64,000 nucleotides of DNA, taken from the NCBI GenBank assembly GCA_025463125.1, contig JAOAPX010000136.1, forward strand, positions 21,171 through 85,170. Direction: 5' to 3'. Source of the DNA: Acidobacteriota bacterium. Lineage in GTDB: Bacteria > Acidobacteriota > Blastocatellia > Pyrinomonadales > Pyrinomonadaceae. The notes below the pieces were generated by a model. The model had not been told where the DNA came from and did not search any database. It saw nothing but the letters and a program-made list of their open reading frames with translations. This document shows positions 1-64,000 of this stretch, one piece after another (the stretch's first letter is position 1; each line of letters starts with the position of its first letter). Made by a program: the position numbers and the translations under genes.

Positions 1-866
1 TTTTCGGCTCGAAGCGCTTCGCCTTTTTCGCACAACGGAATCGAGTTTGTGACGATAACTTTTTTAATATGCGAGGCGGAAATGTTATCAATCGCTCCGC
101 CGGAAAATACCGCGTGCGAGAAACACGCGTAAATTTCCTTTGCGCCGTTTTCGTGCAGCGCTTTTGCAACTTTGCAAATCGTGCCGCCCGTGTCGCACAT
201 ATCGTCAACTATCAAACAGTTTTTGCCGCGAACATCGCCGACGACGTTCATCACTTCAGCCACGTTCGCTTTTTCGCGGCGCTTATCGACCAGAGCCAAT
301 CCGGCATCGAGGCGTTTCGCATAAGCTCGGGCGCGCTCGGCTCCGCCCGTGTCCGGCGCGACGACAATTAAATTTTCAATCGGATTATGCTGAAAATATT
401 CAACAAAAACCGGAGCGGCGTATAAATGATCGACCGGGATATCAAAAAATCCCTGAATCTGCGAAGCGTGCAAATCAACGGTTAAAACCCTGTGAGCTCC
501 GGCTTTCGTAATCAGATTCGCGATCAATTTTGCCGCGATCGGAACGCGCGGGCGATCTTTTTTATCAGAGCGCGCGTAACCGAAATATGGAATTACCGCC
601 GTAACTCTTTCCGCCGAAGACCGGACGAAAGTGTCGATCATAATCAGAAGTTCCATTAAATTCTGATCCGTCGGCGGACATGTCGGCTGAATTATGAAAA
701 CGTCCATTCCGCGGATGTTCTCGCCGATTTGAAAATTAAACTCTCCGTCGGAGAATCTGTCGGTAGTCGATTTACCTAAATCACAACTTAATTGCCGACA
801 AATATCTTCGGCTAATAAACGATGCGCATTGCCCGAAAAAACTTTGATGCTGCCCGGAACACTCAT
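1..866 (-). CDS. prs: Ribose-phosphate pyrophosphokinase (3' end cut by window)
   Basis: Makes PRPP from ribose 5-phosphate and ATP for nucleotide, histidine and tryptophan synthesis in the cytoplasm. The ORF track misses it because the frame runs off the left edge. Translating the minus strand from ATG at 866 gives MSVPGSIKVFSGNAHRL, then RFSDGEFNFQIGENIRG, the PRPP synthase signature VLTVDLHASQIQGFF and the PRPP-binding loop LIVDDMCDTGGTI, all in the family order. About 288 codons are visible of a usual 310-320, so only the C-terminus is missing. It lies downstream of ispE and tRNA-Gln; ispE-prs order is common in bacteria. An intrinsic terminator before it suggests its own promoter in the AT-rich 870-960 gap. 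Confidence 0.95.
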   Translation of the reverse strand, partial: MSVPGSIKVFSGNAHRLLAEDICRQLSCDLGKSTTDRFSDGEFNFQIGENIRGMDVFIIQPTCPPTDQNLMELLIMIDTFVRSSAERVTAVIPYFGYARSDKKDRPRVPIAAKLIANLITKAGAHRVLTVDLHASQIQGFFDIPVDHLYAAPVFVEYFQHNPIENLIVVAPDTGGAERARAYAKRLDAGLALVDKRREKANVAEVMNVVGDVRGKNCLIVDDMCDTGGTICKVAKALHENGAKEIYACFSHAVFSGGAIDNISASHIKKVIVTNSIPLCEKGEALRAE

Positions 867-960
867 TCAGTTTCAGATTTTAAATTATCGATTCCGGATG
901 CCGAATTTTTATATTTTTTATAAAAAACAAATTCGTCAGCCCGAACCTCGTATAAATATT

Positions 961-1000
961 AAATAAAAAACGAGCAACTTTATTGCAAAAATTGCTCGTT
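961..1000 (-). terminator. Intrinsic terminator after tRNA-Gln
   Basis: On the minus strand a perfect 9-bp stem AACGAGCAA/TTGCTCGTT with a 14-nt loop is followed directly by TTTTTTATTT. It sits 13 nt past the tRNA 3' end, so it should end the ispE-tRNA transcript and separate it from prs. Confidence 0.8.
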
Positions 1001-1012
1001 CCGATTAAAAAA

Positions 1013-1087
1013 TGGCTGGGGCGAAAGGATTCGAACCTATGAATGCCGGAACCAAAAACCGGTGCCTTACCACTTGGCTACGCCCCA
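1013..1087 (-). tRNA. tRNA-Gln (anticodon UUG), CCA encoded
   Basis: The minus strand folds as a cloverleaf. The acceptor stem UGGGGCG/CGCCCCA is perfect, the D arm is GCCAAGUGGUAAGGC, the anticodon loop is UUUUGGU (anticodon UUG), the T loop is UUCGAAU, and CCA is encoded after discriminator G. The U1-A72 pair and the overall sequence match bacterial glutamine tRNAs. Two U-U mismatches are visible, one closing the anticodon stem (31-39) and one inside the T stem (50-64). It sits 19 bp after the ispE stop, so it is probably co-transcribed with ispE. Confidence 0.95.
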
Positions 1088-1106
1088 ATACAAAAATTTT
1101 CAGAAA

Positions 1107-2021
1107 CTAATCGGAAGCAAACCGGTCCACTAATTTTAGTGATTCGCGGTATTCGTTCCGCGAAACGGTTGCTACGGCAAACTTTCGCCAGTTTGTTTCG
1201 TTCTCAAGGGCTTTTAATGTCGCTTGCCGTGTTTCTTCTTTATCAAAGATTGCGAAAACGCTTGCTCCGCTTCCGCTTAAGTTAGCCTGGATTGCTCCGC
1301 ATCTCAGAAGTTTTTCTTTGACGCGCTCAATTTCGGGCTGAACTGCGAAAACACTCGGTTCAAAATCGTTTTTCAACTGTGCCTGAGACGAACTGAAATT
1401 TTCAGCTTCATTTCGGCAAATTTTGAGAATACTTTTTGAGTCAAGCTTTGTCAAGTGAGGCGCGTTGAGCCGGGCGAAGGCGTCGCGCGTCGAAACGTCT
1501 ATCGACGGGGTTATAATTAATAGAAATTTTTCTCGGGCGTCATTTACCGGCGTAATCTCGGTTCCTCGCCCGGCTCCGAGCGCCGTTCCGCCGTAAAAGA
1601 AAAAAGGAACGTCCGAGCCGATTGCTCTGCCGATCTCCGTTAAAATTTCAAGCTTTAAATTTAACTTCCAAAGCTTTGCCAGCCCCATCAGCGCGACAGC
1701 CGCGTTTGACGAGCCGCCGCCGAGACCGCCGGGCGCGGGAATACGTTTTTCCAGGTGAATTGCCGCGCCGCTTTTCAACGCATATTTTTCGCCCAGAACT
1801 TTTGCCGCCCTGACAATGAGATTTGTTTCATCGACGGGAACGGACGAATTACTGCACGTCAAAGTAATTTCCTTTGATTCGGAAAAAGTTAAATCGTCGC
1901 GCAGCGAAACGGTTTGAAAAAGCGTGCAAAGCTCGTGGAACCCGTCTTCGCGTTTGCCTAAAACGCGAAGATACCAATTAATCTTGGCAAACGATGGCAG
2001 CGTAAAAGAATTATCCGGCAC
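1107..2021 (-). CDS. ispE: 4-(cytidine 5'-diphospho)-2-C-methyl-D-erythritol kinase
   Basis: GHMP kinase that phosphorylates CDP-methylerythritol in the non-mevalonate isoprenoid pathway. The family opening FAKINWYLRVLGKREDGFHE is present, as is the glycine-rich ATP loop PAPGGLGGGSSNAAVAL and the C-terminal motif LSGSGASVFAIF. The ORF track starts at a TTG (2102), adding about 27 residues (FSYWFFTFRFLSL) that do not resemble the family. The GTG at 2021, giving VPDNSFTLPSFAKIN, fits the usual N-terminus better, though no clear Shine-Dalgarno precedes either start. It heads an ispE-tRNA-Gln unit on the minus strand. Confidence 0.93.
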   Translation of the reverse strand: MPDNSFTLPSFAKINWYLRVLGKREDGFHELCTLFQTVSLRDDLTFSESKEITLTCSNSSVPVDETNLIVRAAKVLGEKYALKSGAAIHLEKRIPAPGGLGGGSSNAAVALMGLAKLWKLNLKLEILTEIGRAIGSDVPFFFYGGTALGAGRGTEITPVNDAREKFLLIITPSIDVSTRDAFARLNAPHLTKLDSKSILKICRNEAENFSSSQAQLKNDFEPSVFAVQPEIERVKEKLLRCGAIQANLSGSGASVFAIFDKEETRQATLKALENETNWRKFAVATVSRNEYRESLKLVDRFASD

Positions 2022-2152
2022 GGCTAAAGCATAAAAAATGCTTTTGTTTACGGCAAGCGATAAAAAACGAAATGTGAAAAACCAGTAACTGAAAGCGGAC
2101 AATTGAAAAAAAAGTTGAGCCGTTGAATATAAAAAACTTCATTTATCATTCG

Positions 2153-2210
2153 TTTTCCACTTTTCACTTTCCACTTTCCACTTTTCACTTTTCACTTTTC
2201 ACTTTTCACT
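2153..2210. repeat. Heptameric tandem repeat (ACTTTYC)n
   Basis: Roughly eight consecutive 7-bp units read ACTTTTC or ACTTTCC on the plus strand (GTGAAAA/GTGGAAA on the minus). The array runs into the stop codon of the CAP-domain gene, whose TAG is part of TAGTGAAAAG. It fills the gap between that gene and ispE. The same AGTGAAAAG word recurs at 55.15 kb. Confidence 0.85.
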
Positions 2211-2808
2211 ATTTCAAAATAAATACCTGGGTTAAATAATAAGTGCCTTCTTCGGTTACGGCGATTCCGATGGCTGATTGCCGCCATTCTTTGTTCAGAA
2301 GATTTTGCTTGTGCTTGGGCGACTGCATCCAGCGTTCGACGGCGAATTCGATCGGCTGCTCGTAGCCCCGGTTATAAGCGATATTTTCGCCGATCGCGCG
2401 CCATCGGTTTAAGCCTATCTTATCGGCGCGCTCGCTGACGTCCGAGCCGTCGTTTCCGGAATGGCTGAAAAATTTATTTTTTGCCATATCCTGCGAATGA
2501 AGCCGCGCGACTTTTGCGACCTGCTCATTCCATTCGAGCGGTTCCAAGCCTTTTTCGCGCCGTTTTTCATTAATCAGGTTAAACGCCTCGCGCTCAAGTT
2601 CGAAAACCGTTCGCGGCGAAGAATTTTTTAATTTCGCTTTATCTTTATCGACAATAATTCGCGGGCGCGAAATGTTCGTGTTTTTATCGTTGAAATGATT
2701 TAATGTTGAATTAAAATTGATTGCCGAAAATCCGGTTTGCGCTTTTAAATCTGCGGATATCGCAGCAAACAAAAAGAATATCAGACAAAAATAGACGGGA
2801 AATTTCAT
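2209..2808 (-). CDS. Secreted CAP/SCP-domain protein
   Basis: A 199-residue exported protein. Residues 1-23 form a signal peptide (hydrophobic core YFCLIFFLFAAIS, then ADLKAQ). Residues about 70-199 form a bacterial CAP (SCP/PR1-like) domain, with the helix NLINEKRREKGLEPL, the first cavity histidine in RLHSQDMAKNKFFSH, the motif GENIAYN, WMQSPKHKQNLLN, and a C-terminal strand YYLTQVF. The two histidines and GEN motif match the CAP cavity. Bacterial CAP proteins are mostly of unknown function and lie outside the inner membrane. The gene faces away from the copper block and is followed by a heptameric repeat. Confidence 0.88.
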   Translation of the reverse strand: MKFPVYFCLIFFLFAAISADLKAQTGFSAINFNSTLNHFNDKNTNISRPRIIVDKDKAKLKNSSPRTVFELEREAFNLINEKRREKGLEPLEWNEQVAKVARLHSQDMAKNKFFSHSGNDGSDVSERADKIGLNRWRAIGENIAYNRGYEQPIEFAVERWMQSPKHKQNLLNKEWRQSAIGIAVTEEGTYYLTQVFILK

Positions 2809-3002
2809 TTATGACCTCACTTCGGCAGCCGGATTGTTTCAAAAAAAGAAACTCCAAAGCTTTGCAGTTGTTTTTGCAGGCTAACGCAAAAGCCATCCGC
2901 CCTTTTCGGATAAGGTTCGAATAAGTTTTAGTTGATTCGATGTATGCAGTTGCAGAATCACAAAGATTTGCTATTAATTGAAAATTTCCAATCGTTGGAT
3001 AA

Positions 3003-3033
3003 TTCCATAAAACACTTCAAAACAAGGTAGAAT
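3003..3033 (+). promoter_or_regulatory. Possible promoter of the copper block
   Basis: A TAGAAT -10 element (3028-3033) lies 19 bp after a weak -35 TTCCAT. The same TAGAAT hexamer and an over-long spacer occur at the copA promoter. A palindrome-like TTACTT-AC-AAGTAA (3089-3102) sits just before the start codon. The 2809-3105 gap otherwise holds only the divergent CAP-gene upstream region. Confidence 0.3.
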
Positions 3034-3105
3034 TTGTCAGGAAAAGTTATTATATTTTTGTTTCTACTTACTAACGGGCAAAAAACTGTTACTTACAAGT
3101 AAATT

Positions 3106-4314
3106 ATGAAAACAAAACACGTTCTATTTCTCTTATTGCTTTCGTCTTTTTTATTCGCCTGCGAAACCGATGTAGTCAGCAATCAAAACGCGGCGGCAAC
3201 GAACGCGACGCCGATGACTAAACCGGTTTTGACCGAAAAAGGCGTTTACACGGCTGAACTCGTCACAACTCCTTCGGAAGTGAAAGCCGGGGAAAAAACC
3301 GATTTAACTTTTATCGTTAAAAATCCCGGCGGTGAAAAAATTAAGGATTTGCAGATTGTTCACGAAAAACCGATGCATCTTTTGATTGTTTCAAACGATC
3401 TGGACGAATTTTATCACGAGCACCCGGAAGCGCAGGCTGACGGCAGCTACAAAGCTTCTTTTACCTTTCCGAACGGCGGCGGTTATAAACTTTACACGGA
3501 TTTCACGCCGTTCGATTCGAAACAGGTCGTTCACGATTTCGCGTTAAACGTCGGCGGAAACGCGCGCGCGGCAAAACCTCTGGTTCCCGACGCGAACTTT
3601 GAAAAAACCGTCGAAAATTTGCGCGTCGTTATGAAACCGGACGGCAACCCGGAATCGGACAAAGAAATGATGCTTTCGTTTAATGTTTATGACGCGGCGA
3701 CCAATCAGCCCGTCACCGATCTGGAAAACTATCTCGGCGAAAAAGCTCATTTCGTCGTCGTCAGCAAAGATTTACAGGAATTTGTTCACGCGCATCCGAT
3801 GTCGACCGACAATGCGAAAGCCGCCGAACACTCGCACGCTTCGGCAACCGGACACGCGGGCGACGATAAAATGGCAAATCCGGCTGCGGCGGCAACCGTT
3901 TCGGCGCATATTACATTTCCGACCGCTTCGGTTTACAAAATCTGGGCGCAGTTCAAACGCAACGGGAAAGTTATCACAGTTCCGTTTACTGTTGACGTAA
4001 AACAAGGCGCCGAACAAAAAGGCATCGATACGACAAACGTGAAAATTCCGGAAGGCGCGTTTAAGATCGTCGTCAGCAAAGACGGATTTACGCCGCAGGA
4101 AATTTCATTTAAGCAGGGACAGCCTTTAAAACTGGCTTTTTACCGCGCCGACACGGAAAACTGCGCGAGCGAAGTGGTTTTCAAAGATTTAAATATCAAA
4201 AAGAAACTGCCGCTCGGCGAAGTCGTCACCGTCGACGTTCCGACCGACAAAGCCGGAGAATTTTCATTCGCCTGCGGAATGGATATGTATAAAGGCAAAG
4301 TTATCGTTCAATAA
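3106..4314 (+). CDS. Cupredoxin-domain lipoprotein of a copper block
   Basis: A 402-residue lipoprotein with signal peptide MKTKHVLFLLLLSSFLFAC ending in lipobox FAC. Two related modules follow, each with a strand and histidine motif: SNDLDEFYHEHPE near residue 100 and SKDLQEFVHAHP near 225. A His-rich linker (EHSHASATGHAGDDKM) follows. The last about 90 residues form a cupredoxin-like fold (VVSKDGFTPQEISFKQGQ ... FACGMDMYKGKVIVQ) with Cys and Met residues able to bind copper. Next to merR and copA, a periplasmic copper-binding or delivery role is likely; that is inference. No strong Shine-Dalgarno is visible. Confidence 0.85.
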   Translation: MKTKHVLFLLLLSSFLFACETDVVSNQNAAATNATPMTKPVLTEKGVYTAELVTTPSEVKAGEKTDLTFIVKNPGGEKIKDLQIVHEKPMHLLIVSNDLDEFYHEHPEAQADGSYKASFTFPNGGGYKLYTDFTPFDSKQVVHDFALNVGGNARAAKPLVPDANFEKTVENLRVVMKPDGNPESDKEMMLSFNVYDAATNQPVTDLENYLGEKAHFVVVSKDLQEFVHAHPMSTDNAKAAEHSHASATGHAGDDKMANPAAAATVSAHITFPTASVYKIWAQFKRNGKVITVPFTVDVKQGAEQKGIDTTNVKIPEGAFKIVVSKDGFTPQEISFKQGQPLKLAFYRADTENCASEVVFKDLNIKKKLPLGEVVTVDVPTDKAGEFSFACGMDMYKGKVIVQ

Positions 4315-4351
4315 AAATGCAGAAAGAATCAATGAAAATGCGGAAAAAATT

Positions 4352-4768
4352 ATGATGACCGCCAGCGTTTTAGCAAAAAATGTCGATGTTCCGATTTATA
4401 CGGTTCGTCATTACACGCGCATCGGGCTGCTTCAGCCTTCACGGCAAACCAGCAACGGCTACAAGATTTACAAGCCGTCCGATGCCGTTCGCCTCCGCTT
4501 TATTCTCGCCGCCAAGGAGCTGGGTTTTACCCTTGCGGAAATCACGCAAATCCTCGACAAAGCCGAACACGGAAACTCGCCCTGCCCGTCGGTAAGAAAA
4601 ATCATCGTTCACCACATCGAAGAAAATCGCCGCAAAATCAAAGAGCTGCAAAAACTTCAAAAGAAAATGGAAAACGCTTTGAAAAACTGGTCGAATATGC
4701 GCGATTCGATGCCTGACGGAACGTCCGTTTGTCATTTAATCGAGTCAGTCGCCGAAATTGAAAAATAA
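4352..4768 (+). CDS. MerR-family metal-responsive regulator
   Basis: A 138-residue one-component regulator. The N-terminal winged helix reads PIYTVRHYTRIGLLQPSRQTS, followed by the dimerisation helix (residues about 75-120) and the candidate metal-binding cysteines SPCPSVR and VCHLIE, typical of heavy-metal MerR proteins such as ZntR-like and copper sensors. It lies 37 bp after the cupredoxin lipoprotein and 65 bp before copA, whose promoter has the long spacer MerR proteins act on. The start is the first of two tandem ATGs (4352 or 4355). It probably activates copA, and perhaps its own block, when metal binds. Cu+ is inferred from the neighbours. Confidence 0.92.
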   Translation: MMTASVLAKNVDVPIYTVRHYTRIGLLQPSRQTSNGYKIYKPSDAVRLRFILAAKELGFTLAEITQILDKAEHGNSPCPSVRKIIVHHIEENRRKIKELQKLQKKMENALKNWSNMRDSMPDGTSVCHLIESVAEIEK

Positions 4769-4771
4769 CGC

Positions 4772-4803
4772 TTGACCTGACACTCGCTGATAAGTTGTAG
4801 AAT
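4772..4803 (+). promoter_or_regulatory. MerR-type promoter of copA (20-bp spacer)
   Basis: TTGACC (4772-4777) and TAGAAT (4798-4803) are separated by 20 bp. MerR-family activators recognise such over-long spacers and untwist them. The spacer carries a weak dyad ACCTGAC...GATAAGTT. The transcript would lead to AAAGGA (4824-4829) and the copA ATG at 4834. Confidence 0.65.
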
Positions 4804-4833
4804 GTTTATAGATCGGTTTTACCAAAGGAAATT

Positions 4834-7575
4834 ATGAATCATAAACATTCTACAACAAGCGAAAAAACAAGCGAAAATTTTATAGATCCGATATGCGGAA
4901 TGAGCGTTTCGGCGGAAACGGCGGCTGGCGTTTTGCGGCATAACGGCGAGACGATTTATTTTTGCTCTGAAAGCTGTCTGGAAACTTTCAAAAGAAAAAA
5001 CAACATTTCCGACTCATCGCAGAACGCTCACGCCGACGCGCGCGTTCATTCTCACGACGTTATGCGCGAAGACAAATCCGGCAGCGAGATCGACCCGATT
5101 TGCGGAATGACGGTAAATCCGGCGACCGCCGCCGGGAGCTTTAATCACGAAGGCAAAAATTATTATTTCTGCTCGAAAGGCTGCCTGCAAAAATTTATTA
5201 ATCAAACGAACGGCGTTCCGGCGAGCGGATTCGTTCAGCTCGGGCGCGCAAGGCAAACCGTCGCGCACGGCGAAATGACGGCGACTCCGGGCGGTGAATT
5301 TATCGACCCGGTTTGCGCAATGTCGGTTGAGCCGGAAACTGCCGCCGGAAAACACGAATACAAAGGTGAAACTTATTATTTTTGCTCGGTCGGCTGCTTA
5401 AATAAATTCAAACAAAACCCGGCGAATTTTCTTGAAAATAAAAAAGAAGAAACAAAATCGGCGGCGAGCGAAGGCGTTGAATACACGTGCCCGATGCACC
5501 CGGAAATCATCCAGATCGGTCCCGGTGCTTGTCCGAAATGCGGAATGGCGCTCGAGCCGAAAACCTTTACGCTCGATGACGCGCCCGACCCGGAATATCT
5601 CGATATGAAGCGGCGCTTCTGGATTTCAGCCGTTTTAACGCTGCCCGTTTTTGTTCTGGCAATGGCTGAAATGCTGCCGAATTTTCACGCCGTTGTCTCT
5701 CCGCGCGTTTCTTTATGGATTCAATTTGTATTGGCAACGCCCGTTGTGCTTTGGGGCGGTTTCCCGTTTTTCGTTCGGGGCGTTCAATCGATAAAAAATG
5801 CGAGCCCGAATATGTTTACGCTGATCGCCATCGGCACGGGCGCGGCTTATCTGTTCAGCCTTTTCGCCTTATTTTTCCCGCAAATGTTCCCGGCTTCGAT
5901 GCGCGGCGAACATACAGGATTAATCGCCGCATATTTTGAAGCGGCGGCTGTTATCACGACGCTCGTTTTGCTCGGGCAGGTTTTGGAATTAAGAGCCAGA
6001 AGCCAGACTTCGAGCGCGATCAAAGAACTTTTAGGACTCGCGCCGAAAACCGCGACCGTCGTTTTCGATGACGGCAGCGAAGCTGAAATTCCGCTTTCGG
6101 ATTTGCAGGTCGGCGCAAAGCTTAGAATAAAAGCCAACGAAAAAATCCCGACCGACGGCGTAATTATCGAAGGCGAAACGTCGATTGACGAATCGATGGT
6201 GACGGGCGAACCGATTCCCGTCGAAAAATCCGCCGGCGACAAAGTTATCGGCGGAACGATCAACGGCAGCCGGACGGTGACGATGCGGGCTGAAAAAGTC
6301 GGCAGCGAAACGCTTCTCGCGCAGATCGTGCAAATGATCGGGGAAGCCCAGCGCTCGCGCGCTCCGATTCAAAGGCTGGCTGATGTGGTTTCGGCGTATT
6401 TCGTTCCGATAGTTATTCTGGTGGCGATTGCCGCTTTTGTCGTCTGGATGATTTTCGGTTCGTTTACGTACGCGATCGTCGCGGCGGTTTCGGTGCTGAT
6501 TATCGCCTGCCCGTGCGCTCTCGGCTTGGCGACGCCGATGTCGATCATGGTCGGAACCGGGCACGGCGCAAAACACGGCGTGCTGGTAAAAAAAGCCGAA
6601 GCGCTCGAAATCCTGGAAAAAATAAACACGCTCGTCGTCGATAAAACCGGAACGCTGACCGAAGGAAAACCGCGTTTGCAAACGGTTGTTTCATTTTCCG
6701 AAAAAACCGAAAAAGAGCTTTTGAAGTTAGCCGCAAGTCTTGAAAAAGCGAGCGAGCATCCGCTTGCCGAAGCCATTATCAAAGGCGCGAAAGAAAGAAA
6801 TATCGAGACGGTAAAGGTTGAAAACTTTGAATCCGCAACCGGAAAAGGAATCACCGGGAGAATCGGCGGCGCGGAAATAAAAATCGGCAGCGATAAAATT
6901 CTGTCCGGCGTAAATATTGAACCGGATGTATATGCAAAAGCCGAAGAAATGCGGGCTCAGGGTCAAACGGTAATGTTCATCGTTTCCGGCGGCAAAATCG
7001 ACGGCTTGCTCGGCGTCGCCGACACGATAAAAGAATCGGCAAAAGCGGCGATTGATGAATTGAAACGGCAAAACATCGAAGTCGTGATGATGACCGGAGA
7101 CAACGAGAAAACCGCTTCGGTCGTCGCGCGAAAACTCGGAATAGAAAAGGTTTTCGCAGACGTTTTGCCGGCTGAAAAAGCGCAGAAAGTTAAACAGTTG
7201 CAGGAAAGCGGAAAAATCGTCGCGATGGCTGGCGACGGAGTGAACGACGCGCCCGCGCTTGCCCAGGCGGAAATCGGGATCGCGATGGGAACCGGAACCG
7301 ACGTTGCCATCGAATCGGCTGACATAACGCTTTTGAAAGGCGATTTGCGCGGCATTCTGCGGGCGAGAAACTTATCGAAAGCGACAATGCGAAACATCCG
7401 GCAAAACTTGTTTTTCGCGTTTATTTACAACATCATCGGCGTGCCCGTAGCGGCGGGCGTGCTTTACCCGGTTTTCGGACTTTTGCTCAGCCCGATGATC
7501 GCGAGCGCGGCGATGACCTTTAGTTCGTTTTCGGTGATTATGAACGCTCTGCGTTTGAGAAATATTAAATTATAA
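4834..7575 (+). CDS. copA: Cu+-exporting P1B-type ATPase with three YHS domains
   Basis: Pumps Cu+ out of the cytoplasm using ATP. The 913-residue protein opens with three YHS domains (DPICGM...FCSESC about residues 17-55, DPICGM...FCSKGC about 88-128, DPVCAM...FCSVGC about 158-196) and a heavy-metal-binding YTCPMHPEI...CPKCGM motif near 215-240, instead of the usual HMA domains. The core has TGEPIP (actuator), CPC at about 559-561 (transport site), DKTGT at D603 (phosphorylation), SEHPLAEA (nucleotide binding) and [10 protein letters not shown] in the [11 protein letters not shown] helix and MTFSS in the last helix are the CopA-type Cu+ residues. RBS AAAGGA precedes the ATG. Triple YHS copies are unusual. 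Confidence 0.95.
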
Positions 7576-7617
7576 CGGCAAAAATATTTCTAAAAGAATA
7601 TTAATTCCCTTTTTCGA

Positions 7618-7642
7618 CTCTGTGAACTCTGCGCTCTCTGTG
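7618..7642. repeat. Short phrase repeat CTCTGTG/CTCTGCG
   Basis: Three imperfect copies of CTCTGTG-like words, CTCTGTGAA CTCTGCG CTCTCTGTGG, lie in the 80-bp gap between copA and the isoaspartyl peptidase gene. They belong with the other phrase-type gap sequences of this window. Confidence 0.55.
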
Positions 7643-7655
7643 GCAAAATATTTTA

Positions 7656-8618
7656 ATGAATAAAATGGCACTGGCAATTCACGGGGGCGCCGGAACGATT
7701 CTGAAGTCCCTGATGACCGAGGAACTGGAACTGGAATATAGAAACGGTCTGCGAAACGCGCTTGAGATCGGTTGGGGTATTCTGCAAAAAGGCGGGAACG
7801 CGCTCGAAGCGGTCGAAGCGGCTGTCTGCGAGCTTGAAAACTTCCCGCTTTTTAACGCCGGGCGCGGCTCGGTTTTCACTCACGACGGCAAAAACGAGAT
7901 GGACGCCGCGATTATGGACGGCAAAACGCTTGATGCGGGAGCGGTCGCTTTTGTAAAAAACATCAAGAATCCGATCATGCTTGCGCGTCTTGTGATGGAA
8001 AAAACCGCGCATATTCTGCTTGCCGGCGACGGCGCGAATCGTTTCGCGCGCGAAATGGAGCTCGAAATCGCCGACGACGCTTATTTTTACACCGAGCATC
8101 GCTACCAGCAATTATTAAAAGCGCGCGACGAAGGCGTCGTGCAGCTCGATCACACGGTTGAAGAGCCGGAACTGGTTGAAGGCGCAACGTTTCCGGACGA
8201 AAAGAAATTCGGAACGGTCGGCGCCGTCGCCTGCGATTCAAACGGCAATCTCGCCGCCGCCACTTCAACCGGCGGAATGACCAACAAAAAATACGGTCGC
8301 ATCGGAGACACGCCGATCATCGGCGCGGGAACTTATGCCGAAAATCAAACGTGCGCTGTAAGCTGCACCGGACACGGCGAGTTTTTTATGGCGGGCGTCA
8401 CGGCTTACGACGTGGCGGCGCGTATGAAGTATAAAAATATCGACATTGTAAAAGCCGCTGAAGAAACCGTCGAACATTTAACGAAAATCGGCGGCGAAGG
8501 CGGCTTTATCGCGGTCGATTCCTTCGGAAACGTCGCGATGCCCTTTAATTCCGAGGGTATGTACCGGGGTTTTGTAACTTCGTCAGATGAATTAACCGTC
8601 AAAATTTACCGCAATTAA
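7656..8618 (+). CDS. iaaA: Isoaspartyl peptidase / plant-type L-asparaginase
   Basis: A 320-residue Ntn-hydrolase precursor. It opens MALAIHGGAGTI and has GWGILQKGGNALEAVEAAV and NAGRGSVFTHDG. The self-cleavage site lies before Thr187 in FGTVGAVACD, followed by ATSTGGMTNKKYGRIGDTPIIGAGTYA; each matches the type-2 asparaginase family. It cleaves itself into two subunits and hydrolyses beta-aspartyl dipeptides. It faces cphA and cphB, so it probably finishes cyanophycin breakdown by splitting beta-Asp-Arg (inference from context). MALAI at 7665 is an alternative start; neither has a good Shine-Dalgarno. Confidence 0.93.
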   Translation: MNKMALAIHGGAGTILKSLMTEELELEYRNGLRNALEIGWGILQKGGNALEAVEAAVCELENFPLFNAGRGSVFTHDGKNEMDAAIMDGKTLDAGAVAFVKNIKNPIMLARLVMEKTAHILLAGDGANRFAREMELEIADDAYFYTEHRYQQLLKARDEGVVQLDHTVEEPELVEGATFPDEKKFGTVGAVACDSNGNLAAATSTGGMTNKKYGRIGDTPIIGAGTYAENQTCAVSCTGHGEFFMAGVTAYDVAARMKYKNIDIVKAAEETVEHLTKIGGEGGFIAVDSFGNVAMPFNSEGMYRGFVTSSDELTVKIYRN

Positions 8619-8664
8619 TATTTTATTTAAATTGAATCGGCAGATATTAATGAAACACAAAAAT

Positions 8665-8745
8665 ACGCCCGCGAAAGAGGCGAGAAACGCGAAAAAAGAA
8701 GATAACCTTCTAACATTTCGCGTATTTCGCGCACCTTGCGGGCGT
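8665..8745. repeat. Long inverted repeat at iaaA/cphA junction (element A)
   Basis: Two 30-bp arms (8665-8694 and 8716-8745) are inverted copies with identical outer (ACGCCCGC) and inner (ACGCGAAA) octamers and a diverged middle. The centre has its own small hairpin AGAAG/CTTCT. Each arm is built from GCGAAA-like words. It fills a convergent gap and could end transcription in both directions. Confidence 0.8.
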
Positions 8746-8772
8746 AAATTCTTAAACCAAAAATTTTAAGGT

Positions 8773-11415
8773 TTAAGCTATCGCGTTCAAAGCATTAACT
8801 TCATCGCGAAGTTTATTGATGATAGAAAGATCATTCGGAACGCCGTCGCCGAGAACGACCACGAGCTCGCCCGGTTCCGCCTGTTTTACGGCTTGGCGAA
8901 TCGCGTCCATACTTTCCGGAATAATGTTTATCTGCGTATCTTTTCCAGCTTCTTTAATTCCTTCCTGCAAAATTCGATACATCTGCTGTTCGTCGCGACC
9001 GCGCAGATAATTGCCCCGGCGAATAATCACGTTGTTGAAATGTTTGCCGCAGAGCCTTCCCATTTCCCGAAGGTCTTCGTCGCGACGGTCGCCTGTGCCG
9101 TTTAACACGACTGTTTGCTGATAAAACGGCAGCTGTTGGATGAATTTCTGCAAAGCCGTCAAACCCGCAGGATTATGCGCGTAATCAATTAAAACGGTGG
9201 CGTTTCCGACTTCAATAAAGTTGAGACGTCCGGGCGTTTGCGCCGTTCCGGCGGTAAATGTCGTTAAACCGACGCGGATATCCTCAATCGAAATGCCGTG
9301 AACGAAACAAGTCAGAGCCGCCGCCAGGGCGTTTTGAATCATAAACTCGGCGCGCCCGCCGTAAGTCGATGGAATATTCGCCACGCGCTCGACGCGGACT
9401 TTCCATTTACCTTTCAAAAGCGTGATGTAACCGTTTTCATAAATACACGATAAACCGCCTTTTCTCGCGTGTCTCTGGATTCTTTCGTTGTCTTCGTTCA
9501 TCGCAAAATAAACGCATTTGCCGTCAACCAGCCTGCGCATATCGTAAACGTGATCGTCTTCGGCGTTCAGCACGGCGAAACCGCGACGCGAAACGCTGCG
9601 CGGCACGACGGATTTTACGCGCGCCAGATCTTCCAGAGAATTTATGTCTTTTAATCCGAGATGATCGGCAGAGATATTTGTGACAACGGCAATATCGCTG
9701 TAGTCATATCCAAGACCGGAACGAATAATTCCGCCGCGTGCCGTTTCTAAAACCGCGACCTGAACCGAAGGATCTTTCAAAACGAGCTGAGCCGAAACCG
9801 GTCCCGTATTGTCGCCGGTGACGATTTGATTGTTTTGAATATAAGTTCCGTCTGTCGTCGTAAACCCTACAACGCAGCCGCTGCCGCGAATGATATGCGA
9901 GATAAGCCGCGTCGTCGTCGTTTTCCCGTTTGTTCCGGTAATGGCGATAATCGGGATGCGCGAAGATTTTCCAGCCGGAAACAACATATCGACGACGTGT
10001 TCGGCAACGTTTTTCCCGATGCCTTCCGACGGCGCGAGATGCATTCGGAAGCCGGGCGCGGCGTTGATTTCAATAATGCCGCCGCCGTTTTCCGTTAAAG
10101 GCTCCGAGACGTTCGGCGCCATCACGTCGATTCCCGCAATGTCCAGACCGACGATTTTCGCGATGCGCTCGAAAAGAAACACGTTTTCCGGATGCGTTTC
10201 ATCGGTGCGGTCAATCGCCGTTCCGCCGGTTGAAAGATTGGCGGTCGATTTTAAATAAAAGATTTCGTCTTTTTTCAAAACCGTTTCGAGCGTGTATTTT
10301 TTCGCTTCGAGCAGCGATCTCGTCTGCGAATCGATCGTGATCAAAGTTAAAACCTTTTCGTGACCGTAGCCGCGAAGCGGATTTTCGTTTTCCTTGTCGA
10401 TCAGCTGCTGGATCGTGCTGACGCCGTCGCCAATCACGTGTGCCGGAGTTCTTTCGGCAACGGCGACCAGTTTGTTATCGATGACAAGCGCGCGAAAGTC
10501 CGCGCCGTACAGCATTTTTTCGACGATCACGCGGCTGGAATATTCTTTGGCTTTATGAAACGCTTCGCGCACTTCTTCAATCGAATTGAGATTGATCGAA
10601 GCGCCTTTTCCGTGGTTTGCGTCGAGCGGTTTGACGACGATCGGAAACCCGATCGACTCGACGACTCTTTCGAGCTCGTCTTCATGGCGAATCTGAGAAC
10701 CTTTCGGAACAGGAACGCCCATTTCGCCGAGAAGCTTTTTCGTAGCCGCTTTGTTTCCGGCGATATCTACCGAAATCATATTTGTTTTATCGGTAGTCGT
10801 TGCCTGTATGCGGCGCTGGTTGATGCCGTAGCCGAGCTGTATAAGCGCCTGATCGTTAAGCCTGATATAAGGAATTCCGCGTTTTTCGGCTTCTTCGACA
10901 ATCGAAGCGGTGCTCGGACCGAAACGAACGTCTTCGCGTATCTCGCGCATCTCCTGAATTTCATCGGCGAGAGTTTTCTTTATCTCGTCAAGCGGTTTGC
11001 CCTCCGCTAAATCCAGAAATAGACGCGTAGCGCCGCGCGCCGCGTAACGCCCGACTTCTTCCTCTATATAACTGAAAACAACATTGTAAATTCCTCTTTC
11101 GCCCGTTTCCCTTGTTCGTCCGTAACCGACATCCATACCGGCGAGCGTTTGCATTTCGAGCGCGAAATGCTCGATCACATGACCAGCCCATGTGCCCGAC
11201 TCAACGCGGCGGAAAAAACCGCCTTCTTCCTGATAGCTGCATCCGTGCGTATTGAGCGAAGGAAGAACTTCTTTCAAACGCTCATAAAAGCCTTCAATTT
11301 TATTCGTCGGCTTGTCCTCGTAAGCTTCGATATCGAGGCGCATAATAATCAGCTTTTTCCAATAACCGCTCCAGTAATTCGGTCCCCTCAGTGTTCTAAT
11401 ATCAAGAATTTTCAT
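8773..11415 (-). CDS. cphA: Cyanophycin synthetase
   Basis: Polymerises aspartate and arginine into cyanophycin (multi-L-arginyl-poly-L-aspartate), a nitrogen reserve granule, using ATP. The 880 residues match the usual 870-900. The N-terminus MKILDIRTLRGPNYWS is the family hallmark. An ATP-grasp domain spans about residues 220-480 (VVKPLDANHGKGASINL, IEINAAPGFRMHLAPSEG). A Mur-ligase-like domain starts near 490 with the P-loop ITGTNGKTTTTRL and ends with a domain containing LIDYAHNPAGLTAL. It lies 96 bp downstream of cphB on the same strand and faces the isoaspartyl peptidase. Confidence 0.97.
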   Translation of the reverse strand: MKILDIRTLRGPNYWSGYWKKLIIMRLDIEAYEDKPTNKIEGFYERLKEVLPSLNTHGCSYQEEGGFFRRVESGTWAGHVIEHFALEMQTLAGMDVGYGRTRETGERGIYNVVFSYIEEEVGRYAARGATRLFLDLAEGKPLDEIKKTLADEIQEMREIREDVRFGPSTASIVEEAEKRGIPYIRLNDQALIQLGYGINQRRIQATTTDKTNMISVDIAGNKAATKKLLGEMGVPVPKGSQIRHEDELERVVESIGFPIVVKPLDANHGKGASINLNSIEEVREAFHKAKEYSSRVIVEKMLYGADFRALVIDNKLVAVAERTPAHVIGDGVSTIQQLIDKENENPLRGYGHEKVLTLITIDSQTRSLLEAKKYTLETVLKKDEIFYLKSTANLSTGGTAIDRTDETHPENVFLFERIAKIVGLDIAGIDVMAPNVSEPLTENGGGIIEINAAPGFRMHLAPSEGIGKNVAEHVVDMLFPAGKSSRIPIIAITGTNGKTTTTRLISHIIRGSGCVVGFTTTDGTYIQNNQIVTGDNTGPVSAQLVLKDPSVQVAVLETARGGIIRSGLGYDYSDIAVVTNISADHLGLKDINSLEDLARVKSVVPRSVSRRGFAVLNAEDDHVYDMRRLVDGKCVYFAMNEDNERIQRHARKGGLSCIYENGYITLLKGKWKVRVERVANIPSTYGGRAEFMIQNALAAALTCFVHGISIEDIRVGLTTFTAGTAQTPGRLNFIEVGNATVLIDYAHNPAGLTALQKFIQQLPFYQQTVVLNGTGDRRDEDLREMGRLCGKHFNNVIIRRGNYLRGRDEQQMYRILQEGIKEAGKDTQINIIPESMDAIRQAVKQAEPGELVVVLGDGVPNDLSIINKLRDEVNALNAIA

Positions 11416-11511
11416 ATTTGTTTAAAGGTCAATTGTAAAAGACTCCCGCAAATTCAGTATGTAACTTAAATAACAAAATGAATAAATATATTTGATTACA
11501 AAATATTTTTT

Positions 11512-12366
11512 TTATTCGATATCCGGCAACAAAAACTCGTTCGGAGGCTGCAGCGGATGACGCGCGAAATAATCGTAGACGAGACCGTCGCCGAGAATAT
11601 GCAGCTGCACCCCGCAAACGCTGAACGATTGATGATCGTTAACTTCGGCAATTTCGTTATAAGTAATCTGCGAACCGTCGACAATTGTGACCGTCCCTTG
11701 TCCAAATACTTCTAAAACTCCTTCGTTGTCTAAAATAATTGCAGTGTTTTCATCAATCCCGATGCCGAGATTGTAAGGGTTATATGAGACCGCGGTTATC
11801 AGGCGGCTGATTCGTCCGCGCTCTGTAAAATGCTGGTCGATAATGACGTTTTTCAGCAACCCGAGTCCGGGCGAAAGCCGCACGCTGTTTTTCTGCGGAT
11901 GCGGCGTCGATTCGCCGCGAACGATCATAGAATGACTCATTCCGGCGGCGCCCGCGCTGGTTCCGGCTAAAACAATATTTGTCTCGGCGGTCAGCTTTCT
12001 GAGCTTCTGCGAAAACTTTGTGCCGCCGAGAATCGAAACGAGCCGCATCTGGTCGCCGCCCGTTATAAACACGCCGGTTACGCCGTCGAGCAAAGCTTCG
12101 GCATCGGCATTAAAAACGTCCTGACGCGAAGTGGCGCGCAGCACACGCGGATTGGCAACGCCCAGACGCCTGAACGCCTGAACGTAAATATCCGCCGCGA
12201 ATTCGGGAAAATCCGATGCGACCGGGACAATTAAAATATCGGCTTTTTCTCCGCCTGAAAGTTCAAGAAACTTTTTCAGAATTCGTCGCTCATTGTATTT
12301 GTCTTCCGCTCCGCCGATAACCAGCAGGTGCCCGCCGATAACTTCGCGGTGAATTCGTTCTTCCAT
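11512..12366 (-). CDS. cphB: Cyanophycinase
   Basis: A serine exopeptidase of family S51 that releases beta-Asp-Arg dipeptides from cyanophycin. The 284 residues carry the nucleophile Ser137 in VLAGTSAGAAGMSHSM, the upstream GVFITGGDQMRL loop, and GLGLLKNVIIDQHFTERGR with the catalytic-site histidine. The length fits the cytoplasmic bacterial type, with no signal peptide. It is the first gene of a cphB-cphA pair, so polymer synthesis and breakdown enzymes may be co-expressed. Confidence 0.95.
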   Translation of the reverse strand: MEERIHREVIGGHLLVIGGAEDKYNERRILKKFLELSGGEKADILIVPVASDFPEFAADIYVQAFRRLGVANPRVLRATSRQDVFNADAEALLDGVTGVFITGGDQMRLVSILGGTKFSQKLRKLTAETNIVLAGTSAGAAGMSHSMIVRGESTPHPQKNSVRLSPGLGLLKNVIIDQHFTERGRISRLITAVSYNPYNLGIGIDENTAIILDNEGVLEVFGQGTVTIVDGSQITYNEIAEVNDHQSFSVCGVQLHILGDGLVYDYFARHPLQPPNEFLLPDIE

Positions 12367-12555
12367 TATTTTTATATTATTTTTTCTTTAAGCCGAGATA
12401 ACCAAAATCTGAAATACGCCGGAATGCACTTTAATTTATTAGGCATCTTTGTTGAATTGACTTATCCTTTCGACTTATTATCAAGCCATTTTTTGAATTA
12501 AATTAAAATCTTAAGACAAAAGAATACTATAATCGCCACAGGTTTTTCCAAATGT

Positions 12556-13680
12556 ATGTTCAAAAAAGTTTTAATCCTTTCGGCTTCGGTCGGAGCGGGT
12601 CATCTCCGGGCGGCGGAAGCTTTGGAAAAAGCGTTTCATATTGCCGGCGCTGCCGAAGAAATTCGCAACGTTGATGTGCTGCAATACACAAACCCGCTTT
12701 TTCGAAGGCTTTACGGCAAAGCTTATATCGACATGGTCGGCGCGATGCCCGAAGTTTTAGGCTGGATGTACGATTCGCTCGACAAGCCCTGGCAGAACGA
12801 GCGGCGGCGTCTCGCTTTAGACAGGTTGAACGCGCAGCCTTTGATCAGATTGCTCAAAGATTACCAGCCGGACATCGCCGTCTGCACGCATTTCCTGCCC
12901 GCAGAAATTATTTCGTGGCTTAAAGCGAAGGAAAAAATCAATTTTCCGCAGGCGATCGTCGTCACGGATTTCGACGTTCACGCGATGTGGCTTTGTCATC
13001 ATTTCGAGCAGTATTTCGTCGCTCTTGATGAAACGCGCGTGCATCTTGAAAAACTCGGAATCGCCGCCGGGAAAATCACGGTTACGGGAATCCCGATTGA
13101 TCCGGTTTTCGCCGAAAGCAAAGATAAAACGGCGATGCGCGAAAAATACGGCTTGGCGAAAGACAAACTGACGATAATGGTTTCGGCGGGCGGTTTCGGC
13201 GTCGGAAACGTCGAGCATCTTCTTCGGGCTTTGAGCGATTTGAAAACGCCCGCGCAAATTCTCGCAATCTGCGGGCGCAACGAGGAATTGAAAACAAAGC
13301 TCGAAAAACTTTCCGCGAGCGCTTTAAATAATGAAATCGTTACGTTTAAGCCGATCGGCTATACGACTGCGATGGACGAGTATATGTCTGCATCGGATTT
13401 GATCGTCGGCAAACCGGGCGGTTTAACCACATCCGAAGCGATGGCGAAAAACTTGATTTTTGTAATTGTAAACCCGATTCCCGGGCAGGAAGAACGCAAT
13501 TCGGATCATCTCCTGGAAAAAGGCTGCGCCGTCAGATGCAATAATCTGCCGGCGCTCGCCTTTAAAATCGATGAATTAATAAACGACCGCGAGCGCTTCG
13601 AACGAATGAAAGCCAATGTCAAAGCTTTCGCTCGCCCGAACGCTTCGGCTGAAATCGTCGCCAGGCTTTCAAAACTTTAA
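12556..13680 (+). CDS. GT28 glycosyltransferase, MGDG-synthase/UgtP-like
   Basis: A 374-residue glycosyltransferase of the monogalactosyldiacylglycerol synthase/processive diacylglycerol glucosyltransferase type, which adds sugar to diacylglycerol at the inner membrane face. The N-terminal acceptor motif ILSASVGAGHLRAAEAL and the C-terminal donor motif KPGGLTTSEAMAKN...PIPGQEERNSDHL are diagnostic. No transmembrane segment is evident, which fits a peripheral enzyme. A TATAAT (12528-12533) lies just upstream. Its stop overlaps that of the convergent PepSY gene (TTAA shared). The donor sugar cannot be told from sequence. Confidence 0.9.
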   Translation: MFKKVLILSASVGAGHLRAAEALEKAFHIAGAAEEIRNVDVLQYTNPLFRRLYGKAYIDMVGAMPEVLGWMYDSLDKPWQNERRRLALDRLNAQPLIRLLKDYQPDIAVCTHFLPAEIISWLKAKEKINFPQAIVVTDFDVHAMWLCHHFEQYFVALDETRVHLEKLGIAAGKITVTGIPIDPVFAESKDKTAMREKYGLAKDKLTIMVSAGGFGVGNVEHLLRALSDLKTPAQILAICGRNEELKTKLEKLSASALNNEIVTFKPIGYTTAMDEYMSASDLIVGKPGGLTTSEAMAKNLIFVIVNPIPGQEERNSDHLLEKGCAVRCNNLPALAFKIDELINDRERFERMKANVKAFARPNASAEIVARLSKL

Positions 13681-14828
13681 GTTTGCGAATCTAATCCGTT
13701 TTTAGATTTTCCGCGCCAATTGGCAAATCTTCGAAGCGCCAGAGAAAATCCTGTCCAGACGAGAAACGCGCCGCCGATGCAGGCGAGAAAACCGATAAAT
13801 TGACCGACGAAGCCGCCGGTTTCTCCCGTGTGCGTAAAGCGAAACCACGAACGAATCTGCCGCGCTGAATTTTGCTCGCCGTAAGCTTCCCATTTTGCGA
13901 TTTGCGCGTTTTGAGCGTTTAAGGTCAGCGTCGAACGCCCGAACATATTCCAGTATTTTCCTTCATCAATCGTGAAAACAGCGTCTTTCGTCACGGGCAG
14001 ACGCAAACTGATAGATTTCCATGCGGCGTGATTTTCGGCTGTCGTCCAGATTTCATTGAAGTTTTCCGGCAAAACGAACGATTGTTCAGCCGGATTGCCC
14101 TGCGCCGATTGCGGCGGCGCTTGCTGCGCTTGCGGAGCTTCGTTCCCGGTTAAGGTGTAAAGCAGATTCGTCGCCCATTGATAAGAAATAACGGTCGCCG
14201 TCAAAGTCAAAACGATCAAAACCAGCGACGTCCAGAAACCGATAACCGTGTGCCAGTTAAAATCACGCGCTTTGCCTTTTACTTTCCAGCGAAAAACCAT
14301 CGCGGCTTTGAAATGCTTCCAGCTCCAGCGGCGCGGAAACCATATATAAATTCCCGAAATCGCGAGAAACAAAAACGCAAGGTTGGACGCGCCCGTAATT
14401 GCTTTTCCGATCGGTCGCCCGTCGCCGGAAAGCGCGAGCCAGCGATGCCAGTCGGTCATCGTGCGAAAAAATCCGCGCAATCCTTTTGCGCCTTCGCCCG
14501 TGATTTCGCCGGTGTAAGGGTTGACGAAAACCTGCCCGTCGCGCCCGAGCGCAACGAGCGCCGCCGCGTTTTTATCGTTTTGCAGAGTAATCGCCGAAGG
14601 TTTTGCTTCGGGCTTGGCTTCGCGGACTTTGCCGATTATTTCATTTACCGGAAGGCGCGCGCCGTTTTCAGGCGCGGCGACAACCCGCATTTCGCGCTCG
14701 GCAAATTCGGTAATATTTTTCTCAAAAGAGAGAAGCGCGCCGGTTACGGACATTATAAAAATAACCGCACCGGCGACGACGCCTGAAATTAAATGAAGCC
14801 AGAAAAGCGCTTTGCGAAAAGTTTTCAT
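13677..14828 (-). CDS. PepSY-associated TM-helix protein, likely iron-uptake accessory
   Basis: A 383-residue inner-membrane protein with the PepSY_TM pattern. It has four predicted helices: LFWLHLISGVVAGAVIFIM near the N-terminus, ASNLAFLFLAISGIYIWF, FWTSLVLIVLTLTATVISY and the final FIGFLACIGGAFLVWTGFSL. Conserved HRWLALSGDGRPIGKA and RDFNWHTVIGFW segments carry histidines near the membrane. Family members accompany siderophore receptors and are thought to act in iron reduction or release. It lies downstream of a siderophore receptor on the same strand behind a hairpin, so partly coupled expression under Fur is likely. Its stop codon overlaps the convergent GT28 stop. Confidence 0.87.
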   Translation of the reverse strand: MKTFRKALFWLHLISGVVAGAVIFIMSVTGALLSFEKNITEFAEREMRVVAAPENGARLPVNEIIGKVREAKPEAKPSAITLQNDKNAAALVALGRDGQVFVNPYTGEITGEGAKGLRGFFRTMTDWHRWLALSGDGRPIGKAITGASNLAFLFLAISGIYIWFPRRWSWKHFKAAMVFRWKVKGKARDFNWHTVIGFWTSLVLIVLTLTATVISYQWATNLLYTLTGNEAPQAQQAPPQSAQGNPAEQSFVLPENFNEIWTTAENHAAWKSISLRLPVTKDAVFTIDEGKYWNMFGRSTLTLNAQNAQIAKWEAYGEQNSARQIRSWFRFTHTGETGGFVGQFIGFLACIGGAFLVWTGFSLALRRFANWRGKSKNGLDSQT

Positions 14829-14887
14829 AGGAACCCGTTAATAAAAGCAAAAATAAAAGCCAAAAAACCTTTGAGCGAAACAAAAAA

Positions 14888-14923
14888 GCGAAATCAGCGA
14901 ATACTTTGAATATCCGCTGATTT
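14888..14923 (-). terminator. Hairpin between siderophore receptor and PepSY gene
   Basis: A 9-bp stem AAATCAGCG/CGCTGATTT, extended by ATA/TAT pairs, lies just after the receptor stop. On the minus strand it is followed three bases later by TTTTTT. It may partly end transcription between receptor and PepSY gene. Confidence 0.5.
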
Positions 14924-14934
14924 AATTTATTAAT

Positions 14935-17472
14935 TTAGAAATTAAACGTCGTTCGAAACGTGGTTGTTCGGGGCGCGGCAATTTCGATACTGGAGCCGAC
15001 CGAGGCATTGACGAAAATTACTTCGTCAAACAAGTTTTCGACGTTCAAAGCAAAATTAACGAACTTGTTCAGGCGATAAAAAAGCGCCGAATCGACGCGC
15101 GTGAAAGCCGGCAGAACAAGCGGGTCGGGCGCGGCGAAAGTTCTCGCGCCGTTGCTGCCGAGACGTTTGCCCTGCCGGTTCAAACCGAATCCCGCGCCGA
15201 AACCTTTTAAGTAACCTTCGCGGCGATCGTAGCGTGTGTAAAAATTGTATGTCCAGCGCGGAGTTTTTTCCGCCCACGAATTTGGAATCGGCGCGTTCGG
15301 CAGCGGCGCGCCGGTGCGCGTCAAATTCGATGGAAACCCTTTGTAAATCGCCTCGATATAACTCGCTCCGGCGGAAACGCGCAAATCCTGTCGAATCTGA
15401 AATTCGCCGGTCATTTCGGCTCCGCGAGCGCGACGCGTTCCGGCAGGAACGTAAAAACGCTGATTGTTGGAATTGACTCTACCGATGTCGGATTGAACGA
15501 GCGCGTTATCGATTTTATTTTGAAAGAGCGCGAACGTCAGACCGACGCGGCGATTGAGCAAATCGTATTTCGCACCGATTTCGTAATTCGCGCCGACGGT
15601 CGGATCGAAAGTTCCGCGATTTCCCTGTTCGTCTTCTAAAGTCGGATCAGTCGGATTAAAGCTCGTCGAATAGCTCGCGTAAACGGCGAGTTCCGGCGTC
15701 GCGTTGAAAACGACCGAAGCGTTCGGAATCAAACCGCTTTTGCGCGTCGCGCCGGTCGCCGGTCTGTTTTCCCCGTAATTAAAACCGAGCGTAAAATTCC
15801 AGCGCCCGTTGTCGAGCGAAGTGCGGTTTTGCGCGAAACCGTTCCAGACGGTATCGCGCGTCCATGGATTAAACGTCAAATTCATGTTATCGCGCAAAGG
15901 CGAAGCGGTCGCGCCCGTGTAAATATTGATCGGCGATTGCGCGACAGTCGAACCTTGCGCGCTTGTCGTGCGCGAATCCAGAACGCGCTCGTAAAACCCG
16001 ATTTGCGTAGTATTGCGCCACCAGCCCGCGTTTTTCCATTCGTAAATCGCGTCGCCGCTGAAATTATTATAATTTCGGTCGATCAGGTTTTTCGCCTGAA
16101 TGCGCGAAACCGTATTCTGCGTTCTGAGCTGCGCGATTTGAGCCGCACTATTTACCTGCGGCGTGAAAGAATTGATGTCCGTGTCAAAAGAAACATATCG
16201 ATACGCCGCGTTGACGCGCAGTTTTTCCGTGATGATTCCGCGAAAATCGAGCCCGCCCCATTTTGTTTCCTCGATGCGTCTGCCGCCGAATAAATTGACG
16301 CCGAGCGGCGACAAATCGTTTTCGTTAATCGGCGCATTGAACGGGTCGCCCGGAATTACACGTTCCGCCGCCGCAGACAGCGAAGATGAAGGCGAAGCGA
16401 TTACTCCGCCGCCGTACGGACGAAAATACCTTGTGTATTGTGCGCTCGGCGTTAAAGCATAGCGCCCTTCTTTATCCAGCTTAAACGTCAGCGAAGCGTT
16501 CGCGTAACGATTCCGGTCGAGCGTGTCGCGCGTGAAATAGTTCATGTTTTCAAAGGTTAAAAGCGCGCGGTAAAGAACTCTATCGCTGCCGAAAACTTTG
16601 CCGGTCGAATCGAAATCTATTCCGTACATCGGTCGCTCGGCAAAAGAAACCCCGTTTCCGTTGTAACCGCCGCCGCGCAAATCGACGCGCGTGAAATAAT
16701 TTTCCTGCGGTTTTTTTGAAACGAGATTGATAAAACCGCCGGGCGAAGTCGTTTGCCCGTAAACGAGACCGGCAGGACCGCGCAGAACGACGGCTTCTTC
16801 AACCCCGAACATACTCGCTCCGAACCCGCCGCCGCCGACATTTACGCCGACGAATCCGTCTACGCGCGTATCGTCGGGAGACATTCGATAGCCGCGCGAA
16901 TAAAAATGATAGCTGCCGTTGCGGTAACTGTTTTGCGACGTACCGGGAACGTAGTTGAGAACGTCGGAAACCTGCCGGAAATTCTGCTCGCGAATTCTTT
17001 TCTCACCGATAACCGTTAGGCTGCGCGGCGTTTCGTGAATTGAGACCGGCATCTTCAAAGTCGATTCAACCGCTGCTTCCGCGCTGTCCATAACGATCGT
17101 TACCGATTCGGCAACGCCGCCCGCCAAAAGCGTCAAATCAGAGTTTTTTGTCGCCGCGTTAAGCACGATTTCCCGTTCGACGGTTGCGAATCCTGCTTTT
17201 TCAACGATTAAGAAATATCTTCCGAAAACCAGCTCGCCGAACGAAAAGTTTCCGCTCGCGTCAGATGTCGTCTCTCGAATTGCGCCCTTTTCATCGCGCA
17301 AAACGAGTTTTGCTTCCGGAATGATAGCTTTGCTTTCATCTGTCACCACTCCCTGCAAAATGGTCGAAGTCGCCTGCCCCGAAGCTTGCGAAGAAAATAG
17401 AAAAACGAAACAAAAGAACGAAAGAAAGGCAGCGGCAAACCGACTTGCAGATGAAAATTCAGATGAACCCAT
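14935..17472 (-). CDS. TonB-dependent siderophore receptor
   Basis: An 845-residue outer-membrane receptor. A signal peptide (AAFLSFFCFVFLFSSQASGQ) is followed by a carboxypeptidase-regulatory-like beta-sandwich, residues about 37-120 (LQGVVTDESKAIIPEAKLVL). The plug domain is about 130-260 (ETPRSLTVIGEKRIREQNF, QVSDVLNYVPGTSQ, VVLRGPAGLVYG, GGFINLVSKKP). The 22-strand barrel ends in the terminal aromatic strand FRTTFNF. The plug motifs match ferric-siderophore receptors of the FhuA/FpvA type. ACGGAG lies upstream of the ATG and a Fur-box-like palindrome 47-65 bp upstream, so iron repression is likely. The ligand cannot be told. Confidence 0.93.
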   Translation of the reverse strand: MGSSEFSSASRFAAAFLSFFCFVFLFSSQASGQATSTILQGVVTDESKAIIPEAKLVLRDEKGAIRETTSDASGNFSFGELVFGRYFLIVEKAGFATVEREIVLNAATKNSDLTLLAGGVAESVTIVMDSAEAAVESTLKMPVSIHETPRSLTVIGEKRIREQNFRQVSDVLNYVPGTSQNSYRNGSYHFYSRGYRMSPDDTRVDGFVGVNVGGGGFGASMFGVEEAVVLRGPAGLVYGQTTSPGGFINLVSKKPQENYFTRVDLRGGGYNGNGVSFAERPMYGIDFDSTGKVFGSDRVLYRALLTFENMNYFTRDTLDRNRYANASLTFKLDKEGRYALTPSAQYTRYFRPYGGGVIASPSSSLSAAAERVIPGDPFNAPINENDLSPLGVNLFGGRRIEETKWGGLDFRGIITEKLRVNAAYRYVSFDTDINSFTPQVNSAAQIAQLRTQNTVSRIQAKNLIDRNYNNFSGDAIYEWKNAGWWRNTTQIGFYERVLDSRTTSAQGSTVAQSPINIYTGATASPLRDNMNLTFNPWTRDTVWNGFAQNRTSLDNGRWNFTLGFNYGENRPATGATRKSGLIPNASVVFNATPELAVYASYSTSFNPTDPTLEDEQGNRGTFDPTVGANYEIGAKYDLLNRRVGLTFALFQNKIDNALVQSDIGRVNSNNQRFYVPAGTRRARGAEMTGEFQIRQDLRVSAGASYIEAIYKGFPSNLTRTGAPLPNAPIPNSWAEKTPRWTYNFYTRYDRREGYLKGFGAGFGLNRQGKRLGSNGARTFAAPDPLVLPAFTRVDSALFYRLNKFVNFALNVENLFDEVIFVNASVGSSIEIAAPRTTTFRTTFNF

Positions 17473-17518
17473 AAAGCAGAAACTCCGTAACGATATTTTT
17501 GATGATAAAACGCTTATT

Positions 17519-17537
17519 GAAATTGATTTTCAATTTC
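17519..17537 (-). promoter_or_regulatory. Fur-box-like palindrome upstream of siderophore receptor
   Basis: GAAATTGATTTTCAATTTC is a 19-bp palindrome with two perfect 8-bp arms. By eye it agrees with the classical Fur consensus (GATAATGATAATCATTATC) at 13 of 19 positions. Its position, 47-65 bp before the receptor start, suits repression by Fe-Fur. Confidence 0.6.
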
Positions 17538-17721
17538 GTGTTCAAGGGTTTAAGCATAATTGACACTGAAAAGCTTCGTCAAGTATGAAAATTATTTTTC
17601 TTGGGCGAATATTTTTAACAGCCTGCCGAATGAATATTCGGTGATTATTTTTGTTTTGCTTTGAGAATTAATTCCGTCATTGGGCAAAAATTCTGAGGCT
17701 TTCACTTGAGCAAAGCAGTTT

Positions 17722-17760
17722 CAGATAAATGCAGATAAATGCAGATAAATAGGACAGATA
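17722..17760. repeat. Tandem repeat (GCAGATAAAT)3
   Basis: Three consecutive 10-bp units CAGATAAATG end in a looser copy ACAGATAAAG. It lies in the 393-bp gap between the siderophore receptor and the M1 peptidase. Apart from this repeat, the Fur-like box and one terminator, nothing else was recognised in that gap. Confidence 0.7.
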
Positions 17761-17829
17761 AAGAACTTTTGTGGAAAAATTTAATATTCGTTATTGGAGA
17801 GTAAGAGATTGATTGATGATTCAATAAAA

Positions 17830-17863
17830 AAAGCCTTTGATTTTTCAACCAAAGGCTTTTTTT
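17830..17863 (-). terminator. Intrinsic terminator after M1 aminopeptidase
   Basis: A 10-bp perfect stem AAAGCCTTTG/CAAAGGCTTT with a 10-nt loop has A and T runs on both sides. It begins 3 bp after the M1 gene stop (minus strand) and could also work on the plus strand. Confidence 0.8.
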
Positions 17864-17865
17864 GA

Positions 17866-19545
17866 TTACAGCGCTTTTAAGAGCCAGCCGTTCGGGTCGA
17901 TTTCATACGCGACTTCATTCGGCAGCGGAATCGTTGCAGTTCCGTTTACCATTTCAACGCGCTTCGTAACGTCGCCGACTTTTACTTCGACCGGCATCGG
18001 AAAAGGTAGATTATTCGGCGTTTCCCAGCGCAAAATCAATTGGTTCCCTTTCTTTTCGGAAATAAATTTGGGCAATACCGGTTGGCGCAGATACACTTCA
18101 AAAAACCAATCGAGGTCTTTGCCGGATTCACGCTCGGCTATTCGAAGAAAATCATCGGTCGTTGCAAAATGCGCCTGCTTTCCGTTTTTGATTTTTTCCG
18201 TTCTCGGGTCCGCGTAAGCCATTCGCCTTAAGGAACTAAAAAACGCTTTATCGCCGACGACAAAACGCAGGCTGTTTAAGACAAGAGCGCCTTTGCCGTA
18301 AATATCGCTGTCGCTTTTCGTATAATCCGGCGGCAGCATATACATTTCGACGGTCGTTCGAGCCTCGCGCGGCGCGACCGGTTTGACGTTTTTCGTGTTC
18401 TTTATGCGAGCGGGCAAACTTTTGATAAAGCCTTCGCGGCTGCCGCGCAGACGGTCTTTATAAAGCGCGTCCATATACGACTGGAAACCTTCGTGAATCC
18501 AGAAATCGTTCCAGTCCGGCGCGGTGACGAGATTCGCCCACCATTCGTGTCCGAGTTCGTGAAACATCAGCGTATCGACGCCTTCAGCATCGTATTTAAA
18601 CTCATTACCGTAAGCGATAATCGATTGATGTTCCATTCCGAGATGCGGCGTTTCGGCAATGCCCAGTTTATCGGCGCGGAAAGGATAAGGTCCCAGATAT
18701 TCTTCAAAGAATCGCACATAATCCTTTGTTTTATTTATCAACTCCTGACCTTTGTCGAAATGTTCGGGCAAAACGTAAAAAGCTATCGGGATCGGATCGC
18801 CCGCAATCGACTGCATTTTGTCTTCGATCAATTTATACGGCGCGACGTTGAGCGCGATTACGTAATTGCTCGCCGGCTGCGAAACATACCAGTTAAAAGT
18901 GCGCGTTCCATCAGCGTTTTTATCGACTGAGCGCAAAACGCCGTTCGAAGCGGCAACGAGCGGTTCGGGAACTGTAAAATGAAGCGAAAAATTATCCGCT
19001 TTGTCCGAGGGATGATCTTTGACCGGAAACCACAAATCCGCGCCGTCGTTCTGCACGGCGGTCGCAAACCAGGGCTGCCCGTCAGCCGTTTTCGACCAGA
19101 CAAAACCGCCGATCCATGGCGGATGCGGCGCGACGCGCGGCTTTCCGAAATACGCGACGCGAACATCAACCGTTTGTCCGACCTTTTGCATTACCGGAAA
19201 AGAAATCCAGATTCTGCCCGCTTTTCGTTCGAAGTTTAACGGCTGTTGGTTTTTCCCGTTTACGAGCGCGACGGATTCGACCGTAAAAGGCGTATCCAAA
19301 TCAAGCACAAATTTATCAAGCGGTTTAACGATCCGCGCCTTAACGGTCAAAACGCCTTTAATCGACTGCTCAGACGGATCGACGCGCAGATTCAAATCGT
19401 AATGTTTTACGTCGTAAGACGCCTGTTCAGCTATTAAAACGCCGCCCGAACCTGTCGGGCGCGCGCTAAAATCTCTTTGCGAATAAGACGGCACGCAAAG
19501 CAAAAGCAAACAAACCAAGCTATAGAACAGTAATTTTTGTTTCAT
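17866..19545 (-). CDS. Secreted M1-family zinc aminopeptidase
   Basis: A 559-residue exported metallopeptidase. The signal peptide is MKQKLLFYSLVCLLLLCVPSYS. Residues about 40-240 form the N-terminal beta-saddle. The substrate-anchoring motif is GMEHQ (303-307) in place of GAMEN, and the zinc site is HELGH (329-333) with the third ligand E352 in WIHEGFQ. The protein lacks the long C-terminal helical domain of PepN, like other short M1 enzymes. It starts 3 bp after carB ends, so the two are probably one transcript, although their functions look unrelated. A strong terminator follows. Substrate unknown. Confidence 0.9.
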   Translation of the reverse strand: MKQKLLFYSLVCLLLLCVPSYSQRDFSARPTGSGGVLIAEQASYDVKHYDLNLRVDPSEQSIKGVLTVKARIVKPLDKFVLDLDTPFTVESVALVNGKNQQPLNFERKAGRIWISFPVMQKVGQTVDVRVAYFGKPRVAPHPPWIGGFVWSKTADGQPWFATAVQNDGADLWFPVKDHPSDKADNFSLHFTVPEPLVAASNGVLRSVDKNADGTRTFNWYVSQPASNYVIALNVAPYKLIEDKMQSIAGDPIPIAFYVLPEHFDKGQELINKTKDYVRFFEEYLGPYPFRADKLGIAETPHLGMEHQSIIAYGNEFKYDAEGVDTLMFHELGHEWWANLVTAPDWNDFWIHEGFQSYMDALYKDRLRGSREGFIKSLPARIKNTKNVKPVAPREARTTVEMYMLPPDYTKSDSDIYGKGALVLNSLRFVVGDKAFFSSLRRMAYADPRTEKIKNGKQAHFATTDDFLRIAERESGKDLDWFFEVYLRQPVLPKFISEKKGNQLILRWETPNNLPFPMPVEVKVGDVTKRVEMVNGTATIPLPNEVAYEIDPNGWLLKAL

Positions 19546-19548
19546 AAA

Positions 19549-22500
19549 TTATCTGCCTTCTTCGGCGATCAAAGATTTTTTATTTGCGTGAATTTCCTGC
19601 AAACTTCTAACCTTTACCTGTCCCTGTGATTTTTTCGTGGCGATCGCTTCGATCAAAGCTTCGGCGCCGGTCATCGTCGTGACGGTCGGCACGTTGAATT
19701 GCAAAGCTGATTTGCGAATCGCCTGTTCGTCGTAATGCGACGTTCTGCCGAGCGGAGTGTTGATAATCAGAGAAATTTCGCCCTGCTTGATGTAATCGGC
19801 GATGTTCGGACGACCTTCGTTAACTTTGAAAACCGTTTCGCACGTTAAACCGACTTCCTGAAGGCGTTTCGCCGTGCCGTATGTGGCGATAAGGTCGAAC
19901 CCGAGTTTATCGAGGCGACGCGCCAGAACGACCGCCTGACCTTTATCCGAATCATTAACCGAGATAAAGGCTTTGCCGGACATCGGCAACACTATGCCCG
20001 CGCCTTCCATCGCTTTGCCGTAAGCTTCGCCGAAAGTTTCGCCGACGCCCATTACTTCGCCGGTCGAATGCATTTCCGGTCCTAAAACCGGATCGACGCC
20101 CGCGAATTTTTTGAACGGGAAAACCGGCGATTTAACAAAGATTTGCGGAACCGAAAGCATTGCGGGCAAATTAAAATCCGCCAGAGTTTTTTCGCCAGCC
20201 ATAATCAGCGAAGCGATTTTCGCTATTGGAATGCCCGTGGCTTTCGCGACGAACGGAACCGTGCGTGAAGCTCGCGGATTAACTTCGATCACGTAAACCC
20301 GGTCGTCTTTTATCGCTAACTGCAAATTCATCAAGCCGATTACTTTCAAAGCTTTCGCAAGATTCACGGTGTAGTGCTTGATGGTTTCGAGATGTTCGGC
20401 GGCGAGCTTCTGCGCGGGCAAAACCGACGAAGAATCGCCCGAATGAATTCCGGCTTCTTCGATATGCTCCTGAATTCCGGCGATTACGCATCCCGTTTCA
20501 TCAGCCAGCGCGTCAACGTCGATTTCGACGGCGCGTTCTAAAAACTTATCGATTAAAATCGGTTTTTCCGGCGAAGCGTCAACCGCCGTGCGCATATATT
20601 CGTCAAGCGTCTGCTCGTCGTAAACAATCGCCATCGCGCGCCCGCCGAGTACAAACGAAGGACGAACGACGACCGGATAACCGATTTTATTCGCGATCTT
20701 TTTCGCTTCTTCCGGCGAAACGGCGGTTCCGTTGTCCGGCTGCGGAATATTTAATTCCTGCAAAAGCGCCGAAAACCGCTTGCGGTCTTCGGCTAGATCA
20801 ATCGAATCGGGCGACGTGCCGATGATCGGAACGCCCGCCTTATGCAGGCGGTCGGCTAAATTCAAAGGAGTTTGCCCGCCGAATTGAACGATCACGCCTT
20901 CCGGGTTTTCCGTTTCGACGATGTTCATCACGTCTTCAAACGTTAAAGGCTCGAAATACAAACGGTCGGAAGTGTCGTAATCGGTCGAAACGGTTTCCGG
21001 GTTGCAGTTGACCATAATCGTTTCGAAATCGGCGTCGCGCAGCGCAAAGCTCGCGTGACAGCAGCAGTAATCGAATTCGATTCCCTGCCCGATGCGGTTC
21101 GGTCCGGAACCGAGAATCATAATCTTTCTTCTGTCGGTCGGGTCGGCTTCGTTTTCTTCTTCGTAGGTCGAATAAAGATACGGTGTGTGCGATTCGAATT
21201 CCGCTCCGCACGTGTCGACGCGCTTGTAAACCGGCTCGATATTCAAATCCTTGCGCCGCTCGCGCACTTCATCTTCGGTCGAGTTAGTCAGATAAGAAAT
21301 TCTCCGGTCGGATAAAGCGAATTCTTTCGCGTTTTGCAGCACTTCGCTCGGCACGTCGTTTAAGTTTCGACCGTCGATTCTCGCCTGAAGCTGCATGACT
21401 TCCTGCAATTGTTCTAAAAACCACGGGTCGATTTTCGTCAGGCGATGAATTTCCTCAATCGAATAACCGTTTCTTAAAGCGTACGTTAAATAAGAAAACC
21501 TGTTCGAATTCGGGCGCGCCAGTTTTCGCTGCAAAAGGTGATCGGGAATGCCTTCGAGACGAAGCGGCTTGACGGCTTCGAGCGAGCGCAGACCTTTAAA
21601 AAGCGATTCTTTGAACGTGCGCCCGATCGCCATCACTTCGCCGACCGATTTCATCTGCGTTCCTAAAACGTCTTCCGCGCCGGGGAATTTTTCAAACGCC
21701 CATTTCGGGATTTTCGTCACGACGTAATCGATCGTCGGCTCAAAGCTCGCCGGGGTTTTCTTTGTAATATCGTTCGGAATTTCGTCCAGGGTGTAGCCGA
21801 CAGCGAGTTTGGCGGCGATTTTCGCAATCGGAAATCCGGTTGCTTTCGAAGCGAGCGCCGACGAGCGGGAAACGCGCGGGTTCATTTCGATGATTCGCAC
21901 ATCGCCGTTTTCCGGATTGACGGCAAATTGGATATTCGAGCCGCCGGTTTCGACGCCGACTTTGCGGATACACGCGATCGACATATCTCGAAGCTTTTGA
22001 TACTCGACGTCGGTTAAAGTTTGCGCGGGCGCGACCGTAATCGAATCGCCCGTGTGAACGCCCATCGGGTCGAAATTCTCAATCGAACAGATAATCACGA
22101 CGTTATCGTTCAAATCCCGCATTACTTCCAGCTCGTATTCCTTCCAGCCGAGAATCGATTCTTCGACCAGGATCTGCGAAATCGGCGACGCCGCCAAACC
22201 GCTTTTTGCTATTTCCTCAAACTCTTCCGGGTTAAAAGCGGTTCCGCCGCCGGTTCCGCCGAGCGTGTACGCCGGTCGAATAATCGCGGGGTAGCCGGTT
22301 TCTTCGACAATTTTCCGCGCCTCTTCCCACGTATGCGCGAAACCGCCTTTCGCCGACGGAATACCGATTTCGTCCATCGCTTGTTTAAAAAGCTCGCGGT
22401 CTTCGCCGACCTTGATGGATTCTACGTTGGCGCCGATTAATTTAACGCCGAACTTGTCTAAAATTCCTTTTTCGTACAGCTCGACCGACAAATTCAAACC

Positions 22501-22782
22501 GGTTTGCCCGCCGACTGTCGGTAAAAGCGCGTCCGGACGTTCTTTTTCGATAATGGCGGAGACGGTTTCCAAAGTTAAAGGCTCGACGTAGGTTTTATCC
22601 GCAATTTCCGGGTCGGTCATAATCGTCGCCGGATTTGAATTGACGAGAACCACTTCGAAACCTTCCTGTTTCAGCGCACGACAAGCCTGCGTTCCCGAAT
22701 AATCGAATTCGCATCCCTGCCCGATGACAATCGGTCCTGAACCGATAATTAAAATTTTATGAATGTCTGTTCTTTTCGGCAT
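19549..22782 (-). CDS. carB: Carbamoyl-phosphate synthase large subunit
   Basis: Makes carbamoyl phosphate from glutamine-derived ammonia, bicarbonate and 2 ATP for pyrimidines and arginine, with CarA. The 1077-residue length is standard. Two homologous halves are visible, opening [20 protein letters not shown] and [20 protein letters not shown], each with an ATP-grasp domain ([23 protein letters not shown]). The C-terminal MGS-like allosteric domain starts near 940. The ORF track adds nine residues; [17 protein letters not shown] from ATG 22782 is the family start. A TATAAT lies 19 bp upstream. carA is not in the window. The M1 peptidase gene follows after 3 bp. Confidence 0.97.
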
Positions 22783-22800
22783 GATAGTTCTAAGATTGTA

Positions 22801-22806
22801 ATTATA
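22801..22806 (-). promoter_or_regulatory. Consensus -10 element for carB next to a terminator
   Basis: TATAAT on the minus strand ends 19 bp before the carB ATG and lies directly against the T-run of the upstream gene's terminator. No good -35 sits at 17 bp. If it is used, the carB 5' leader would be only about a dozen bases. Confidence 0.45.
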
Positions 22807-22807
22807 C

Positions 22808-22836
22808 AAAAAAAAGCGCGGTCAACTAACCGCGCT
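22808..22836 (-). terminator. Intrinsic terminator after haloperoxidase-like gene
   Basis: Perfect 8-bp GC-rich stem AGCGCGGT/ACCGCGCT with a 6-nt loop and eight Ts on the minus strand. It lies about 30 bp after the stop of the upstream haloperoxidase-like gene. Confidence 0.85.
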
Positions 22837-22865
22837 AAATGCATTTATTATAAATAGCACAAAAA

Positions 22866-24593
22866 TCACACCGTTGTAGTGGTTCCGTCAAACTTTGTCA
22901 GCCGGAATCCGGCGAACTTTTCGTTGTAACAAGCCCTCTGATCCTGAAGAATACTGATTGCCAGAGCTTCGCCCAGAAGCATCGATTCGGTCGCGTCAGA
23001 ACGCCAGTGAACTCCGGCGGCATTTCGACCGAGCGCAACGTTTGCCGCCATTTTGTTAAGTTCGCCGCCGACCGTTAAATTTTCCGAACCGCCGTAAGGA
23101 ACTAAGCCCGTTCCGGCAGCATCCGGCACGACCGGATTTTCTATAACGGTTTCTTCGTTAAACCACGCTTTCAAAATCGTTACGCAGGCACCAGCGACCG
23201 TCGCGTGTCCCGCGCCGTAAGCCGGGTGAAGCGGTGAGCCTTCGGGAAAAGCCATCGGCAAAAACGCGTTGCCCGACGGCAGATGCCCGCCGAGGCGCGT
23301 TTGACTCGAAACCGAGTTTAGAATCTCAGAGTGAACCGGGTAAGCCGCGTTATGAAAAGCCGTCCGGTCAACTCTTTCGGCGAAAACTTCGGGTCTTAAA
23401 CGCCTGTGAACAAACCACTTTTGATTCCATACAGTTTTCAAAGCGCGCGTTGAAACTTCGCATAAAAGCGTCGCGACGTGCGGTTCGCCGAAAGTGCCGA
23501 AACCTTGCTGCGTCGCCGAATTATTGTATGGATTCCCGTTATCGAACGGGACGCCGAGACCGGCGATTACTAGAAACGCCTGAAAATACGCCTGAAACAA
23601 AACATCGATATGCACCCACTGACCGAGGTCGCGCCCGTTTCTTAAATAATATGCGGTCGAATCGAAAATATCCGCCTGCGCCGGCGCAGCTCCGTTTTGC
23701 GCGGCAAGCCAGCTTTCGAAATCGGTCATGTAATTTTTTCCGCCGCTTTCCAGCCCGCGAACGGTTCGCATCCGCTGGCTGATCTCGTTTGCGCCCAAAA
23801 AACACGATTGGTAAAAAAATTGTGAAAGATACGGTCCGGCTTTATCGCCCGGCGTCAATCCGCGAAAAAGCACGTTCGTCGTCACCCGCCCGTTCACATC
23901 TTTCGCGCCTTTAAAATCGGCGCCGAACAAGGTCAAATCCGCCGCGGCGGCATTTGCGATCGGATTGTTTTGATATTCGGAAAAAGGCACGTCGCGCAAA
24001 AGCGCCATCCAGTAATTTTCGGAGATTTCGGCGGCGATTTCACGGCTCGCAAAAGCCGGCGGCGGCGGTTCTATAAAACTGAACGCGTCTTTTCCTTCCA
24101 GATCAAACGCCAGACCGGACTGCGGATTTGTAAATTTGCGGTCGCCGCCCAAAGGAACCTGTTCGAACGCGTCCGGGCTTCCGGTTCTGAGCGCGTTCAA
24201 AAGCGCGTCGTAAGCCGTAGGCTGAACTTCGCCGTTTGATTGATGCGGCAGACCTTTTGTAAAATTGGCGATCCGATTCGGATATAATTCTTCGTCGCCG
24301 TTATTCGGACGATGAAAAAGACGCGGAATCGGATGAAAGTTTGCTTTTGCGGCACCGATTCGCGCTTGATAGCAGGACTGGGCGCGATGTTGATAAAAAG
24401 AAGGCTTGGCTATTTGTTTCTGCGCCGAAACGGTGGAGTTTTTATCCAGAAACGGTAAAAATGCGCCGAGCGCCGTCGCCGTGACGGTCGATTTTCCTAA
24501 ATTGCTGAAAAATTTTCTGCGGTCAATTTGAGAGGAATTTTCCAGTGAGTTGTTTTCCGTTATTTCATTTTTTTCGGATAAGTTGTTTTGCAT
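22866..24593 (-). CDS. Tat-exported vanadium-haloperoxidase/PAP2-like protein
   Basis: A 575-residue exported protein. The N-terminus has a twin-arginine motif (DRRKFFSNLGKS) before a hydrophobic stretch, so it is probably exported folded. The vanadate/phosphate pocket is visible in three parts: VHRRLRPEVF, HPAYGAGHATVAGA and NAAGVHWRSDATES. These match the vanadium-dependent haloperoxidase family, related to PAP2 acid phosphatases. Family members oxidise halides with peroxide or act as phosphatases; which applies here cannot be decided. It is bounded by its own terminator and is transcriptionally separate from carB. Confidence 0.85.
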   Translation of the reverse strand: MQNNLSEKNEITENNSLENSSQIDRRKFFSNLGKSTVTATALGAFLPFLDKNSTVSAQKQIAKPSFYQHRAQSCYQARIGAAKANFHPIPRLFHRPNNGDEELYPNRIANFTKGLPHQSNGEVQPTAYDALLNALRTGSPDAFEQVPLGGDRKFTNPQSGLAFDLEGKDAFSFIEPPPPAFASREIAAEISENYWMALLRDVPFSEYQNNPIANAAAADLTLFGADFKGAKDVNGRVTTNVLFRGLTPGDKAGPYLSQFFYQSCFLGANEISQRMRTVRGLESGGKNYMTDFESWLAAQNGAAPAQADIFDSTAYYLRNGRDLGQWVHIDVLFQAYFQAFLVIAGLGVPFDNGNPYNNSATQQGFGTFGEPHVATLLCEVSTRALKTVWNQKWFVHRRLRPEVFAERVDRTAFHNAAYPVHSEILNSVSSQTRLGGHLPSGNAFLPMAFPEGSPLHPAYGAGHATVAGACVTILKAWFNEETVIENPVVPDAAGTGLVPYGGSENLTVGGELNKMAANVALGRNAAGVHWRSDATESMLLGEALAISILQDQRACYNEKFAGFRLTKFDGTTTTV

Positions 24594-24827
24594 AGAGGTA
24601 CGACTTCAAAAATCTCTTGAAGTTAGAGTAATTTTATTATTTTATTGAGCTGCCGATTGTTCGCTTATGAGATTTAAGTAAAATTACGAAGGCAAAGACG
24701 GAGAAAGGATTGGCGTCTTTCAAACTTTGTAACCCGCCATATTAAAGCATAAATTCGCGGAGCTTACAATACTTTTCTCCGAGGATTTTCGAAAGCGGAT
24801 TAAGGTTCAAAACACGGTTTTTCTTTA

Positions 24828-25859
24828 TTAAAATCCGACGAAAATCGGTTCCGGCGCGAGCAGAAGGTCAAAACGCTCCCGCACCTTTTTCTGAATTTCA
24901 TCTTTCAGTTCGAGCACCTCATTTGCCGTACCGTTTCCCAGATTAACGATTGCTAAAGTATGACGGCTCGAGATTCCGACGTTTCCCTTTTGAAAGCCTT
25001 TATAAAACCCGGATTGCTCGATAAGCCATGCGGCTGGAATTTTTACGGTTTTCTCGTCAACCGGAAAATGTGGGATTTGAGCCGCAAACTTTTCGCTCAG
25101 CAAATTATATTGCTCGCGGCTGACAACCGGATTTTTGAAAAACGAACCGGCGCTTTTTGAATTCGCGTCAAGCTCGTCAATCACCATTGATTTGGCGCGG
25201 CGAATCTCTAAAACCGCTTCGCGCGTTTGTTTTAAAGTCGGTTTTTCGTTTCCGAAATATTGCAGCAAATCTTTATAAACAATTTTCGGCTCGACGTTTT
25301 TTTGCAAATCAAACGTTACCGCCAAAACAATAAAGCGGTTTCGCTCGGTCGTGTTGAAAATGCTCGTGCGGTACGCGAATTTGCAGTCCGCGTTTGAGAG
25401 TTCGAGGGTTTCTTTTAATTTTCGGTCGAAAACGCGGACTTTCGCGATCGATTCCGAAACTTCCTGCCCGTATGCGCCGACATTCTGCACGGGCGTGCCG
25501 CCGACAAATCCGGGAATCCCGCTGAGACATTCGACTCCGGCGCGGCTTTCACGGGCGCACAAAGCGCAGAACGCGTCCCAATCTTCGCCCGCCCGCGCCG
25601 TAACCAGGTTATTATCGGTTTCGATTCCTTTGAGCGCAATTTGCAAAACCAAGCCGTCAAACCCCTGATCCGAAATTAAAACATTGCTTCCGCCGCCTAA
25701 AATAAAAATTTCAAACTCATTTTCATCGGCGAAATTAAAAGCTTCAATTACTTGCCGCTCGGTTTCGGCTCGAACGAAAAAACGCGCTTCGCCGCCGATC
25801 TTTAATGTCGTGTAAGCGGCGAGCGGAATATTTTTCTGCACGGAAATCGATGTAGTCAC
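24828..25859 (-). CDS. murB: UDP-N-acetylenolpyruvoylglucosamine reductase
   Basis: FAD enzyme that reduces UDP-GlcNAc-enolpyruvate to UDP-MurNAc in peptidoglycan synthesis. The motifs PLAAYTTLKIGGEARFF, FILGGGSNVLISDQGFDG (FAD-binding PCMH fold), LSGIPGFVGGTPVQNVGAYGQE, AYRTSIF, SAGSFFKNPVV and the ending APEPIFVGF are all in place. The ORF track starts at a TTG with 25 extra residues (SVAIPVCFFFGADFYNKYL) unlike the family. The GTG at 25859 (VTTSISVQKNIPL) is a better start, and GTG 25841 is also possible. The gap to the next gene (24594-24827) holds a weak hairpin but no gene. Confidence 0.95.
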   Translation of the reverse strand: MTTSISVQKNIPLAAYTTLKIGGEARFFVRAETERQVIEAFNFADENEFEIFILGGGSNVLISDQGFDGLVLQIALKGIETDNNLVTARAGEDWDAFCALCARESRAGVECLSGIPGFVGGTPVQNVGAYGQEVSESIAKVRVFDRKLKETLELSNADCKFAYRTSIFNTTERNRFIVLAVTFDLQKNVEPKIVYKDLLQYFGNEKPTLKQTREAVLEIRRAKSMVIDELDANSKSAGSFFKNPVVSREQYNLLSEKFAAQIPHFPVDEKTVKIPAAWLIEQSGFYKGFQKGNVGISSRHTLAIVNLGNGTANEVLELKDEIQKKVRERFDLLLAPEPIFVGF

Positions 25860-26034
25860 TGGGTTTTCTAAATATTTATTATAAAAGTCGGCGCCGAAGA
25901 AAAAACAAACCGGGATCGCAACTGATTGAATCAAAGCTATTTATTATCTCAATCGGCTTTGGTTAATCCGAAACGTTTCCTGGTTTGTTTTTGTTCATGC
26001 TCTCGAAACAGCATTCAAGAATGTTCGTTTTTTG

Positions 26035-27870
26035 TCAATACCCGTAAGCTGCGCCCTTGACCAAAACTTCGAGTTTTTTAGCTTCATTGAGGGCGTTCAA
26101 AGCTTTTAATCTGCCGATAATTCTTTCGGTTTCCTTTTTATTTTTGTTGCGATATTCCGATTCCCCGAGCGCCGATAAAGCCGCGATATAATTCGGTTCT
26201 TTTTCGACCGCCCGGCGAAACGCGCTGACGGCATTTACTATATCGCCGTTTTTACGATAAGCGACTCCGAGCGCGTAGCCGGAAAAGTTCCATTCCGGGC
26301 GCTTTTCGACAACCGGTTTCAAAGCGGCAATCGCTCCCGCGAAATCGCCTAAATCAATCAAAGTGACACCGAGATTGAGAAGCGGCGCTTCGATATACGC
26401 CGGGTTCAGGGCAACGGCTTTTTGCAAAACGAGTTTTGCCTGCTCAAATTTGGCTTTTCCCTCGGCTTCTTTTTTATACGTTAAATCGATTTTACCGGCA
26501 TTGTAATAAGCCCAGCCCAAATTCGTGTAATCCGCCGCGTTCGGGCTTAATTCGAGAGCTTTTTCCAGATTTTTAATCGTCGTAGACCATCGGCACGGAA
26601 TATATTTCTTTATATCGTTTTCGCACTGCCTGCCGACGACGTACCCGGCGTAACTGTAAATCTGCGCAGTTTCGTCGCGGCTGTAATCTTTTGTTCGCTG
26701 GATAAACGTAATCGCAAGGTTGTAATTGCTTTCGGCGTCAGCGAAGTTTCCGACTTGCCTGTAAGCGTCGGCGAGATTGGCGTAAGCCTCGATATTGTCG
26801 TTTTTAACGCGCGTCGCGGCTTTGTATTTATTCACCGCTTCCGCGTAATTCTCCATCTCGTAATACGCGGCGCCGGCATCGAATAAAGCTTCGAAATATT
26901 TCGGTTTAACGCGCAAAGCTTCTTCAAATTCAACGACGGCTTCTTTATTTAGGTTTAATCGCACGAGCGATTTTCCGGCGTAATAATGCGCTTCGGCGCT
27001 GTCATTATTGAGTTTTACGGCTTCTCGAAACGCCTTTAAAGATTCGTCGTTGCGGTTTTGCGCGAAACGAACCAATCCTAAAAAGTATTGCGCCTGCTCG
27101 TCGTTCGGCGAAGTCTTCAGCGCTTTACCGAGATGCTCGTCGGCTTTTGCGATCTCGCCTTTCCGGTAATAAAGAACGCCGAGCGGAACGTATATCTCCG
27201 TTAAATCCCTGTCCAAAAGAAGAGCTTTTTCGTAGCCGGCAATCGCCTCGTCGGCTTTATCCGTATCATCCCAAACTTCGCCTAAACCGTAAAAAGCGAC
27301 CGCGTTATTCGGATTATATTCGATCGATTCTTCGAAAAATCTTCTCGCCGCCTCAGGCTTTTCTCCGGCTAAAAGCTGATTTCCTTTTAAGGCTAAAGCT
27401 TCGCTCAAACCGGTTCGGGCGTTTTTATTATCTTCGAGCATTAAAGATTCGCGGAAAAACTCGATTGATTTATCGAATTCTTCCTTGTCTATATAATATT
27501 CGCCGACGCCCGCGAAAACTTTCGCGGCTTCTTCTTTTCGCATCGTGTTCGGATTCGGCGGCATATTAAACGGATCCACCGTTTTCGTGCGAGTTCGGCG
27601 CGGCGTCGCTTTCGCAATAACGGTAAATTGTTTCGCAACCCGTTTAACGGTTTCGAGACGCTGAATTTTTGTGCGGATAAATTTGGCGTTTGATACGAAT
27701 CTTTTTGGCGGAGCTTTTTTAGATGTGCGAAAAACAAAAACGCTCGAACCGCCCGTAATATCGCTGACGGGTATTAAATCCTGTCCGCGAACCGGGACAA
27801 ATACGAGCGCAAAAGTCCAAATTAAAAATGCGGAAACAGCCGTTTTGCTCCGACAGATTTTATTACTCAT
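26035..27870 (-). CDS. Exported TPR-repeat protein
   Basis: A protein of about 611 residues with a signal peptide (AVSAFLIWTFALVFVPVRGQ) and a disordered basic region to about residue 90. About a dozen tetratricopeptide repeats follow, for example AVAFYGLGEVWDDTDKADEAI, AQYFLGLVRFAQNRNDESL, AEAHYYAGKSLVRLNLNKEA and AYANLADAYRQVGNFADAE. TPRs mediate protein contacts; no catalytic domain is seen. The track adds 26 residues; ATG 27870 (MSNKICRSKTAVSAF) places the signal peptide properly. The 27871-28349 gap is AT-rich, divergent to the EF-G gene, and shows nothing else I can identify. Partners unknown. Confidence 0.85.
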   Translation of the reverse strand: MSNKICRSKTAVSAFLIWTFALVFVPVRGQDLIPVSDITGGSSVFVFRTSKKAPPKRFVSNAKFIRTKIQRLETVKRVAKQFTVIAKATPRRTRTKTVDPFNMPPNPNTMRKEEAAKVFAGVGEYYIDKEEFDKSIEFFRESLMLEDNKNARTGLSEALALKGNQLLAGEKPEAARRFFEESIEYNPNNAVAFYGLGEVWDDTDKADEAIAGYEKALLLDRDLTEIYVPLGVLYYRKGEIAKADEHLGKALKTSPNDEQAQYFLGLVRFAQNRNDESLKAFREAVKLNNDSAEAHYYAGKSLVRLNLNKEAVVEFEEALRVKPKYFEALFDAGAAYYEMENYAEAVNKYKAATRVKNDNIEAYANLADAYRQVGNFADAESNYNLAITFIQRTKDYSRDETAQIYSYAGYVVGRQCENDIKKYIPCRWSTTIKNLEKALELSPNAADYTNLGWAYYNAGKIDLTYKKEAEGKAKFEQAKLVLQKAVALNPAYIEAPLLNLGVTLIDLGDFAGAIAALKPVVEKRPEWNFSGYALGVAYRKNGDIVNAVSAFRRAVEKEPNYIAALSALGESEYRNKNKKETERIIGRLKALNALNEAKKLEVLVKGAAYGY

Positions 27871-28349
27871 CTTTTTACTCAACAAATATTTCTGACCTAT
27901 TTTATTCCTTTGTTGTTTAAATACAAGAACAAATTTATTAGCAATCAATACTGTTTGAACGTTTTCGGCAATGCCTTTTGCCTTTCGAAAAGCCTCAAAA
28001 CCGCCTCGAAATCACTTACATTGATTAAAACCGCGAATGTCTTCAGTTACCGAGCGGCAACAAGACGAATTAATTTCTTAAAAATCGCTACTTTTAATTA
28101 AGACTTTTCAAAATTAATAATAAATTAATAATCAAAATTCGACTTAAGTTAAATCAAACGAAATGCTTGGTATTTTCGCTTTTATAAAATTATTTTTCTT
28201 GCCCTTTTGAGCGATGTCGTTTACATTAAATTCTTACCTAAAGTCCGATTAATTCTTTATTCCGAATTCGTTTTTTTTCGATGCGGAATACGTAATCTTT
28301 CCATTGGAATTTAGCCGAAAAATTCAAAAAAAGGAGATTCTTGCCGACT

Positions 28350-30455
28350 ATGAAAGCATTTTCAACAGAAAACATTAGAAATCTGGCTGTCATTGGTCAC
28401 GGCGACGCGGGTAAAACTCAGCTTGTGAGTTCGCTGCTCTACGTTGCCGGTGCGACTGCGCGTTGGGGAAAAGTTGATGAAGGAACCACCATCACCGATT
28501 ATGAAGAAGACTCGATTGAACGAAAGGTAACGCTTAATAACAATTTTGCCCACCTCGAGCATAAAAACACAAAGATAAACCTCATCGATACTCCCGGCTA
28601 CGCCGCGTTCGTTTCGCACGCGCGCCCCGCGCTTCGCGTCGCAGACTGCGCTCTCGTCGTCGTTGACGGCGTCAACGGCATTGAAGTTCAGACGGAAAAA
28701 ACATGGTCATACGCTAACGAATTCCTTTTGCCGCGTTTTATGGTCGTCAACAAAATGGAAAAGGAACGCGCCGATTTCGGGCACGCGCTCGATACGGCGA
28801 CGCATAGTTTCGCCCGTTCGATCGTTCCGTTTACGCTGCCGATCGGGCAGGAAGCGAATTTTCGCGGCGTAGTCGATGTCGTTCATCAAAAAGCTTACGA
28901 ATTCGATGAAAAAGGAAAAGCAAATGAAATTCCGATTCCCGAACAAGGGCGCGACGTTTTCGAATCGACAAGAGAAAGATTAATTGAAATCGTCGCCGAA
29001 TCGGACGACGCGCTGATGGAAAAATATTTCGAAAACGGAACTTTAGACGAAGAAGATATTTACTCCAACCTGGCAAAAGCCATCGCCAACAGCAAGCTCT
29101 GCCCGGTTTACGCCGTTTCTTCTTATAATTTAATCGGACTTTCGATTCTGCTCGATCACATCGTTGAATTTGCGCCGAATCCGGCAACCCACGAAGCCGA
29201 ATACGGAAACGAAGTCGTCGGCAGTTTATTAGATCGACCGAAGCGCCGCTACAGCAGCGATGAACCGTTTTCGGCTTACGTTTTCCGCACGATTGCCGAT
29301 CCTTTTGCCGGTCGCATCAACGTGATGAAAATAGTTTCCGGGAAAATCTCTGCCGACGCCGCCGTTCTTAATTCGAGCCGCGAGTTCGTCGAACGACTAG
29401 GCGCGCTTCACGTTATTCAAGGCAAAAATCTCGACAAAGTAAATGAAGCGCAAACCGGCGACATCATCGCGGTCGTCAAATTAAAAGACACGCAAACCGG
29501 CGACACTTTGTGCGACAAGGCGAACCCGATAACTTACCCGTCGGTCGAATATCCGGAAGCCGCTATTTCTTTTGCCATCGAGCCGAAATCACGCGCTGAC
29601 GAAGATAAAATTTCCGCCGCGCTGCATAAAATTTTAGAAGAAGACCCGAGTCTGCATTTCGACCGCGACGCGCAAACCAAAGAATTTATTTTAAGCGGTT
29701 CGGGACAACTTCATATCGAGACCGTTGTTGATAAATTAAAAAATCGTTACCACGTCGAAGTCGCTCTGCATCCGCCGAAAGTTCCTTATAAAGAAACTAT
29801 TACCGCGCAGGTCGAAGTTCAGGGACGGCATAAAAAACAATCGGGCGGACGCGGACAATTCGGCGACTGCAAATGCGTTTTCGAGCCGTTAGAGCGCGGC
29901 GCAGGTTTTGAATTCGTTGACAAAATCTTCGGCGGCGCGATTCCGCAAAATTTCCGTCCTGCAATCGAAAAAGGCATTGTCGAAGCGGCGCAAGGCGGCG
30001 CGGTCGCAGGCTATCCGCTCGTAGATTTCAAAGTCACGCTCATCGACGGAAGTTATCACACGGTCGATTCCGACGAACATTCATTCAGAGCGGCGGGCAG
30101 AAAAGCGTTTCGCAATGCAATTGAAAAAGCGCGCCCGACGCTGCTCGAACCGGTGATGGATGTCGAGGTTTTTACGCCGCTGGAAGTTTCCGGTGATATT
30201 ATGGGCGATCTCAATTCGCGCCGCGGACGCGTTTCGGGAATGGATATGCGCGGCAAACAGCAGGTTATCAAAGCGCAGGTTCCGCTGTCGGAAATGCTCG
30301 ATTATCAATCGAAACTGAACTCGATCACGCAGGCGCGCGGCTCGTATCATATGCAGTTTTCGCATTACGATCCGCTTCCGGGGAATTTAGCGAACAAAGT
30401 AATCGATGAAGCGAGAGCGGCGGGCAGAATTCGCGTTCAAGAGGAAGACGAGTAA
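28350..30455 (+). CDS. fusA2: EF-G-like translational GTPase (EF-G2 type)
   Basis: A 701-residue GTPase with all five EF-G domains. G1 is LAVIGHGDAGKTQL, G2 lies in EGTTITDYEEDSIERKVT, G3 is LIDTPGYAAF, and G4 is MVVNKMEKERADF. Domains IV-V end in GRGQFGDCKC...RGRVSGMDMRGKQQVIKAQVPL...RGSYHMQFSHYDPLP. The sequence resembles the second EF-G of Thermus and actinobacteria rather than the canonical ribosomal-operon EF-G, and no rps12/rps7/tuf genes adjoin it. AAGGAG (28331-28336) precedes ATG 28350 by 13 nt and TTG 28341 by 4 nt; the ATG is preferred. A housekeeping EF-G elsewhere is expected. Its role is uncertain. Confidence 0.9.
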   Translation: MKAFSTENIRNLAVIGHGDAGKTQLVSSLLYVAGATARWGKVDEGTTITDYEEDSIERKVTLNNNFAHLEHKNTKINLIDTPGYAAFVSHARPALRVADCALVVVDGVNGIEVQTEKTWSYANEFLLPRFMVVNKMEKERADFGHALDTATHSFARSIVPFTLPIGQEANFRGVVDVVHQKAYEFDEKGKANEIPIPEQGRDVFESTRERLIEIVAESDDALMEKYFENGTLDEEDIYSNLAKAIANSKLCPVYAVSSYNLIGLSILLDHIVEFAPNPATHEAEYGNEVVGSLLDRPKRRYSSDEPFSAYVFRTIADPFAGRINVMKIVSGKISADAAVLNSSREFVERLGALHVIQGKNLDKVNEAQTGDIIAVVKLKDTQTGDTLCDKANPITYPSVEYPEAAISFAIEPKSRADEDKISAALHKILEEDPSLHFDRDAQTKEFILSGSGQLHIETVVDKLKNRYHVEVALHPPKVPYKETITAQVEVQGRHKKQSGGRGQFGDCKCVFEPLERGAGFEFVDKIFGGAIPQNFRPAIEKGIVEAAQGGAVAGYPLVDFKVTLIDGSYHTVDSDEHSFRAAGRKAFRNAIEKARPTLLEPVMDVEVFTPLEVSGDIMGDLNSRRGRVSGMDMRGKQQVIKAQVPLSEMLDYQSKLNSITQARGSYHMQFSHYDPLPGNLANKVIDEARAAGRIRVQEEDE

Positions 30456-30465
30456 GAGCGATTGC

Positions 30466-30573
30466 GAATTACGAATTACGAATAAGTGAAGATTGTTTTT
30501 ATCGTTTGAAAGTAATTAACGGTTCAAACACAAAGAAAAGTAAATCAATTGTTCGATTCGTAATTCGTAATTT
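30466..30573. repeat. Inverted phrase repeat at EF-G2/NHL junction (element D)
   Basis: GAATTACGAATTACGAAT (30466-30483) is matched by its near-perfect inverse complement at 30556-30573 (17 of 18). Each arm is a tandem of GAATTAC heptads. The interior has a small hairpin GTTTGAA/TTCAAAC, and AATTTGAAATTTGAAATT follows. It fills the convergent gap. Confidence 0.8.
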
Positions 30574-30592
30574 GAAATTTGAAATTCTCAAA

Positions 30593-31621
30593 TCAATCTA
30601 AAAGCGTTCCTTCGATTCCGACGGGAATTGAATAGACCGAGTTGTTTGTGGCGACGATCATTTCGCCTTTTCTTGTAAAGCAAAGTCCGACGACGTTCAT
30701 CCCGGCAACGAACATTTCGGCGGATTCGGCTTTCGGCGCGATTCGGGCGATGCCGTGTTTGCCTTGAAAGCAGGCGGCGACGTAAAGATTGCCCTGTTTG
30801 TCGAAAGCCAAGCCCTGCGGTCTGCCGAAACCGCGAAAATATTTTTCTTCGAAACCGTCTTCATCAATCACGTAAACGGCGTCAAAACTTGCAAGCCCGG
30901 GCGCGGTCACGTAAAGCCTGTTGTCTGTGCCGAATGCCAAATGATAAGCCGACACCGAAGGCTCCAGAACGGCGAAAGATTCGTGCGCGCCGAATTCCCT
31001 GACGCGGTAAATCGTTCCGCTGCGATCGCCGACATACATAACATCTTCTTTATCAAAAGCTATTCCGGTCGCAATTCCGAGGCTCGTCGAATAAGGCACG
31101 ACTTCCTCATCACGATTAATTCGGCAAACTTCGCCGTCCGAGCGATTCGTCGCAAACAGGTTGCCGCTTCGGTTAAAAGCGACGGCTGTCGGGTTGAGAA
31201 TTTCGGCGGGCATTTCGCTTAAAAAACCGTCGGTTTCGATTCGAAACATTGTCACCGGCAATTGCTGCCCGCGCGAGCCGGAACGCGTAACTATAATCGA
31301 ATCGTCGCGCGGATCGATTGCCGGATTAGCGACGATATGCAAATTATCCGCCAGTTTTTTTCCGGTCGTGTAATTTACGCTTTCGCTGCGCTCGCCGTCG
31401 CTTTCCAGATAAATCTCAGTCCCGGATTCATTCAAATCAGCAGGAATAATCGCCAGTATTCTCGTCTCCGAGGCTCCGACCAGCCGGGCGCGTTTTCCGC
31501 CGATAATGCATGCGTAATCGCCGTCCGCGTTAAGTCGAAAATTTTCACATTCTATCGTAATTTCACCGCCGGCAATCGCATACGGCGGATAAACGGAATT
31601 TATTCTGCCTGCTTTATTCAT
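30593..31621 (-). CDS. IPT/TIG plus NHL-type beta-propeller protein
   Basis: A 342-residue protein. Residues about 4-90 form an IPT/TIG immunoglobulin-like domain (INSVYPPYAIAGGEITIEC ... ILAIIPADL). The rest is an SMP-30/NHL-type propeller with repeated blades such as PTAVAFNRSGNLFATNRSDG, ATGIAFDKEDVMYVGDRSG, YHLAFGTDNRLYV and PQGLAFDKQGNLYVAA. The ORF track begins at 31660; ATG 31621 (MNKAGRINSVYPP) has a fine TTTGGAGA Shine-Dalgarno 6-7 nt upstream and is chosen. No signal peptide is seen, so it is probably cytoplasmic. Function unknown; propellers of this type bind ligands or hydrolyse lactones. Confidence 0.8.
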   Translation of the reverse strand: MNKAGRINSVYPPYAIAGGEITIECENFRLNADGDYACIIGGKRARLVGASETRILAIIPADLNESGTEIYLESDGERSESVNYTTGKKLADNLHIVANPAIDPRDDSIIVTRSGSRGQQLPVTMFRIETDGFLSEMPAEILNPTAVAFNRSGNLFATNRSDGEVCRINRDEEVVPYSTSLGIATGIAFDKEDVMYVGDRSGTIYRVREFGAHESFAVLEPSVSAYHLAFGTDNRLYVTAPGLASFDAVYVIDEDGFEEKYFRGFGRPQGLAFDKQGNLYVAACFQGKHGIARIAPKAESAEMFVAGMNVVGLCFTRKGEMIVATNNSVYSIPVGIEGTLLD

Positions 31622-31807
31622 TATTTGTCTCCAAACTAAAACTTTGATTTTACGATGCAAAACGGTAACTGTCTATCGTTCGCAAAATAAATGTTGACGC
31701 TTCTCTTTCCGACAAGTTAAAATTGTTTTTGACGGTTTGTACTTATATTATATTCCAATCTAAAATCTTTCCGGACCGAAACCGTTAAATTTCTAAAACT
31801 TCTTTAT

Positions 31808-32962
31808 ATGGCAAGCAGAATTGATGATTTATTGCGGATGGCGATGAGCTTTGGCGCATCTGATTTACATTTGCGTGCAGGCTCTTATCCGGTCATACGC
31901 GTTAACGGCGAACTTCGTCCGCTTTCAGGCGTTATGCGAATGACGCAGGACGAAACGCTGGAAATGGCTTTTTCGATGATGTCGAATCGCCAGAAACAAC
32001 ACTTTAAAGAGGTTTACGAAGTTGATATAGGTTACGGCGTTTCCGGTTTAGGACGTTTTCGCGTCAATATTTTTCAGCAAAGAAATTCAATCGGAATAGT
32101 CGCGCGCGTCATTTCCGACACGGTAAAAAGTTTCAACGATCTGGGACTTCCGCCGATTTTACATAAAATCGCTGAAGAACAGCGCGGCTTGATTCTGGTT
32201 ACGGGAACGACCGGTTCCGGAAAATCAACGACTTTATCTTCGATCGTCGATTACATTAATCAAACCCGCAACAGCCATATCGTCACGGTCGAAGACCCGA
32301 TCGAATTTCTTCATAAAGACAAAAAATCATTTATCACGCAGCGCGAAGTCGATGTCGATACGCGTTCGTTTGCCGAAGCTCTGCGCGGCTCGCTTCGACA
32401 AGACCCTGACGTTATTCTCGTCGGTGAAATGCGCGATCTGGAAACGATCGAAACGGCGCTCGTTGCCGCCGAAACAGGTCATCTCGTGCTTTCCACGCTT
32501 CATACGCTCGACGCTTCGGAAACCTTAACGCGCATTATCTCGGCTTTTCCGCCGTATCAGCAGAAATCTATCAGAATCCAGTTAGCCGGATTGCTTAAAG
32601 CCGTCGTTTCTCAGCGTTTGATGAAATCTGCGAAAGGAAATTCCCGCATCCCGGCAGTTGAAGTTTTGATTTCGACGCCGCTCATTCGCGATTATATTCT
32701 GCACGAAGACAAAACTTCGCAGATTCGCGACGCGATCTCCGCCGGAACTTCGCAATACGGAATGCAAACTTTCGATCAATCCCTGTTTTATCTTTATCAA
32801 TCCGGGCTCATCCCGCTCGAAGAAGCTTTGCGCGGATCGACCAACCCCGACGAATTCCGTCTGAGACTTGCCGGAATCCAAAATACCGCGGCGCACGCGA
32901 AAGAAGAAATGGAAAAAATGAGCGGCGTCGGAAAAGTCAATGATTTGATCTCGAGAATGTAA
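31808..32962 (+). CDS. pilT: Twitching-motility ATPase PilT
   Basis: A hexameric ATPase that drives type IV pilus retraction at the inner membrane. The 384 residues carry the N-terminal PAS-like domain (DDLLRMAMSFGASDLHLRAG), Walker A (VTGTTGSGKSTTLSS), the Asp box (IVTVEDPIEFLH), Walker B with the His box (ILVGEMRDLETIETALVAAETGHLVLSTLHT) and the PilT-type segment FDQSLFYLYQSGLI near the C-terminus. These separate it from PilB. No other pilus gene is adjacent, as is common for pilT. Confidence 0.95.
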   Translation: MASRIDDLLRMAMSFGASDLHLRAGSYPVIRVNGELRPLSGVMRMTQDETLEMAFSMMSNRQKQHFKEVYEVDIGYGVSGLGRFRVNIFQQRNSIGIVARVISDTVKSFNDLGLPPILHKIAEEQRGLILVTGTTGSGKSTTLSSIVDYINQTRNSHIVTVEDPIEFLHKDKKSFITQREVDVDTRSFAEALRGSLRQDPDVILVGEMRDLETIETALVAAETGHLVLSTLHTLDASETLTRIISAFPPYQQKSIRIQLAGLLKAVVSQRLMKSAKGNSRIPAVEVLISTPLIRDYILHEDKTSQIRDAISAGTSQYGMQTFDQSLFYLYQSGLIPLEEALRGSTNPDEFRLRLAGIQNTAAHAKEEMEKMSGVGKVNDLISRM

Positions 32963-32964
32963 TT

Positions 32965-33066
32965 GCGAGTCGGCGGGAAGCACACAAGAAGCCGCAGAAA
33001 GCAGAAAAATGACGGATATTTTATAGATATTCTTAAAAACTATCCGCCGACTTGCCGCCGACTCGC
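32965..33066. repeat. Inverted repeat at pilT/phzF-like junction (element E)
   Basis: GCGAGTCGGCGG (32965-32976) and CCGCCGACTCGC (33055-33066) are perfect inverted 12-mers, with an inner CGGATA/TATCCG pair. The right side repeats the word GCCGAC as GCCGACTTGCCGCCGACTC. It fills the convergent gap and starts 3 bp after the pilT stop. Confidence 0.7.
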
Positions 33067-33071
33067 CGAGA

Positions 33072-33995
33072 CTACAAAAACATCTCGCCTTTTGCCACGA
33101 TCACCGCGCTTCCGCCGATTTTCACGCGTTCGACATTTCCCTTTTCGCCAGTAACTTCAGCAAATATTCGGCTCGGACGGTTCATAAAATCGCCCTGCTC
33201 GATTGTAAATTTCGCCGCGTTCCCGTCCTTTTTAAATGCGTCGTGATGTATTAAATAACCGGATAGCGAGCCGGCGGCGCTTCCCGTTGCCGCGTCTTCG
33301 GCTATTCCGTCGTCGGGCGCGAAAAATCGCGCGTGCGCTTTTGAATCTTCTTCTTTTGTTTCAAACGTGAAGGCGTAACAGCCGATCGCTTCGCGCGCGA
33401 GATAAATTTCGCTCAAAAGACCGGAATTTATGCGGCAACGGCTCAAGGCAGCGAGCGATTTCACGGGAACCGCCAGAGCTTTTATTCCGGTTGAAACGAC
33501 CTGAACCGGCAAATTTTCCGAATAACTTAAGTCTTCAAGGTTTAATCCGAGTCCTTCGGCTAATTTTCGAATTTCAACTTCATCCGTAATGCCTGCAAAA
33601 GTTTCAAACTTTCCCTGCGTCATAACGACCTGAAACGGTTTACTGTTCTTAAACTCGATTTCTACCGGCAAAACGCCCAAATTCAATTGCTGCGTTATTT
33701 GAACAAAACCGTTTTCCTCGGGCGGCACAACGCCGAGATGCGCCAAAAGATTCCAGGTTCCGACGACCGGATGACCGGCAAGCGGCAATTCCCGGCGCGG
33801 AGTAAAAATTCTGAGCCGACGAAGAGCCTCATTTGAAGGCAGAACGAAAACCGTCTCGCTTAAATTCATTTCATTGGCGATTTGCTGCATTTCGGCGCCC
33901 GTCAGACCTTCGGCTTCGGGAAAAACAGCGAGCGGATTGCCGCAAAAGGCTTTTTCCGTAAAGACATCGAGTTGATAAAAGGTATATGTTCGCAT
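33072..33995 (-). CDS. PhzF-family isomerase-like protein
   Basis: A 307-residue member of the PhzF/diaminopimelate-epimerase fold. The N-terminus FYQLDVFTEKAFCGNPLAVF, the Glu in MNLSETVFVLP (equivalent to the catalytic Glu of PhzF), the strand FTPRRELPLAGHPVVGTWN and the C-terminal RFFAPDDGIAEDAATGSAAGSL are the family signatures. The two halves are related pseudo-repeats. PhzF proper isomerises a phenazine precursor, but no other phenazine gene is present, so this is one of the many PhzF-like proteins of unknown substrate. Confidence 0.9.
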   Translation of the reverse strand: MRTYTFYQLDVFTEKAFCGNPLAVFPEAEGLTGAEMQQIANEMNLSETVFVLPSNEALRRLRIFTPRRELPLAGHPVVGTWNLLAHLGVVPPEENGFVQITQQLNLGVLPVEIEFKNSKPFQVVMTQGKFETFAGITDEVEIRKLAEGLGLNLEDLSYSENLPVQVVSTGIKALAVPVKSLAALSRCRINSGLLSEIYLAREAIGCYAFTFETKEEDSKAHARFFAPDDGIAEDAATGSAAGSLSGYLIHHDAFKKDGNAAKFTIEQGDFMNRPSRIFAEVTGEKGNVERVKIGGSAVIVAKGEMFL

Positions 33996-34097
33996 TTTTT
34001 AATTATCCGCATTAATTGTTTTCAGAACAAATACATTCCCGGCGCGGCGAAAGTTTTTTGCAAATATCGATTTTTTAAGCATTTTCACAACATCGTC

Positions 34098-34127
34098 TTG
34101 ACACGAAACCCGTTAGACGTGTAAATT
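34098..34127 (+). promoter_or_regulatory. Candidate rpsA promoter
   Basis: TTGACA (34098-34103), an 18-bp spacer and TAAATT (34122-34127). It would give an rpsA leader of roughly 210 nt. Confidence 0.5.
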
Positions 34128-34171
34128 TTAGTTTTATCCGGTCAAGCAAAGAATTTAGGATTTAAGCGACA

Positions 34172-34269
34172 ATGAGTGCTCTTCTCTACCATCTTAAAAA
34201 AATTTCTCGTTAAATTATTACGAATGGTTCGGCACTTTTGCCTCAGGCTTAAACCAATGCATTTTTTTT
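34172..34269 (+). promoter_or_regulatory. rpsA leader with short ORF and attenuator-like hairpin
   Basis: Within the long rpsA leader a 14-codon frame (34172-34213) encodes MSALLYHLKKISR. It is followed by a weak stem TGGTT/AACCA (34225-34256) enclosing GGC/GCC pairs, and six bases later by eight Ts (34262-34269). The layout resembles a leader peptide with an attenuator, but the stem is short. S1 autoregulation through its leader is known in enterobacteria; the mechanism here is only a suggestion. Confidence 0.3.
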
Positions 34270-34345
34270 GCCCTTAAGACGGATGAAATCAAACGCGCGT
34301 TTTTTACAAAGCAATTTTAATAGAAGGAAGTTAATATAAGGCTAA

Positions 34346-36562
34346 ATGGCAAACGAGGTTAATAATCAAACCGAAGAAACGGCAACGCCGGATAATTCGG
34401 GTACAGAACAGGCAACGAATTCTGCTGCTGCAGCGGCGGAAAGCAATACAGATAATACAGCTGTCGATAATTTTTCCGACGAATCGGAAAATAATGCCGA
34501 CATTGATTTCGGCTCGATTCTCGAACAATTCGAGCAGGAACAAACTGTTTATCACTCAGGCGAATTGGTAACCGGCACAGTTGTCGGTATTTCCGACCGC
34601 GGTGTTTTAGTTGATTTCGGCTATAAATCCGAAGGCATTGCTCCGATCGAAGATTTCACTTCGCCGAGCGGTGAAGTCACCGTCAAGCGAGGCGATCAAA
34701 TCGAGGTCGTTATCCGAACCATACATTCGGGCGATGCGCCGCCGCAGCTTTCACGCGGCGATGCGGTTTCACGCAAATCGTGGGGCGAAATCGAAACGGC
34801 TTACAATGCCGGCACACCGATCAAAGGTTATGTCATAGACAAAACCAAAGGCGGTTTGCGCGTTGACATCAACGGCGTCGAGGCTTTTCTGCCCGGCTCG
34901 CAAGTTGATTCGCGTCCGATTCGCAACCTTGATTCGTTCAAAGGTCAGGAAATCGAAGCTAAGATTATCAAATTCAGCCGTCGCCGAAATAACATCGTTT
35001 TGTCGCGCAAAGCCCTGACCGATGAAGTTGTTAATCAACAGAAGAGCGAAACTTTGAGCCAGATCGAAGTCGGCTACGTCGTCGAAGGAACGATCAAGAA
35101 TCTGACCGAATACGGCGCGTTTGTCGATATCGGCGGAATTGACGGCTTGCTTCACGTGACGGATATGTCATGGGGCAGACTTCACAATCCGGCTGAGCAA
35201 TTTAAGGTCGGCGAACAGATTCAGGTTAAAGTATTAAAGCTCGACCGCGAAAAGGAAAAAGTTTCCCTCGGCTACAAGCAATTGCTGCCGGATCCCTGGT
35301 CAACGGTTAACGAAGTTTACCCGGTTGATTCGAAAGTTACCGGAAAGGTTTCTTCAGTTACGGATTACGGCGTTTTCGTCGAACTCGAGCCGGGCGTCGA
35401 AGGCTTGGTTCACGTTTCGGAAATTTCATGGTCGAAACGATCGAAAAGCCCGAAAAAACTTTTCAATCCCGGCGATGAAGTCGAAGTTCAGGTACTCGGA
35501 ACCGATACGGTTGACCGCCGCATCAGCCTCGGCATGAAACAATTGCAGGTGAATCCGTGGCAGACAGTCGAACAGCGCTACCCGGTCGGAACGAAAGTTC
35601 GCGGTAAAGTTCGCAATTTAACCGATTTCGGCGCGTTTATCGAACTCGAAGACGGAATCGACGGGCTCGTACACGTTTCCGACATCACATGGGCTAAAAA
35701 GGTAAAACATCCGAAGGAAGTTTTGAAACGCGATCAGGAAGTCGATGCTATCGTTACCAATATCGACAAGCACGGACAAAGATTATCGCTTTCGATCAAA
35801 GAATTGACGCCGAGCGCATGGGAAACCTTTGTCGCGACGCATCGCGCGGGTGATATCGTTCGCGGAAAAATTTCGCGATTTGCCGGATTCGGTGTTTTTG
35901 TCGAACTCGAAGAAGGACTCGAAGGCTTGTGTCATATTTCCGAGCTTTCCGATGAAAGAGTCGATCGTCCGGAATCGGTCGTATCGCTCGGTCAGGAAAT
36001 GGACTTTAAAATCCTGCGTATCGAACATGAAGATCAAAGAATCGGACTTTCCGCACGCGCTGTCGGTAAAGAAGACGAGCCGGTTGTCGATACTAAAATG
36101 TATTCGACCGAAGCGAAAGGCGGAATGGCTTCGCTCGGAGAGCTTGCCAATCTGAAATTCGGTCGCGGCGCAGTAGAAGAGCCGAAAGAAGAGGAAGCTA
36201 AAGAAGAGGAAGCCAAAGAAGACCAATCGGCAGCTTCGGAAAACACAGGCGAATCAGAAAACGAATCTGCTGCTGACGCAGAACAAACCGCTCCGGAAAC
36301 AACTACGGAAACAACTACGGAAACGACTTCAGAAACAACTTCGGAGGCGCCTGAAGCTTCAGAAACGACTACGGAAACGACTACGGAAACAACTTCGGAG
36401 GCGCCTGAAGCTTCCGAAGCAACAGGCGAAGCTACTGATGACAGCTCATCGGATGAAACAGCGACTGAGGCTTCAGACGAAGCGGCTAATTCTGAAACAG
36501 CAAACGAAAGCACTGAAAACGGAGCGAATTCTGCCGAAAATGCTGATGAAAAATCAGCTTAA
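34346..36562 (+). CDS. rpsA: 30S ribosomal protein S1 with acidic N- and C-terminal extensions
   Basis: An RNA-binding protein that brings mRNA to the 30S subunit. Six S1 (OB-fold) domains lie between about residues 65 and 600, the later ones with the repeated pattern YGAFVDIGGIDGLLHVTDMSW, YGVFVELEPGVEGLVHVSEISW, FGAFIELEDGIDGLVHVSDITW and FGVFVELEEGLEGLCHISELSD. At 738 residues it is far longer than the usual 550-570. It has a roughly 60-residue Asn/Thr/Asp-rich head and a roughly 125-residue Glu/Thr/Ser tail with an 18-residue tandem repeat. An HU/IHF gene follows, echoing the rpsA-ihfB order of proteobacteria. AAGG sits upstream of the ATG. Confidence 0.95.
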   Translation: MANEVNNQTEETATPDNSGTEQATNSAAAAAESNTDNTAVDNFSDESENNADIDFGSILEQFEQEQTVYHSGELVTGTVVGISDRGVLVDFGYKSEGIAPIEDFTSPSGEVTVKRGDQIEVVIRTIHSGDAPPQLSRGDAVSRKSWGEIETAYNAGTPIKGYVIDKTKGGLRVDINGVEAFLPGSQVDSRPIRNLDSFKGQEIEAKIIKFSRRRNNIVLSRKALTDEVVNQQKSETLSQIEVGYVVEGTIKNLTEYGAFVDIGGIDGLLHVTDMSWGRLHNPAEQFKVGEQIQVKVLKLDREKEKVSLGYKQLLPDPWSTVNEVYPVDSKVTGKVSSVTDYGVFVELEPGVEGLVHVSEISWSKRSKSPKKLFNPGDEVEVQVLGTDTVDRRISLGMKQLQVNPWQTVEQRYPVGTKVRGKVRNLTDFGAFIELEDGIDGLVHVSDITWAKKVKHPKEVLKRDQEVDAIVTNIDKHGQRLSLSIKELTPSAWETFVATHRAGDIVRGKISRFAGFGVFVELEEGLEGLCHISELSDERVDRPESVVSLGQEMDFKILRIEHEDQRIGLSARAVGKEDEPVVDTKMYSTEAKGGMASLGELANLKFGRGAVEEPKEEEAKEEEAKEDQSAASENTGESENESAADAEQTAPETTTETTTETTSETTSEAPEASETTTETTTETTSEAPEASEATGEATDDSSSDETATEASDEAANSETANESTENGANSAENADEKSA
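36309..36416 (+). repeat. 54-bp tandem duplication in the rpsA tail
   Basis: Two copies of a 54-bp (18-codon) unit end in TCGGAGGCGCCTGAAGCTTC. They encode variants of TTETTTETTSEAPEAS and are themselves made of ACNACNGAAAC hexa/nonamers. Copies differ by a few bases, so the duplication is recent or recombining. It lies in frame. Confidence 0.8.
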
Positions 36563-36611
36563 AAATATTCTTTGATACTAATTTAAGGTCAGAGAGAGGA
36601 AAAAAGTAGAG

Positions 36612-36893
36612 ATGACAAAAGCAGATTTAGTAGAAAGAGTCGCCAAAGAAGCCGATATGACCAAAAAGGATGCCGAGCAATTAGTCGAGATCATTTTTGA
36701 CAGCATTATCGCTTCATTAAATAAAGGCGAAAAAATCGAGCTTCGCGGCTTCGGCAGCTTCCGTGTTCGCCAGCGCAACGCTCGAAAAGGACGTAATCCT
36801 AAAACCGGCGATTCGGTTAATATTCCAGCCAAACGCGTAGCTTATTTCAAACCCGGAAAGGAATTGAAAGAAGTTATAAACGATGAGAAATAA
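36612..36893 (+). CDS. HU/IHF-family DNA-bending protein
   Basis: A 93-residue histone-like protein. MTKADLVERVAKEADMTKKDAEQ is the dimerisation helix pair. GEKIELRGFGSFRVRQRNARKGRNPKTG is the saddle and DNA-binding arm, with the proline arm tip in VNIPAKRVAYFKPGK. It bends DNA and organises the nucleoid as a homodimer or with a partner. GAGAGAGGAA lies upstream. It follows rpsA by 49 bp and precedes the HIT gene by 14 bp, so co-transcription is likely. HU and IHF cannot be separated by eye. Confidence 0.95.
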   Translation: MTKADLVERVAKEADMTKKDAEQLVEIIFDSIIASLNKGEKIELRGFGSFRVRQRNARKGRNPKTGDSVNIPAKRVAYFKPGKELKEVINDEK

Positions 36894-36907
36894 AGGGTTA
36901 TAAAACA

Positions 36908-37402
36908 GTGGATGTATTGTGGAGTCCCTGGCGATACGATTACATCAAAAACGGTGAGCAAAAACCGGCGGCTGATTCCAGCGGGTGCGTTTTTTGCGAT
37001 ATCTTAAAAAGCTCGGCTTCCGATAAAGAAAAATATATTCTTTATCGAGCCGAGCATAATTTTGTCATTTTAAATATTTATCCGTATATTTCCGGACATT
37101 TAATGATCGTTCCTTTTTCTCACATCGCCGATTTGGACCGAGCCGAAAAAGCGATCACAGACGAATTGATGGATTTAACCAAGCTTTGCCAGAAGGCTTT
37201 GCGCGAAGCTTATCAGCCGAACGGATTTAATCTCGGAATGAATTTAGGCAAAGCGGGCGGCGCGGGCGTTGCCGAACATTTTCATATGCACATCCTTCCG
37301 CGCTGGGTCGGTGACGCGAATTTTATGACCGCCGTCGGAGAAACCCGAACGATTCCGGAATCCTTGCAAACAAGTTACGAAAAGCTGAAAGACAAATTCT
37401 AG
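36908..37402 (+). CDS. HIT-family nucleotide hydrolase/phosphorylase
   Basis: A 164-residue histidine-triad protein. It opens LWSPWRYDYIKN, typical of the Ap4A-phosphorylase-like HIT branch, with CVFCDIL (possible zinc ligands), NIYPYISGHLMIVPFSH, and the active-site triad EHFHMHILPRW. Such enzymes act on dinucleoside polyphosphates or nucleoside phosphoramidates in the cytoplasm. The start is GTG at 36908 with AAAGGG upstream. It follows the HU gene by 14 bp. Confidence 0.9.
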   Translation: MDVLWSPWRYDYIKNGEQKPAADSSGCVFCDILKSSASDKEKYILYRAEHNFVILNIYPYISGHLMIVPFSHIADLDRAEKAITDELMDLTKLCQKALREAYQPNGFNLGMNLGKAGGAGVAEHFHMHILPRWVGDANFMTAVGETRTIPESLQTSYEKLKDKF

Positions 37403-37488
37403 TTTTTTAGAAGCATTTCCGCGTAGTTCTGACAACGTCGCCGGTCTTTAAAAGCCTTTCCAAACTTCCCTATCAAATAATTTCAGAG

Positions 37489-37583
37489 AATTTGCCGCGA
37501 AAAAAAAACTAAAATCGCGAAAAGCGAAAACCATTAAAATTTTGGTTTATTTTTTGTTTATTCAGCGTATTTGGCGGGAAATT
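37489..37583. repeat. Degenerate inverted repeat at HIT/pgpH junction (element G)
   Basis: Outer arms AATTTGCCGCGAAAAA (37489-37504) and TATTTGGCGGGAAATT (37568-37583) are inverted at 13 of 16 positions. The centre is a hairpin AAACCA/TGGTTT (37528-37548) followed by ATTTTTTG, a plausible plus-strand terminator. GCGAAAA words recur inside. Confidence 0.5.
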
Positions 37584-37600
37584 TAAATTGATTTTATAAA

Positions 37601-40048
37601 CTACCGGGTTGTTTTCGCTTCGGCTTTATCGGGCTGGACAGAACGATCCAGGGCTTCTTCCTCGACTTCGCCGCCTTTGCTGATAGGAATTTCAGACGGC
37701 GGATGAAGATGCAGACCGCGTTCTTCCGAATCGAAATCAACGGGAATAAGAAGTTTTTGAAGCGAAGGCGGCGGCGTATATCCCGGATAATCTACGCGCG
37801 AATGATAGATAGCGACCAGCGATTTAATCATCGCTTCACGGATCTGCCGCAATTCACGCAGAGTCAGGTCGCATTCGTCGAGCTGGTCGTCAGCCAAAAT
37901 AGCATCGATGATTTTTGTCACGATATAACGAATGTTCTCCGGCGTCGGATCATCCAGCGAACGCGCGGCGGCTTCGCAGCTGTCGGCGATCATCATAATC
38001 GCGGCTTCTTTAAATTGAGGCTTCGGTCCCGGGTAGCGAAAATCGTTTTCGTCGATATCGGTTTCTTCACGGGCATCGGATTGCGCTTTTTTCAAAAAAT
38101 AATGAAGCGTGCGGGTTCCGTGATGCTGCGCGATAAAATCAATAATTCGCGCCGGAAGCCCCATTTCCTTTCCGAGCTTTACGCCGTAAGTAACATGACT
38201 GATGATGATCTTCGCGCTTTGCGCCGGGCGAAGACGATCGTGCGGATTTTTCCCGAGCTGATTTTCAACGAAATGTTCGGGCGCGGCGGTTTTGCCGATA
38301 TCGTGGTAAAGCGCGCCGATTCGCGCGAGCAACCCGTTTCCGCCGACGACCCGGCAAGCTTCTTCGGCTAAGTGACCGACGGCGTGTGAATGCTGATTGG
38401 TTCCGGGAGCGCGAAGCGCGAGTTGTCCGAGCGCGGGCAAATCGGCATTAGAAAGTTCGAGCAGTTTCACGTCGGTAAGTATTCCGAAAAAGTTTTCGCA
38501 AATCGGCAGAAAGACCGCGGTAACGGCAGCCGTCACGATTCCGCTTCCCAAACCGCACGCAACGGCTAACAAAACTGTATTTAAAATAAACGGCTGTTGC
38601 GTATAAGCGATCAGCGCAATCGCGATAAAACCGCTCGCGACACCGACCAGAGCGCCCGCGATCGTTACCGTTTGCCTGCTTCTGTACGGTCCGATGCCGT
38701 AAACGGCAACCGACGAAGCGATGGTTGAATAAATAGCGAATTCCAAACCTCGCGGAGCCAGAAAGCCTGCGATAAGTGACGTAAAAAGCCCTGTAAAAAT
38801 GGCTGTGCGGCGATCGGCAAGCAACGTCATTAAAAGGCTTCCGAAAGCAAATGGAATGGCGAAAGACCAAAGCGTCTGATCGTTGAGCGGCGCTCTGACG
38901 TTTTGAAACGCCGTAAATTCCGCCAGACGGAAAAATATCGCCATTAAAGCCGTTTGCGCCAAAACGATAAAGCCGAACAGTGAAAAAGTTTTTTCTTCAG
39001 TCAGAGCGAGACGCGGAACGATTCCGCGATGCTGTATAAATTTCCACGCGATCCAGTACAAAGCGGAAATCAGGATAAGCAATCCGAAAAACCGGTTTAC
39101 CTGCCGCGTCGAAGAGCTGTAATTACGAATGGCGGCGATTTGCGAAAGAATAGGCGCGGTAATCGTATCGCCTTCGCGAACGATCGTCTGACCGCGTTTT
39201 AGAACAATCGTGATCGGTTCAAGGCGTGAAATCAGGCTTTGCCTTGCGGTTTCCGTTGCGGCGCTGTCAAAAACGATGCTCGGCTGAATAAGCGGAGCAA
39301 GCGCCGTATAAAAGGCTTCGGCTTCAATCGGAGATAAACTTTTAATTTGCGACAAACCCCGCTTCAGATTCTCGCGCGCTTCGGAAAGCGCCGTCATATT
39401 GCTTTCCGGCATCTGGACGGTCGATTGCTGGTTCGGTTTTTGCCGGTCGAGCAATGAAATTTCGGATTCGAAAAACTGCCTGTCCTGATCGCCGTAAATG
39501 GAACCGCTCGCGCTTTCGCGCAAAACTCTCGTTACCGCTTCCAGTTCGTTTGCGCTAAATCTGCGCGCGGCAAAAATTTTTCCGAGCTGTTCGCCGCCCG
39601 CGCCCGTCCATTGAATGTCTTTTTTAGAATTGCTGTTAGCTTTCGCGTTAAGATTCGAATTCTCGTTTTTTCTTTGCAGACTTTCCCACGCCGAACGAAA
39701 ACTTTGCACGGCTTCGTCCGACCGATTCGATTCAAAATAGAAAATCGGTTTAACGCTTTCGCGAACGGATTGTTTTAATTTTTCGGTTTCTTCAATGTCG
39801 GTCGATGAAATATCGGCAGGAGAAATAATACTTTCGCGGGCGATATCGCCTTCTTTATAAAGCTGTTCGCCGGAAGTGCGCCACAAAGGATTGTTGATCA
39901 GAACCGTGGTCAGAATACACAAAAGCGCAAAACCAAACCAGAATTTTTGCAATGCGGAAAAGTTTATAAGCGAATCCGCGACTTTTTGTCTGATCGTTTT
40001 GCGCCACTTTGCCAGCGGCGATGTCAAATCTTGAATACGCTTACTCAT
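37601..40048 (-). CDS. pgpH: 7TM-HD cyclic-di-AMP phosphodiesterase (PgpH type)
   Basis: An 815-residue membrane enzyme expected to hydrolyse cyclic di-AMP. The order is an N-terminal helix (FWFGFALLCILTTVLI), an extracytoplasmic 7TMR-HDED domain (about residues 60-310), seven helices (about 320-530), and a cytoplasmic HD domain with NQHSHAVGHLAEEACR, ARIGALYHDIGK (metal-binding HD), HHGTRTLHYF and DSCEAAARSL. This architecture is that of PgpH/YqfF. It lies downstream of hflX on the minus strand (70-bp gap). Osmotic and cell-wall control by c-di-AMP is known for the family; the partner cyclase is not in the window. Confidence 0.93.
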   Translation of the reverse strand: MSKRIQDLTSPLAKWRKTIRQKVADSLINFSALQKFWFGFALLCILTTVLINNPLWRTSGEQLYKEGDIARESIISPADISSTDIEETEKLKQSVRESVKPIFYFESNRSDEAVQSFRSAWESLQRKNENSNLNAKANSNSKKDIQWTGAGGEQLGKIFAARRFSANELEAVTRVLRESASGSIYGDQDRQFFESEISLLDRQKPNQQSTVQMPESNMTALSEARENLKRGLSQIKSLSPIEAEAFYTALAPLIQPSIVFDSAATETARQSLISRLEPITIVLKRGQTIVREGDTITAPILSQIAAIRNYSSSTRQVNRFFGLLILISALYWIAWKFIQHRGIVPRLALTEEKTFSLFGFIVLAQTALMAIFFRLAEFTAFQNVRAPLNDQTLWSFAIPFAFGSLLMTLLADRRTAIFTGLFTSLIAGFLAPRGLEFAIYSTIASSVAVYGIGPYRSRQTVTIAGALVGVASGFIAIALIAYTQQPFILNTVLLAVACGLGSGIVTAAVTAVFLPICENFFGILTDVKLLELSNADLPALGQLALRAPGTNQHSHAVGHLAEEACRVVGGNGLLARIGALYHDIGKTAAPEHFVENQLGKNPHDRLRPAQSAKIIISHVTYGVKLGKEMGLPARIIDFIAQHHGTRTLHYFLKKAQSDAREETDIDENDFRYPGPKPQFKEAAIMMIADSCEAAARSLDDPTPENIRYIVTKIIDAILADDQLDECDLTLRELRQIREAMIKSLVAIYHSRVDYPGYTPPPSLQKLLIPVDFDSEERGLHLHPPSEIPISKGGEVEEEALDRSVQPDKAEAKTTR

Positions 40049-40117
40049 TTTGAATATCGTAATTTAGATGCGGATGAACGCTTAAAGTGCACACAATCTT
40101 TATTTCCGAATCTAAAA

Positions 40118-41818
40118 TCACGCGACATTGACGGCAAAATTGTTTAAATCTTTAGATAAAATCTCTCCGATTTTCTCAATTAATAAATTCAATGTTTTGG
40201 GTTGAATAGCTGAAATTGACACGGTTTCACGGTCTTTGTCAAGCGTAAGTTGTCGTGTTAAGGCATTTAATGAAACTTCATCGAGCAAATCCGATTTGTT
40301 TAGAACGATAATCTGAGGAATTTCCTTTAACTTTAAACCAAGCAGGATCTTATCAACCGACTCGATTTGCTGGATCGCGCGCGGGTTTGAAGCGTCAACG
40401 ACGTGAACCAGTAAATCGCTGTCGGAAATTTCTTCGAGCGTCGCGCGAAATGCGGCAACCAGAGTTTCCGGCAAATCGCGTATAAAACCGACCGTATCGT
40501 TGATAATTACTTCCTGTTCGATCGGCAGACGCAAACGGCGCGAAGTCGGGTCGAGCGTCGCGAACATTTGTTTTTCGGCGTAAACTTCACTGCTCGTCAA
40601 AGTGTTTAATAAAGTCGATTTCCCGGCGTTCGTGTACCCGACCAGCGAAATAATCGGCAGTTGTTTCTGAACGCGGTTTTTGCGGCGTTCCTGCCGCTGG
40701 CGGCTTAAATTATCGACTTGTTTTTCAAGCTGGTTGATTTTATCGCGCACGCGGCGGCGATCGGTTTCAAGTTTCGTTTCGCCGGGACCGCGCCCGCCGA
40801 TGCCGCCCGCAAGACGCGAAAACGCCGAGTTTTGTCCCTGAACCAGGCGCGGCAGCAGATATTTCAGCTGCGCGAGTTCGACCTGCATTTTACCTTCGCG
40901 CGATTGCGCGCGCTGGGCGAAAATATCAAGAATCAGCTGCGGTCGGTCGATGACCTTCAGCTCCGTGGCTTCGGACAGAGAGCGAACCTGCGCCGGGGAA
41001 AGCTCGGTATCGAAAACGATTAAATCCGCGCCGAGCCGCATCGAGCGCACGAGCAATTCATCGAGTTTACCTTTTCCGAGAACGGTTTTCGGGTCGATTT
41101 TCGGTCGCCGCTGAATGATTTTATCGAGCACGACCGTATCGGCGGACATTGCGAGTTCTTCGAGTTCCGCGATTGATTCTTCGGCTTCGGATAAATAACC
41201 GGTCGTCACGTTAACCAGAATTACGCGGTCGCGGTCGGTCTGGCGGCTGCGCGCCGTCATCCGGTTGCGCGCCATTTCCGCTTCGAGCGAATTTATCAGG
41301 CTGATAAAATCCGTATCGAGCTGCGAAGGCACGTTCGGTTCTAAGAATTGGTAAGGCAAGCCTTCGCCGTCGGTTTCGAGCTTTTCGGCGGTCGTCGGCA
41401 AAAGATGCGCCGAATAAACCAAATCCGGCAAGCCGGTTTTATCGTCAACCTGAATAATCGCCATCAGATCGAGCCGCAGAAGCGCGAGGTCGGTTAAATC
41501 GTCCTGCGTCAGTTTTTCGCGATTGAGATGCGTGTGAACGCAGCGCAACCCGCGAAAACGTTCCTGCGAAACGCGCGCGCGCCCGAAATCGGGCATTTCG
41601 ATCTGCTTGGCGTTGCCGACCATGACGTATTCGACCTGACCTTTGCGATTGATTAAGACGCCGATTTGCCGTCCCGTTTCAAAAGAGATTTCCGAAAGCT
41701 GGCGGGCTAGTTCCTGCGAGACGATTTGTTCCGGTGCGACGCGGCGCGATGAGAGACGTTCAATGCGGCGCAATTGATTGTGTTTTAAGCCTTGAGTGAA
41801 ACCGTGAATGGTACTGAT
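40118..41818 (-). CDS. hflX: Ribosome-associated GTPase HflX, probable non-standard start
   Basis: A GTPase that splits stalled 70S ribosomes under stress. The GTP-binding motifs are GYTNAGKSTLLNTL, DTVGFIRDLPETLVAAF and NKSDLL. The N-terminal HflX domain has VLDKIIQRRPKIDPKTVLGKGKLDEL, and a glycine-rich linker GGIGGRGPGETKLETDRRRV follows. The track begins at TTG 41773, inside the conserved segment GLKHNQLRRIERLS. The frame continues upstream to a TAG without ATG, GTG or TTG. A GGAGG (41830-41834) sits 11 nt before an in-frame ATC at 41818, giving ISTIHGFTQGLKHNQL, which fits the family N-terminus. I report that start, but it needs proof. Confidence 0.9.
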   Translation of the reverse strand: MSTIHGFTQGLKHNQLRRIERLSSRRVAPEQIVSQELARQLSEISFETGRQIGVLINRKGQVEYVMVGNAKQIEMPDFGRARVSQERFRGLRCVHTHLNREKLTQDDLTDLALLRLDLMAIIQVDDKTGLPDLVYSAHLLPTTAEKLETDGEGLPYQFLEPNVPSQLDTDFISLINSLEAEMARNRMTARSRQTDRDRVILVNVTTGYLSEAEESIAELEELAMSADTVVLDKIIQRRPKIDPKTVLGKGKLDELLVRSMRLGADLIVFDTELSPAQVRSLSEATELKVIDRPQLILDIFAQRAQSREGKMQVELAQLKYLLPRLVQGQNSAFSRLAGGIGGRGPGETKLETDRRRVRDKINQLEKQVDNLSRQRQERRKNRVQKQLPIISLVGYTNAGKSTLLNTLTSSEVYAEKQMFATLDPTSRRLRLPIEQEVIINDTVGFIRDLPETLVAAFRATLEEISDSDLLVHVVDASNPRAIQQIESVDKILLGLKLKEIPQIIVLNKSDLLDEVSLNALTRQLTLDKDRETVSISAIQPKTLNLLIEKIGEILSKDLNNFAVNVA

Positions 41819-41960
41819 AAATCTTTTAACCTCCGAAAACTATATGTTTTATTATAGCAAATTACCGATTCCGAATTCCAAGTTTTCCGGTCGAATCAAA
41901 GCGAAAACGCAAAAGGTTATTATTTTTTTATTGCTGCGCGGTTAATTCATCGTTCGGAAT

Positions 41961-41989
41961 TTGGATTCTGCCCGTCATTTCAATACAAT
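41961..41989 (+). promoter_or_regulatory. Promoter of lexA-like/malic enzyme pair, near-leaderless
   Basis: TTGGAT (41961-41966), a 17-bp spacer and TACAAT (41984-41989). The ATG of the LexA-like gene is at 41998, only 8 bp past the -10, so the transcript would have almost no leader. No Shine-Dalgarno is seen. Confidence 0.5.
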
Positions 41990-41997
41990 CTAACGTT

Positions 41998-42618
41998 ATG
42001 CAACCGCGTACAAGACGGCAAAAAGAAGTGCTTGAATACATTACCAAATATATTGATAAGCACGGTTACGAGCCATCGTACCAGCAGATTGCCTGGCATC
42101 TCGGCGTCGCTTCCAAAGCGGGAATCGCTAAACACATCAGCGCTTTGGAAAATCAAGGGCTGCTCGCGCGCCGACGCGAAAACGGAAGCTTTAATATCGA
42201 GGTTCGCCCGAAAGAATCGTTTTCCGAAACCGTCTGCCGAATCGAGTGGCTTGATGCGCCGACCGATACAAGTTATCGTGAAGACTGGGAAAACCAACCG
42301 CTTTTCGTGCCGAAGTTTCTGCTCGGCTATCTTTCTCCAGATAAGGTTTACGCTTTTCGAGTGCCGAACGACTCGATGTTTAACAAAGGTATTTTCGAGG
42401 GCGACGTTATTTTAATCGAAAAACGAACCTTTGTTCGCGACGGGGACTGCATTGCGGCGACAATCGAAAAAAAACGAACCATCGTAAAAAACTACTACCG
42501 CGTCGGAGCTTACATAGAATTACGACCGGCAAACGAAAGATACGAAACGCTTCGACTTTCAGCCGATAAAATTGAAATTCAAGGAGTATATCGCGGACTA
42601 CTTAGACCGCTTATTTAA
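41998..42618 (+). CDS. LexA-like S24 repressor without the Ala-Gly cleavage site
   Basis: A 206-residue repressor. Residues 1-65 form a LexA-type winged helix (RTRRQKEVLEYITKYIDKHG, SYQQIAWHLGVASKAGIAKHISALENQG). The C-terminal S24 peptidase fold has the nucleophile Ser in FRVPNDSMFNKGIFEGDVILI and the general-base Lys in TIVKNYY, aligned with LexA SMSM and TVKR. Where LexA has the Ala-Gly cleavage site, this protein reads RIEWLDAPTDTS, so ordinary self-cleavage is doubtful. It may be a paralogue with another signal. The malic enzyme gene starts 3 bp after its stop. Confidence 0.85.
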   Translation: MQPRTRRQKEVLEYITKYIDKHGYEPSYQQIAWHLGVASKAGIAKHISALENQGLLARRRENGSFNIEVRPKESFSETVCRIEWLDAPTDTSYREDWENQPLFVPKFLLGYLSPDKVYAFRVPNDSMFNKGIFEGDVILIEKRTFVRDGDCIAATIEKKRTIVKNYYRVGAYIELRPANERYETLRLSADKIEIQGVYRGLLRPLI

Positions 42619-42621
42619 ATT

Positions 42622-44061
42622 GTGACAAATAACCCGACCCCAAATGCAAGTTACAGCCTAACTTTACGCGTTAAAATTCATAATCGTCCGGGAAAATTAG
42701 GGCAAATCACGACAGCCATCGGCGGAGCCGGCGGCGATATCGACGCGATTGACATCGTTTCGGTCGGTAAAGATTTTTTGATTCGTGATATTACCGTTAA
42801 CGCTTCTTCGGAACAGCACGATAAAGAAATCATAGACGCCATCAGCCAGATCGACGGCGTTGAAGTCGTCAACACTTCAGATCGAACCTTCTTAATGCAT
42901 CTCGGCGGAAAAATCGAGACTGTTTCGAAAATTCCTTTGAAAACGCGTTCGGATTTGTCGATGGCTTACACGCCCGGCGTCGCTCGCGTTTGCGAAGCTA
43001 TTCATAAAGATCCCGAAAAGGCTTTTACTTTAACAATCAAGAAAAACACTGTCGCCGTCGTTTCCGACGGAACCGCGGTTTTAGGTTTAGGCGACATCGG
43101 TCCGGCGGCGGCGATGCCCGTAATGGAAGGCAAAGCCCAGTTGTTTAAAGAATTCGGCGGCGTCGATGCTTTTCCGATTTGCCTGAACACGAAAGACCCG
43201 CACGAAATCGTCGAAACGATAAAAAATATCGCCGTAGCTTTCGGCGGCATCAATCTCGAAGATATTTCCGCGCCCAGATGTTTTGAAATCGAAGACCGTC
43301 TCAAAGAAGAACTCGATATTCCGGTTTTTCACGACGATCAACACGGAACAGCCGTTGTCGTGCTTGCGGCTTTGATAAACGCTCTGAAAATCGTCGGGAA
43401 ACAAATGGACGAGATTAAAGTCGTCGTTAACGGCGTCGGCGCGGCGGGCGTTGCCTGTTCGAAGATTGTGATGGCGGCGGGCGTTAAAAACATCGTCGGG
43501 TGCGATCAAACCGGCGCGATCTATGTAGGTCGCCAGGAAAATATGAACTGGGTCAAGGATTGGTACGCTCGAAATACCAATCCGAATCTGGAAAAGGGTA
43601 CGATTCACGACGTTATTAAAGGCGCTGACGTCTTTTTAGGATTATCCGTTCCCGGCGTAATCGACGAAACGGATCTCATGAATATGGCGAAAGACCCGAT
43701 CATTTTCGCGATGGCAAATCCGGTTCCCGAAATTATGCCTGAAGATGCCGCCGGGCTCGTCGCTGTCATGGCGACCGGCAGAAGCGATTATCCGAATCAG
43801 ATTAACAACGTTCTGTGTTTTCCGGGAATTTTTCGCGGCGCGCTAAATTGCAGGGCTTCGCGTATAAACGAAGCGATGAAGCTCGCGGCGGCAAACGCGA
43901 TTGCCGGAATTATCACCGAAGAAGAGCTTCATCCAGATTATATAATCCCGTCGGTTTTTGACAGAAGAGTCGCGGAAGCGGTTGCTAAAGAAGTTGAAGA
44001 AGCCGCTTACCAGACAAACGTCGCCCGGCGCGAAAGAGCGACGACGGACACAGCTTTTTAG
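42622..44061 (+). CDS. Malic enzyme with N-terminal ACT domain
   Basis: Oxidatively decarboxylates malate to pyruvate with reduction of NAD(P). Residues about 10-85 form an ACT regulatory domain (SLTLRVKIHNRPGKLGQITTAI ... DGVEVV), expected to bind a small ligand. The malic domain has TRSDLSMAYTPGVARVC, VVSDGTAVLGLGDIG and FHDDQHGTAVVVLAAL. The Rossmann domain has VVNGVGAAGVACSKI. It starts with GTG three bases after the LexA-like stop, without its own Shine-Dalgarno, so coupled translation is likely. NAD versus NADP preference is not clear. Confidence 0.94.
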   Translation: MTNNPTPNASYSLTLRVKIHNRPGKLGQITTAIGGAGGDIDAIDIVSVGKDFLIRDITVNASSEQHDKEIIDAISQIDGVEVVNTSDRTFLMHLGGKIETVSKIPLKTRSDLSMAYTPGVARVCEAIHKDPEKAFTLTIKKNTVAVVSDGTAVLGLGDIGPAAAMPVMEGKAQLFKEFGGVDAFPICLNTKDPHEIVETIKNIAVAFGGINLEDISAPRCFEIEDRLKEELDIPVFHDDQHGTAVVVLAALINALKIVGKQMDEIKVVVNGVGAAGVACSKIVMAAGVKNIVGCDQTGAIYVGRQENMNWVKDWYARNTNPNLEKGTIHDVIKGADVFLGLSVPGVIDETDLMNMAKDPIIFAMANPVPEIMPEDAAGLVAVMATGRSDYPNQINNVLCFPGIFRGALNCRASRINEAMKLAAANAIAGIITEEELHPDYIIPSVFDRRVAEAVAKEVEEAAYQTNVARRERATTDTAF

Positions 44062-44075
44062 TCAAAAAAAAGCTC

Positions 44076-44174
44076 AAAGCAATTGCCCGCGAAATACGCT
44101 GACCACACGGAAAAAGAAAGAAAAAATTCTAATCCTTTTTCGTTTGTTTCGTGTATTTCGCGGGCAATTGCTTT
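44076..44174. repeat. Perfect 22-bp inverted repeat at malic enzyme/ypdA junction (element B)
   Basis: Arms 44076-44097 and 44153-44174 are perfect 22-bp inverse complements containing GCAATTGCCCGCGAAATAC. Looser similarity runs inward (ACGGAAAAAG versus CTTTTTCG). CGCGAAATACGC is shared with element A at 8.7 kb. A T-run follows each arm, so bidirectional termination is plausible. Confidence 0.85.
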
Positions 44175-44237
44175 TTTTATTTTAAGTAAGGCAAAACTTT
44201 GCAATGTTTGTGACATCGTCGCAGTTGAGGCTTATTT

Positions 44238-45230
44238 CTAAACCTGCGCCGCACTTTTTAAAAGCTTCTCGGCAATTTTCGGAATTATTTTTTTCGGAGT
44301 TTCGATCGCGCCGACGATATGGCGCGCTTCGGTAAAATGCCCGACGACGTAAACGCCCGAAACGTTCGTTTCAAATGTTTCTTCATTGTAAACCGGAACA
44401 ACGCCGTATTTTGATTTTCTGGTTTCGACGCCTAAGTTTTCCAGCATCGTCAAATCCGCATCCGAACCGATCAGCACGAAAACCACGTCATTCGGCAAAG
44501 TTTCAATTTCGCCGTTTTCGTCTTCCAGAACGATTTCGTTTTCCCGAATTTCTAAAACGCGCCCGAGAAAAAACAGCTCCAGACAATTTTTGCCGAGTTC
44601 TTTTTCAAGCGGCTGTTTCACCCAATGCTTGATACAGCCCTGTTTCGGGTCGGTTTCTTCCCAGTCTTTGCGAAATGTGGCGAGCGTTGACTTTGCGCCT
44701 TCCTGCGCGAGAAAAAGCGCCGCTTCGCCAGCCGAGTTTCCTCCGCCGACCACCAGAGCGTTTTTCTTTACCCACGGGTAAGTTTCGATGAAACGATGAT
44801 GAACCTTCGGCAAATCTTCGCCCGGAACGTTTAAGCGCCGCGGATACTGCATCGCGCCGATAGCGAACAGTATATTTTTCGTTTCATATTCGCCTTTATC
44901 GCTTTTTACCGAATAATGATTATTCTCAATTTTTTCGACCGATAGAACTTCTTCTTCGGTCTGAATATTTAAATTGTTTTCGAGCGTAAAACGCACATAA
45001 TAGGAAAGCAATTCTTCGCGCGTCGGTTTCTCGCGTGCGGGATGAAGCGTGTTTTCCTGAAGTTCGAGCTCATTAACGGTCGAAAAAACCGTCAAACCGA
45101 CCGGATACTTATAAACAGTATCGGCAATCAGACCTTTTTCAATTACAAGGTAATTTACACCGAGCTTTTGCGCTTCGAAAGCGGCGGAAATTCCCGCCGG
45201 ACCTGCGCCGATTATAATTAAATCAAACAT
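44238..45230 (-). CDS. ypdA: YpdA-family flavin disulfide reductase
   Basis: A 330-residue FAD/NAD(P) reductase. The first dinucleotide fold is LIIIGAGPAGISAAFEA and the second is ALVVGGGNSAGEAALFLAQ. It ends with VSGVYVVGHFTEARHIVGAI. Overall it matches YpdA (Bdr), the putative bacillithiol disulfide reductase, and lacks the CxxC of thioredoxin reductase. The YpdA-type segment GLTVFSTVNELELQENT is present. This points to bacillithiol or a similar low-molecular-weight thiol in the host, though no bsh gene is here. It is transcribed alone toward element B. Confidence 0.88.
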   Translation of the reverse strand: MFDLIIIGAGPAGISAAFEAQKLGVNYLVIEKGLIADTVYKYPVGLTVFSTVNELELQENTLHPAREKPTREELLSYYVRFTLENNLNIQTEEEVLSVEKIENNHYSVKSDKGEYETKNILFAIGAMQYPRRLNVPGEDLPKVHHRFIETYPWVKKNALVVGGGNSAGEAALFLAQEGAKSTLATFRKDWEETDPKQGCIKHWVKQPLEKELGKNCLELFFLGRVLEIRENEIVLEDENGEIETLPNDVVFVLIGSDADLTMLENLGVETRKSKYGVVPVYNEETFETNVSGVYVVGHFTEARHIVGAIETPKKIIPKIAEKLLKSAAQV

Positions 45231-45469
45231 TTGTCTTTTCTTTTAATTTTTCAGATTATCTTTTTAATGCGCTTTTAAACGATATAAAAAATAAAATCAA
45301 TAACAACCTTATCGACGAAACGCATCTTCAAATACTAAATTTTCGATAAAAAACGCGACGGATGCGTTCAGATTCTTAAAAAACTTTTCTAAATTAGAAT
45401 AAAGAATCCGCAAGCCTATTTCAATGCCAGTTTTTTTAAGCGCTTTCAGAATCGGCTAACTTCCCGGAG

Positions 45470-45740
45470 GACGAAAAAATACTGGAATGCTTTCAGGCAT
45501 TTTCCTGCCTGAAAAATCTTCCAATCTCCGGCTTTCCGCACTCAAAATCACGAGAAACAAAACATAAGATAAGCGTGACTGCCGGATAATTCGTCGTTGA
45601 AGAACCCGCCAATCCTTTTGACCCAAACGCTTGAAAAACTGGAAATAAACCGGTTATTGATATTTCTTAATAATTGGAACTGTTTTTCTCTATTCACTTT
45701 CGGCTTGAAAATGTTTGGCTGCATTTTCAAGCCTTTTTTG
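45470..45740 (+). ncRNA. Candidate structured small RNA
   Basis: No convincing gene is seen in 45231-46193. Around 45470-45540 a long imperfect hairpin can be drawn. CCGGAG pairs with CTCCGG, TGGAA with TTCCA, and TTTCAGGCA with TGCCTGAAA around a TTTTCC loop. The segment ends at a strong plus-strand terminator (45702-45739). This fits an unannotated small RNA, but the start is unknown and I recognise no 6S, tmRNA, RNase P or SRP RNA signature. The 60-codon minus frame inside it has no recognisable product. Confidence 0.35.
45702..45740 (+). terminator. Strong intrinsic terminator with no gene before it
   Basis: A perfect 12-bp stem GGCTTGAAAATG/CATTTTCAAGCC with an 8-nt loop is followed by TTTTTTG. 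The nearest upstream plus-strand gene ends at 44061, beyond the opposite-strand ypdA. So it must end an unannotated transcript. Confidence 0.85.
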
Positions 45741-45753
45741 TAATTTTTCGAAA

Positions 45754-45796
45754 TAAAAAAACGGAGCGTATACCACTAACGCTCCGTTTTTTTTTA
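45754..45796. terminator. Bidirectional intrinsic terminator
   Basis: A perfect 10-bp stem AACGGAGCGT/ACGCTCCGTT with a 9-nt loop is flanked by a seven-A run on the left and nine Ts on the right. It can work on both strands. Confidence 0.85.
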
Positions 45797-45799
45797 TTT

Positions 45800-46130
45800 A
45801 GGATCTGAAAATGAAACTGAATGATTCTAATACACGCCTGTTAAAGTGCAATCATTGTGCCACTACGCTCAAATTCTTTTTTCAAATTTTTATTTCGGAT
45901 GAATCCAAAGGCGCGAATCTGTTCGGATTTCAAAAAAACTATTTGAAATCATATATTTTTTATCCGCTTTCCAAACTGCCGGGTAATTCTTTTAGACCCA
46001 TTCAAAAATTCTTTGCCCGGCGAGAACAAATTTGGAACTTTTTATTTTTTCGTGCGTGTATCTAAATTAAGGAACTCCTCCTCGATCTTAATGTGAATTT
46101 TAGCCTGTTGTAATGACAGGCTTTTTTTTG
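45800..46130 (+). ncRNA. Second candidate small RNA ending in a terminator
   Basis: Between the bidirectional terminator and a third plus-strand terminator lies about 300 nt with a 9-bp stem GCCGGGTAA/TTTGCCCGGC near 45980-46020. An 84-codon frame (45811-46065) covers much of it, but its product (MKLNDSNTRLLKCNHCATT...) resembles nothing I know and is rich in Phe and Lys as AT-rich noncoding DNA would be. A small RNA or tiny mRNA is possible. Confidence 0.25.
46102..46130 (+). terminator. Intrinsic terminator before lipoprotein gene
   Basis: A 7-bp stem AGCCTGT/ACAGGCT with a 7-nt loop and eight Ts. It lies 64 bp before the next gene and again ends a transcript with no recognised gene. Confidence 0.8.
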
Positions 46131-46193
46131 TTTTATAGATTTGTTAAATAGTGTATAAATATCTGGAACTACCTTTAATATCTAATTTATAAA

Positions 46194-46733
46194 ATGAAAA
46201 AATTATCTTTAATGCTATTACCTGTCTTTTTTTCTTTCGGATGCGGGCAAACGATTGAAAAAAATGAAACGTCAGCGAATACGAAAACCGTAACATTCAA
46301 TTCCAGTACGAATAGCCAATCGACAGGAACGGTAAAAACTCCGTCGCCTTTAACAAACTTAAATCCGCAGAACAGCTCGGTCGAAGCGGCTCAGAAAAAA
46401 AAGCGTGACGTGTCATATTTCGAAAGCATTCAGTTCTTAAACAAAAAAATCGGCAAGACGGACAAAGGCGAAGACGGAATCGTCGGCGAGATAAAGAACG
46501 CCGGCAACAAAACCGTTAACACTTTGAGTATTCGCGCAATTTTCAGGAACGATGAGGGAAGAAAGATTTTTGAGACCGACTTCCCGGTTATATACCAGTC
46601 AGTTTCAAACGCCGATTCGAGCCGACCTTTAAAACCGAATGAAACGCGCAAATTCGCTTTCGATATTTACGACAAATCGAAAATAACGAATAATTTCGAG
46701 CTGCACGTGATGGAAGCCGAAACGGATAAATAA
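46194..46733 (+). CDS. Lipoprotein of unknown function
   Basis: A 179-residue protein with signal peptide MKKLSLMLLPVFFSFGC and lipobox FGC. A Ser/Thr/Asn-rich linker runs to about residue 75. A beta-rich domain of about 100 residues follows (DGIVGEIKNAGNKTVNTLSIRAIFRNDEGRKIFET ... LKPNETRKFAFDI). This resembles the FxLYD-like immunoglobulin-type domains of exported proteins, with the pattern of a conserved NAG/KT turn and a C-terminal LKPNE...F. It would sit on a membrane, facing the periplasm. Function unknown. Confidence 0.75.
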   Translation: MKKLSLMLLPVFFSFGCGQTIEKNETSANTKTVTFNSSTNSQSTGTVKTPSPLTNLNPQNSSVEAAQKKKRDVSYFESIQFLNKKIGKTDKGEDGIVGEIKNAGNKTVNTLSIRAIFRNDEGRKIFETDFPVIYQSVSNADSSRPLKPNETRKFAFDIYDKSKITNNFELHVMEAETDK

Positions 46734-46761
46734 TCCGGCATTTCAAACTTTTATAAAAACA

Positions 46762-46799
46762 AAAAAAGGACGATCAGCTTAATGCCGGTCGTCCTTTTT
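46762..46799. terminator. Bidirectional terminator between lipoprotein and C25 peptidase genes
   Basis: A 9-bp stem AAAGGACGA/TCGTCCTTT with A-run and T-run flanks in the convergent gap. Confidence 0.8.
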
Positions 46800-46827
46800 A
46801 CGTTTTCTTTAACAACGCGAAAATAAT

Positions 46828-49395
46828 TTATTTCATTTTCAGCATCGGATCGCCGAGCAGCGCCCAGGAAAGTCTGACGTCTCGCCCGGCATTAATCGTC
46901 GTTTTAGCATCATTTATCAAATCGCCGAGACGCGAGATATTTCCGGCGGCGATCTGGCTGTAAAAACGCGTTGCCATTATTTCCTGGATATCAGGCGTCG
47001 TTTTGCCGGTTGAAGACCACGCAGCCACCGCGCCGCCGCTGTTTGATTTAAGCAGCAGCTCGGACAAGCTGTCTTCGTCTGGCGAAATAAAATAACCGTT
47101 AAGACAGCTCAGCATCGAATAAACCGATAAATTATTCGCATTTGTTAATTGCGCCACGCTGGTTTTGCTGAAATAGCTTGAATGCGCCCAAACGCCGATG
47201 TTTCCGTGCCCGGAATAATTAATCAAAAACTTGCCGCTGTTCATTTCGTTGAGCAAAAGCGTCTGCGCATTGCCGCTTCCTCGATTAACGAAAGTTTTCG
47301 GCATCGATTCCGGCAGTTTAGCCGCGAGCCTGCGGCTTAATGCTTCGAAGTCATAACCGTCCGGCAGATCGCTGGCAAAAAGCGCGCCGCGCGATTGGGC
47401 GGTTGAAATATTGGATTCAAAGGTTTTAACTTTAGCCAGAGCATCGATTACGACTTGTCCGGTTCTTGCGGGAATTCTGCCGATGGCGATTTCCGCCAAA
47501 CCGTCGTCGTTAAAATCGGCTAAAGCGTCGTCGCTTCCGGTTTCTTCGTAAACCGTATCAATAAGCTTGGTCGGAACATAATTAAAATTGCCCAAACCTT
47601 TGTAATTACGTGAATCATACGATGAATCGCCGATCAAAAGAGCGTATTTCGGCGGAGTTTGCCAGTTATTCTTTGCGTATTGCAGAAAGCTTCGAATAGA
47701 CATCGAGCTCAAAACGCCGGAATTGAATTCATCGTATATATCTTCGACATCGACAACTTCAACCGTAATGCCCTGCGAGCGACGATATGACGCCCATATT
47801 TCAGCTTCGGTTAAAAAGTTTTTATGCGAAATTATAACCAGCTCGGCGTTATGAGCGGCGGTCGCGAGACTCGAAGGCGTGTTTGTCGTTATTGAAGCCG
47901 GAGTTAAAACCGCCGAGTTTTCGACCGCGTACATCACTCTGCCGCGATGCGCCGGAAGCGTCACGCCGAAACCGCCCGCGCTTTGCTGCGGTCTTAACCC
48001 GTTAATAATCACGGGGTTCTGCGAATCGGTCATATCGAAAACACGAATATTTGCCGAGGAAAAACCGGTCAGATTCGCCGCCTTGTAATTTTGCGTATAA
48101 AAAGCGAGTTCGTTTTGCTGAGCCGCGTAGCCGCGATTAAAGCTGACGCGAATGGATTCGAGCAGCGAAATTCCCATTACGCCCGTTAACTTTAAAGTGT
48201 TTGTTCCTTCGCGCAGCAATTGCGGCTGGATTCTATACTCTTTGCTCAAAGTCTGGAAACCGCTTCCGACAATCTGGTTAAGTTCCTGATCGTTCAGCAC
48301 AACCTTGATCTGATGCCCTGTCTGCGTTCCGCCTTGCAGGCTTAACTTAAATATCGCTTCCGCCGCGTTAAAATCGACCGCGCTTAAATTAAAGTTGATC
48401 GTTGCGCCGCTGTTGGTAATCGCTCTTCCAAAGAAATTTTCGTTTCCACCGTTTAATATCGAGTTGTGATAAACGGTTCGCTCTTTAAACACGAAAGACT
48501 GGTTATAGCTTCGCGTTAAGACCGTTCCGGCAAAAGAACGCAAAGTAGTCGATTTCATACGTTTACCGCTGCCCTGCCCGGCGACCAGATAGTAAAAACG
48601 CGTATCGCTTTCAGGCGTGTCGATTCCTCTGCCGTAAAACTCTATGTAATCGCCGTTTTCGCCGACGATGATCGATTGCTCGCTGCCGTTTGCAAACAAC
48701 TGCCATAAAGCGGGACTTACGCTTACGTCAAAACCAGCCGCTTGCAGTTCGGCGCGGGACACGCGGTATAAACCGTCTTTTTTAACGCCGATTTTTACGC
48801 CTTCCTGCCCGACGGCGAGCCGGTGCGCAAATTCATCCGCGACGGTTTCATATCCCGCGACTTCAGCCTGCAAATCTTTCGGCAGATTCAAATCGCTTTT
48901 CTCAATTTTTTGCTGCGAATTATTTCTGATTTTTGCGCCGAAAACGGAATCGCTTTTTAATGCGTCCGGCAAATTTTCCAACGGTTGCGGCAAAACTTCA
49001 TCGGAGACTCTTCTAAAGCTGTTCGTATCAACGCTTTCTATTACATAAACCGAATCCGAATCGCCGCCGTCATCGTAAAAACTATAAGTTTTACCGATTG
49101 CCTTTTCTTCGCCGGTTTGCAGGTAGGCGCCGCCGACAATTGAAGAATTAACCGAAACTTTTTCGCTGCCGGATACGCGGTAGATGTAAAATCCGAAATT
49201 ATTTGTTTCGTATTCGGTCTGCCATTGCAGGTAAACGCCTCGCCCGTCTGAGAAAGCATTTATGTACTGGTATTTTAATGAGGATTTTCGTGTCTTCGCA
49301 GTTTCCTTAAACGACTTTGATTTTTGAGCTTGTACTGATGAATTTATCAAAAAAGATAAAATGACAAAACAAAACATTATCATCAATTTTTTCAT
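46828..49395 (-). CDS. Gingipain-type C25 cysteine peptidase, exported
   Basis: An 855-residue exported protein. The signal peptide is MFCFVILSFLINSSVQAQ. Residues about 40-480 are beta-rich, with a carbohydrate- or jelly-roll-like region (GGTQTGHQIKVVLNDQEL). The C25 domain is about 500-855, with SIRSFLQYAKNNWQTPPKYALLIGDSSYDSRNY, an Asp-rich DDALADFNDDGLAEIAIGRIP (calcium-like loop), catalytic His730 in NYSGHGN and Cys764 in LSCLNGYF. It ends directly after the C25 domain (ALLGDPMLKMK), with no type IX sorting domain visible. The role is likely extracellular protein breakdown. Confidence 0.9.
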   Translation of the reverse strand: MKKLMIMFCFVILSFLINSSVQAQKSKSFKETAKTRKSSLKYQYINAFSDGRGVYLQWQTEYETNNFGFYIYRVSGSEKVSVNSSIVGGAYLQTGEEKAIGKTYSFYDDGGDSDSVYVIESVDTNSFRRVSDEVLPQPLENLPDALKSDSVFGAKIRNNSQQKIEKSDLNLPKDLQAEVAGYETVADEFAHRLAVGQEGVKIGVKKDGLYRVSRAELQAAGFDVSVSPALWQLFANGSEQSIIVGENGDYIEFYGRGIDTPESDTRFYYLVAGQGSGKRMKSTTLRSFAGTVLTRSYNQSFVFKERTVYHNSILNGGNENFFGRAITNSGATINFNLSAVDFNAAEAIFKLSLQGGTQTGHQIKVVLNDQELNQIVGSGFQTLSKEYRIQPQLLREGTNTLKLTGVMGISLLESIRVSFNRGYAAQQNELAFYTQNYKAANLTGFSSANIRVFDMTDSQNPVIINGLRPQQSAGGFGVTLPAHRGRVMYAVENSAVLTPASITTNTPSSLATAAHNAELVIISHKNFLTEAEIWASYRRSQGITVEVVDVEDIYDEFNSGVLSSMSIRSFLQYAKNNWQTPPKYALLIGDSSYDSRNYKGLGNFNYVPTKLIDTVYEETGSDDALADFNDDGLAEIAIGRIPARTGQVVIDALAKVKTFESNISTAQSRGALFASDLPDGYDFEALSRRLAAKLPESMPKTFVNRGSGNAQTLLLNEMNSGKFLINYSGHGNIGVWAHSSYFSKTSVAQLTNANNLSVYSMLSCLNGYFISPDEDSLSELLLKSNSGGAVAAWSSTGKTTPDIQEIMATRFYSQIAAGNISRLGDLINDAKTTINAGRDVRLSWALLGDPMLKMK

Positions 49396-49663
49396 ATTTT
49401 AGAACTACTCCCTTTTTTCAGCGCGTGCAGGCAAAAAAATTGCTTCCGGTGAAGATTACTTATTTTAATATCTTGCTAATTTATAACATTTTACGGCAAA
49501 AGCCAATTTTTTTTTGCGTGGAAATAAACACTTAATGGTGGCACTTTTTCAGTTATTTTTAATTTATTTCAAATTAAAGTGAGCCGCGCGTTAAATCTTA
49601 GATGCCGGAGATTGTCAATGCTTGCATAAATATTGAATATAATGGTCGCGAAACATCAATATT

Positions 49664-49693
49664 TAGACATTTAATTGTTTTTGAATTTATAAT
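49664..49693 (+). promoter_or_regulatory. Candidate ggt promoter with overlapping inverted repeat
   Basis: TAGACA (49664-49669), an 18-bp spacer and a consensus TATAAT (49688-49693). The -10 overlaps an inverted repeat ATAATAG/CTATTAT (49689-49712) that could be an operator. The rest of the 49396-49743 divergent gap is AT-rich with nothing recognised. Confidence 0.5.
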
Positions 49694-49743
49694 AGTGAAA
49701 AGTTTCTATTATCAAACGAATTAAATCTTGTTAAGGTTTCAAT

Positions 49744-51471
49744 ATGTCCACGAAAAAACTCGGAACTTATTTTGTTTTAATTGCATTTCTTTCTTCTTTC
49801 CTGCCGGCTAATATAAAAGTTTCAGCCGCTTGGCGCGAACCCGTGCGGGCGCGGAAAGCGATTGTCGCGTCGCAGCACGAACTGGCTTCAAAAATCGGCG
49901 CCGATATTATGAAGCGCGGCGGAAACGCTGTGGATGCGGCGATTGCCGTCGGTTTGGCGCTTGCCGTCGTTTACCCGGAAGCCGGAAATTTAGGCGGCGG
50001 CGGATTTATGCTGATTCGCTTTAAAGACGGCAAAACCACCGCGATCGATTACCGCGAAATGGCTCCGGCTGCCGCAACGCGCGACATCTTCGTTGATAAA
50101 TCCGGAAACCTGATCAAAGGCGAAGGCGGCTCGACGATCGGCTATCGCGCTTCCGGCGTTCCCGGAACGCCCGCCGGGTTCGATTACGCTTTCAAAAAAT
50201 ACGGTTCCGGCAAAATAAAATGGGCGGATTTAGTTGATCCCGCGCACAAACTGGCGCTGAACGGCTACCGCCTTTCATACAGGCTCGCAAATCTTTTCAA
50301 ATCGTATAAAAACAATCTCGAAAAATACGCCGACAGTAAAAAGATTTTCTTAAATAACGGGAATTTTCACGAAGAAGGCGCGCTCTTTAAACAGCCGGAA
50401 CTTGCGGCGACGCTCGCCCGCATGCAGAAACAAGGCGCGAAAGAATTCTACGAGGGCAAAACCGCCGAACTGATCGCCGCCGATATGAAAGTTAATAAAG
50501 GCTTGATTACGCTCGAAGATTTGAAAAACTACGAGCCGAAAGAAAGAACTCCTTTGCGCGGAACCTATCGCGGGCACGAAATAATTTCCATGCCGCCGCC
50601 GAGCTCGGGCGGAATAGTTCTGCTTCAGGTTTTGAATATGCTCGAAGCTTACGATATTCGAAAAATGGGCTACAATTCGGCGGAAAAATATCACATTTTA
50701 GCCGAAACCCTGCGGCGATCTTTCGCAGACCGCGCCGAATATATGGCTGACCCGGATTTTGCGGACGTTCCGGTCGCGCAGTTAATCGACAAAAGTTATG
50801 CCGCAAGGCGCCGCGAATCGATAAAAAACAATAAAGCGTCTTCGAGCAAAGAAATCGGATACGGCAAACCGCTCGGCAAAGAATCGATGGACACGACGCA
50901 TTATACCGTCGTTGACGCTGAAGGCACCGTCGTTTCAAACACTTATACGATCAATGATTTGTACGGCTCGGCAGTGACGGCGAAAGGCACGGGCGTTTTG
51001 TTAAACGATGAAATGGACGATTTCGCGGCTCGCCCGGGCACGCCGAATTTATTCGGTTTGATTCAGGGAGAACGCAACAAAGTCGAACCGCGAAAACGCC
51101 CGCTTTCTTCGATGACCCCGACGATCGTTTTACGAAAAGACGGCTCGCCCTGGTTTGCCGTCGGCGCGCGCGGCGGACCACGCATTATCACGGCTGTTCT
51201 GCAAACGGTGATAAATATGATCGACCACGATATGCATATCCAGGCGGCAATCGACGCTCCGCGCATACATCATCAATGGTTTCCGGACGAAATTATTCAG
51301 GAGCCTTTCGGTTTATCGCCTGACACAAGAAACATACTGGAAAAATTCGGACACAATTTCGCCGCCAGACCGGTAAACATCGCATCGGCGACCGGAATCG
51401 AGATTGACGAAAAAGGCGTTCGGCTCGGTGCGATCGACTCGCGCAGCGACGGCGAAGCGATCGGATATTAA
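49744..51471 (+). CDS. ggt: Gamma-glutamyltransferase
   Basis: A periplasmic Ntn-hydrolase that hydrolyses or transfers the gamma-glutamyl group of glutathione and similar peptides. The 575-residue precursor has a signal peptide (FVLIAFLSSFLPANIKVSA), then HELASKIGADIMKRGGNAVDAAIA, GNLGGGGFMLI and YREMAPAAATRD. The autocleavage site lies before Thr in MDTTHYTVVDAEGTVVS. After it come LNDEMDDF and PLSSMTPTIV, the substrate-binding motifs. It is a single gene bounded by a divergent promoter and element F. Confidence 0.95.
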   Translation: MSTKKLGTYFVLIAFLSSFLPANIKVSAAWREPVRARKAIVASQHELASKIGADIMKRGGNAVDAAIAVGLALAVVYPEAGNLGGGGFMLIRFKDGKTTAIDYREMAPAAATRDIFVDKSGNLIKGEGGSTIGYRASGVPGTPAGFDYAFKKYGSGKIKWADLVDPAHKLALNGYRLSYRLANLFKSYKNNLEKYADSKKIFLNNGNFHEEGALFKQPELAATLARMQKQGAKEFYEGKTAELIAADMKVNKGLITLEDLKNYEPKERTPLRGTYRGHEIISMPPPSSGGIVLLQVLNMLEAYDIRKMGYNSAEKYHILAETLRRSFADRAEYMADPDFADVPVAQLIDKSYAARRRESIKNNKASSSKEIGYGKPLGKESMDTTHYTVVDAEGTVVSNTYTINDLYGSAVTAKGTGVLLNDEMDDFAARPGTPNLFGLIQGERNKVEPRKRPLSSMTPTIVLRKDGSPWFAVGARGGPRIITAVLQTVINMIDHDMHIQAAIDAPRIHHQWFPDEIIQEPFGLSPDTRNILEKFGHNFAARPVNIASATGIEIDEKGVRLGAIDSRSDGEAIGY

Positions 51472-51490
51472 CCAAAAAACTTAAAAAGCC

Positions 51491-51590
51491 AAAAAAAAGA
51501 AATAAGAAGAAAAGCCTGGTATTCCAACACTTTTCTTGCCTCTCATTTCTTTTTTTTGTTTATTTTTGTTTATTTTTGCTTCTTTTTGCT
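51491..51590. repeat. Inverted and tandem low-complexity repeat at ggt/zinc-ribbon junction (element F)
   Basis: An A-rich arm (51491-51514, AAAAAAAAGAAATAAGAAG) has an imperfect inverse complement at 51530-51557. Next come four near-copies of a 10-bp word TTTTTGTTTAT/TTTTTGCTTAT up to the stop of the next gene. It is flanked by convergent genes and could end transcription both ways. Confidence 0.6.
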
Positions 51591-52141
51591 TATTCTTCTT
51601 TTTGCAGAAGCTTGGTCGTATGATCGGTGACGGTTGTATGGGTTAAATCGTTTGTGTCACGCCAGTTCCCTTCCGACGGCGGAACGTAGGCTGTTGTCGG
51701 GATCGTTTGCTGCGGCGGCAGTGCGTTTGATTGCTGATTTTTGTTTAGAAAACTCTGCGTTTTCGCCAAAACGTTTTGTTCGAGCGTTGCTTCGCCCGGG
51801 TTCGCCGATTCAAACATTAAGGCGTAAGCCATTCGCAGAAGCCCGCCGACAGTCAGTAAAATCGCGGCTATCGCAACAATAAAAGGTTCCTGGACTCCAG
51901 CCATAACCGTCAATATAGCCAGTAGCGGAATAACCAGAAATGACAAAAGAAAGATAAACAAACCCTGTCTTAAACCTTTTTTCCGCGGCGAAATCGTTTG
52001 CGAAGCAGTCGTTTGAATCGAATTCGGCGAGATGCCGCCGTTTAATAAAAGTTCCGCAACTCCTGTGAGCGGAAATCCGCACCTCGAGCAAAATCGGGTT
52101 TGCGCGCTTACCTGTTCCTGTCCACATTGCGGGCAATGCAT
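51590..52141 (-). CDS. Zinc-ribbon membrane protein, paralogue 2
   Basis: A 183-residue protein. MHCPQCGQEQVSAQTRFCSRCGFPL is a four-cysteine zinc ribbon, followed by a conserved ELLLNGG. Two helices (residues about 60-85 and 90-112: IFLLSFLVIPLLAILTVM, VAIAAILLTVGGLL) and a Pro/Gln-rich tail end in THTTVTDHTTKLLQKEE. The ORF track begins at 52243; ATG 52141 has AAGGAG upstream and is chosen. It follows a related gene by 17 bp; the two share layout and the ending TTKLL. Function unknown. Confidence 0.8.
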   Translation of the reverse strand: MHCPQCGQEQVSAQTRFCSRCGFPLTGVAELLLNGGISPNSIQTTASQTISPRKKGLRQGLFIFLLSFLVIPLLAILTVMAGVQEPFIVAIAAILLTVGGLLRMAYALMFESANPGEATLEQNVLAKTQSFLNKNQQSNALPPQQTIPTTAYVPPSEGNWRDTNDLTHTTVTDHTTKLLQKEE

Positions 52142-52158
52142 TTCATTTCTCCTTGTTT

Positions 52159-52704
52159 TTATTCGTCCTTGGTTAAAAGTTTCGTCGTTCCTTCGGTAAC
52201 GCTTTCCGGTCCGGCAAATTCTCCTGTATTCGGCGCGCGCCACTTTTGGGCGGGCGGAATATAACTTTCAACCGGGTGGCTCGGCTGCGGCAAAGCCGTC
52301 TGCGGCGCTTTCGCTCCGACAAACTGCTGCGCTGCGTGATTATCGGCGGCGGGCAGCGATGGCTGATACTGCGGGCTTACGCTCTTTTCTAAAAACATCC
52401 ACGAAAAAAGCATTATTAAAATACCGCCCATAGTACCCAAAACCGCGCAGAAGCCCGCCAGTTTATCGGCTCCTATAACTCCGAAAAGCGAAGTTAACAA
52501 AAGTGTGCCGATTAAAAACCAAGACAGTCCGATCTTCATGCCTGTTTTCCGGCTCGGCAATATTCCTTTTTTTTTGGATTCAAGCTGCGGCAGATAGCCG
52601 CCGTGAGCGAGCAGTTCGGAAACGACCACGAGCGGAAAGCCGCAGCTCGAACAGTATTTTGTTTCCCCGGAAAGTTGCTGCCGGCTGCAACGAGGACAGT
52701 ACAT
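52159..52704 (-). CDS. Zinc-ribbon membrane protein, paralogue 1
   Basis: A 181-residue protein. MYCPRCSRQQLSGETKYCSSCGFPLVVVSELLAHGG is a four-cysteine zinc ribbon. Two helices are near residues 58-78 and 82-105, and a Pro-rich tail ends in ESVTEGTTKLLTKDE. GGAGC lies upstream of the ATG. The downstream gene is clearly a tandem duplicate with the same order (ribbon, ELL-GG, two helices, TTKLL end). Proteins of this layout are common in acidobacteria-like genomes but have no assigned role. The shared acidic tail may be a contact site. Confidence 0.8.
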   Translation of the reverse strand: MYCPRCSRQQLSGETKYCSSCGFPLVVVSELLAHGGYLPQLESKKKGILPSRKTGMKIGLSWFLIGTLLLTSLFGVIGADKLAGFCAVLGTMGGILIMLFSWMFLEKSVSPQYQPSLPAADNHAAQQFVGAKAPQTALPQPSHPVESYIPPAQKWRAPNTGEFAGPESVTEGTTKLLTKDE

Positions 52705-52802
52705 AATTTTGCTCCATTTGCCGGAAAAAATCCGTAAGATTCAAGGCTAAACGAATTTTCACACGAAAAAGTTCTATATGCAAAATCTTTTCGCCCGCCG
52801 CG

Positions 52803-53279
52803 TTAAACGCGCGTCGGTTTGTCAGCCGAAAGCATCTGGCGCACGGCGAACGCCCGACCCTGAAAATGCTCGGCGCGGGCGATGGTTTCGAGCAGAATTT
52901 CGGCGATCGATTTGAGCTGATCGGGCGCGGGCAGCTCGCGTCTCAAGTCTTCGTCGGAAGTAAAAAAAGCGAATCCTTTACGCCGCGTTTCATCAACTTC
53001 CGCAAGATATTCCAGCATTTTTTCGACAGTCGAAAGTTCTTCGGGCAGAGTCCACTCGAACGGGTCGTCCCAGAGCCGCGTCGTGATGCCGCCGAACGTC
53101 TGCTCGATCGCCGCGGCTGAGCGCAGAATGTATTCCCCGCACGAAAACATCGCGAAACTGTTTTCAAGCTCGCGCGGTTTTAAGAAAAGTTTTTCGTCCG
53201 GTATCTCTTGCACGAATTTTTTGGTGCGCTCGTGTAGTTTTTCAAACTGGTTCTCGAAAATTTCGATTAACGTTTTCAT
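52803..53279 (-). CDS. DinB/YfiT-like four-helix protein
   Basis: A 158-residue all-helical protein resembling the DinB/YfiT metal-dependent superfamily. Residues 1-35 form a first helix (IEIFENQFEKLHERTKKFVQEIPDEKL), and a C-terminal helix has ETIARAEHFQGRAFAVRQM. The usual His triad is not obvious, with one histidine in the first helix (LHERT) and one in the last (AEHFQGR), so metal binding is uncertain. ATG 53279 (MKTLIEIF) is preferred over the longer frame. Function unknown. Confidence 0.6.
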   Translation of the reverse strand: MKTLIEIFENQFEKLHERTKKFVQEIPDEKLFLKPRELENSFAMFSCGEYILRSAAAIEQTFGGITTRLWDDPFEWTLPEELSTVEKMLEYLAEVDETRRKGFAFFTSDEDLRRELPAPDQLKSIAEILLETIARAEHFQGRAFAVRQMLSADKPTRV

Positions 53280-53402
53280 AAAAAAAGAGTAGCCCATTTT
53301 ATCGCGCCGCTCTTATAAAACAAAAATGAAGGATAAATATAAATGCTGCAAATTTATCCTTCATTTTTTAATACATTCTTTAATTGTAAAATCCGCCTGT
53401 TA

Positions 53403-53774
53403 TTATTTACCTCGATAACGCCGGTCCTGTTCGTATATGCCGAGACCGTAATTTTTGCCGTTGTAGCTCAGACCGTTTTGCAGTCTGCCTTTAACGCCGA
53501 TTTCCACGCCCTTTGTCGGAACGCTGTTTTCCGTAAAGACCCAGATCGAGCCGGTTCCGTCATCGACCTTGTAAACGCCGCCGCGAATATTCGTCAGCGG
53601 AACACTGATCCCGTAACTGTCTTTGACCACTCCCGCAACGGCGACTTCTTTATTCAGGTATCTCGACGTGTTCGATTCAAGGTCGGCGATGCTTTTTCTT
53701 TCCGGACAAGCCGCCGCAAAAGCGACCGTCATTAATATTAAACTCAACCAGATCAACTTTGTTCGGTTTCTCAT
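53403..53774 (-). CDS. Small OB-fold lipoprotein
   Basis: A 123-residue protein with signal peptide and lipobox (LSLILMTVAFAAAC). A domain of about 90 residues has the strand pattern of bacterial OB-fold lipoproteins (VAVAGVVKDSYGISVPLTNIRGGVYKVDDGTGSIWVFT ... GVKGRLQNGLSYNGKNYG). It would face the periplasm. It lies 106 bp before a divergent CrtC-like gene. Function unknown. Confidence 0.75.
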   Translation of the reverse strand: MRNRTKLIWLSLILMTVAFAAACPERKSIADLESNTSRYLNKEVAVAGVVKDSYGISVPLTNIRGGVYKVDDGTGSIWVFTENSVPTKGVEIGVKGRLQNGLSYNGKNYGLGIYEQDRRYRGK

Positions 53775-53879
53775 TTTTTCTCCTCTTAAACTTTGATTGA
53801 AAATTACGGGAGAGCCGTTTATTCACTGTTACAGATTCATTTCTACAATAAAAGTTTGCCATATTTATTTATATCTGCG

Positions 53880-55076
53880 ATGCTTTTACCGTTCTTTTTA
53901 ATCCACACGATTTTTTTTTTTGCGATGACGACGCCGACCTCTAATGTCTCGACCGAAAATTTCCTGTTTTCATCCAGTATCGCGGCTGACGTCTGGCATC
54001 CGAAGAAAGATGCCAGAGCCTACGAATGGTGGTATTTCGACGCGCTTTCCGACGACGGGAAAGAAGCGATCGTCATCATCTTTCTTGATAATTTTATCTT
54101 TTCGCCGCGTTACAATAAACGCGAACAAAACGAATCGGCTTCCGGTTACGCAAAAAACCTCAAACAAAAGGTTCGCCGAACGCTTTTCAGCGATAAATCC
54201 GGAGCGGCGGCGAAAGAAAGATTTCCCGCCGTCGCTTTTGTTTATTACCGCGACGGCAAACCAATTTACCGCGCCATCAACGAATTTAAGGAAAAAGATT
54301 TCTCCGCCAGCACAGAAAAGCCCGAATGCACGATCGGCGATTGTTCGTTCACATACGAAACGGCACCTTACGGTTCAGGTTACATGCTTTCGATCAACGC
54401 CGTTTTAAGCGGCGGGCGAAGGCTTGCAGCGCATTTCGAATGGCTTTCGATCGAAGCGGATTTTGCGGCGGAAAGATGTCCGGCGACGGAAAACTCGCAT
54501 TGCTGGAATATGGTCGCGCCGCGCTCGGACGTTTCGGGCAAGATCAGCGTTTCCGACAAAAAAGGCTTGTCGCTCGACGTCAGGCATTTTCGCGGAACCG
54601 GTTACCACGATCATAATCTGGATAACCGCTGGCTGCCCGACGCCGTGCGCGACTGGCATTGGGGCAGAGTTCATTTCGCCGATTCGACCGCAGTCTTTTA
54701 TCGCTATTGCGAAACAGCGAAACAACCGACGACAAAACTGCTCGTCATCAACGAGGGCGAGCTGCGCGAACGCGACGCGGTTTACGAAGAATCCGGTTTC
54801 GCCCGCGATAAGTTCGGCATAAGCTACCCGACCGAGATGCGCTTCGCTTCTGAAGACGATCTGCGTCTCGACGTGCGGCACCAAAAGATCATCGATTCGA
54901 GTTTTTTCTACTTGAGATTTATGAGCGAAATGACCTTGACGATAGGCGGCGGCAAATCGAAAGCGACTCTGGGCATTACGGAATATCTCGCGCCGAAAGC
55001 TTTGAAGCTTCGCTGGCTCAACTGGCTGATAAATATGCGCATCGGTCGCAACGGCAAAGGCTCTTTTCTTCCGTAA
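53880..55076 (+). CDS. CrtC/AttH-like lipocalin domain protein
   Basis: A protein of about 398 residues. The hallmark WWYFDALSDDGKEAIVIIFLDN matches carotenoid 1,2-hydratase (CrtC) and AttH-type lipocalin-like proteins. Also present are GDCSFTYE, HCWNMVAPRSDVSGKI, and GTGYHDHNLDNRWLPDAVRDWHWGRVHF with conserved His and Trp residues. An N-terminal hydrophobic stretch (LLPFFLIHTIFFFAM) suggests a signal peptide or anchor. The ORF track starts at a TTG (53793); ATG 53880 or 53925 is more likely. No other carotenoid gene is nearby, so the substrate may be another terpenoid or lipid. Confidence 0.8.
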   Translation: MLLPFFLIHTIFFFAMTTPTSNVSTENFLFSSSIAADVWHPKKDARAYEWWYFDALSDDGKEAIVIIFLDNFIFSPRYNKREQNESASGYAKNLKQKVRRTLFSDKSGAAAKERFPAVAFVYYRDGKPIYRAINEFKEKDFSASTEKPECTIGDCSFTYETAPYGSGYMLSINAVLSGGRRLAAHFEWLSIEADFAAERCPATENSHCWNMVAPRSDVSGKISVSDKKGLSLDVRHFRGTGYHDHNLDNRWLPDAVRDWHWGRVHFADSTAVFYRYCETAKQPTTKLLVINEGELRERDAVYEESGFARDKFGISYPTEMRFASEDDLRLDVRHQKIIDSSFFYLRFMSEMTLTIGGGKSKATLGITEYLAPKALKLRWLNWLINMRIGRNGKGSFLP

Positions 55077-55115
55077 GCCCTGCGCCGCTTTATCCTTTGA
55101 CGGGAAAAACATAAT

Positions 55116-55253
55116 CAGCCGCGGATAAACGCAGAAAACGCGGATAAGAAAAGTGAAAAGCTAATAATAAAAAGTGAAAAGTAAATTTTTTCGTTTTTAG
55201 TTATCAGTTTTTCACTGGTTTTAATCCGCGTCGCCCGCGTTTATTCGCGGCTG
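55116..55253. repeat. Composite long inverted repeat at crtC-like/DUF937 junction (element C)
   Basis: The left arm from 55116 (CAGCCGCGGATAAACGC) and the right arm to 55253 (GCGTTTATTCGCGGCTG) are inverted. The similarity continues inward through AGTGAAAA...AATAA words to a central AT-rich loop, giving arms of about 58 nt with mismatches. Two phrase types are joined, GCGGATAAAC and AGTGAAAAG; the second also forms the 2.2-kb heptamer array. Confidence 0.8.
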
Positions 55254-55285
55254 TATATCCTTCGATTTTCTTTGTGCCTGGAATC

Positions 55286-55903
55286 TTAGCGGCGGTTAAT
55301 ATAATTCATCGCCATCGAAGCGATATCGTCCATCGAAGAGCCGTCGCCGTCGCGGTCAAAAAGGTTGCCGAGAAGTCCGCCCTGCGGCGAGTTTTGAATT
55401 TGCTGCTGCTGTTCGCCGAGATAACCGGAAAGACCGCCGGGATCGAGATGCTCTTCCTGTTTGCGGCGTCCGAGATAACCCATCACGATTGGCGCGAGAA
55501 ACATTAATATCTGCGAGATTTGCCCGATGTCGAGACTGCTGTTTTTGCTGATTTGCTGCGCGACCTGTCCCTGATTGTTTCCGAAAATATGTCCGAGAAT
55601 GCCGCCCGCGTTCGCCTGTTTCGGCACCTGCTGGCTCGGTGCGCCGCTCCCGCCGAAAATCATATCGCCCAAACCGCCGAGATTGTTTAAAATGCTGCCG
55701 TTGTGGTCTTGTTCGAGCGCGCGGTCGAGCGATTGCGCGCCTTCCGGCGTCGAGGCGTTTTTTGCCAAGCCGTTGATTAAAACCGGAAGCGCCAGCTGAA
55801 TCGCCGAATTAACCGATGAATGATCCGCGCCGACGTTGCGGCTGATCTGTTCGACGGCTTCAGATCCTTTTTCCTGTCCGAGTAAATCCTGTAAAGAAAA
55901 CAT
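55286..55903 (-). CDS. DUF937-family protein
   Basis: A 205-residue protein. MFSLQDLLGQEKGSEAVEQISRNVGADHSSVNSAIQLALPVLINGLAKNAS is the DUF937 domain, with a Gly/Asn/Gln-rich middle. A second half SLDIGQISQILMFLAPIVMGYLGRRKQ resembles a repeat of it. The tail is Gln-rich and ends in DRDGDGSSMDDIASMAMNYI. AAGGAT lies upstream of ATG 55903, which is preferred over the longer frame. The family is widespread but uncharacterised; distant similarity to YidB is known. Confidence 0.85.
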   Translation of the reverse strand: MFSLQDLLGQEKGSEAVEQISRNVGADHSSVNSAIQLALPVLINGLAKNASTPEGAQSLDRALEQDHNGSILNNLGGLGDMIFGGSGAPSQQVPKQANAGGILGHIFGNNQGQVAQQISKNSSLDIGQISQILMFLAPIVMGYLGRRKQEEHLDPGGLSGYLGEQQQQIQNSPQGGLLGNLFDRDGDGSSMDDIASMAMNYINRR

Positions 55904-56119
55904 AATTTTATCCTTCCCTGTGTCTATATTTATAAAATTCTTTTTATATCGACATAATAACAAATTACCGTCCCGCTGCCTAAATTCTATTAAAATGCAA
56001 AACGGTTTGCATCATGGAACTTGAGCGCTCAAAGCACTTTAAAAACGCGCCGGCAGCTTTGTTTAAATCTTGATTTGTCGTTTCGTTTAGCTTTATTGTA
56101 ATTTTGAAACCGAACATCA

Positions 56120-58141
56120 ATGAATTATTCTTCGTACGACTTAAAAATCAAATTTCCGCTTTTATTTCTCATCATTACGTTCGCGTGTCTCGCCTGCCGA
56201 ACCGATCAAGCCGAACGAAAACCGATCTCGAAAGTTTCGACCCTCGCAGGACTTTCGGAAAAATTCGGCGAGCCGTTCGGCGTGGCAGAGCGCGGCGGCG
56301 AAGTGTTCGCGTCCGACGGCGAGGCGGGCGTTATCAGAAAAATCGCCGCTGACGGCGCGTCGAGCGTTTTCTCAAGCGGTCATCACACGCCTTCGCAAAT
56401 CGTTTTCGACGCAAACGGCGATTTGCTTGTCGCCGATTCGGGCACGCATACGATCAAACGAATAAAACCGGGCGGCGAAATCGAAACGATTGCGGGCGTG
56501 GAAAACAGTTCCGGCTTTCAAAACGGCGACGCTCGAACCGCGCTTTTTAACGCGCCCGTCGGAATCGCCGTTTTTGAAAATAAAATCTTCGTCGCCGACA
56601 CGTATAACGACGCGATTCGCGTAATAGAAAACGGCAATGTTTCGACCGTCGCGGGCGGCACGCAGGGATTTGCCGAAGGAATCGGCGCGGCTGCAAAATT
56701 CGACACTCCGTGCGGAATCGCCGCCGCTTCGGACGGGAAAATCATCGTCGCCGACACGGGCAATCGCCGCCTGCGCCTGATCGAAGCGAACGGAAGCGTT
56801 TCGACGCTCGCCGGAAACGGCAATTCCGTTTTGAAAGACGGTTTTTTGTTTGAAGCCGAGCTCGTTCAGCCGACAGCCGTCGCGATCAACAAATCGGGCG
56901 AAATTTTCTTCGCCGACGGAAACGCGATCCGCGTAATACGCCGCGTCGTTTTGCCGTTCATCGAAACGATTTCCGGAACCGACCGCGGCTTTGCCGACGG
57001 CTCGATGCGAGCGGCGCGGTTTAATCGTCCGAGCGGTTTGGCAATCGGCGAATCGGGAAACCTATACGTTGCAGACAGCGAAAATCAGGTTCTGCGCGTT
57101 TTCGCCGGCGAAACAATCGGCAAGGAAATTTCCATGGAAGAAAGCCGCAAATTGCGCCACGCGGCTGAAGAATTTCGCCGCCTGGCTCCGCCGCGCTGGA
57201 CATACGATCCGCCCGAAGCGAGACGCGATATCGCAGGGACGCTCGGCGAGCTGCGCGGCGAAGTTGACGGGCGAAACAAACCCGTCTGGTTTCACAACGG
57301 GCTGGACATCGCCGGCAATTACGGCGAAACGGCGCGTTTTATCCGCGATGAAAAGGTCTTAAAGCCGATTGCGGCGGAAAATTTCAACACTTTGCGAGAA
57401 CTGGTGCGAATGCCGACAATCGGCTACATACACATCCGTCTCGGGCGCGATAAAAACAACCTGGTTTTCAATGACAGGCGCTTTCAGTTTTCTTTTGACG
57501 AGGCGCGAAAACCGAAAGGCGTGCGGATTCCGAGAGGCTCGCGCTTTGCGGCGGGCGAAGCGATCGGAACGCTCAACGCTTTTAATCACGTTCACTTAAT
57601 CGCGGGCAGAGCGGGCGCGGAAATGAACGCGCTCGACGCTCTTATTCTTCCGAACATTTCGGATGCGGTCACGCCTTTTATCGAAAAAGTATCGCTTTTC
57701 GGCGAAGACTGGCGCGAGATTGAAACCTCTCCAAAAGATGCGCGTATTACTTTGAGCGGAAAAACACGCATCGTCGTTCGCGCTTTCGATCAGATGGACG
57801 GCAACAATTCAAGACGAAGGCTCGGCGTTTATCGTCTCGGCTACCAAATTTTGCGAGCCGACGAAACGCCGCTCGGCGAAACTCTCTGGACGATTTCGTT
57901 TGAACGAATGCCGGATGAACGCGCCGCCAAGTTTGTTTACGCGATGGGCAGCAAATCCGGCTACACGCCTGAAACCGTATTCAATTACATCGCGTCCAAC
58001 CGGGTGGACGGCGACCGCTTCGGCGAAGATTTTTTCGACGCCGGGCAAATGGAAAACGGCGAATACGTTCTAAGAGTTTTCGCGGCTGATTTTTTCGGAA
58101 ATATCGCATCAAAAGACACAAGTTTCGAGGTTAAAAAATGA
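56120..58141 (+). CDS. NHL-propeller lipoprotein fused to an M23-like peptidase domain
   Basis: A 673-residue lipoprotein (LLFLIITFACLAC). Residues about 38-340 form an NHL-type propeller with blades such as PSQIVFDANGDLLVADSGTHTI, PVGIAVFENKIFVADTYNDAI, PCGIAAASDGKIIVADTGNRR and PSGLAIGESGNLYVADSENQ. Residues about 385-510 follow the M23 (LytM) pattern, with HNGLDIAG (H392, D396), GYIHIRLG, AGEAIG and NHVHL (H490, H492). A C-terminal Ig-like region ends FGNIASKDTSFEV. The metal ligands appear intact, so peptidoglycan or peptide cleavage is possible, guided by the propeller. Its stop overlaps the start of the aminopeptidase gene (ATGA). Confidence 0.8.
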   Translation: MNYSSYDLKIKFPLLFLIITFACLACRTDQAERKPISKVSTLAGLSEKFGEPFGVAERGGEVFASDGEAGVIRKIAADGASSVFSSGHHTPSQIVFDANGDLLVADSGTHTIKRIKPGGEIETIAGVENSSGFQNGDARTALFNAPVGIAVFENKIFVADTYNDAIRVIENGNVSTVAGGTQGFAEGIGAAAKFDTPCGIAAASDGKIIVADTGNRRLRLIEANGSVSTLAGNGNSVLKDGFLFEAELVQPTAVAINKSGEIFFADGNAIRVIRRVVLPFIETISGTDRGFADGSMRAARFNRPSGLAIGESGNLYVADSENQVLRVFAGETIGKEISMEESRKLRHAAEEFRRLAPPRWTYDPPEARRDIAGTLGELRGEVDGRNKPVWFHNGLDIAGNYGETARFIRDEKVLKPIAAENFNTLRELVRMPTIGYIHIRLGRDKNNLVFNDRRFQFSFDEARKPKGVRIPRGSRFAAGEAIGTLNAFNHVHLIAGRAGAEMNALDALILPNISDAVTPFIEKVSLFGEDWREIETSPKDARITLSGKTRIVVRAFDQMDGNNSRRRLGVYRLGYQILRADETPLGETLWTISFERMPDERAAKFVYAMGSKSGYTPETVFNYIASNRVDGDRFGEDFFDAGQMENGEYVLRVFAADFFGNIASKDTSFEVKK

Positions 58142-59847
58142 AAAAAACATTGATTTCTCTTTCTTTATCGGCTTTAATTCTCTCGGCAACGCCTTTTTCG
58201 TCAAAGGCTGAAACGCCCGCAGCTTCCGTCGCGAAAGCGATTCGCGTCGCTCCGCCCGCGCCGAAGTTTACCGATGCCGAACGTCAGGCTGAGCTTGCCC
58301 GCCGCCGCGCCGAAGTGTTCAAGGCGATGAAGCCGAACAGCATCTTTATCCTGCGCAGCGCCGAGCCGAGAAATTACGCGGGCGACGTCGATTTTTATTA
58401 CCGTCAGGAAAACAATCTTTATTATTTAACCAATCTCAAACAAAACGGCGCGACGCTCGTTCTCGTTAAAAGCGGCGCGGGAAACAAGGAATATTTGTTT
58501 CTGCCGAAACGCAACCCGCAATTTGAAACGTGGAACGGCAAAATGTATTCGAACGAAGAGGCGACTCGCATTTCCGGTTTGAAAACGATTATCGAAGCGA
58601 GCGAAACGCAAAACTTTCTGCAAGCGGTCAAAGACCGGAAAGCATTTGCCGCGAAAGACGGCGCGAGCATTCAGCTTGCCGCCGAAACCGCTTATTTTCT
58701 GCTTCCGTTTACCGAAGGCGATCGCGACGGGTTTGCCGAATTCGGGCGCGAACACGAATTTTCGAAATCGCTGACCGGCTACAAAATCGAAAACGCCCGA
58801 CCGATCGTTGACGAGCTTCGGCAAATAAAATCGCCGTATGAAATCAGATTGATGCAGCACGCCATCGACATTACGACCGAAGCCCAGATGCGCTCGATGG
58901 GAATGGTTTCCAAAGCGAAATACGAATACGAAGTTCAGGCTGAAGTCGAATACACGTTCAGACGCAGAAACGCCGATTACTGGGGTTACCCGTCGATTGT
59001 CGGCTGCGGTCCGAACGCGACGACTCTGCACTACGTCGAATCTCAGGGCAAAGTCAAAGCCGGGGATTTAATGCTGATGGACGTCGGCGCCGAATACGAC
59101 CATTACACGGCTGACGTCACGCGCACGTATCCGGTCAACGGGAAATTTTCAAAAAAACAAGCCGAGATTTATCAAATCGTTTACGACGCGCAGGAAGCGG
59201 CGGCGAAAGCGGCAAAACCAGGCGCTACTTTTCGCGCCGTCAGCGCGGCGGCTGACGCGGTTATCAAGGACGGGCTTTTCCGCCTCGGTCTGATTACGGA
59301 TAAAAACTCCGACCAGCATCGCGTCTGGTATATGCACGGTCTCGGTCACTGGCTCGGAATGAACGTTCACGACGTCGGCAGAAACGGCAGACCGCTTCAA
59401 GCCGGAATGATTTTCACTAACGAACCCGGCATTTATATCCGCGAAGACGCGCTCGATTACCTGCCGAAATCGCCGGAATGGGCGGCTTTCGCAGAAAAAG
59501 TCAGACCGAACTTCGAGCGTTATAAAAACATCGGCGTTCGCATTGAAGACGATTTGCTCGTTACTTCAAACGGAGTGGAATGGATGACGAAAGCGCTGCC
59601 GCGTAAGCGTTCCGAAGTCGAAGCGTTTATGGCTCGCGCGTCAAAAGAAATGGCTTTTCACGCGCCCGCGACAGGCGCGAAGCCGACGCTCGCCGTTTTA
59701 AATTTCGGCTCAAACCTTTTGCCGACCGGCGATCTCGTGTTTAATCAAGCTTTGAGCGGCGCGACGATCCGGCGCGGCTGGATTCATTCGGGCAAATCAG
59801 CGGCGAATTCGGGCTCGGCGCACCTGGAACATTCAATTGCCGAGTAA
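58138..59847 (+). CDS. Exported Xaa-Pro aminopeptidase (M24B)
   Basis: A 569-residue secreted metallopeptidase that removes N-terminal residues before proline. A signal peptide (LISLSLSALILSATPFSSKA) is followed by the aminopeptidase-P N-terminal domain (YRQENNLYYLTNLKQNGATLVLV). The pita-bread domain has metal ligands in LMDVGAEYDHYTADVTRTYP, MHGLGHWLGMNVHDVG, FTNEPGIYI and GVRIEDDLLVT. The last about 70 residues are extra. Its ATG overlaps the preceding stop (ATGA), so the pair is translationally coupled. Together they suggest periplasmic peptide breakdown. Confidence 0.94.
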   Translation: MKKTLISLSLSALILSATPFSSKAETPAASVAKAIRVAPPAPKFTDAERQAELARRRAEVFKAMKPNSIFILRSAEPRNYAGDVDFYYRQENNLYYLTNLKQNGATLVLVKSGAGNKEYLFLPKRNPQFETWNGKMYSNEEATRISGLKTIIEASETQNFLQAVKDRKAFAAKDGASIQLAAETAYFLLPFTEGDRDGFAEFGREHEFSKSLTGYKIENARPIVDELRQIKSPYEIRLMQHAIDITTEAQMRSMGMVSKAKYEYEVQAEVEYTFRRRNADYWGYPSIVGCGPNATTLHYVESQGKVKAGDLMLMDVGAEYDHYTADVTRTYPVNGKFSKKQAEIYQIVYDAQEAAAKAAKPGATFRAVSAAADAVIKDGLFRLGLITDKNSDQHRVWYMHGLGHWLGMNVHDVGRNGRPLQAGMIFTNEPGIYIREDALDYLPKSPEWAAFAEKVRPNFERYKNIGVRIEDDLLVTSNGVEWMTKALPRKRSEVEAFMARASKEMAFHAPATGAKPTLAVLNFGSNLLPTGDLVFNQALSGATIRRGWIHSGKSAANSGSAHLEHSIAE

Positions 59848-59867
59848 ACCGAATTCAGAAAACTTTT

Positions 59868-59920
59868 AATTCCAAATTTCAAACGGCGCGAGGGCGCTTT
59901 TGAAATTTGGAATTTTTAAT
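59868..59920 (+). terminator. Long-stem terminator after aminopeptidase P (element H)
   Basis: A perfect 16-bp stem AATTCCAAATTTCAAA/TTTGAAATTTGGAATT with a 15-nt GC-rich loop is followed by TTTAATT. The word TTTGAAATTTG also occurs next to element D. Confidence 0.75.
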
Positions 59921-60068
59921 TGAAATATTTAGTATTATGTTGAATTGTGTTAAAAACAATTACGGTTTTTAAAAGCTTTGGAAAACGAAAGAGGTTTTCC
60001 GTTAGCGAAATGCGGAAACGCGAAACAAACAATTTGCCGCTTTAAGCGAAGACGAAAAAGATATCAAG

Positions 60069-60716
60069 ATGAAAAAAGAAATTTGCGCCATACTTTTAAG
60101 CGTCGCGTTTTTCGGCTCGTGCTCGTTTGATCGAAAAGGCGACAACGCGCCCGCAACCATTGCGCCGAAATCCGCCAAAGCCGAAGGAGAAGTAAGCGCG
60201 GCGAAGCCTGTCGCGACGGTTCAAACTACCCCGACGAGCGCAAAAGATGCGTTCGATGAAATAAAAGTCACGAAAAAAGACTGCGCGAGCGTCGATGCGG
60301 GCGACAATGCCGTGCTCGCCAGGCATTCTTTCCCGCTCGATTTCCCGCCGTTCGTCAATTCGTGTTTCGTGACGGCTTATAACCCGGAATACGACGATCC
60401 GCCGATGGAAACCGAGTTTGCCATTTATAAAAACGGCGCAAAGGTTTTCGATTTTCCGGATCGCTTTAACGGCGTTGAATTCGGTTGCTGGGTCGATGCG
60501 GTGGCGTTCGAAGACTTAAACGGCGATAATCTAAACGATGTCGTCGTAGCCGGAAAATGCAGCGCGAAATCCGCTTCGTATAATGAAAATATGGTTTACG
60601 TCAATACCGGAACCGGATTTACGACCAACCCGGACGCAAACGGTAAATTGTCGGAACTTAAACGAATAAAGGAAATAACCGATTTTGTCAGAAGCAATCA
60701 GCAAATCTTCTTCTAA
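60069..60716 (+). CDS. Lipoprotein with a VCBS/FG-GAP-like segment
   Basis: A 215-residue protein with signal peptide ICAILLSVAFFGSC (lipobox GSC). A linker rich in Ala, Lys and Thr runs to about residue 60, followed by a domain with three cysteines. A calcium-loop-like stretch DLNGDNLNDVVVAGKC resembles the FG-GAP/VCBS repeat. It ends inside the start of the lipid kinase gene (32-bp overlap). The 59848-60068 gap holds only the terminator and an AT-rich stretch. Function unknown. Confidence 0.7.
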   Translation: MKKEICAILLSVAFFGSCSFDRKGDNAPATIAPKSAKAEGEVSAAKPVATVQTTPTSAKDAFDEIKVTKKDCASVDAGDNAVLARHSFPLDFPPFVNSCFVTAYNPEYDDPPMETEFAIYKNGAKVFDFPDRFNGVEFGCWVDAVAFEDLNGDNLNDVVVAGKCSAKSASYNENMVYVNTGTGFTTNPDANGKLSELKRIKEITDFVRSNQQIFF

Positions 60717-61683
60717 TAACGGCGATTATCAATTGCCGCTTGTCATCGTCAACCCGAAATCCGCCGCCGGTTCGACCGAATCGCGCTGGGCGGAAATCGC
60801 TTCGGAGCTGCGAACGCATTTCGGCGCGTTTCAAGTCGCGTTTACAAAAAAACACGGCGACGGAACAGCGCTCGCTTTGCACGGAGCGACGCAAAATCGC
60901 AAATTTATTATCGCCTGCGGCGGCGACGGCACGATCAACGAAGTCGCCAACGGAATTCTGCAAAGCGGAAAAGACATCGAGCTCGGAGTTTTGCCTTCGG
61001 GAACCGGCGGCGATTTCCGCCGCACGCTCGGCATCCCGGCTAACGCGAGAGAAGCCGCGAAAGCTTTGCGAACCGGCGTAACCAGGTTGATCGACGCGGG
61101 AAAAGTAACCTTTTTCGACCACAAAGACCAGCAAATTTCGCGCTATTTTTTAAATGTTTCCAGCTTCGGTCTGTCGGCTTCGATCATCGGGCGCGTTAAA
61201 ACAAGCACTTCGCTCAAATGGCTGCCGAACGATCTTTTCCGCGGTCGCGCGAGCTTTGCGCTTTCGACTTTGCAGGAAGTATTAGATTTAAATTACGCGA
61301 CCGTTAAGGTAAAAATCGACGAAAAGGAAGAAAAACTTCTCAACACGATAAATTTCTGCGTAGCGAATTCGCGCTATTTCGGCGGCGGAATGAAAATCGC
61401 GCCCGAAGCGAAAATCAACGACGGCTTTTTCGACGTCATCAACATCGGCGACATTAAACAAGCGAAAATTCTCTTAAACGCTTACACGCTTTATCGCGGC
61501 TCGCACCTTTCTCTGCCCGAAGTGAAAAGCACTCTCGCGAAAAGAATCGAAGTTTCCGCCGCCTCTGCAAATCAAATCATTCAACTCGAAACCGACGGCG
61601 AGCTGCCCGGGCGCTTGCCGGCAATTTACGAGATCGTGCCGAACGCTTTGAGAATCAGAACGCCGGTGCCCGATAAATCGTAA
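60685..61683 (+). CDS. YegS/diacylglycerol-kinase-family lipid kinase
   Basis: A 332-residue kinase of the DAGK catalytic family. It has PLVIVNPKSAAGSTES, the nucleotide loop IIACGGDGTINEVANGI, GVLPSGTGGDFRRTLG and NVSSFGLSASIIG. The C-terminal domain has NSRYFGGGMKIAPEAKINDGFFDV and ends with QLETDGELPGRLP. It phosphorylates a lipid such as diacylglycerol or a related alcohol at the membrane. The start is a TTG at 60685 overlapping the upstream gene, with AAAGGA before it. An internal start is possible, because conserved sequence begins only near residue 18. Confidence 0.92.
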   Translation: MSEAISKSSSNNGDYQLPLVIVNPKSAAGSTESRWAEIASELRTHFGAFQVAFTKKHGDGTALALHGATQNRKFIIACGGDGTINEVANGILQSGKDIELGVLPSGTGGDFRRTLGIPANAREAAKALRTGVTRLIDAGKVTFFDHKDQQISRYFLNVSSFGLSASIIGRVKTSTSLKWLPNDLFRGRASFALSTLQEVLDLNYATVKVKIDEKEEKLLNTINFCVANSRYFGGGMKIAPEAKINDGFFDVINIGDIKQAKILLNAYTLYRGSHLSLPEVKSTLAKRIEVSAASANQIIQLETDGELPGRLPAIYEIVPNALRIRTPVPDKS

Positions 61684-61757
61684 ATGCCGCCGAAACCTTC
61701 TCTTTTTTTTGCCGGACGACGAAAACGCTTTTTTTGAAAAGCAACCGGCATTTACGA
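61678..61757. repeat. Inverted 12-mers flanking the lipid-kinase 3' end
   Basis: TCGTAAATGCCG (61678-61689) covers the kinase stop codon, and its perfect inverse complement CGGCATTTACGA lies at 61746-61757. The pairing would put the stop codon in a stem with a 56-nt loop. Confidence 0.55.
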
Positions 61758-61790
61758 GATTGAGATAAAAGCGTTTTAAACGGAATCGAA

Positions 61791-61852
61791 GGCTAATAGC
61801 CGAACATCGGATTTTCGGCTTTCAGACTGTAAATCCGGCTATTGCCTTTTTA
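61791..61852 (+). terminator. Intrinsic terminator before acyl ligase gene
   Basis: GGC-T-AATAGCCG pairs with CGGCTATTGCC around a 33-nt loop, then TTTTTATC follows. The rest of the 61684-62034 gap is AT-rich with nothing else recognised. Confidence 0.55.
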
Positions 61853-62034
61853 TCTGAAGTTACAAAAAGAAATTACAAAAAGAAAATATAAAAAAGAACG
61901 GGCTGGGAGTTTTCTCTAAACGCTTTAGTTGACGGCAAGGGCATTTATAAACCGAAGCCGGGGCGCGAATTACAATATAAAAAATTCGCGGTTTTTGTGT
62001 TAATCTGTGATTAAATTTTATATTAAGAAAATTT

Positions 62035-64000
62035 ATGAATAATTCTTTTTGCCAGTTGATAATCGACGCCGCCGAATCGCACCCGGAAAAAATGGCGATG
62101 GACATTGTCGGCGTCGAAAACGTTCGCTACACGTTTGCCGAAATGCTCGATGCGATTCGTTCGGTCGCGTACCGGCTTGAAAAAGAAGGCATAGCATTCG
62201 GCGAGCGCGTCGCTTTGATCGGCGAAAATCATCCGCGCTGGGCGATCGCTTATTTCGGCATATTGTTTCGCGGCGCCGTCTGCGTTCCGATCGACCCGCA
62301 CGGCGAAATCGAAACGATAACGAATTTTATCGAAAATTCCGAAGCGAAAATGGCGTTCATCGGCGAAGATTTTATCGAAAATTTCTACAAACTCGAAGAA
62401 AGGCTTGGCAAAAAGATTCCCGCCGTCGTTTTACAGGAAGCGGATCAATTACCAATCACGAATTACGAATTACGGGAAGACAATCCGGCGTCGAGCAACG
62501 GTTTTCAATCGTTTTCCGATTGGATGAAAACGCCGCGACCGGCTGATCACGACCGGAAACCGACGCCAGCCGCGCCCGATGATTTGGCGGTTTTGATTTA
62601 CACTTCGGGCACGACCGGAACGCCGAAAGGAGTTCCGCTGACGCACGGCAATATTTATTACGAAACGCAGGGCTGCCAGGAAGTGATGAACGTTTCGGAA
62701 AACGAAGTCGTTTTGAGCGTTCTGCCGCTGTTTCACGTTTTCGCGCAGGTCATCAATTTATGGGTGATCGCCAGCATCGGCGCCAGTGTTTATTACGTCA
62801 AAGAGCTTGCGCCAGCAGAGCTTACGCGAGCGTTCGAAACGAAAGAAATCACGCTTTTGACCGGCGTTCCGCGTCTCTGGTACCTGTTTCACAAAAAGAT
62901 TTTCGACGGCGTCGCCGCTCAGCCGAAACCGGTTCGAATGCTTTTTGCAGGGATGCTCAAAACCAACGGGATTCTGAGAGACAAATTTAATACCAATCTC
63001 GGCAGAAAAATGTTCGGCAAAGTTCACGAAGGATTCGGCGGCAGGCTCGGCATCACGATTTCCGCCGGTTCGCGGTTTGACGAGAAAATCGCGCGCGATT
63101 ATTACGAGCTTGGGTTTACGATCATACAAGGTTACGGTCTAACCGAAACCTGCGGAGCCGTCGCTTCGACGCGTTTTGAAGGAAGCTCGGTCGGCTCGGT
63201 CGGCAAAGCCGTCAACTACGCCGAAATAAAACTCGGTCCGCCGAACGAAGACGGCGCCGGCGAAGTTTTAATCAAAGGCAAAATGGTTTTTAAGAGTTAT
63301 TACAAAAACCCGGAAGCGACCAGGGAAGCGTTTACCGAAGACGGCTGGTTTAAATCGGGCGACCTCGGAAAATTCGATGAGAACGGCGATCTTTTTATCG
63401 TCGGGCGGTCGAAAGACGTGATCGTTTTGCCGAACGGCAAAAACATTCACCCGGAAGATCTCGAAGTTCATTATTCGAAATCGCCTTTGATCGAAGAAAT
63501 CTGTATTCTCGGCGTCAAGGATGAAAATTCGGCGATGGCTGGCGCGGAAAAACTCGTCGCCGTTGCCGTTCCGGATTTTAACTATCTCAAACAAAACAAC
63601 ATCGCCAATTCAAAAGAAGCGATTCGATACGATCTCGATAATCTCGGTCGAAGTTTGCCGGAATACCAGCGCGTTCGCCAATACGTCATTCACACCGACC
63701 CGCTGCCGCGCACGGCGACGAGAAAAATCAAACGTTTCGAGCTGCAAAAACGAATCGAAAACGAGGGCTTGGGCGATCAGGACGCAAATCGCCGCAAACC
63801 GCTCGCATTAACCGCCGCGGATAAAGCGCTGATAGAATCAAACGCCGGTCGCGCCGTTATCGCCGCGATCAGTAAAAATTCGAAGGAAACGGAAAATATA
63901 CACCCTTCGATGAACCTGGAAATTGATTTCGGACTGGATTCTTTGAGCCGCGCAGAAGTTTTCGCCGCTCTTGAACAAGGCTTTAACACGGAATTTGACG
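62035..64000 (+). CDS. AMP-dependent acyl ligase with C-terminal carrier domain (cut by window)
   Basis: The frame is open to the window end (655 codons), so the track omits it. It starts MNNSFCQLIIDAAESHPEKM. It has the adenylation motifs LIYTSGTTGTPKGVPLTH (P-loop), GYGLTETCGAV, DGWFKSGDLG and the Lys motif PLPRTATRKIKR. After about residue 600 a carrier-protein-like helix DFGLDSLSRAEVFAALE appears, with the DS phosphopantetheine serine. It thus activates a fatty or aryl acid as acyl-AMP and may load it on its own carrier. Residues 141-147 (ITNYELR) come from a phrase repeat also found at 30.47 kb. Substrate unknown. Confidence 0.88.
   Translation, partial: MNNSFCQLIIDAAESHPEKMAMDIVGVENVRYTFAEMLDAIRSVAYRLEKEGIAFGERVALIGENHPRWAIAYFGILFRGAVCVPIDPHGEIETITNFIENSEAKMAFIGEDFIENFYKLEERLGKKIPAVVLQEADQLPITNYELREDNPASSNGFQSFSDWMKTPRPADHDRKPTPAAPDDLAVLIYTSGTTGTPKGVPLTHGNIYYETQGCQEVMNVSENEVVLSVLPLFHVFAQVINLWVIASIGASVYYVKELAPAELTRAFETKEITLLTGVPRLWYLFHKKIFDGVAAQPKPVRMLFAGMLKTNGILRDKFNTNLGRKMFGKVHEGFGGRLGITISAGSRFDEKIARDYYELGFTIIQGYGLTETCGAVASTRFEGSSVGSVGKAVNYAEIKLGPPNEDGAGEVLIKGKMVFKSYYKNPEATREAFTEDGWFKSGDLGKFDENGDLFIVGRSKDVIVLPNGKNIHPEDLEVHYSKSPLIEEICILGVKDENSAMAGAEKLVAVAVPDFNYLKQNNIANSKEAIRYDLDNLGRSLPEYQRVRQYVIHTDPLPRTATRKIKRFELQKRIENEGLGDQDANRRKPLALTAADKALIESNAGRAVIAAISKNSKETENIHPSMNLEIDFGLDSLSRAEVFAALEQGFNTEFD

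Follow-up and report, generated by a model that had tools for sequence, protein, structure and literature searches.

Introduction

In enterobacteria, the envelope-stress ECF sigma factor sigma-E drives the short Hfq-type small RNAs (sRNAs) MicA and RybB, and the reading proposed here is of the same kind, although MicA and RybB use seeds directed at outer-membrane protein mRNAs rather than anti-Shine-Dalgarno (anti-SD) segments, and neither RNA has homology to the one discussed below. GsrN of Caulobacter, which depends on sigma-T/EcfG, likewise combines an ECF-type sigma promoter with an intrinsic terminator, and its ∼100 nt include a 5′ C-rich loop that pairs with G-rich mRNA sites, a further point of likeness to the reading proposed here (PMC5869019). 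GsrN differs in having an alphaproteobacterial EcfG promoter, in being a single gene and in activating katG (PMC5869019), whereas the Acidobacteriota RNA occurs several times in a genome and is preceded by a GNAAC/GCGTG promoter; no sequence relation between the two was found or is claimed. The CCUCCUCCC-loop sRNAs of Rhizobiales (SmelA075/SmelA099) are also small intergenic RNAs with an anti-SD motif, which they carry in hairpin loops, but there are three to four loops per RNA, compared with one or two CU-rich segments here, and come from another lineage (PMC3927594). In Bacillus, C-rich regions of RoxS, FsrA and CsfG pair with mRNA targets, though the promoters, chromosomal loci and phylum are different (PMC8216469). 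The RNA described here resembles the GsrN, Rhizobiales and Bacillus sRNAs in working principle, and homology is not claimed.

Acidobacteriota are among the commonest soil bacteria, yet few sRNAs are recorded for them (four annotated in the table of PMC9029176), and literature searches combining sRNAs with ECF factors in Acidobacteria turned up no earlier report. The locus considered here lies in a 64-kb window, meaning the whole stretch of DNA that was analyzed. Positions 46065–46129 are likely to be a stand-alone, ECF-driven, anti-SD, trans-acting sRNA belonging to a multi-copy Pyrinomonadaceae family.

Terminators and Coding Potential of the Region

The region comprises 963 intergenic bases (45231–46193) between a YpdA-like reductase gene on the minus strand and a lipoprotein-like ORF on the plus strand (Table 1). 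A sequence-only reading had placed three hairpin-plus-T-run terminators on the plus strand, and all three are present at those positions and are strong. A stricter terminator scan found exactly three on the plus strand of the region, compared with a mean of 0.27 and a maximum of 2 in 100 dinucleotide shuffles, in which three were never reached. A simpler consensus scan found 5 with 5.7 expected, and so no excess, because it is hairpin strength that discriminates. The second terminator is a palindrome with flanking A and T runs and is therefore able to stop transcription on either strand; the same palindrome also yields an inverted self-match in the DNA search of the genome itself.

The sequence-only reading had also seen no convincing plus-strand gene, which is borne out by codon usage, as none of the ORFs of at least 25 aa is gene-like. 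The best value in the region is 0.31 bits/codon (a 31-aa ORF) and the longest ORF (84 aa) reaches 0.05, compared with a mean of 0.68 and a minimum of 0.40 for real genes. The 84-aa ORF (45811–46065) was ruled out as a gene by this non-coding codon usage together with the lack of a Pfam match. No 6S, tmRNA, RNase P or SRP RNA had been recognized either, and Rfam agrees: at the gathering threshold the 64-kb window holds one tRNA only, outside the region, and in a permissive search all matches in the region were far under their gathering scores.

Two features were observed beside the region. An imperfect palindrome of ∼100 bases (78%) at 44076–44174, where the malic-enzyme and ypdA genes converge, is probably a shared terminator, and a gene for a large secreted peptidase C25 (gingipain-type) adjoins the region at 46828–49395 on the minus strand.

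Table 1. Features of the intergenic region and its neighbors (window coordinates).
Feature	Position	Strand	Details
YpdA-like FAD/NAD(P) disulfide reductase gene (left neighbor)	44238–45230	−	
Imperfect long hairpin / inverted repeat	45464–45536		Fold z = −3.3; no homologs; unsupported as RNA
First terminator	45702–45739	+	Hairpin 45702–45733 + T-run; −19.5 kcal/mol
Second terminator, bidirectional	45754–45796	both	−19.9 kcal/mol; minus-strand terminator call at 45757
ECF-type −35 element	46034–46042	+	GGAACTTTT; consensus G-N-AAC-TTTT
ECF-type −10 element	46054–46060	+	GCGTGTA, 15 nt after AAC; GCGTG in nearly all members, spacing constant
Predicted small RNA, ∼65 nt	46065–46129	+	TSS placed at ∼46065 ± 3 by the −10 position, 3′ end by the terminator
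Candidate 5′ stem-loop	46066–46092	+	AUUAAG (46066–46071) with CUUAAU (46087–46092), loop GAACUCCUCCUCGAU; read from sequence
Anti-SD segment, predicted seed	46075–46083	+	CUCCUCCUC; anti-SD enrichment in family
Third terminator, intrinsic, ends small RNA	46102–46129	+	Hairpin 46102–46122 + T8; AGCCUGUU...GACAGGCU + T-run
Orphan lipoprotein-like ORF, 179 aa (right neighbor)	46194–46733	+	Start 64 nt past third terminator

The Third Unit Belongs to a Multi-Copy Family

Searching the genome itself (G000) and 96 related genomes at the DNA level returned matches mostly at chance level, with a cluster on the third unit (query 797–905, window 46027–46135). The places in this cluster have a common architecture, consisting of GNAACTTTT, then GCGTG(TATCTA) 15 bases after AAC, and further on a CU-rich stretch followed by an intrinsic terminator. 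Covariance models built first from six members and then from seventeen were run on 162 genomes of the class, and 18 relatives of window 46030–46129 were found, all in two genera of Pyrinomonadaceae. Including the window copy there are 19 copies, ranging from one to five per genome: two in G000 and one in G001 within the genus of the window, and in the sister genus three in G006, one in G032, five in G045, two in G059, three in G100 and one each in G102 and G104. The window copy has E-values of 2.9e-16 and 1.8e-10 in the two models (R1 and R2), with the window copy among the sequences used to build both, and E-values of members partly reflect selection, since the models derive from these members and the members are themselves related. 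Members picked by the promoter pattern alone (G032, G006 C101 and G006 C109) carry CUCC motifs and terminators, neither of which was in the query.

Promoter, core and terminator are all common to the window copy, its paralogue in the same genome (G000_C12) and the sister-genus relatives, and the terminator stem is kept across members despite sequence changes. The proposal that orphan terminators mark unannotated RNAs is therefore well supported for the third, with these three elements conserved in 18 relatives, but the first and second have no comparative support. The ECF promoter and anti-SD motif of the third unit had been missed. The family of this predicted ∼65-base RNA, present in multiple copies in two genera of soil Acidobacteriota, appears to be previously undescribed.

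Weak model matches outside the two genera, in G049 and G039, are without the promoter and were ruled out. A third, G060:C12, was rejected as a family member, having the same promoter type but before a secreted protein; this site, in another family of the class (L187, 1530–1630, minus strand), is a possible regulon member, with the ECF promoter type ahead of the protein start. A marginal look-alike in a third genus (G110:C25, L080 ∼1500–1620), with GCAACCCTTT...GGCGTGA, CCCTCCTCT and a strong terminator, might extend the family. Around several of the G006 copies (L062, L063 and L064) there is a recurring terminator-like repeat, AAAAGCCGTGAGTT...CTCACGGCTTTT, which serves two of them as terminator.

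The genes 3′ of the copies differ and in several cases are oriented towards the RNA, for instance with genes on the opposite strand after G000_C12 (greA), G006_C101, G045_C17 and G045_C330. These differing, often opposite-facing neighbors indicate stand-alone RNAs and make a shared leader function unlikely. Some positions are kept, in that the G032, G059 and G104 copies lie upstream of a penicillin-acylase-like gene, and G000_C12 and G006_C101 are both beside greA and a phosphofructokinase-like gene, in opposite orientations (gene names assigned by eye). Conserved synteny of ypdA, RNA and lipoprotein was ruled out, as the lipoprotein is an orphan (no homologs of the 179-aa protein in 39 related genomes) and the ypdA loci of relatives are without the RNA. 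The unit is intergenic, has its own promoter and intrinsic terminator, contains no ORF and is conserved independently of its neighbors, all of which suggests a trans-acting sRNA.

Promoter Type and Candidate Regulators

When the members are aligned on AAC, positions 5–13 (G-N-AAC-TTTT) and 25–29 (GCGTG) are nearly invariant, with the first G, the first A and the C of the −35 element invariant in the 17 non-redundant members, and the spacer is varied in sequence and fixed in length. Two conserved blocks separated by a variable spacer suggest an ECF-sigma promoter. A promoter PWM built without the window copy scores 28.7 at 46030, compared with 17.0 for the runner-up in the 64 kb; shuffled windows do not exceed 15.8. 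Searching with a 3-mismatch promoter pattern gave no enrichment over the reversed control in most genomes and is therefore not counted in favor of a large regulon; the low-mismatch matches in genera g1 and g6 were the only ones pursued.

As would be expected for an ECF-sigma-dependent sRNA, the bipartite AAC/CGT promoter with its fixed spacing is also found upstream of ECF sigma genes. ECF-like region-4 matches number 17 in G000, 21 in G006 and 33 in G045. Across 30 ECF-sigma loci the PWM gave four matches of at least 17 (L202, 21.7; L207, 18.1; L203, 17.2; L208, 17.2), all of them on the strand of the sigma gene and 460–540 nt ahead of region 4, which is where the ECF gene starts; distance to region 4 was used as the measure because the motif-based ORF finder recognized only 5 of the 30 ECF genes. 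L207 (G000:C161, 963–1683) and L201 (G006:C39, 966–1686) hold orthologous ECF sigma genes that are SigW/RpoE-like by score, under the equivalog cut-offs, and in L201 the sigma gene is followed by a PDZ-containing gene, plausibly encoding an anti-sigma factor. At both of these loci GCAACCTTT...GCGTGA stands just upstream of the sigma gene, and before it lies a gene for a secreted protein, itself with a similar but weaker site. A second ECF sigma gene, in L202 (G000:C100, 462–2121), has an upstream promoter with a spacer one base shorter; downstream are a small membrane protein and, two genes down, a zf-HC2 protein that is a plausible candidate anti-sigma. The promoters of both ECFs are similar to that of the small RNA, with spacings of 15 and 14, and the ECFs of L207/L201 and L202 are candidate regulators of it.

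The Predicted RNA and its Proposed Mode of Action

The RNA contains a CUCC/CCUCC motif, the mark of the anti-SD, C-rich sRNA class. A 16S anti-SD 5-mer occurs in 15 of the 17 non-redundant members, with the strict 5-mer missing from the other two, compared with a mean of 6.0 and a maximum of 14 in 1000 shuffled sets, bearing in mind that the members are related and are not 17 independent events; sense SD 5-mers are found in four of the 17. Pairing of AUUAAG with CUUAAU would leave CUCCUCCUC of the window copy exposed, but a shorter AGGA/UCCU stem is preferred in the MFE fold. As the fold that exposes the loop is thus not the one predicted to be most stable, the 5′ structure of this copy is uncertain. 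The G032, G059 and G104 orthologues offer a clear long-stem version, an 11-pair stem whose loop holds CUCCUCC or CUCCCCC. With G059_C390 added as a fourth row, 97.7% of cells in this stem are paired, compared with 39–57% when the partner is slid. Conserved, covarying columns in relatives had been named as a check; covariation in the 5′ stem of these four sequences does not reach significance, being too sparse. G000 has an Hfq gene, as do 18 of the 20 genomes tested, and the predicted RNA ends in a U-rich terminator tail.

Sequence comparison shows a dispersed family with a common promoter type, enriched anti-SD motifs and a terminator, as well as the Hfq gene. That the RNA is transcribed, induced by stress, bound by Hfq and paired with SD sites of targets is inferred. 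Envelope or other stress would free the sigma factor from its anti-sigma, and the freed ECF sigma would drive transcription from the 46034–46060 promoter to the intrinsic terminator. The CU-rich segment would act as a mimic of the 16S rRNA 3′ end, so that the sRNA, probably with Hfq, could pair with target mRNAs at their Shine-Dalgarno regions, and translation would be blocked at the occupied sites.

Alternative Explanations

With the lipoprotein start so close behind the third terminator on the same strand, and an ECF promoter of related appearance lying directly ahead of a secreted protein in G060, the element could be a 5′ leader with an attenuator, in which the lipoprotein gene at 46194 is transcribed from the ECF promoter and the hairpin sets read-through. 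This is unlikely, however, given that the lipoprotein has no homolog in the 39 genomes while the RNA has 18 relatives, and that opposite-strand genes follow the paralogue and several further copies, as given above. Anti-SD mimicry in a multi-copy family would also suit an RNA that, instead of repressing mRNAs, acts as a sponge or decoy for 16S/SD-like sequence, for Hfq or for another sRNA, and Bacillus does have C-rich and G-rich sponge partners (PMC8216469). Yet neither a G-rich partner nor a protein-binding motif was identified, and the exposed C-rich motifs of studied sRNAs pair with G-rich or SD sites of mRNAs (PMC5869019; PMC3927594; PMC8216469), which makes such a role distinctly improbable. 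The copy number of 1 to 5, the dispersed loci and the short flanks common to three near-identical G100 copies are what a small mobile promoter-terminator cassette, spreading without regulatory function, would leave behind; but the promoter blocks and CUCC core are selectively conserved while the spacer is free, and this, together with the orthologous position in G032, G059 and G104 and the greA-side position in G000 and G006, makes such a cassette very hard to believe. The trans-acting sRNA reading is preferred over all three.

For the rest of the region the picture differs. The stems featured in the sequence-only reading (CCGGAG/CTCCGG, TGGAA/TTCCA and TTTCAGGCA/TGCCTGAAA) exist and fold better than chance (0 of 200 shuffles), but relatives of the 45465–45535 hairpin were detected neither in 97 genomes nor beside ypdA in 23 related loci, leaving it unsupported as RNA. 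Homologs of units 1 and 2, which end at the first and second terminators, were likewise sought in the 97 genomes and 23 ypdA loci, and none were found. Even within the genus, the flanking genes are only ∼77% identical in coding DNA, pointing to fast non-coding turnover, and missing homologs are therefore weak evidence against these units; the first and second terminators may end further short transcripts. It is conceivable, if doubtful, that segment 45427–45640 and the first terminator form a longer regulatory RNA of their own: 45400–45695 folds better than shuffles (z = −4.0) and the segment ends in a strong terminator, but the same relatives lack homologs, neither promoter type was matched and Rfam gave no match.

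Significance

The sibling sRNAs could form a lineage-specific set that serves a SigW/RpoE-like ECF stress response in Pyrinomonadaceae at the post-transcriptional level, with many mRNAs repressed at their Shine-Dalgarno sites, a proposal that is put forward tentatively. If true, this would be an ECF-sRNA circuit in Acidobacteriota that evolved independently of the proteobacterial ones, and it suggests that the pairing of an ECF sigma factor with an anti-SD sRNA has had more than one origin. With its recognizable stress promoter, seed and copy-number variation, the family would offer a testable entry to RNA-based stress control in this phylum.
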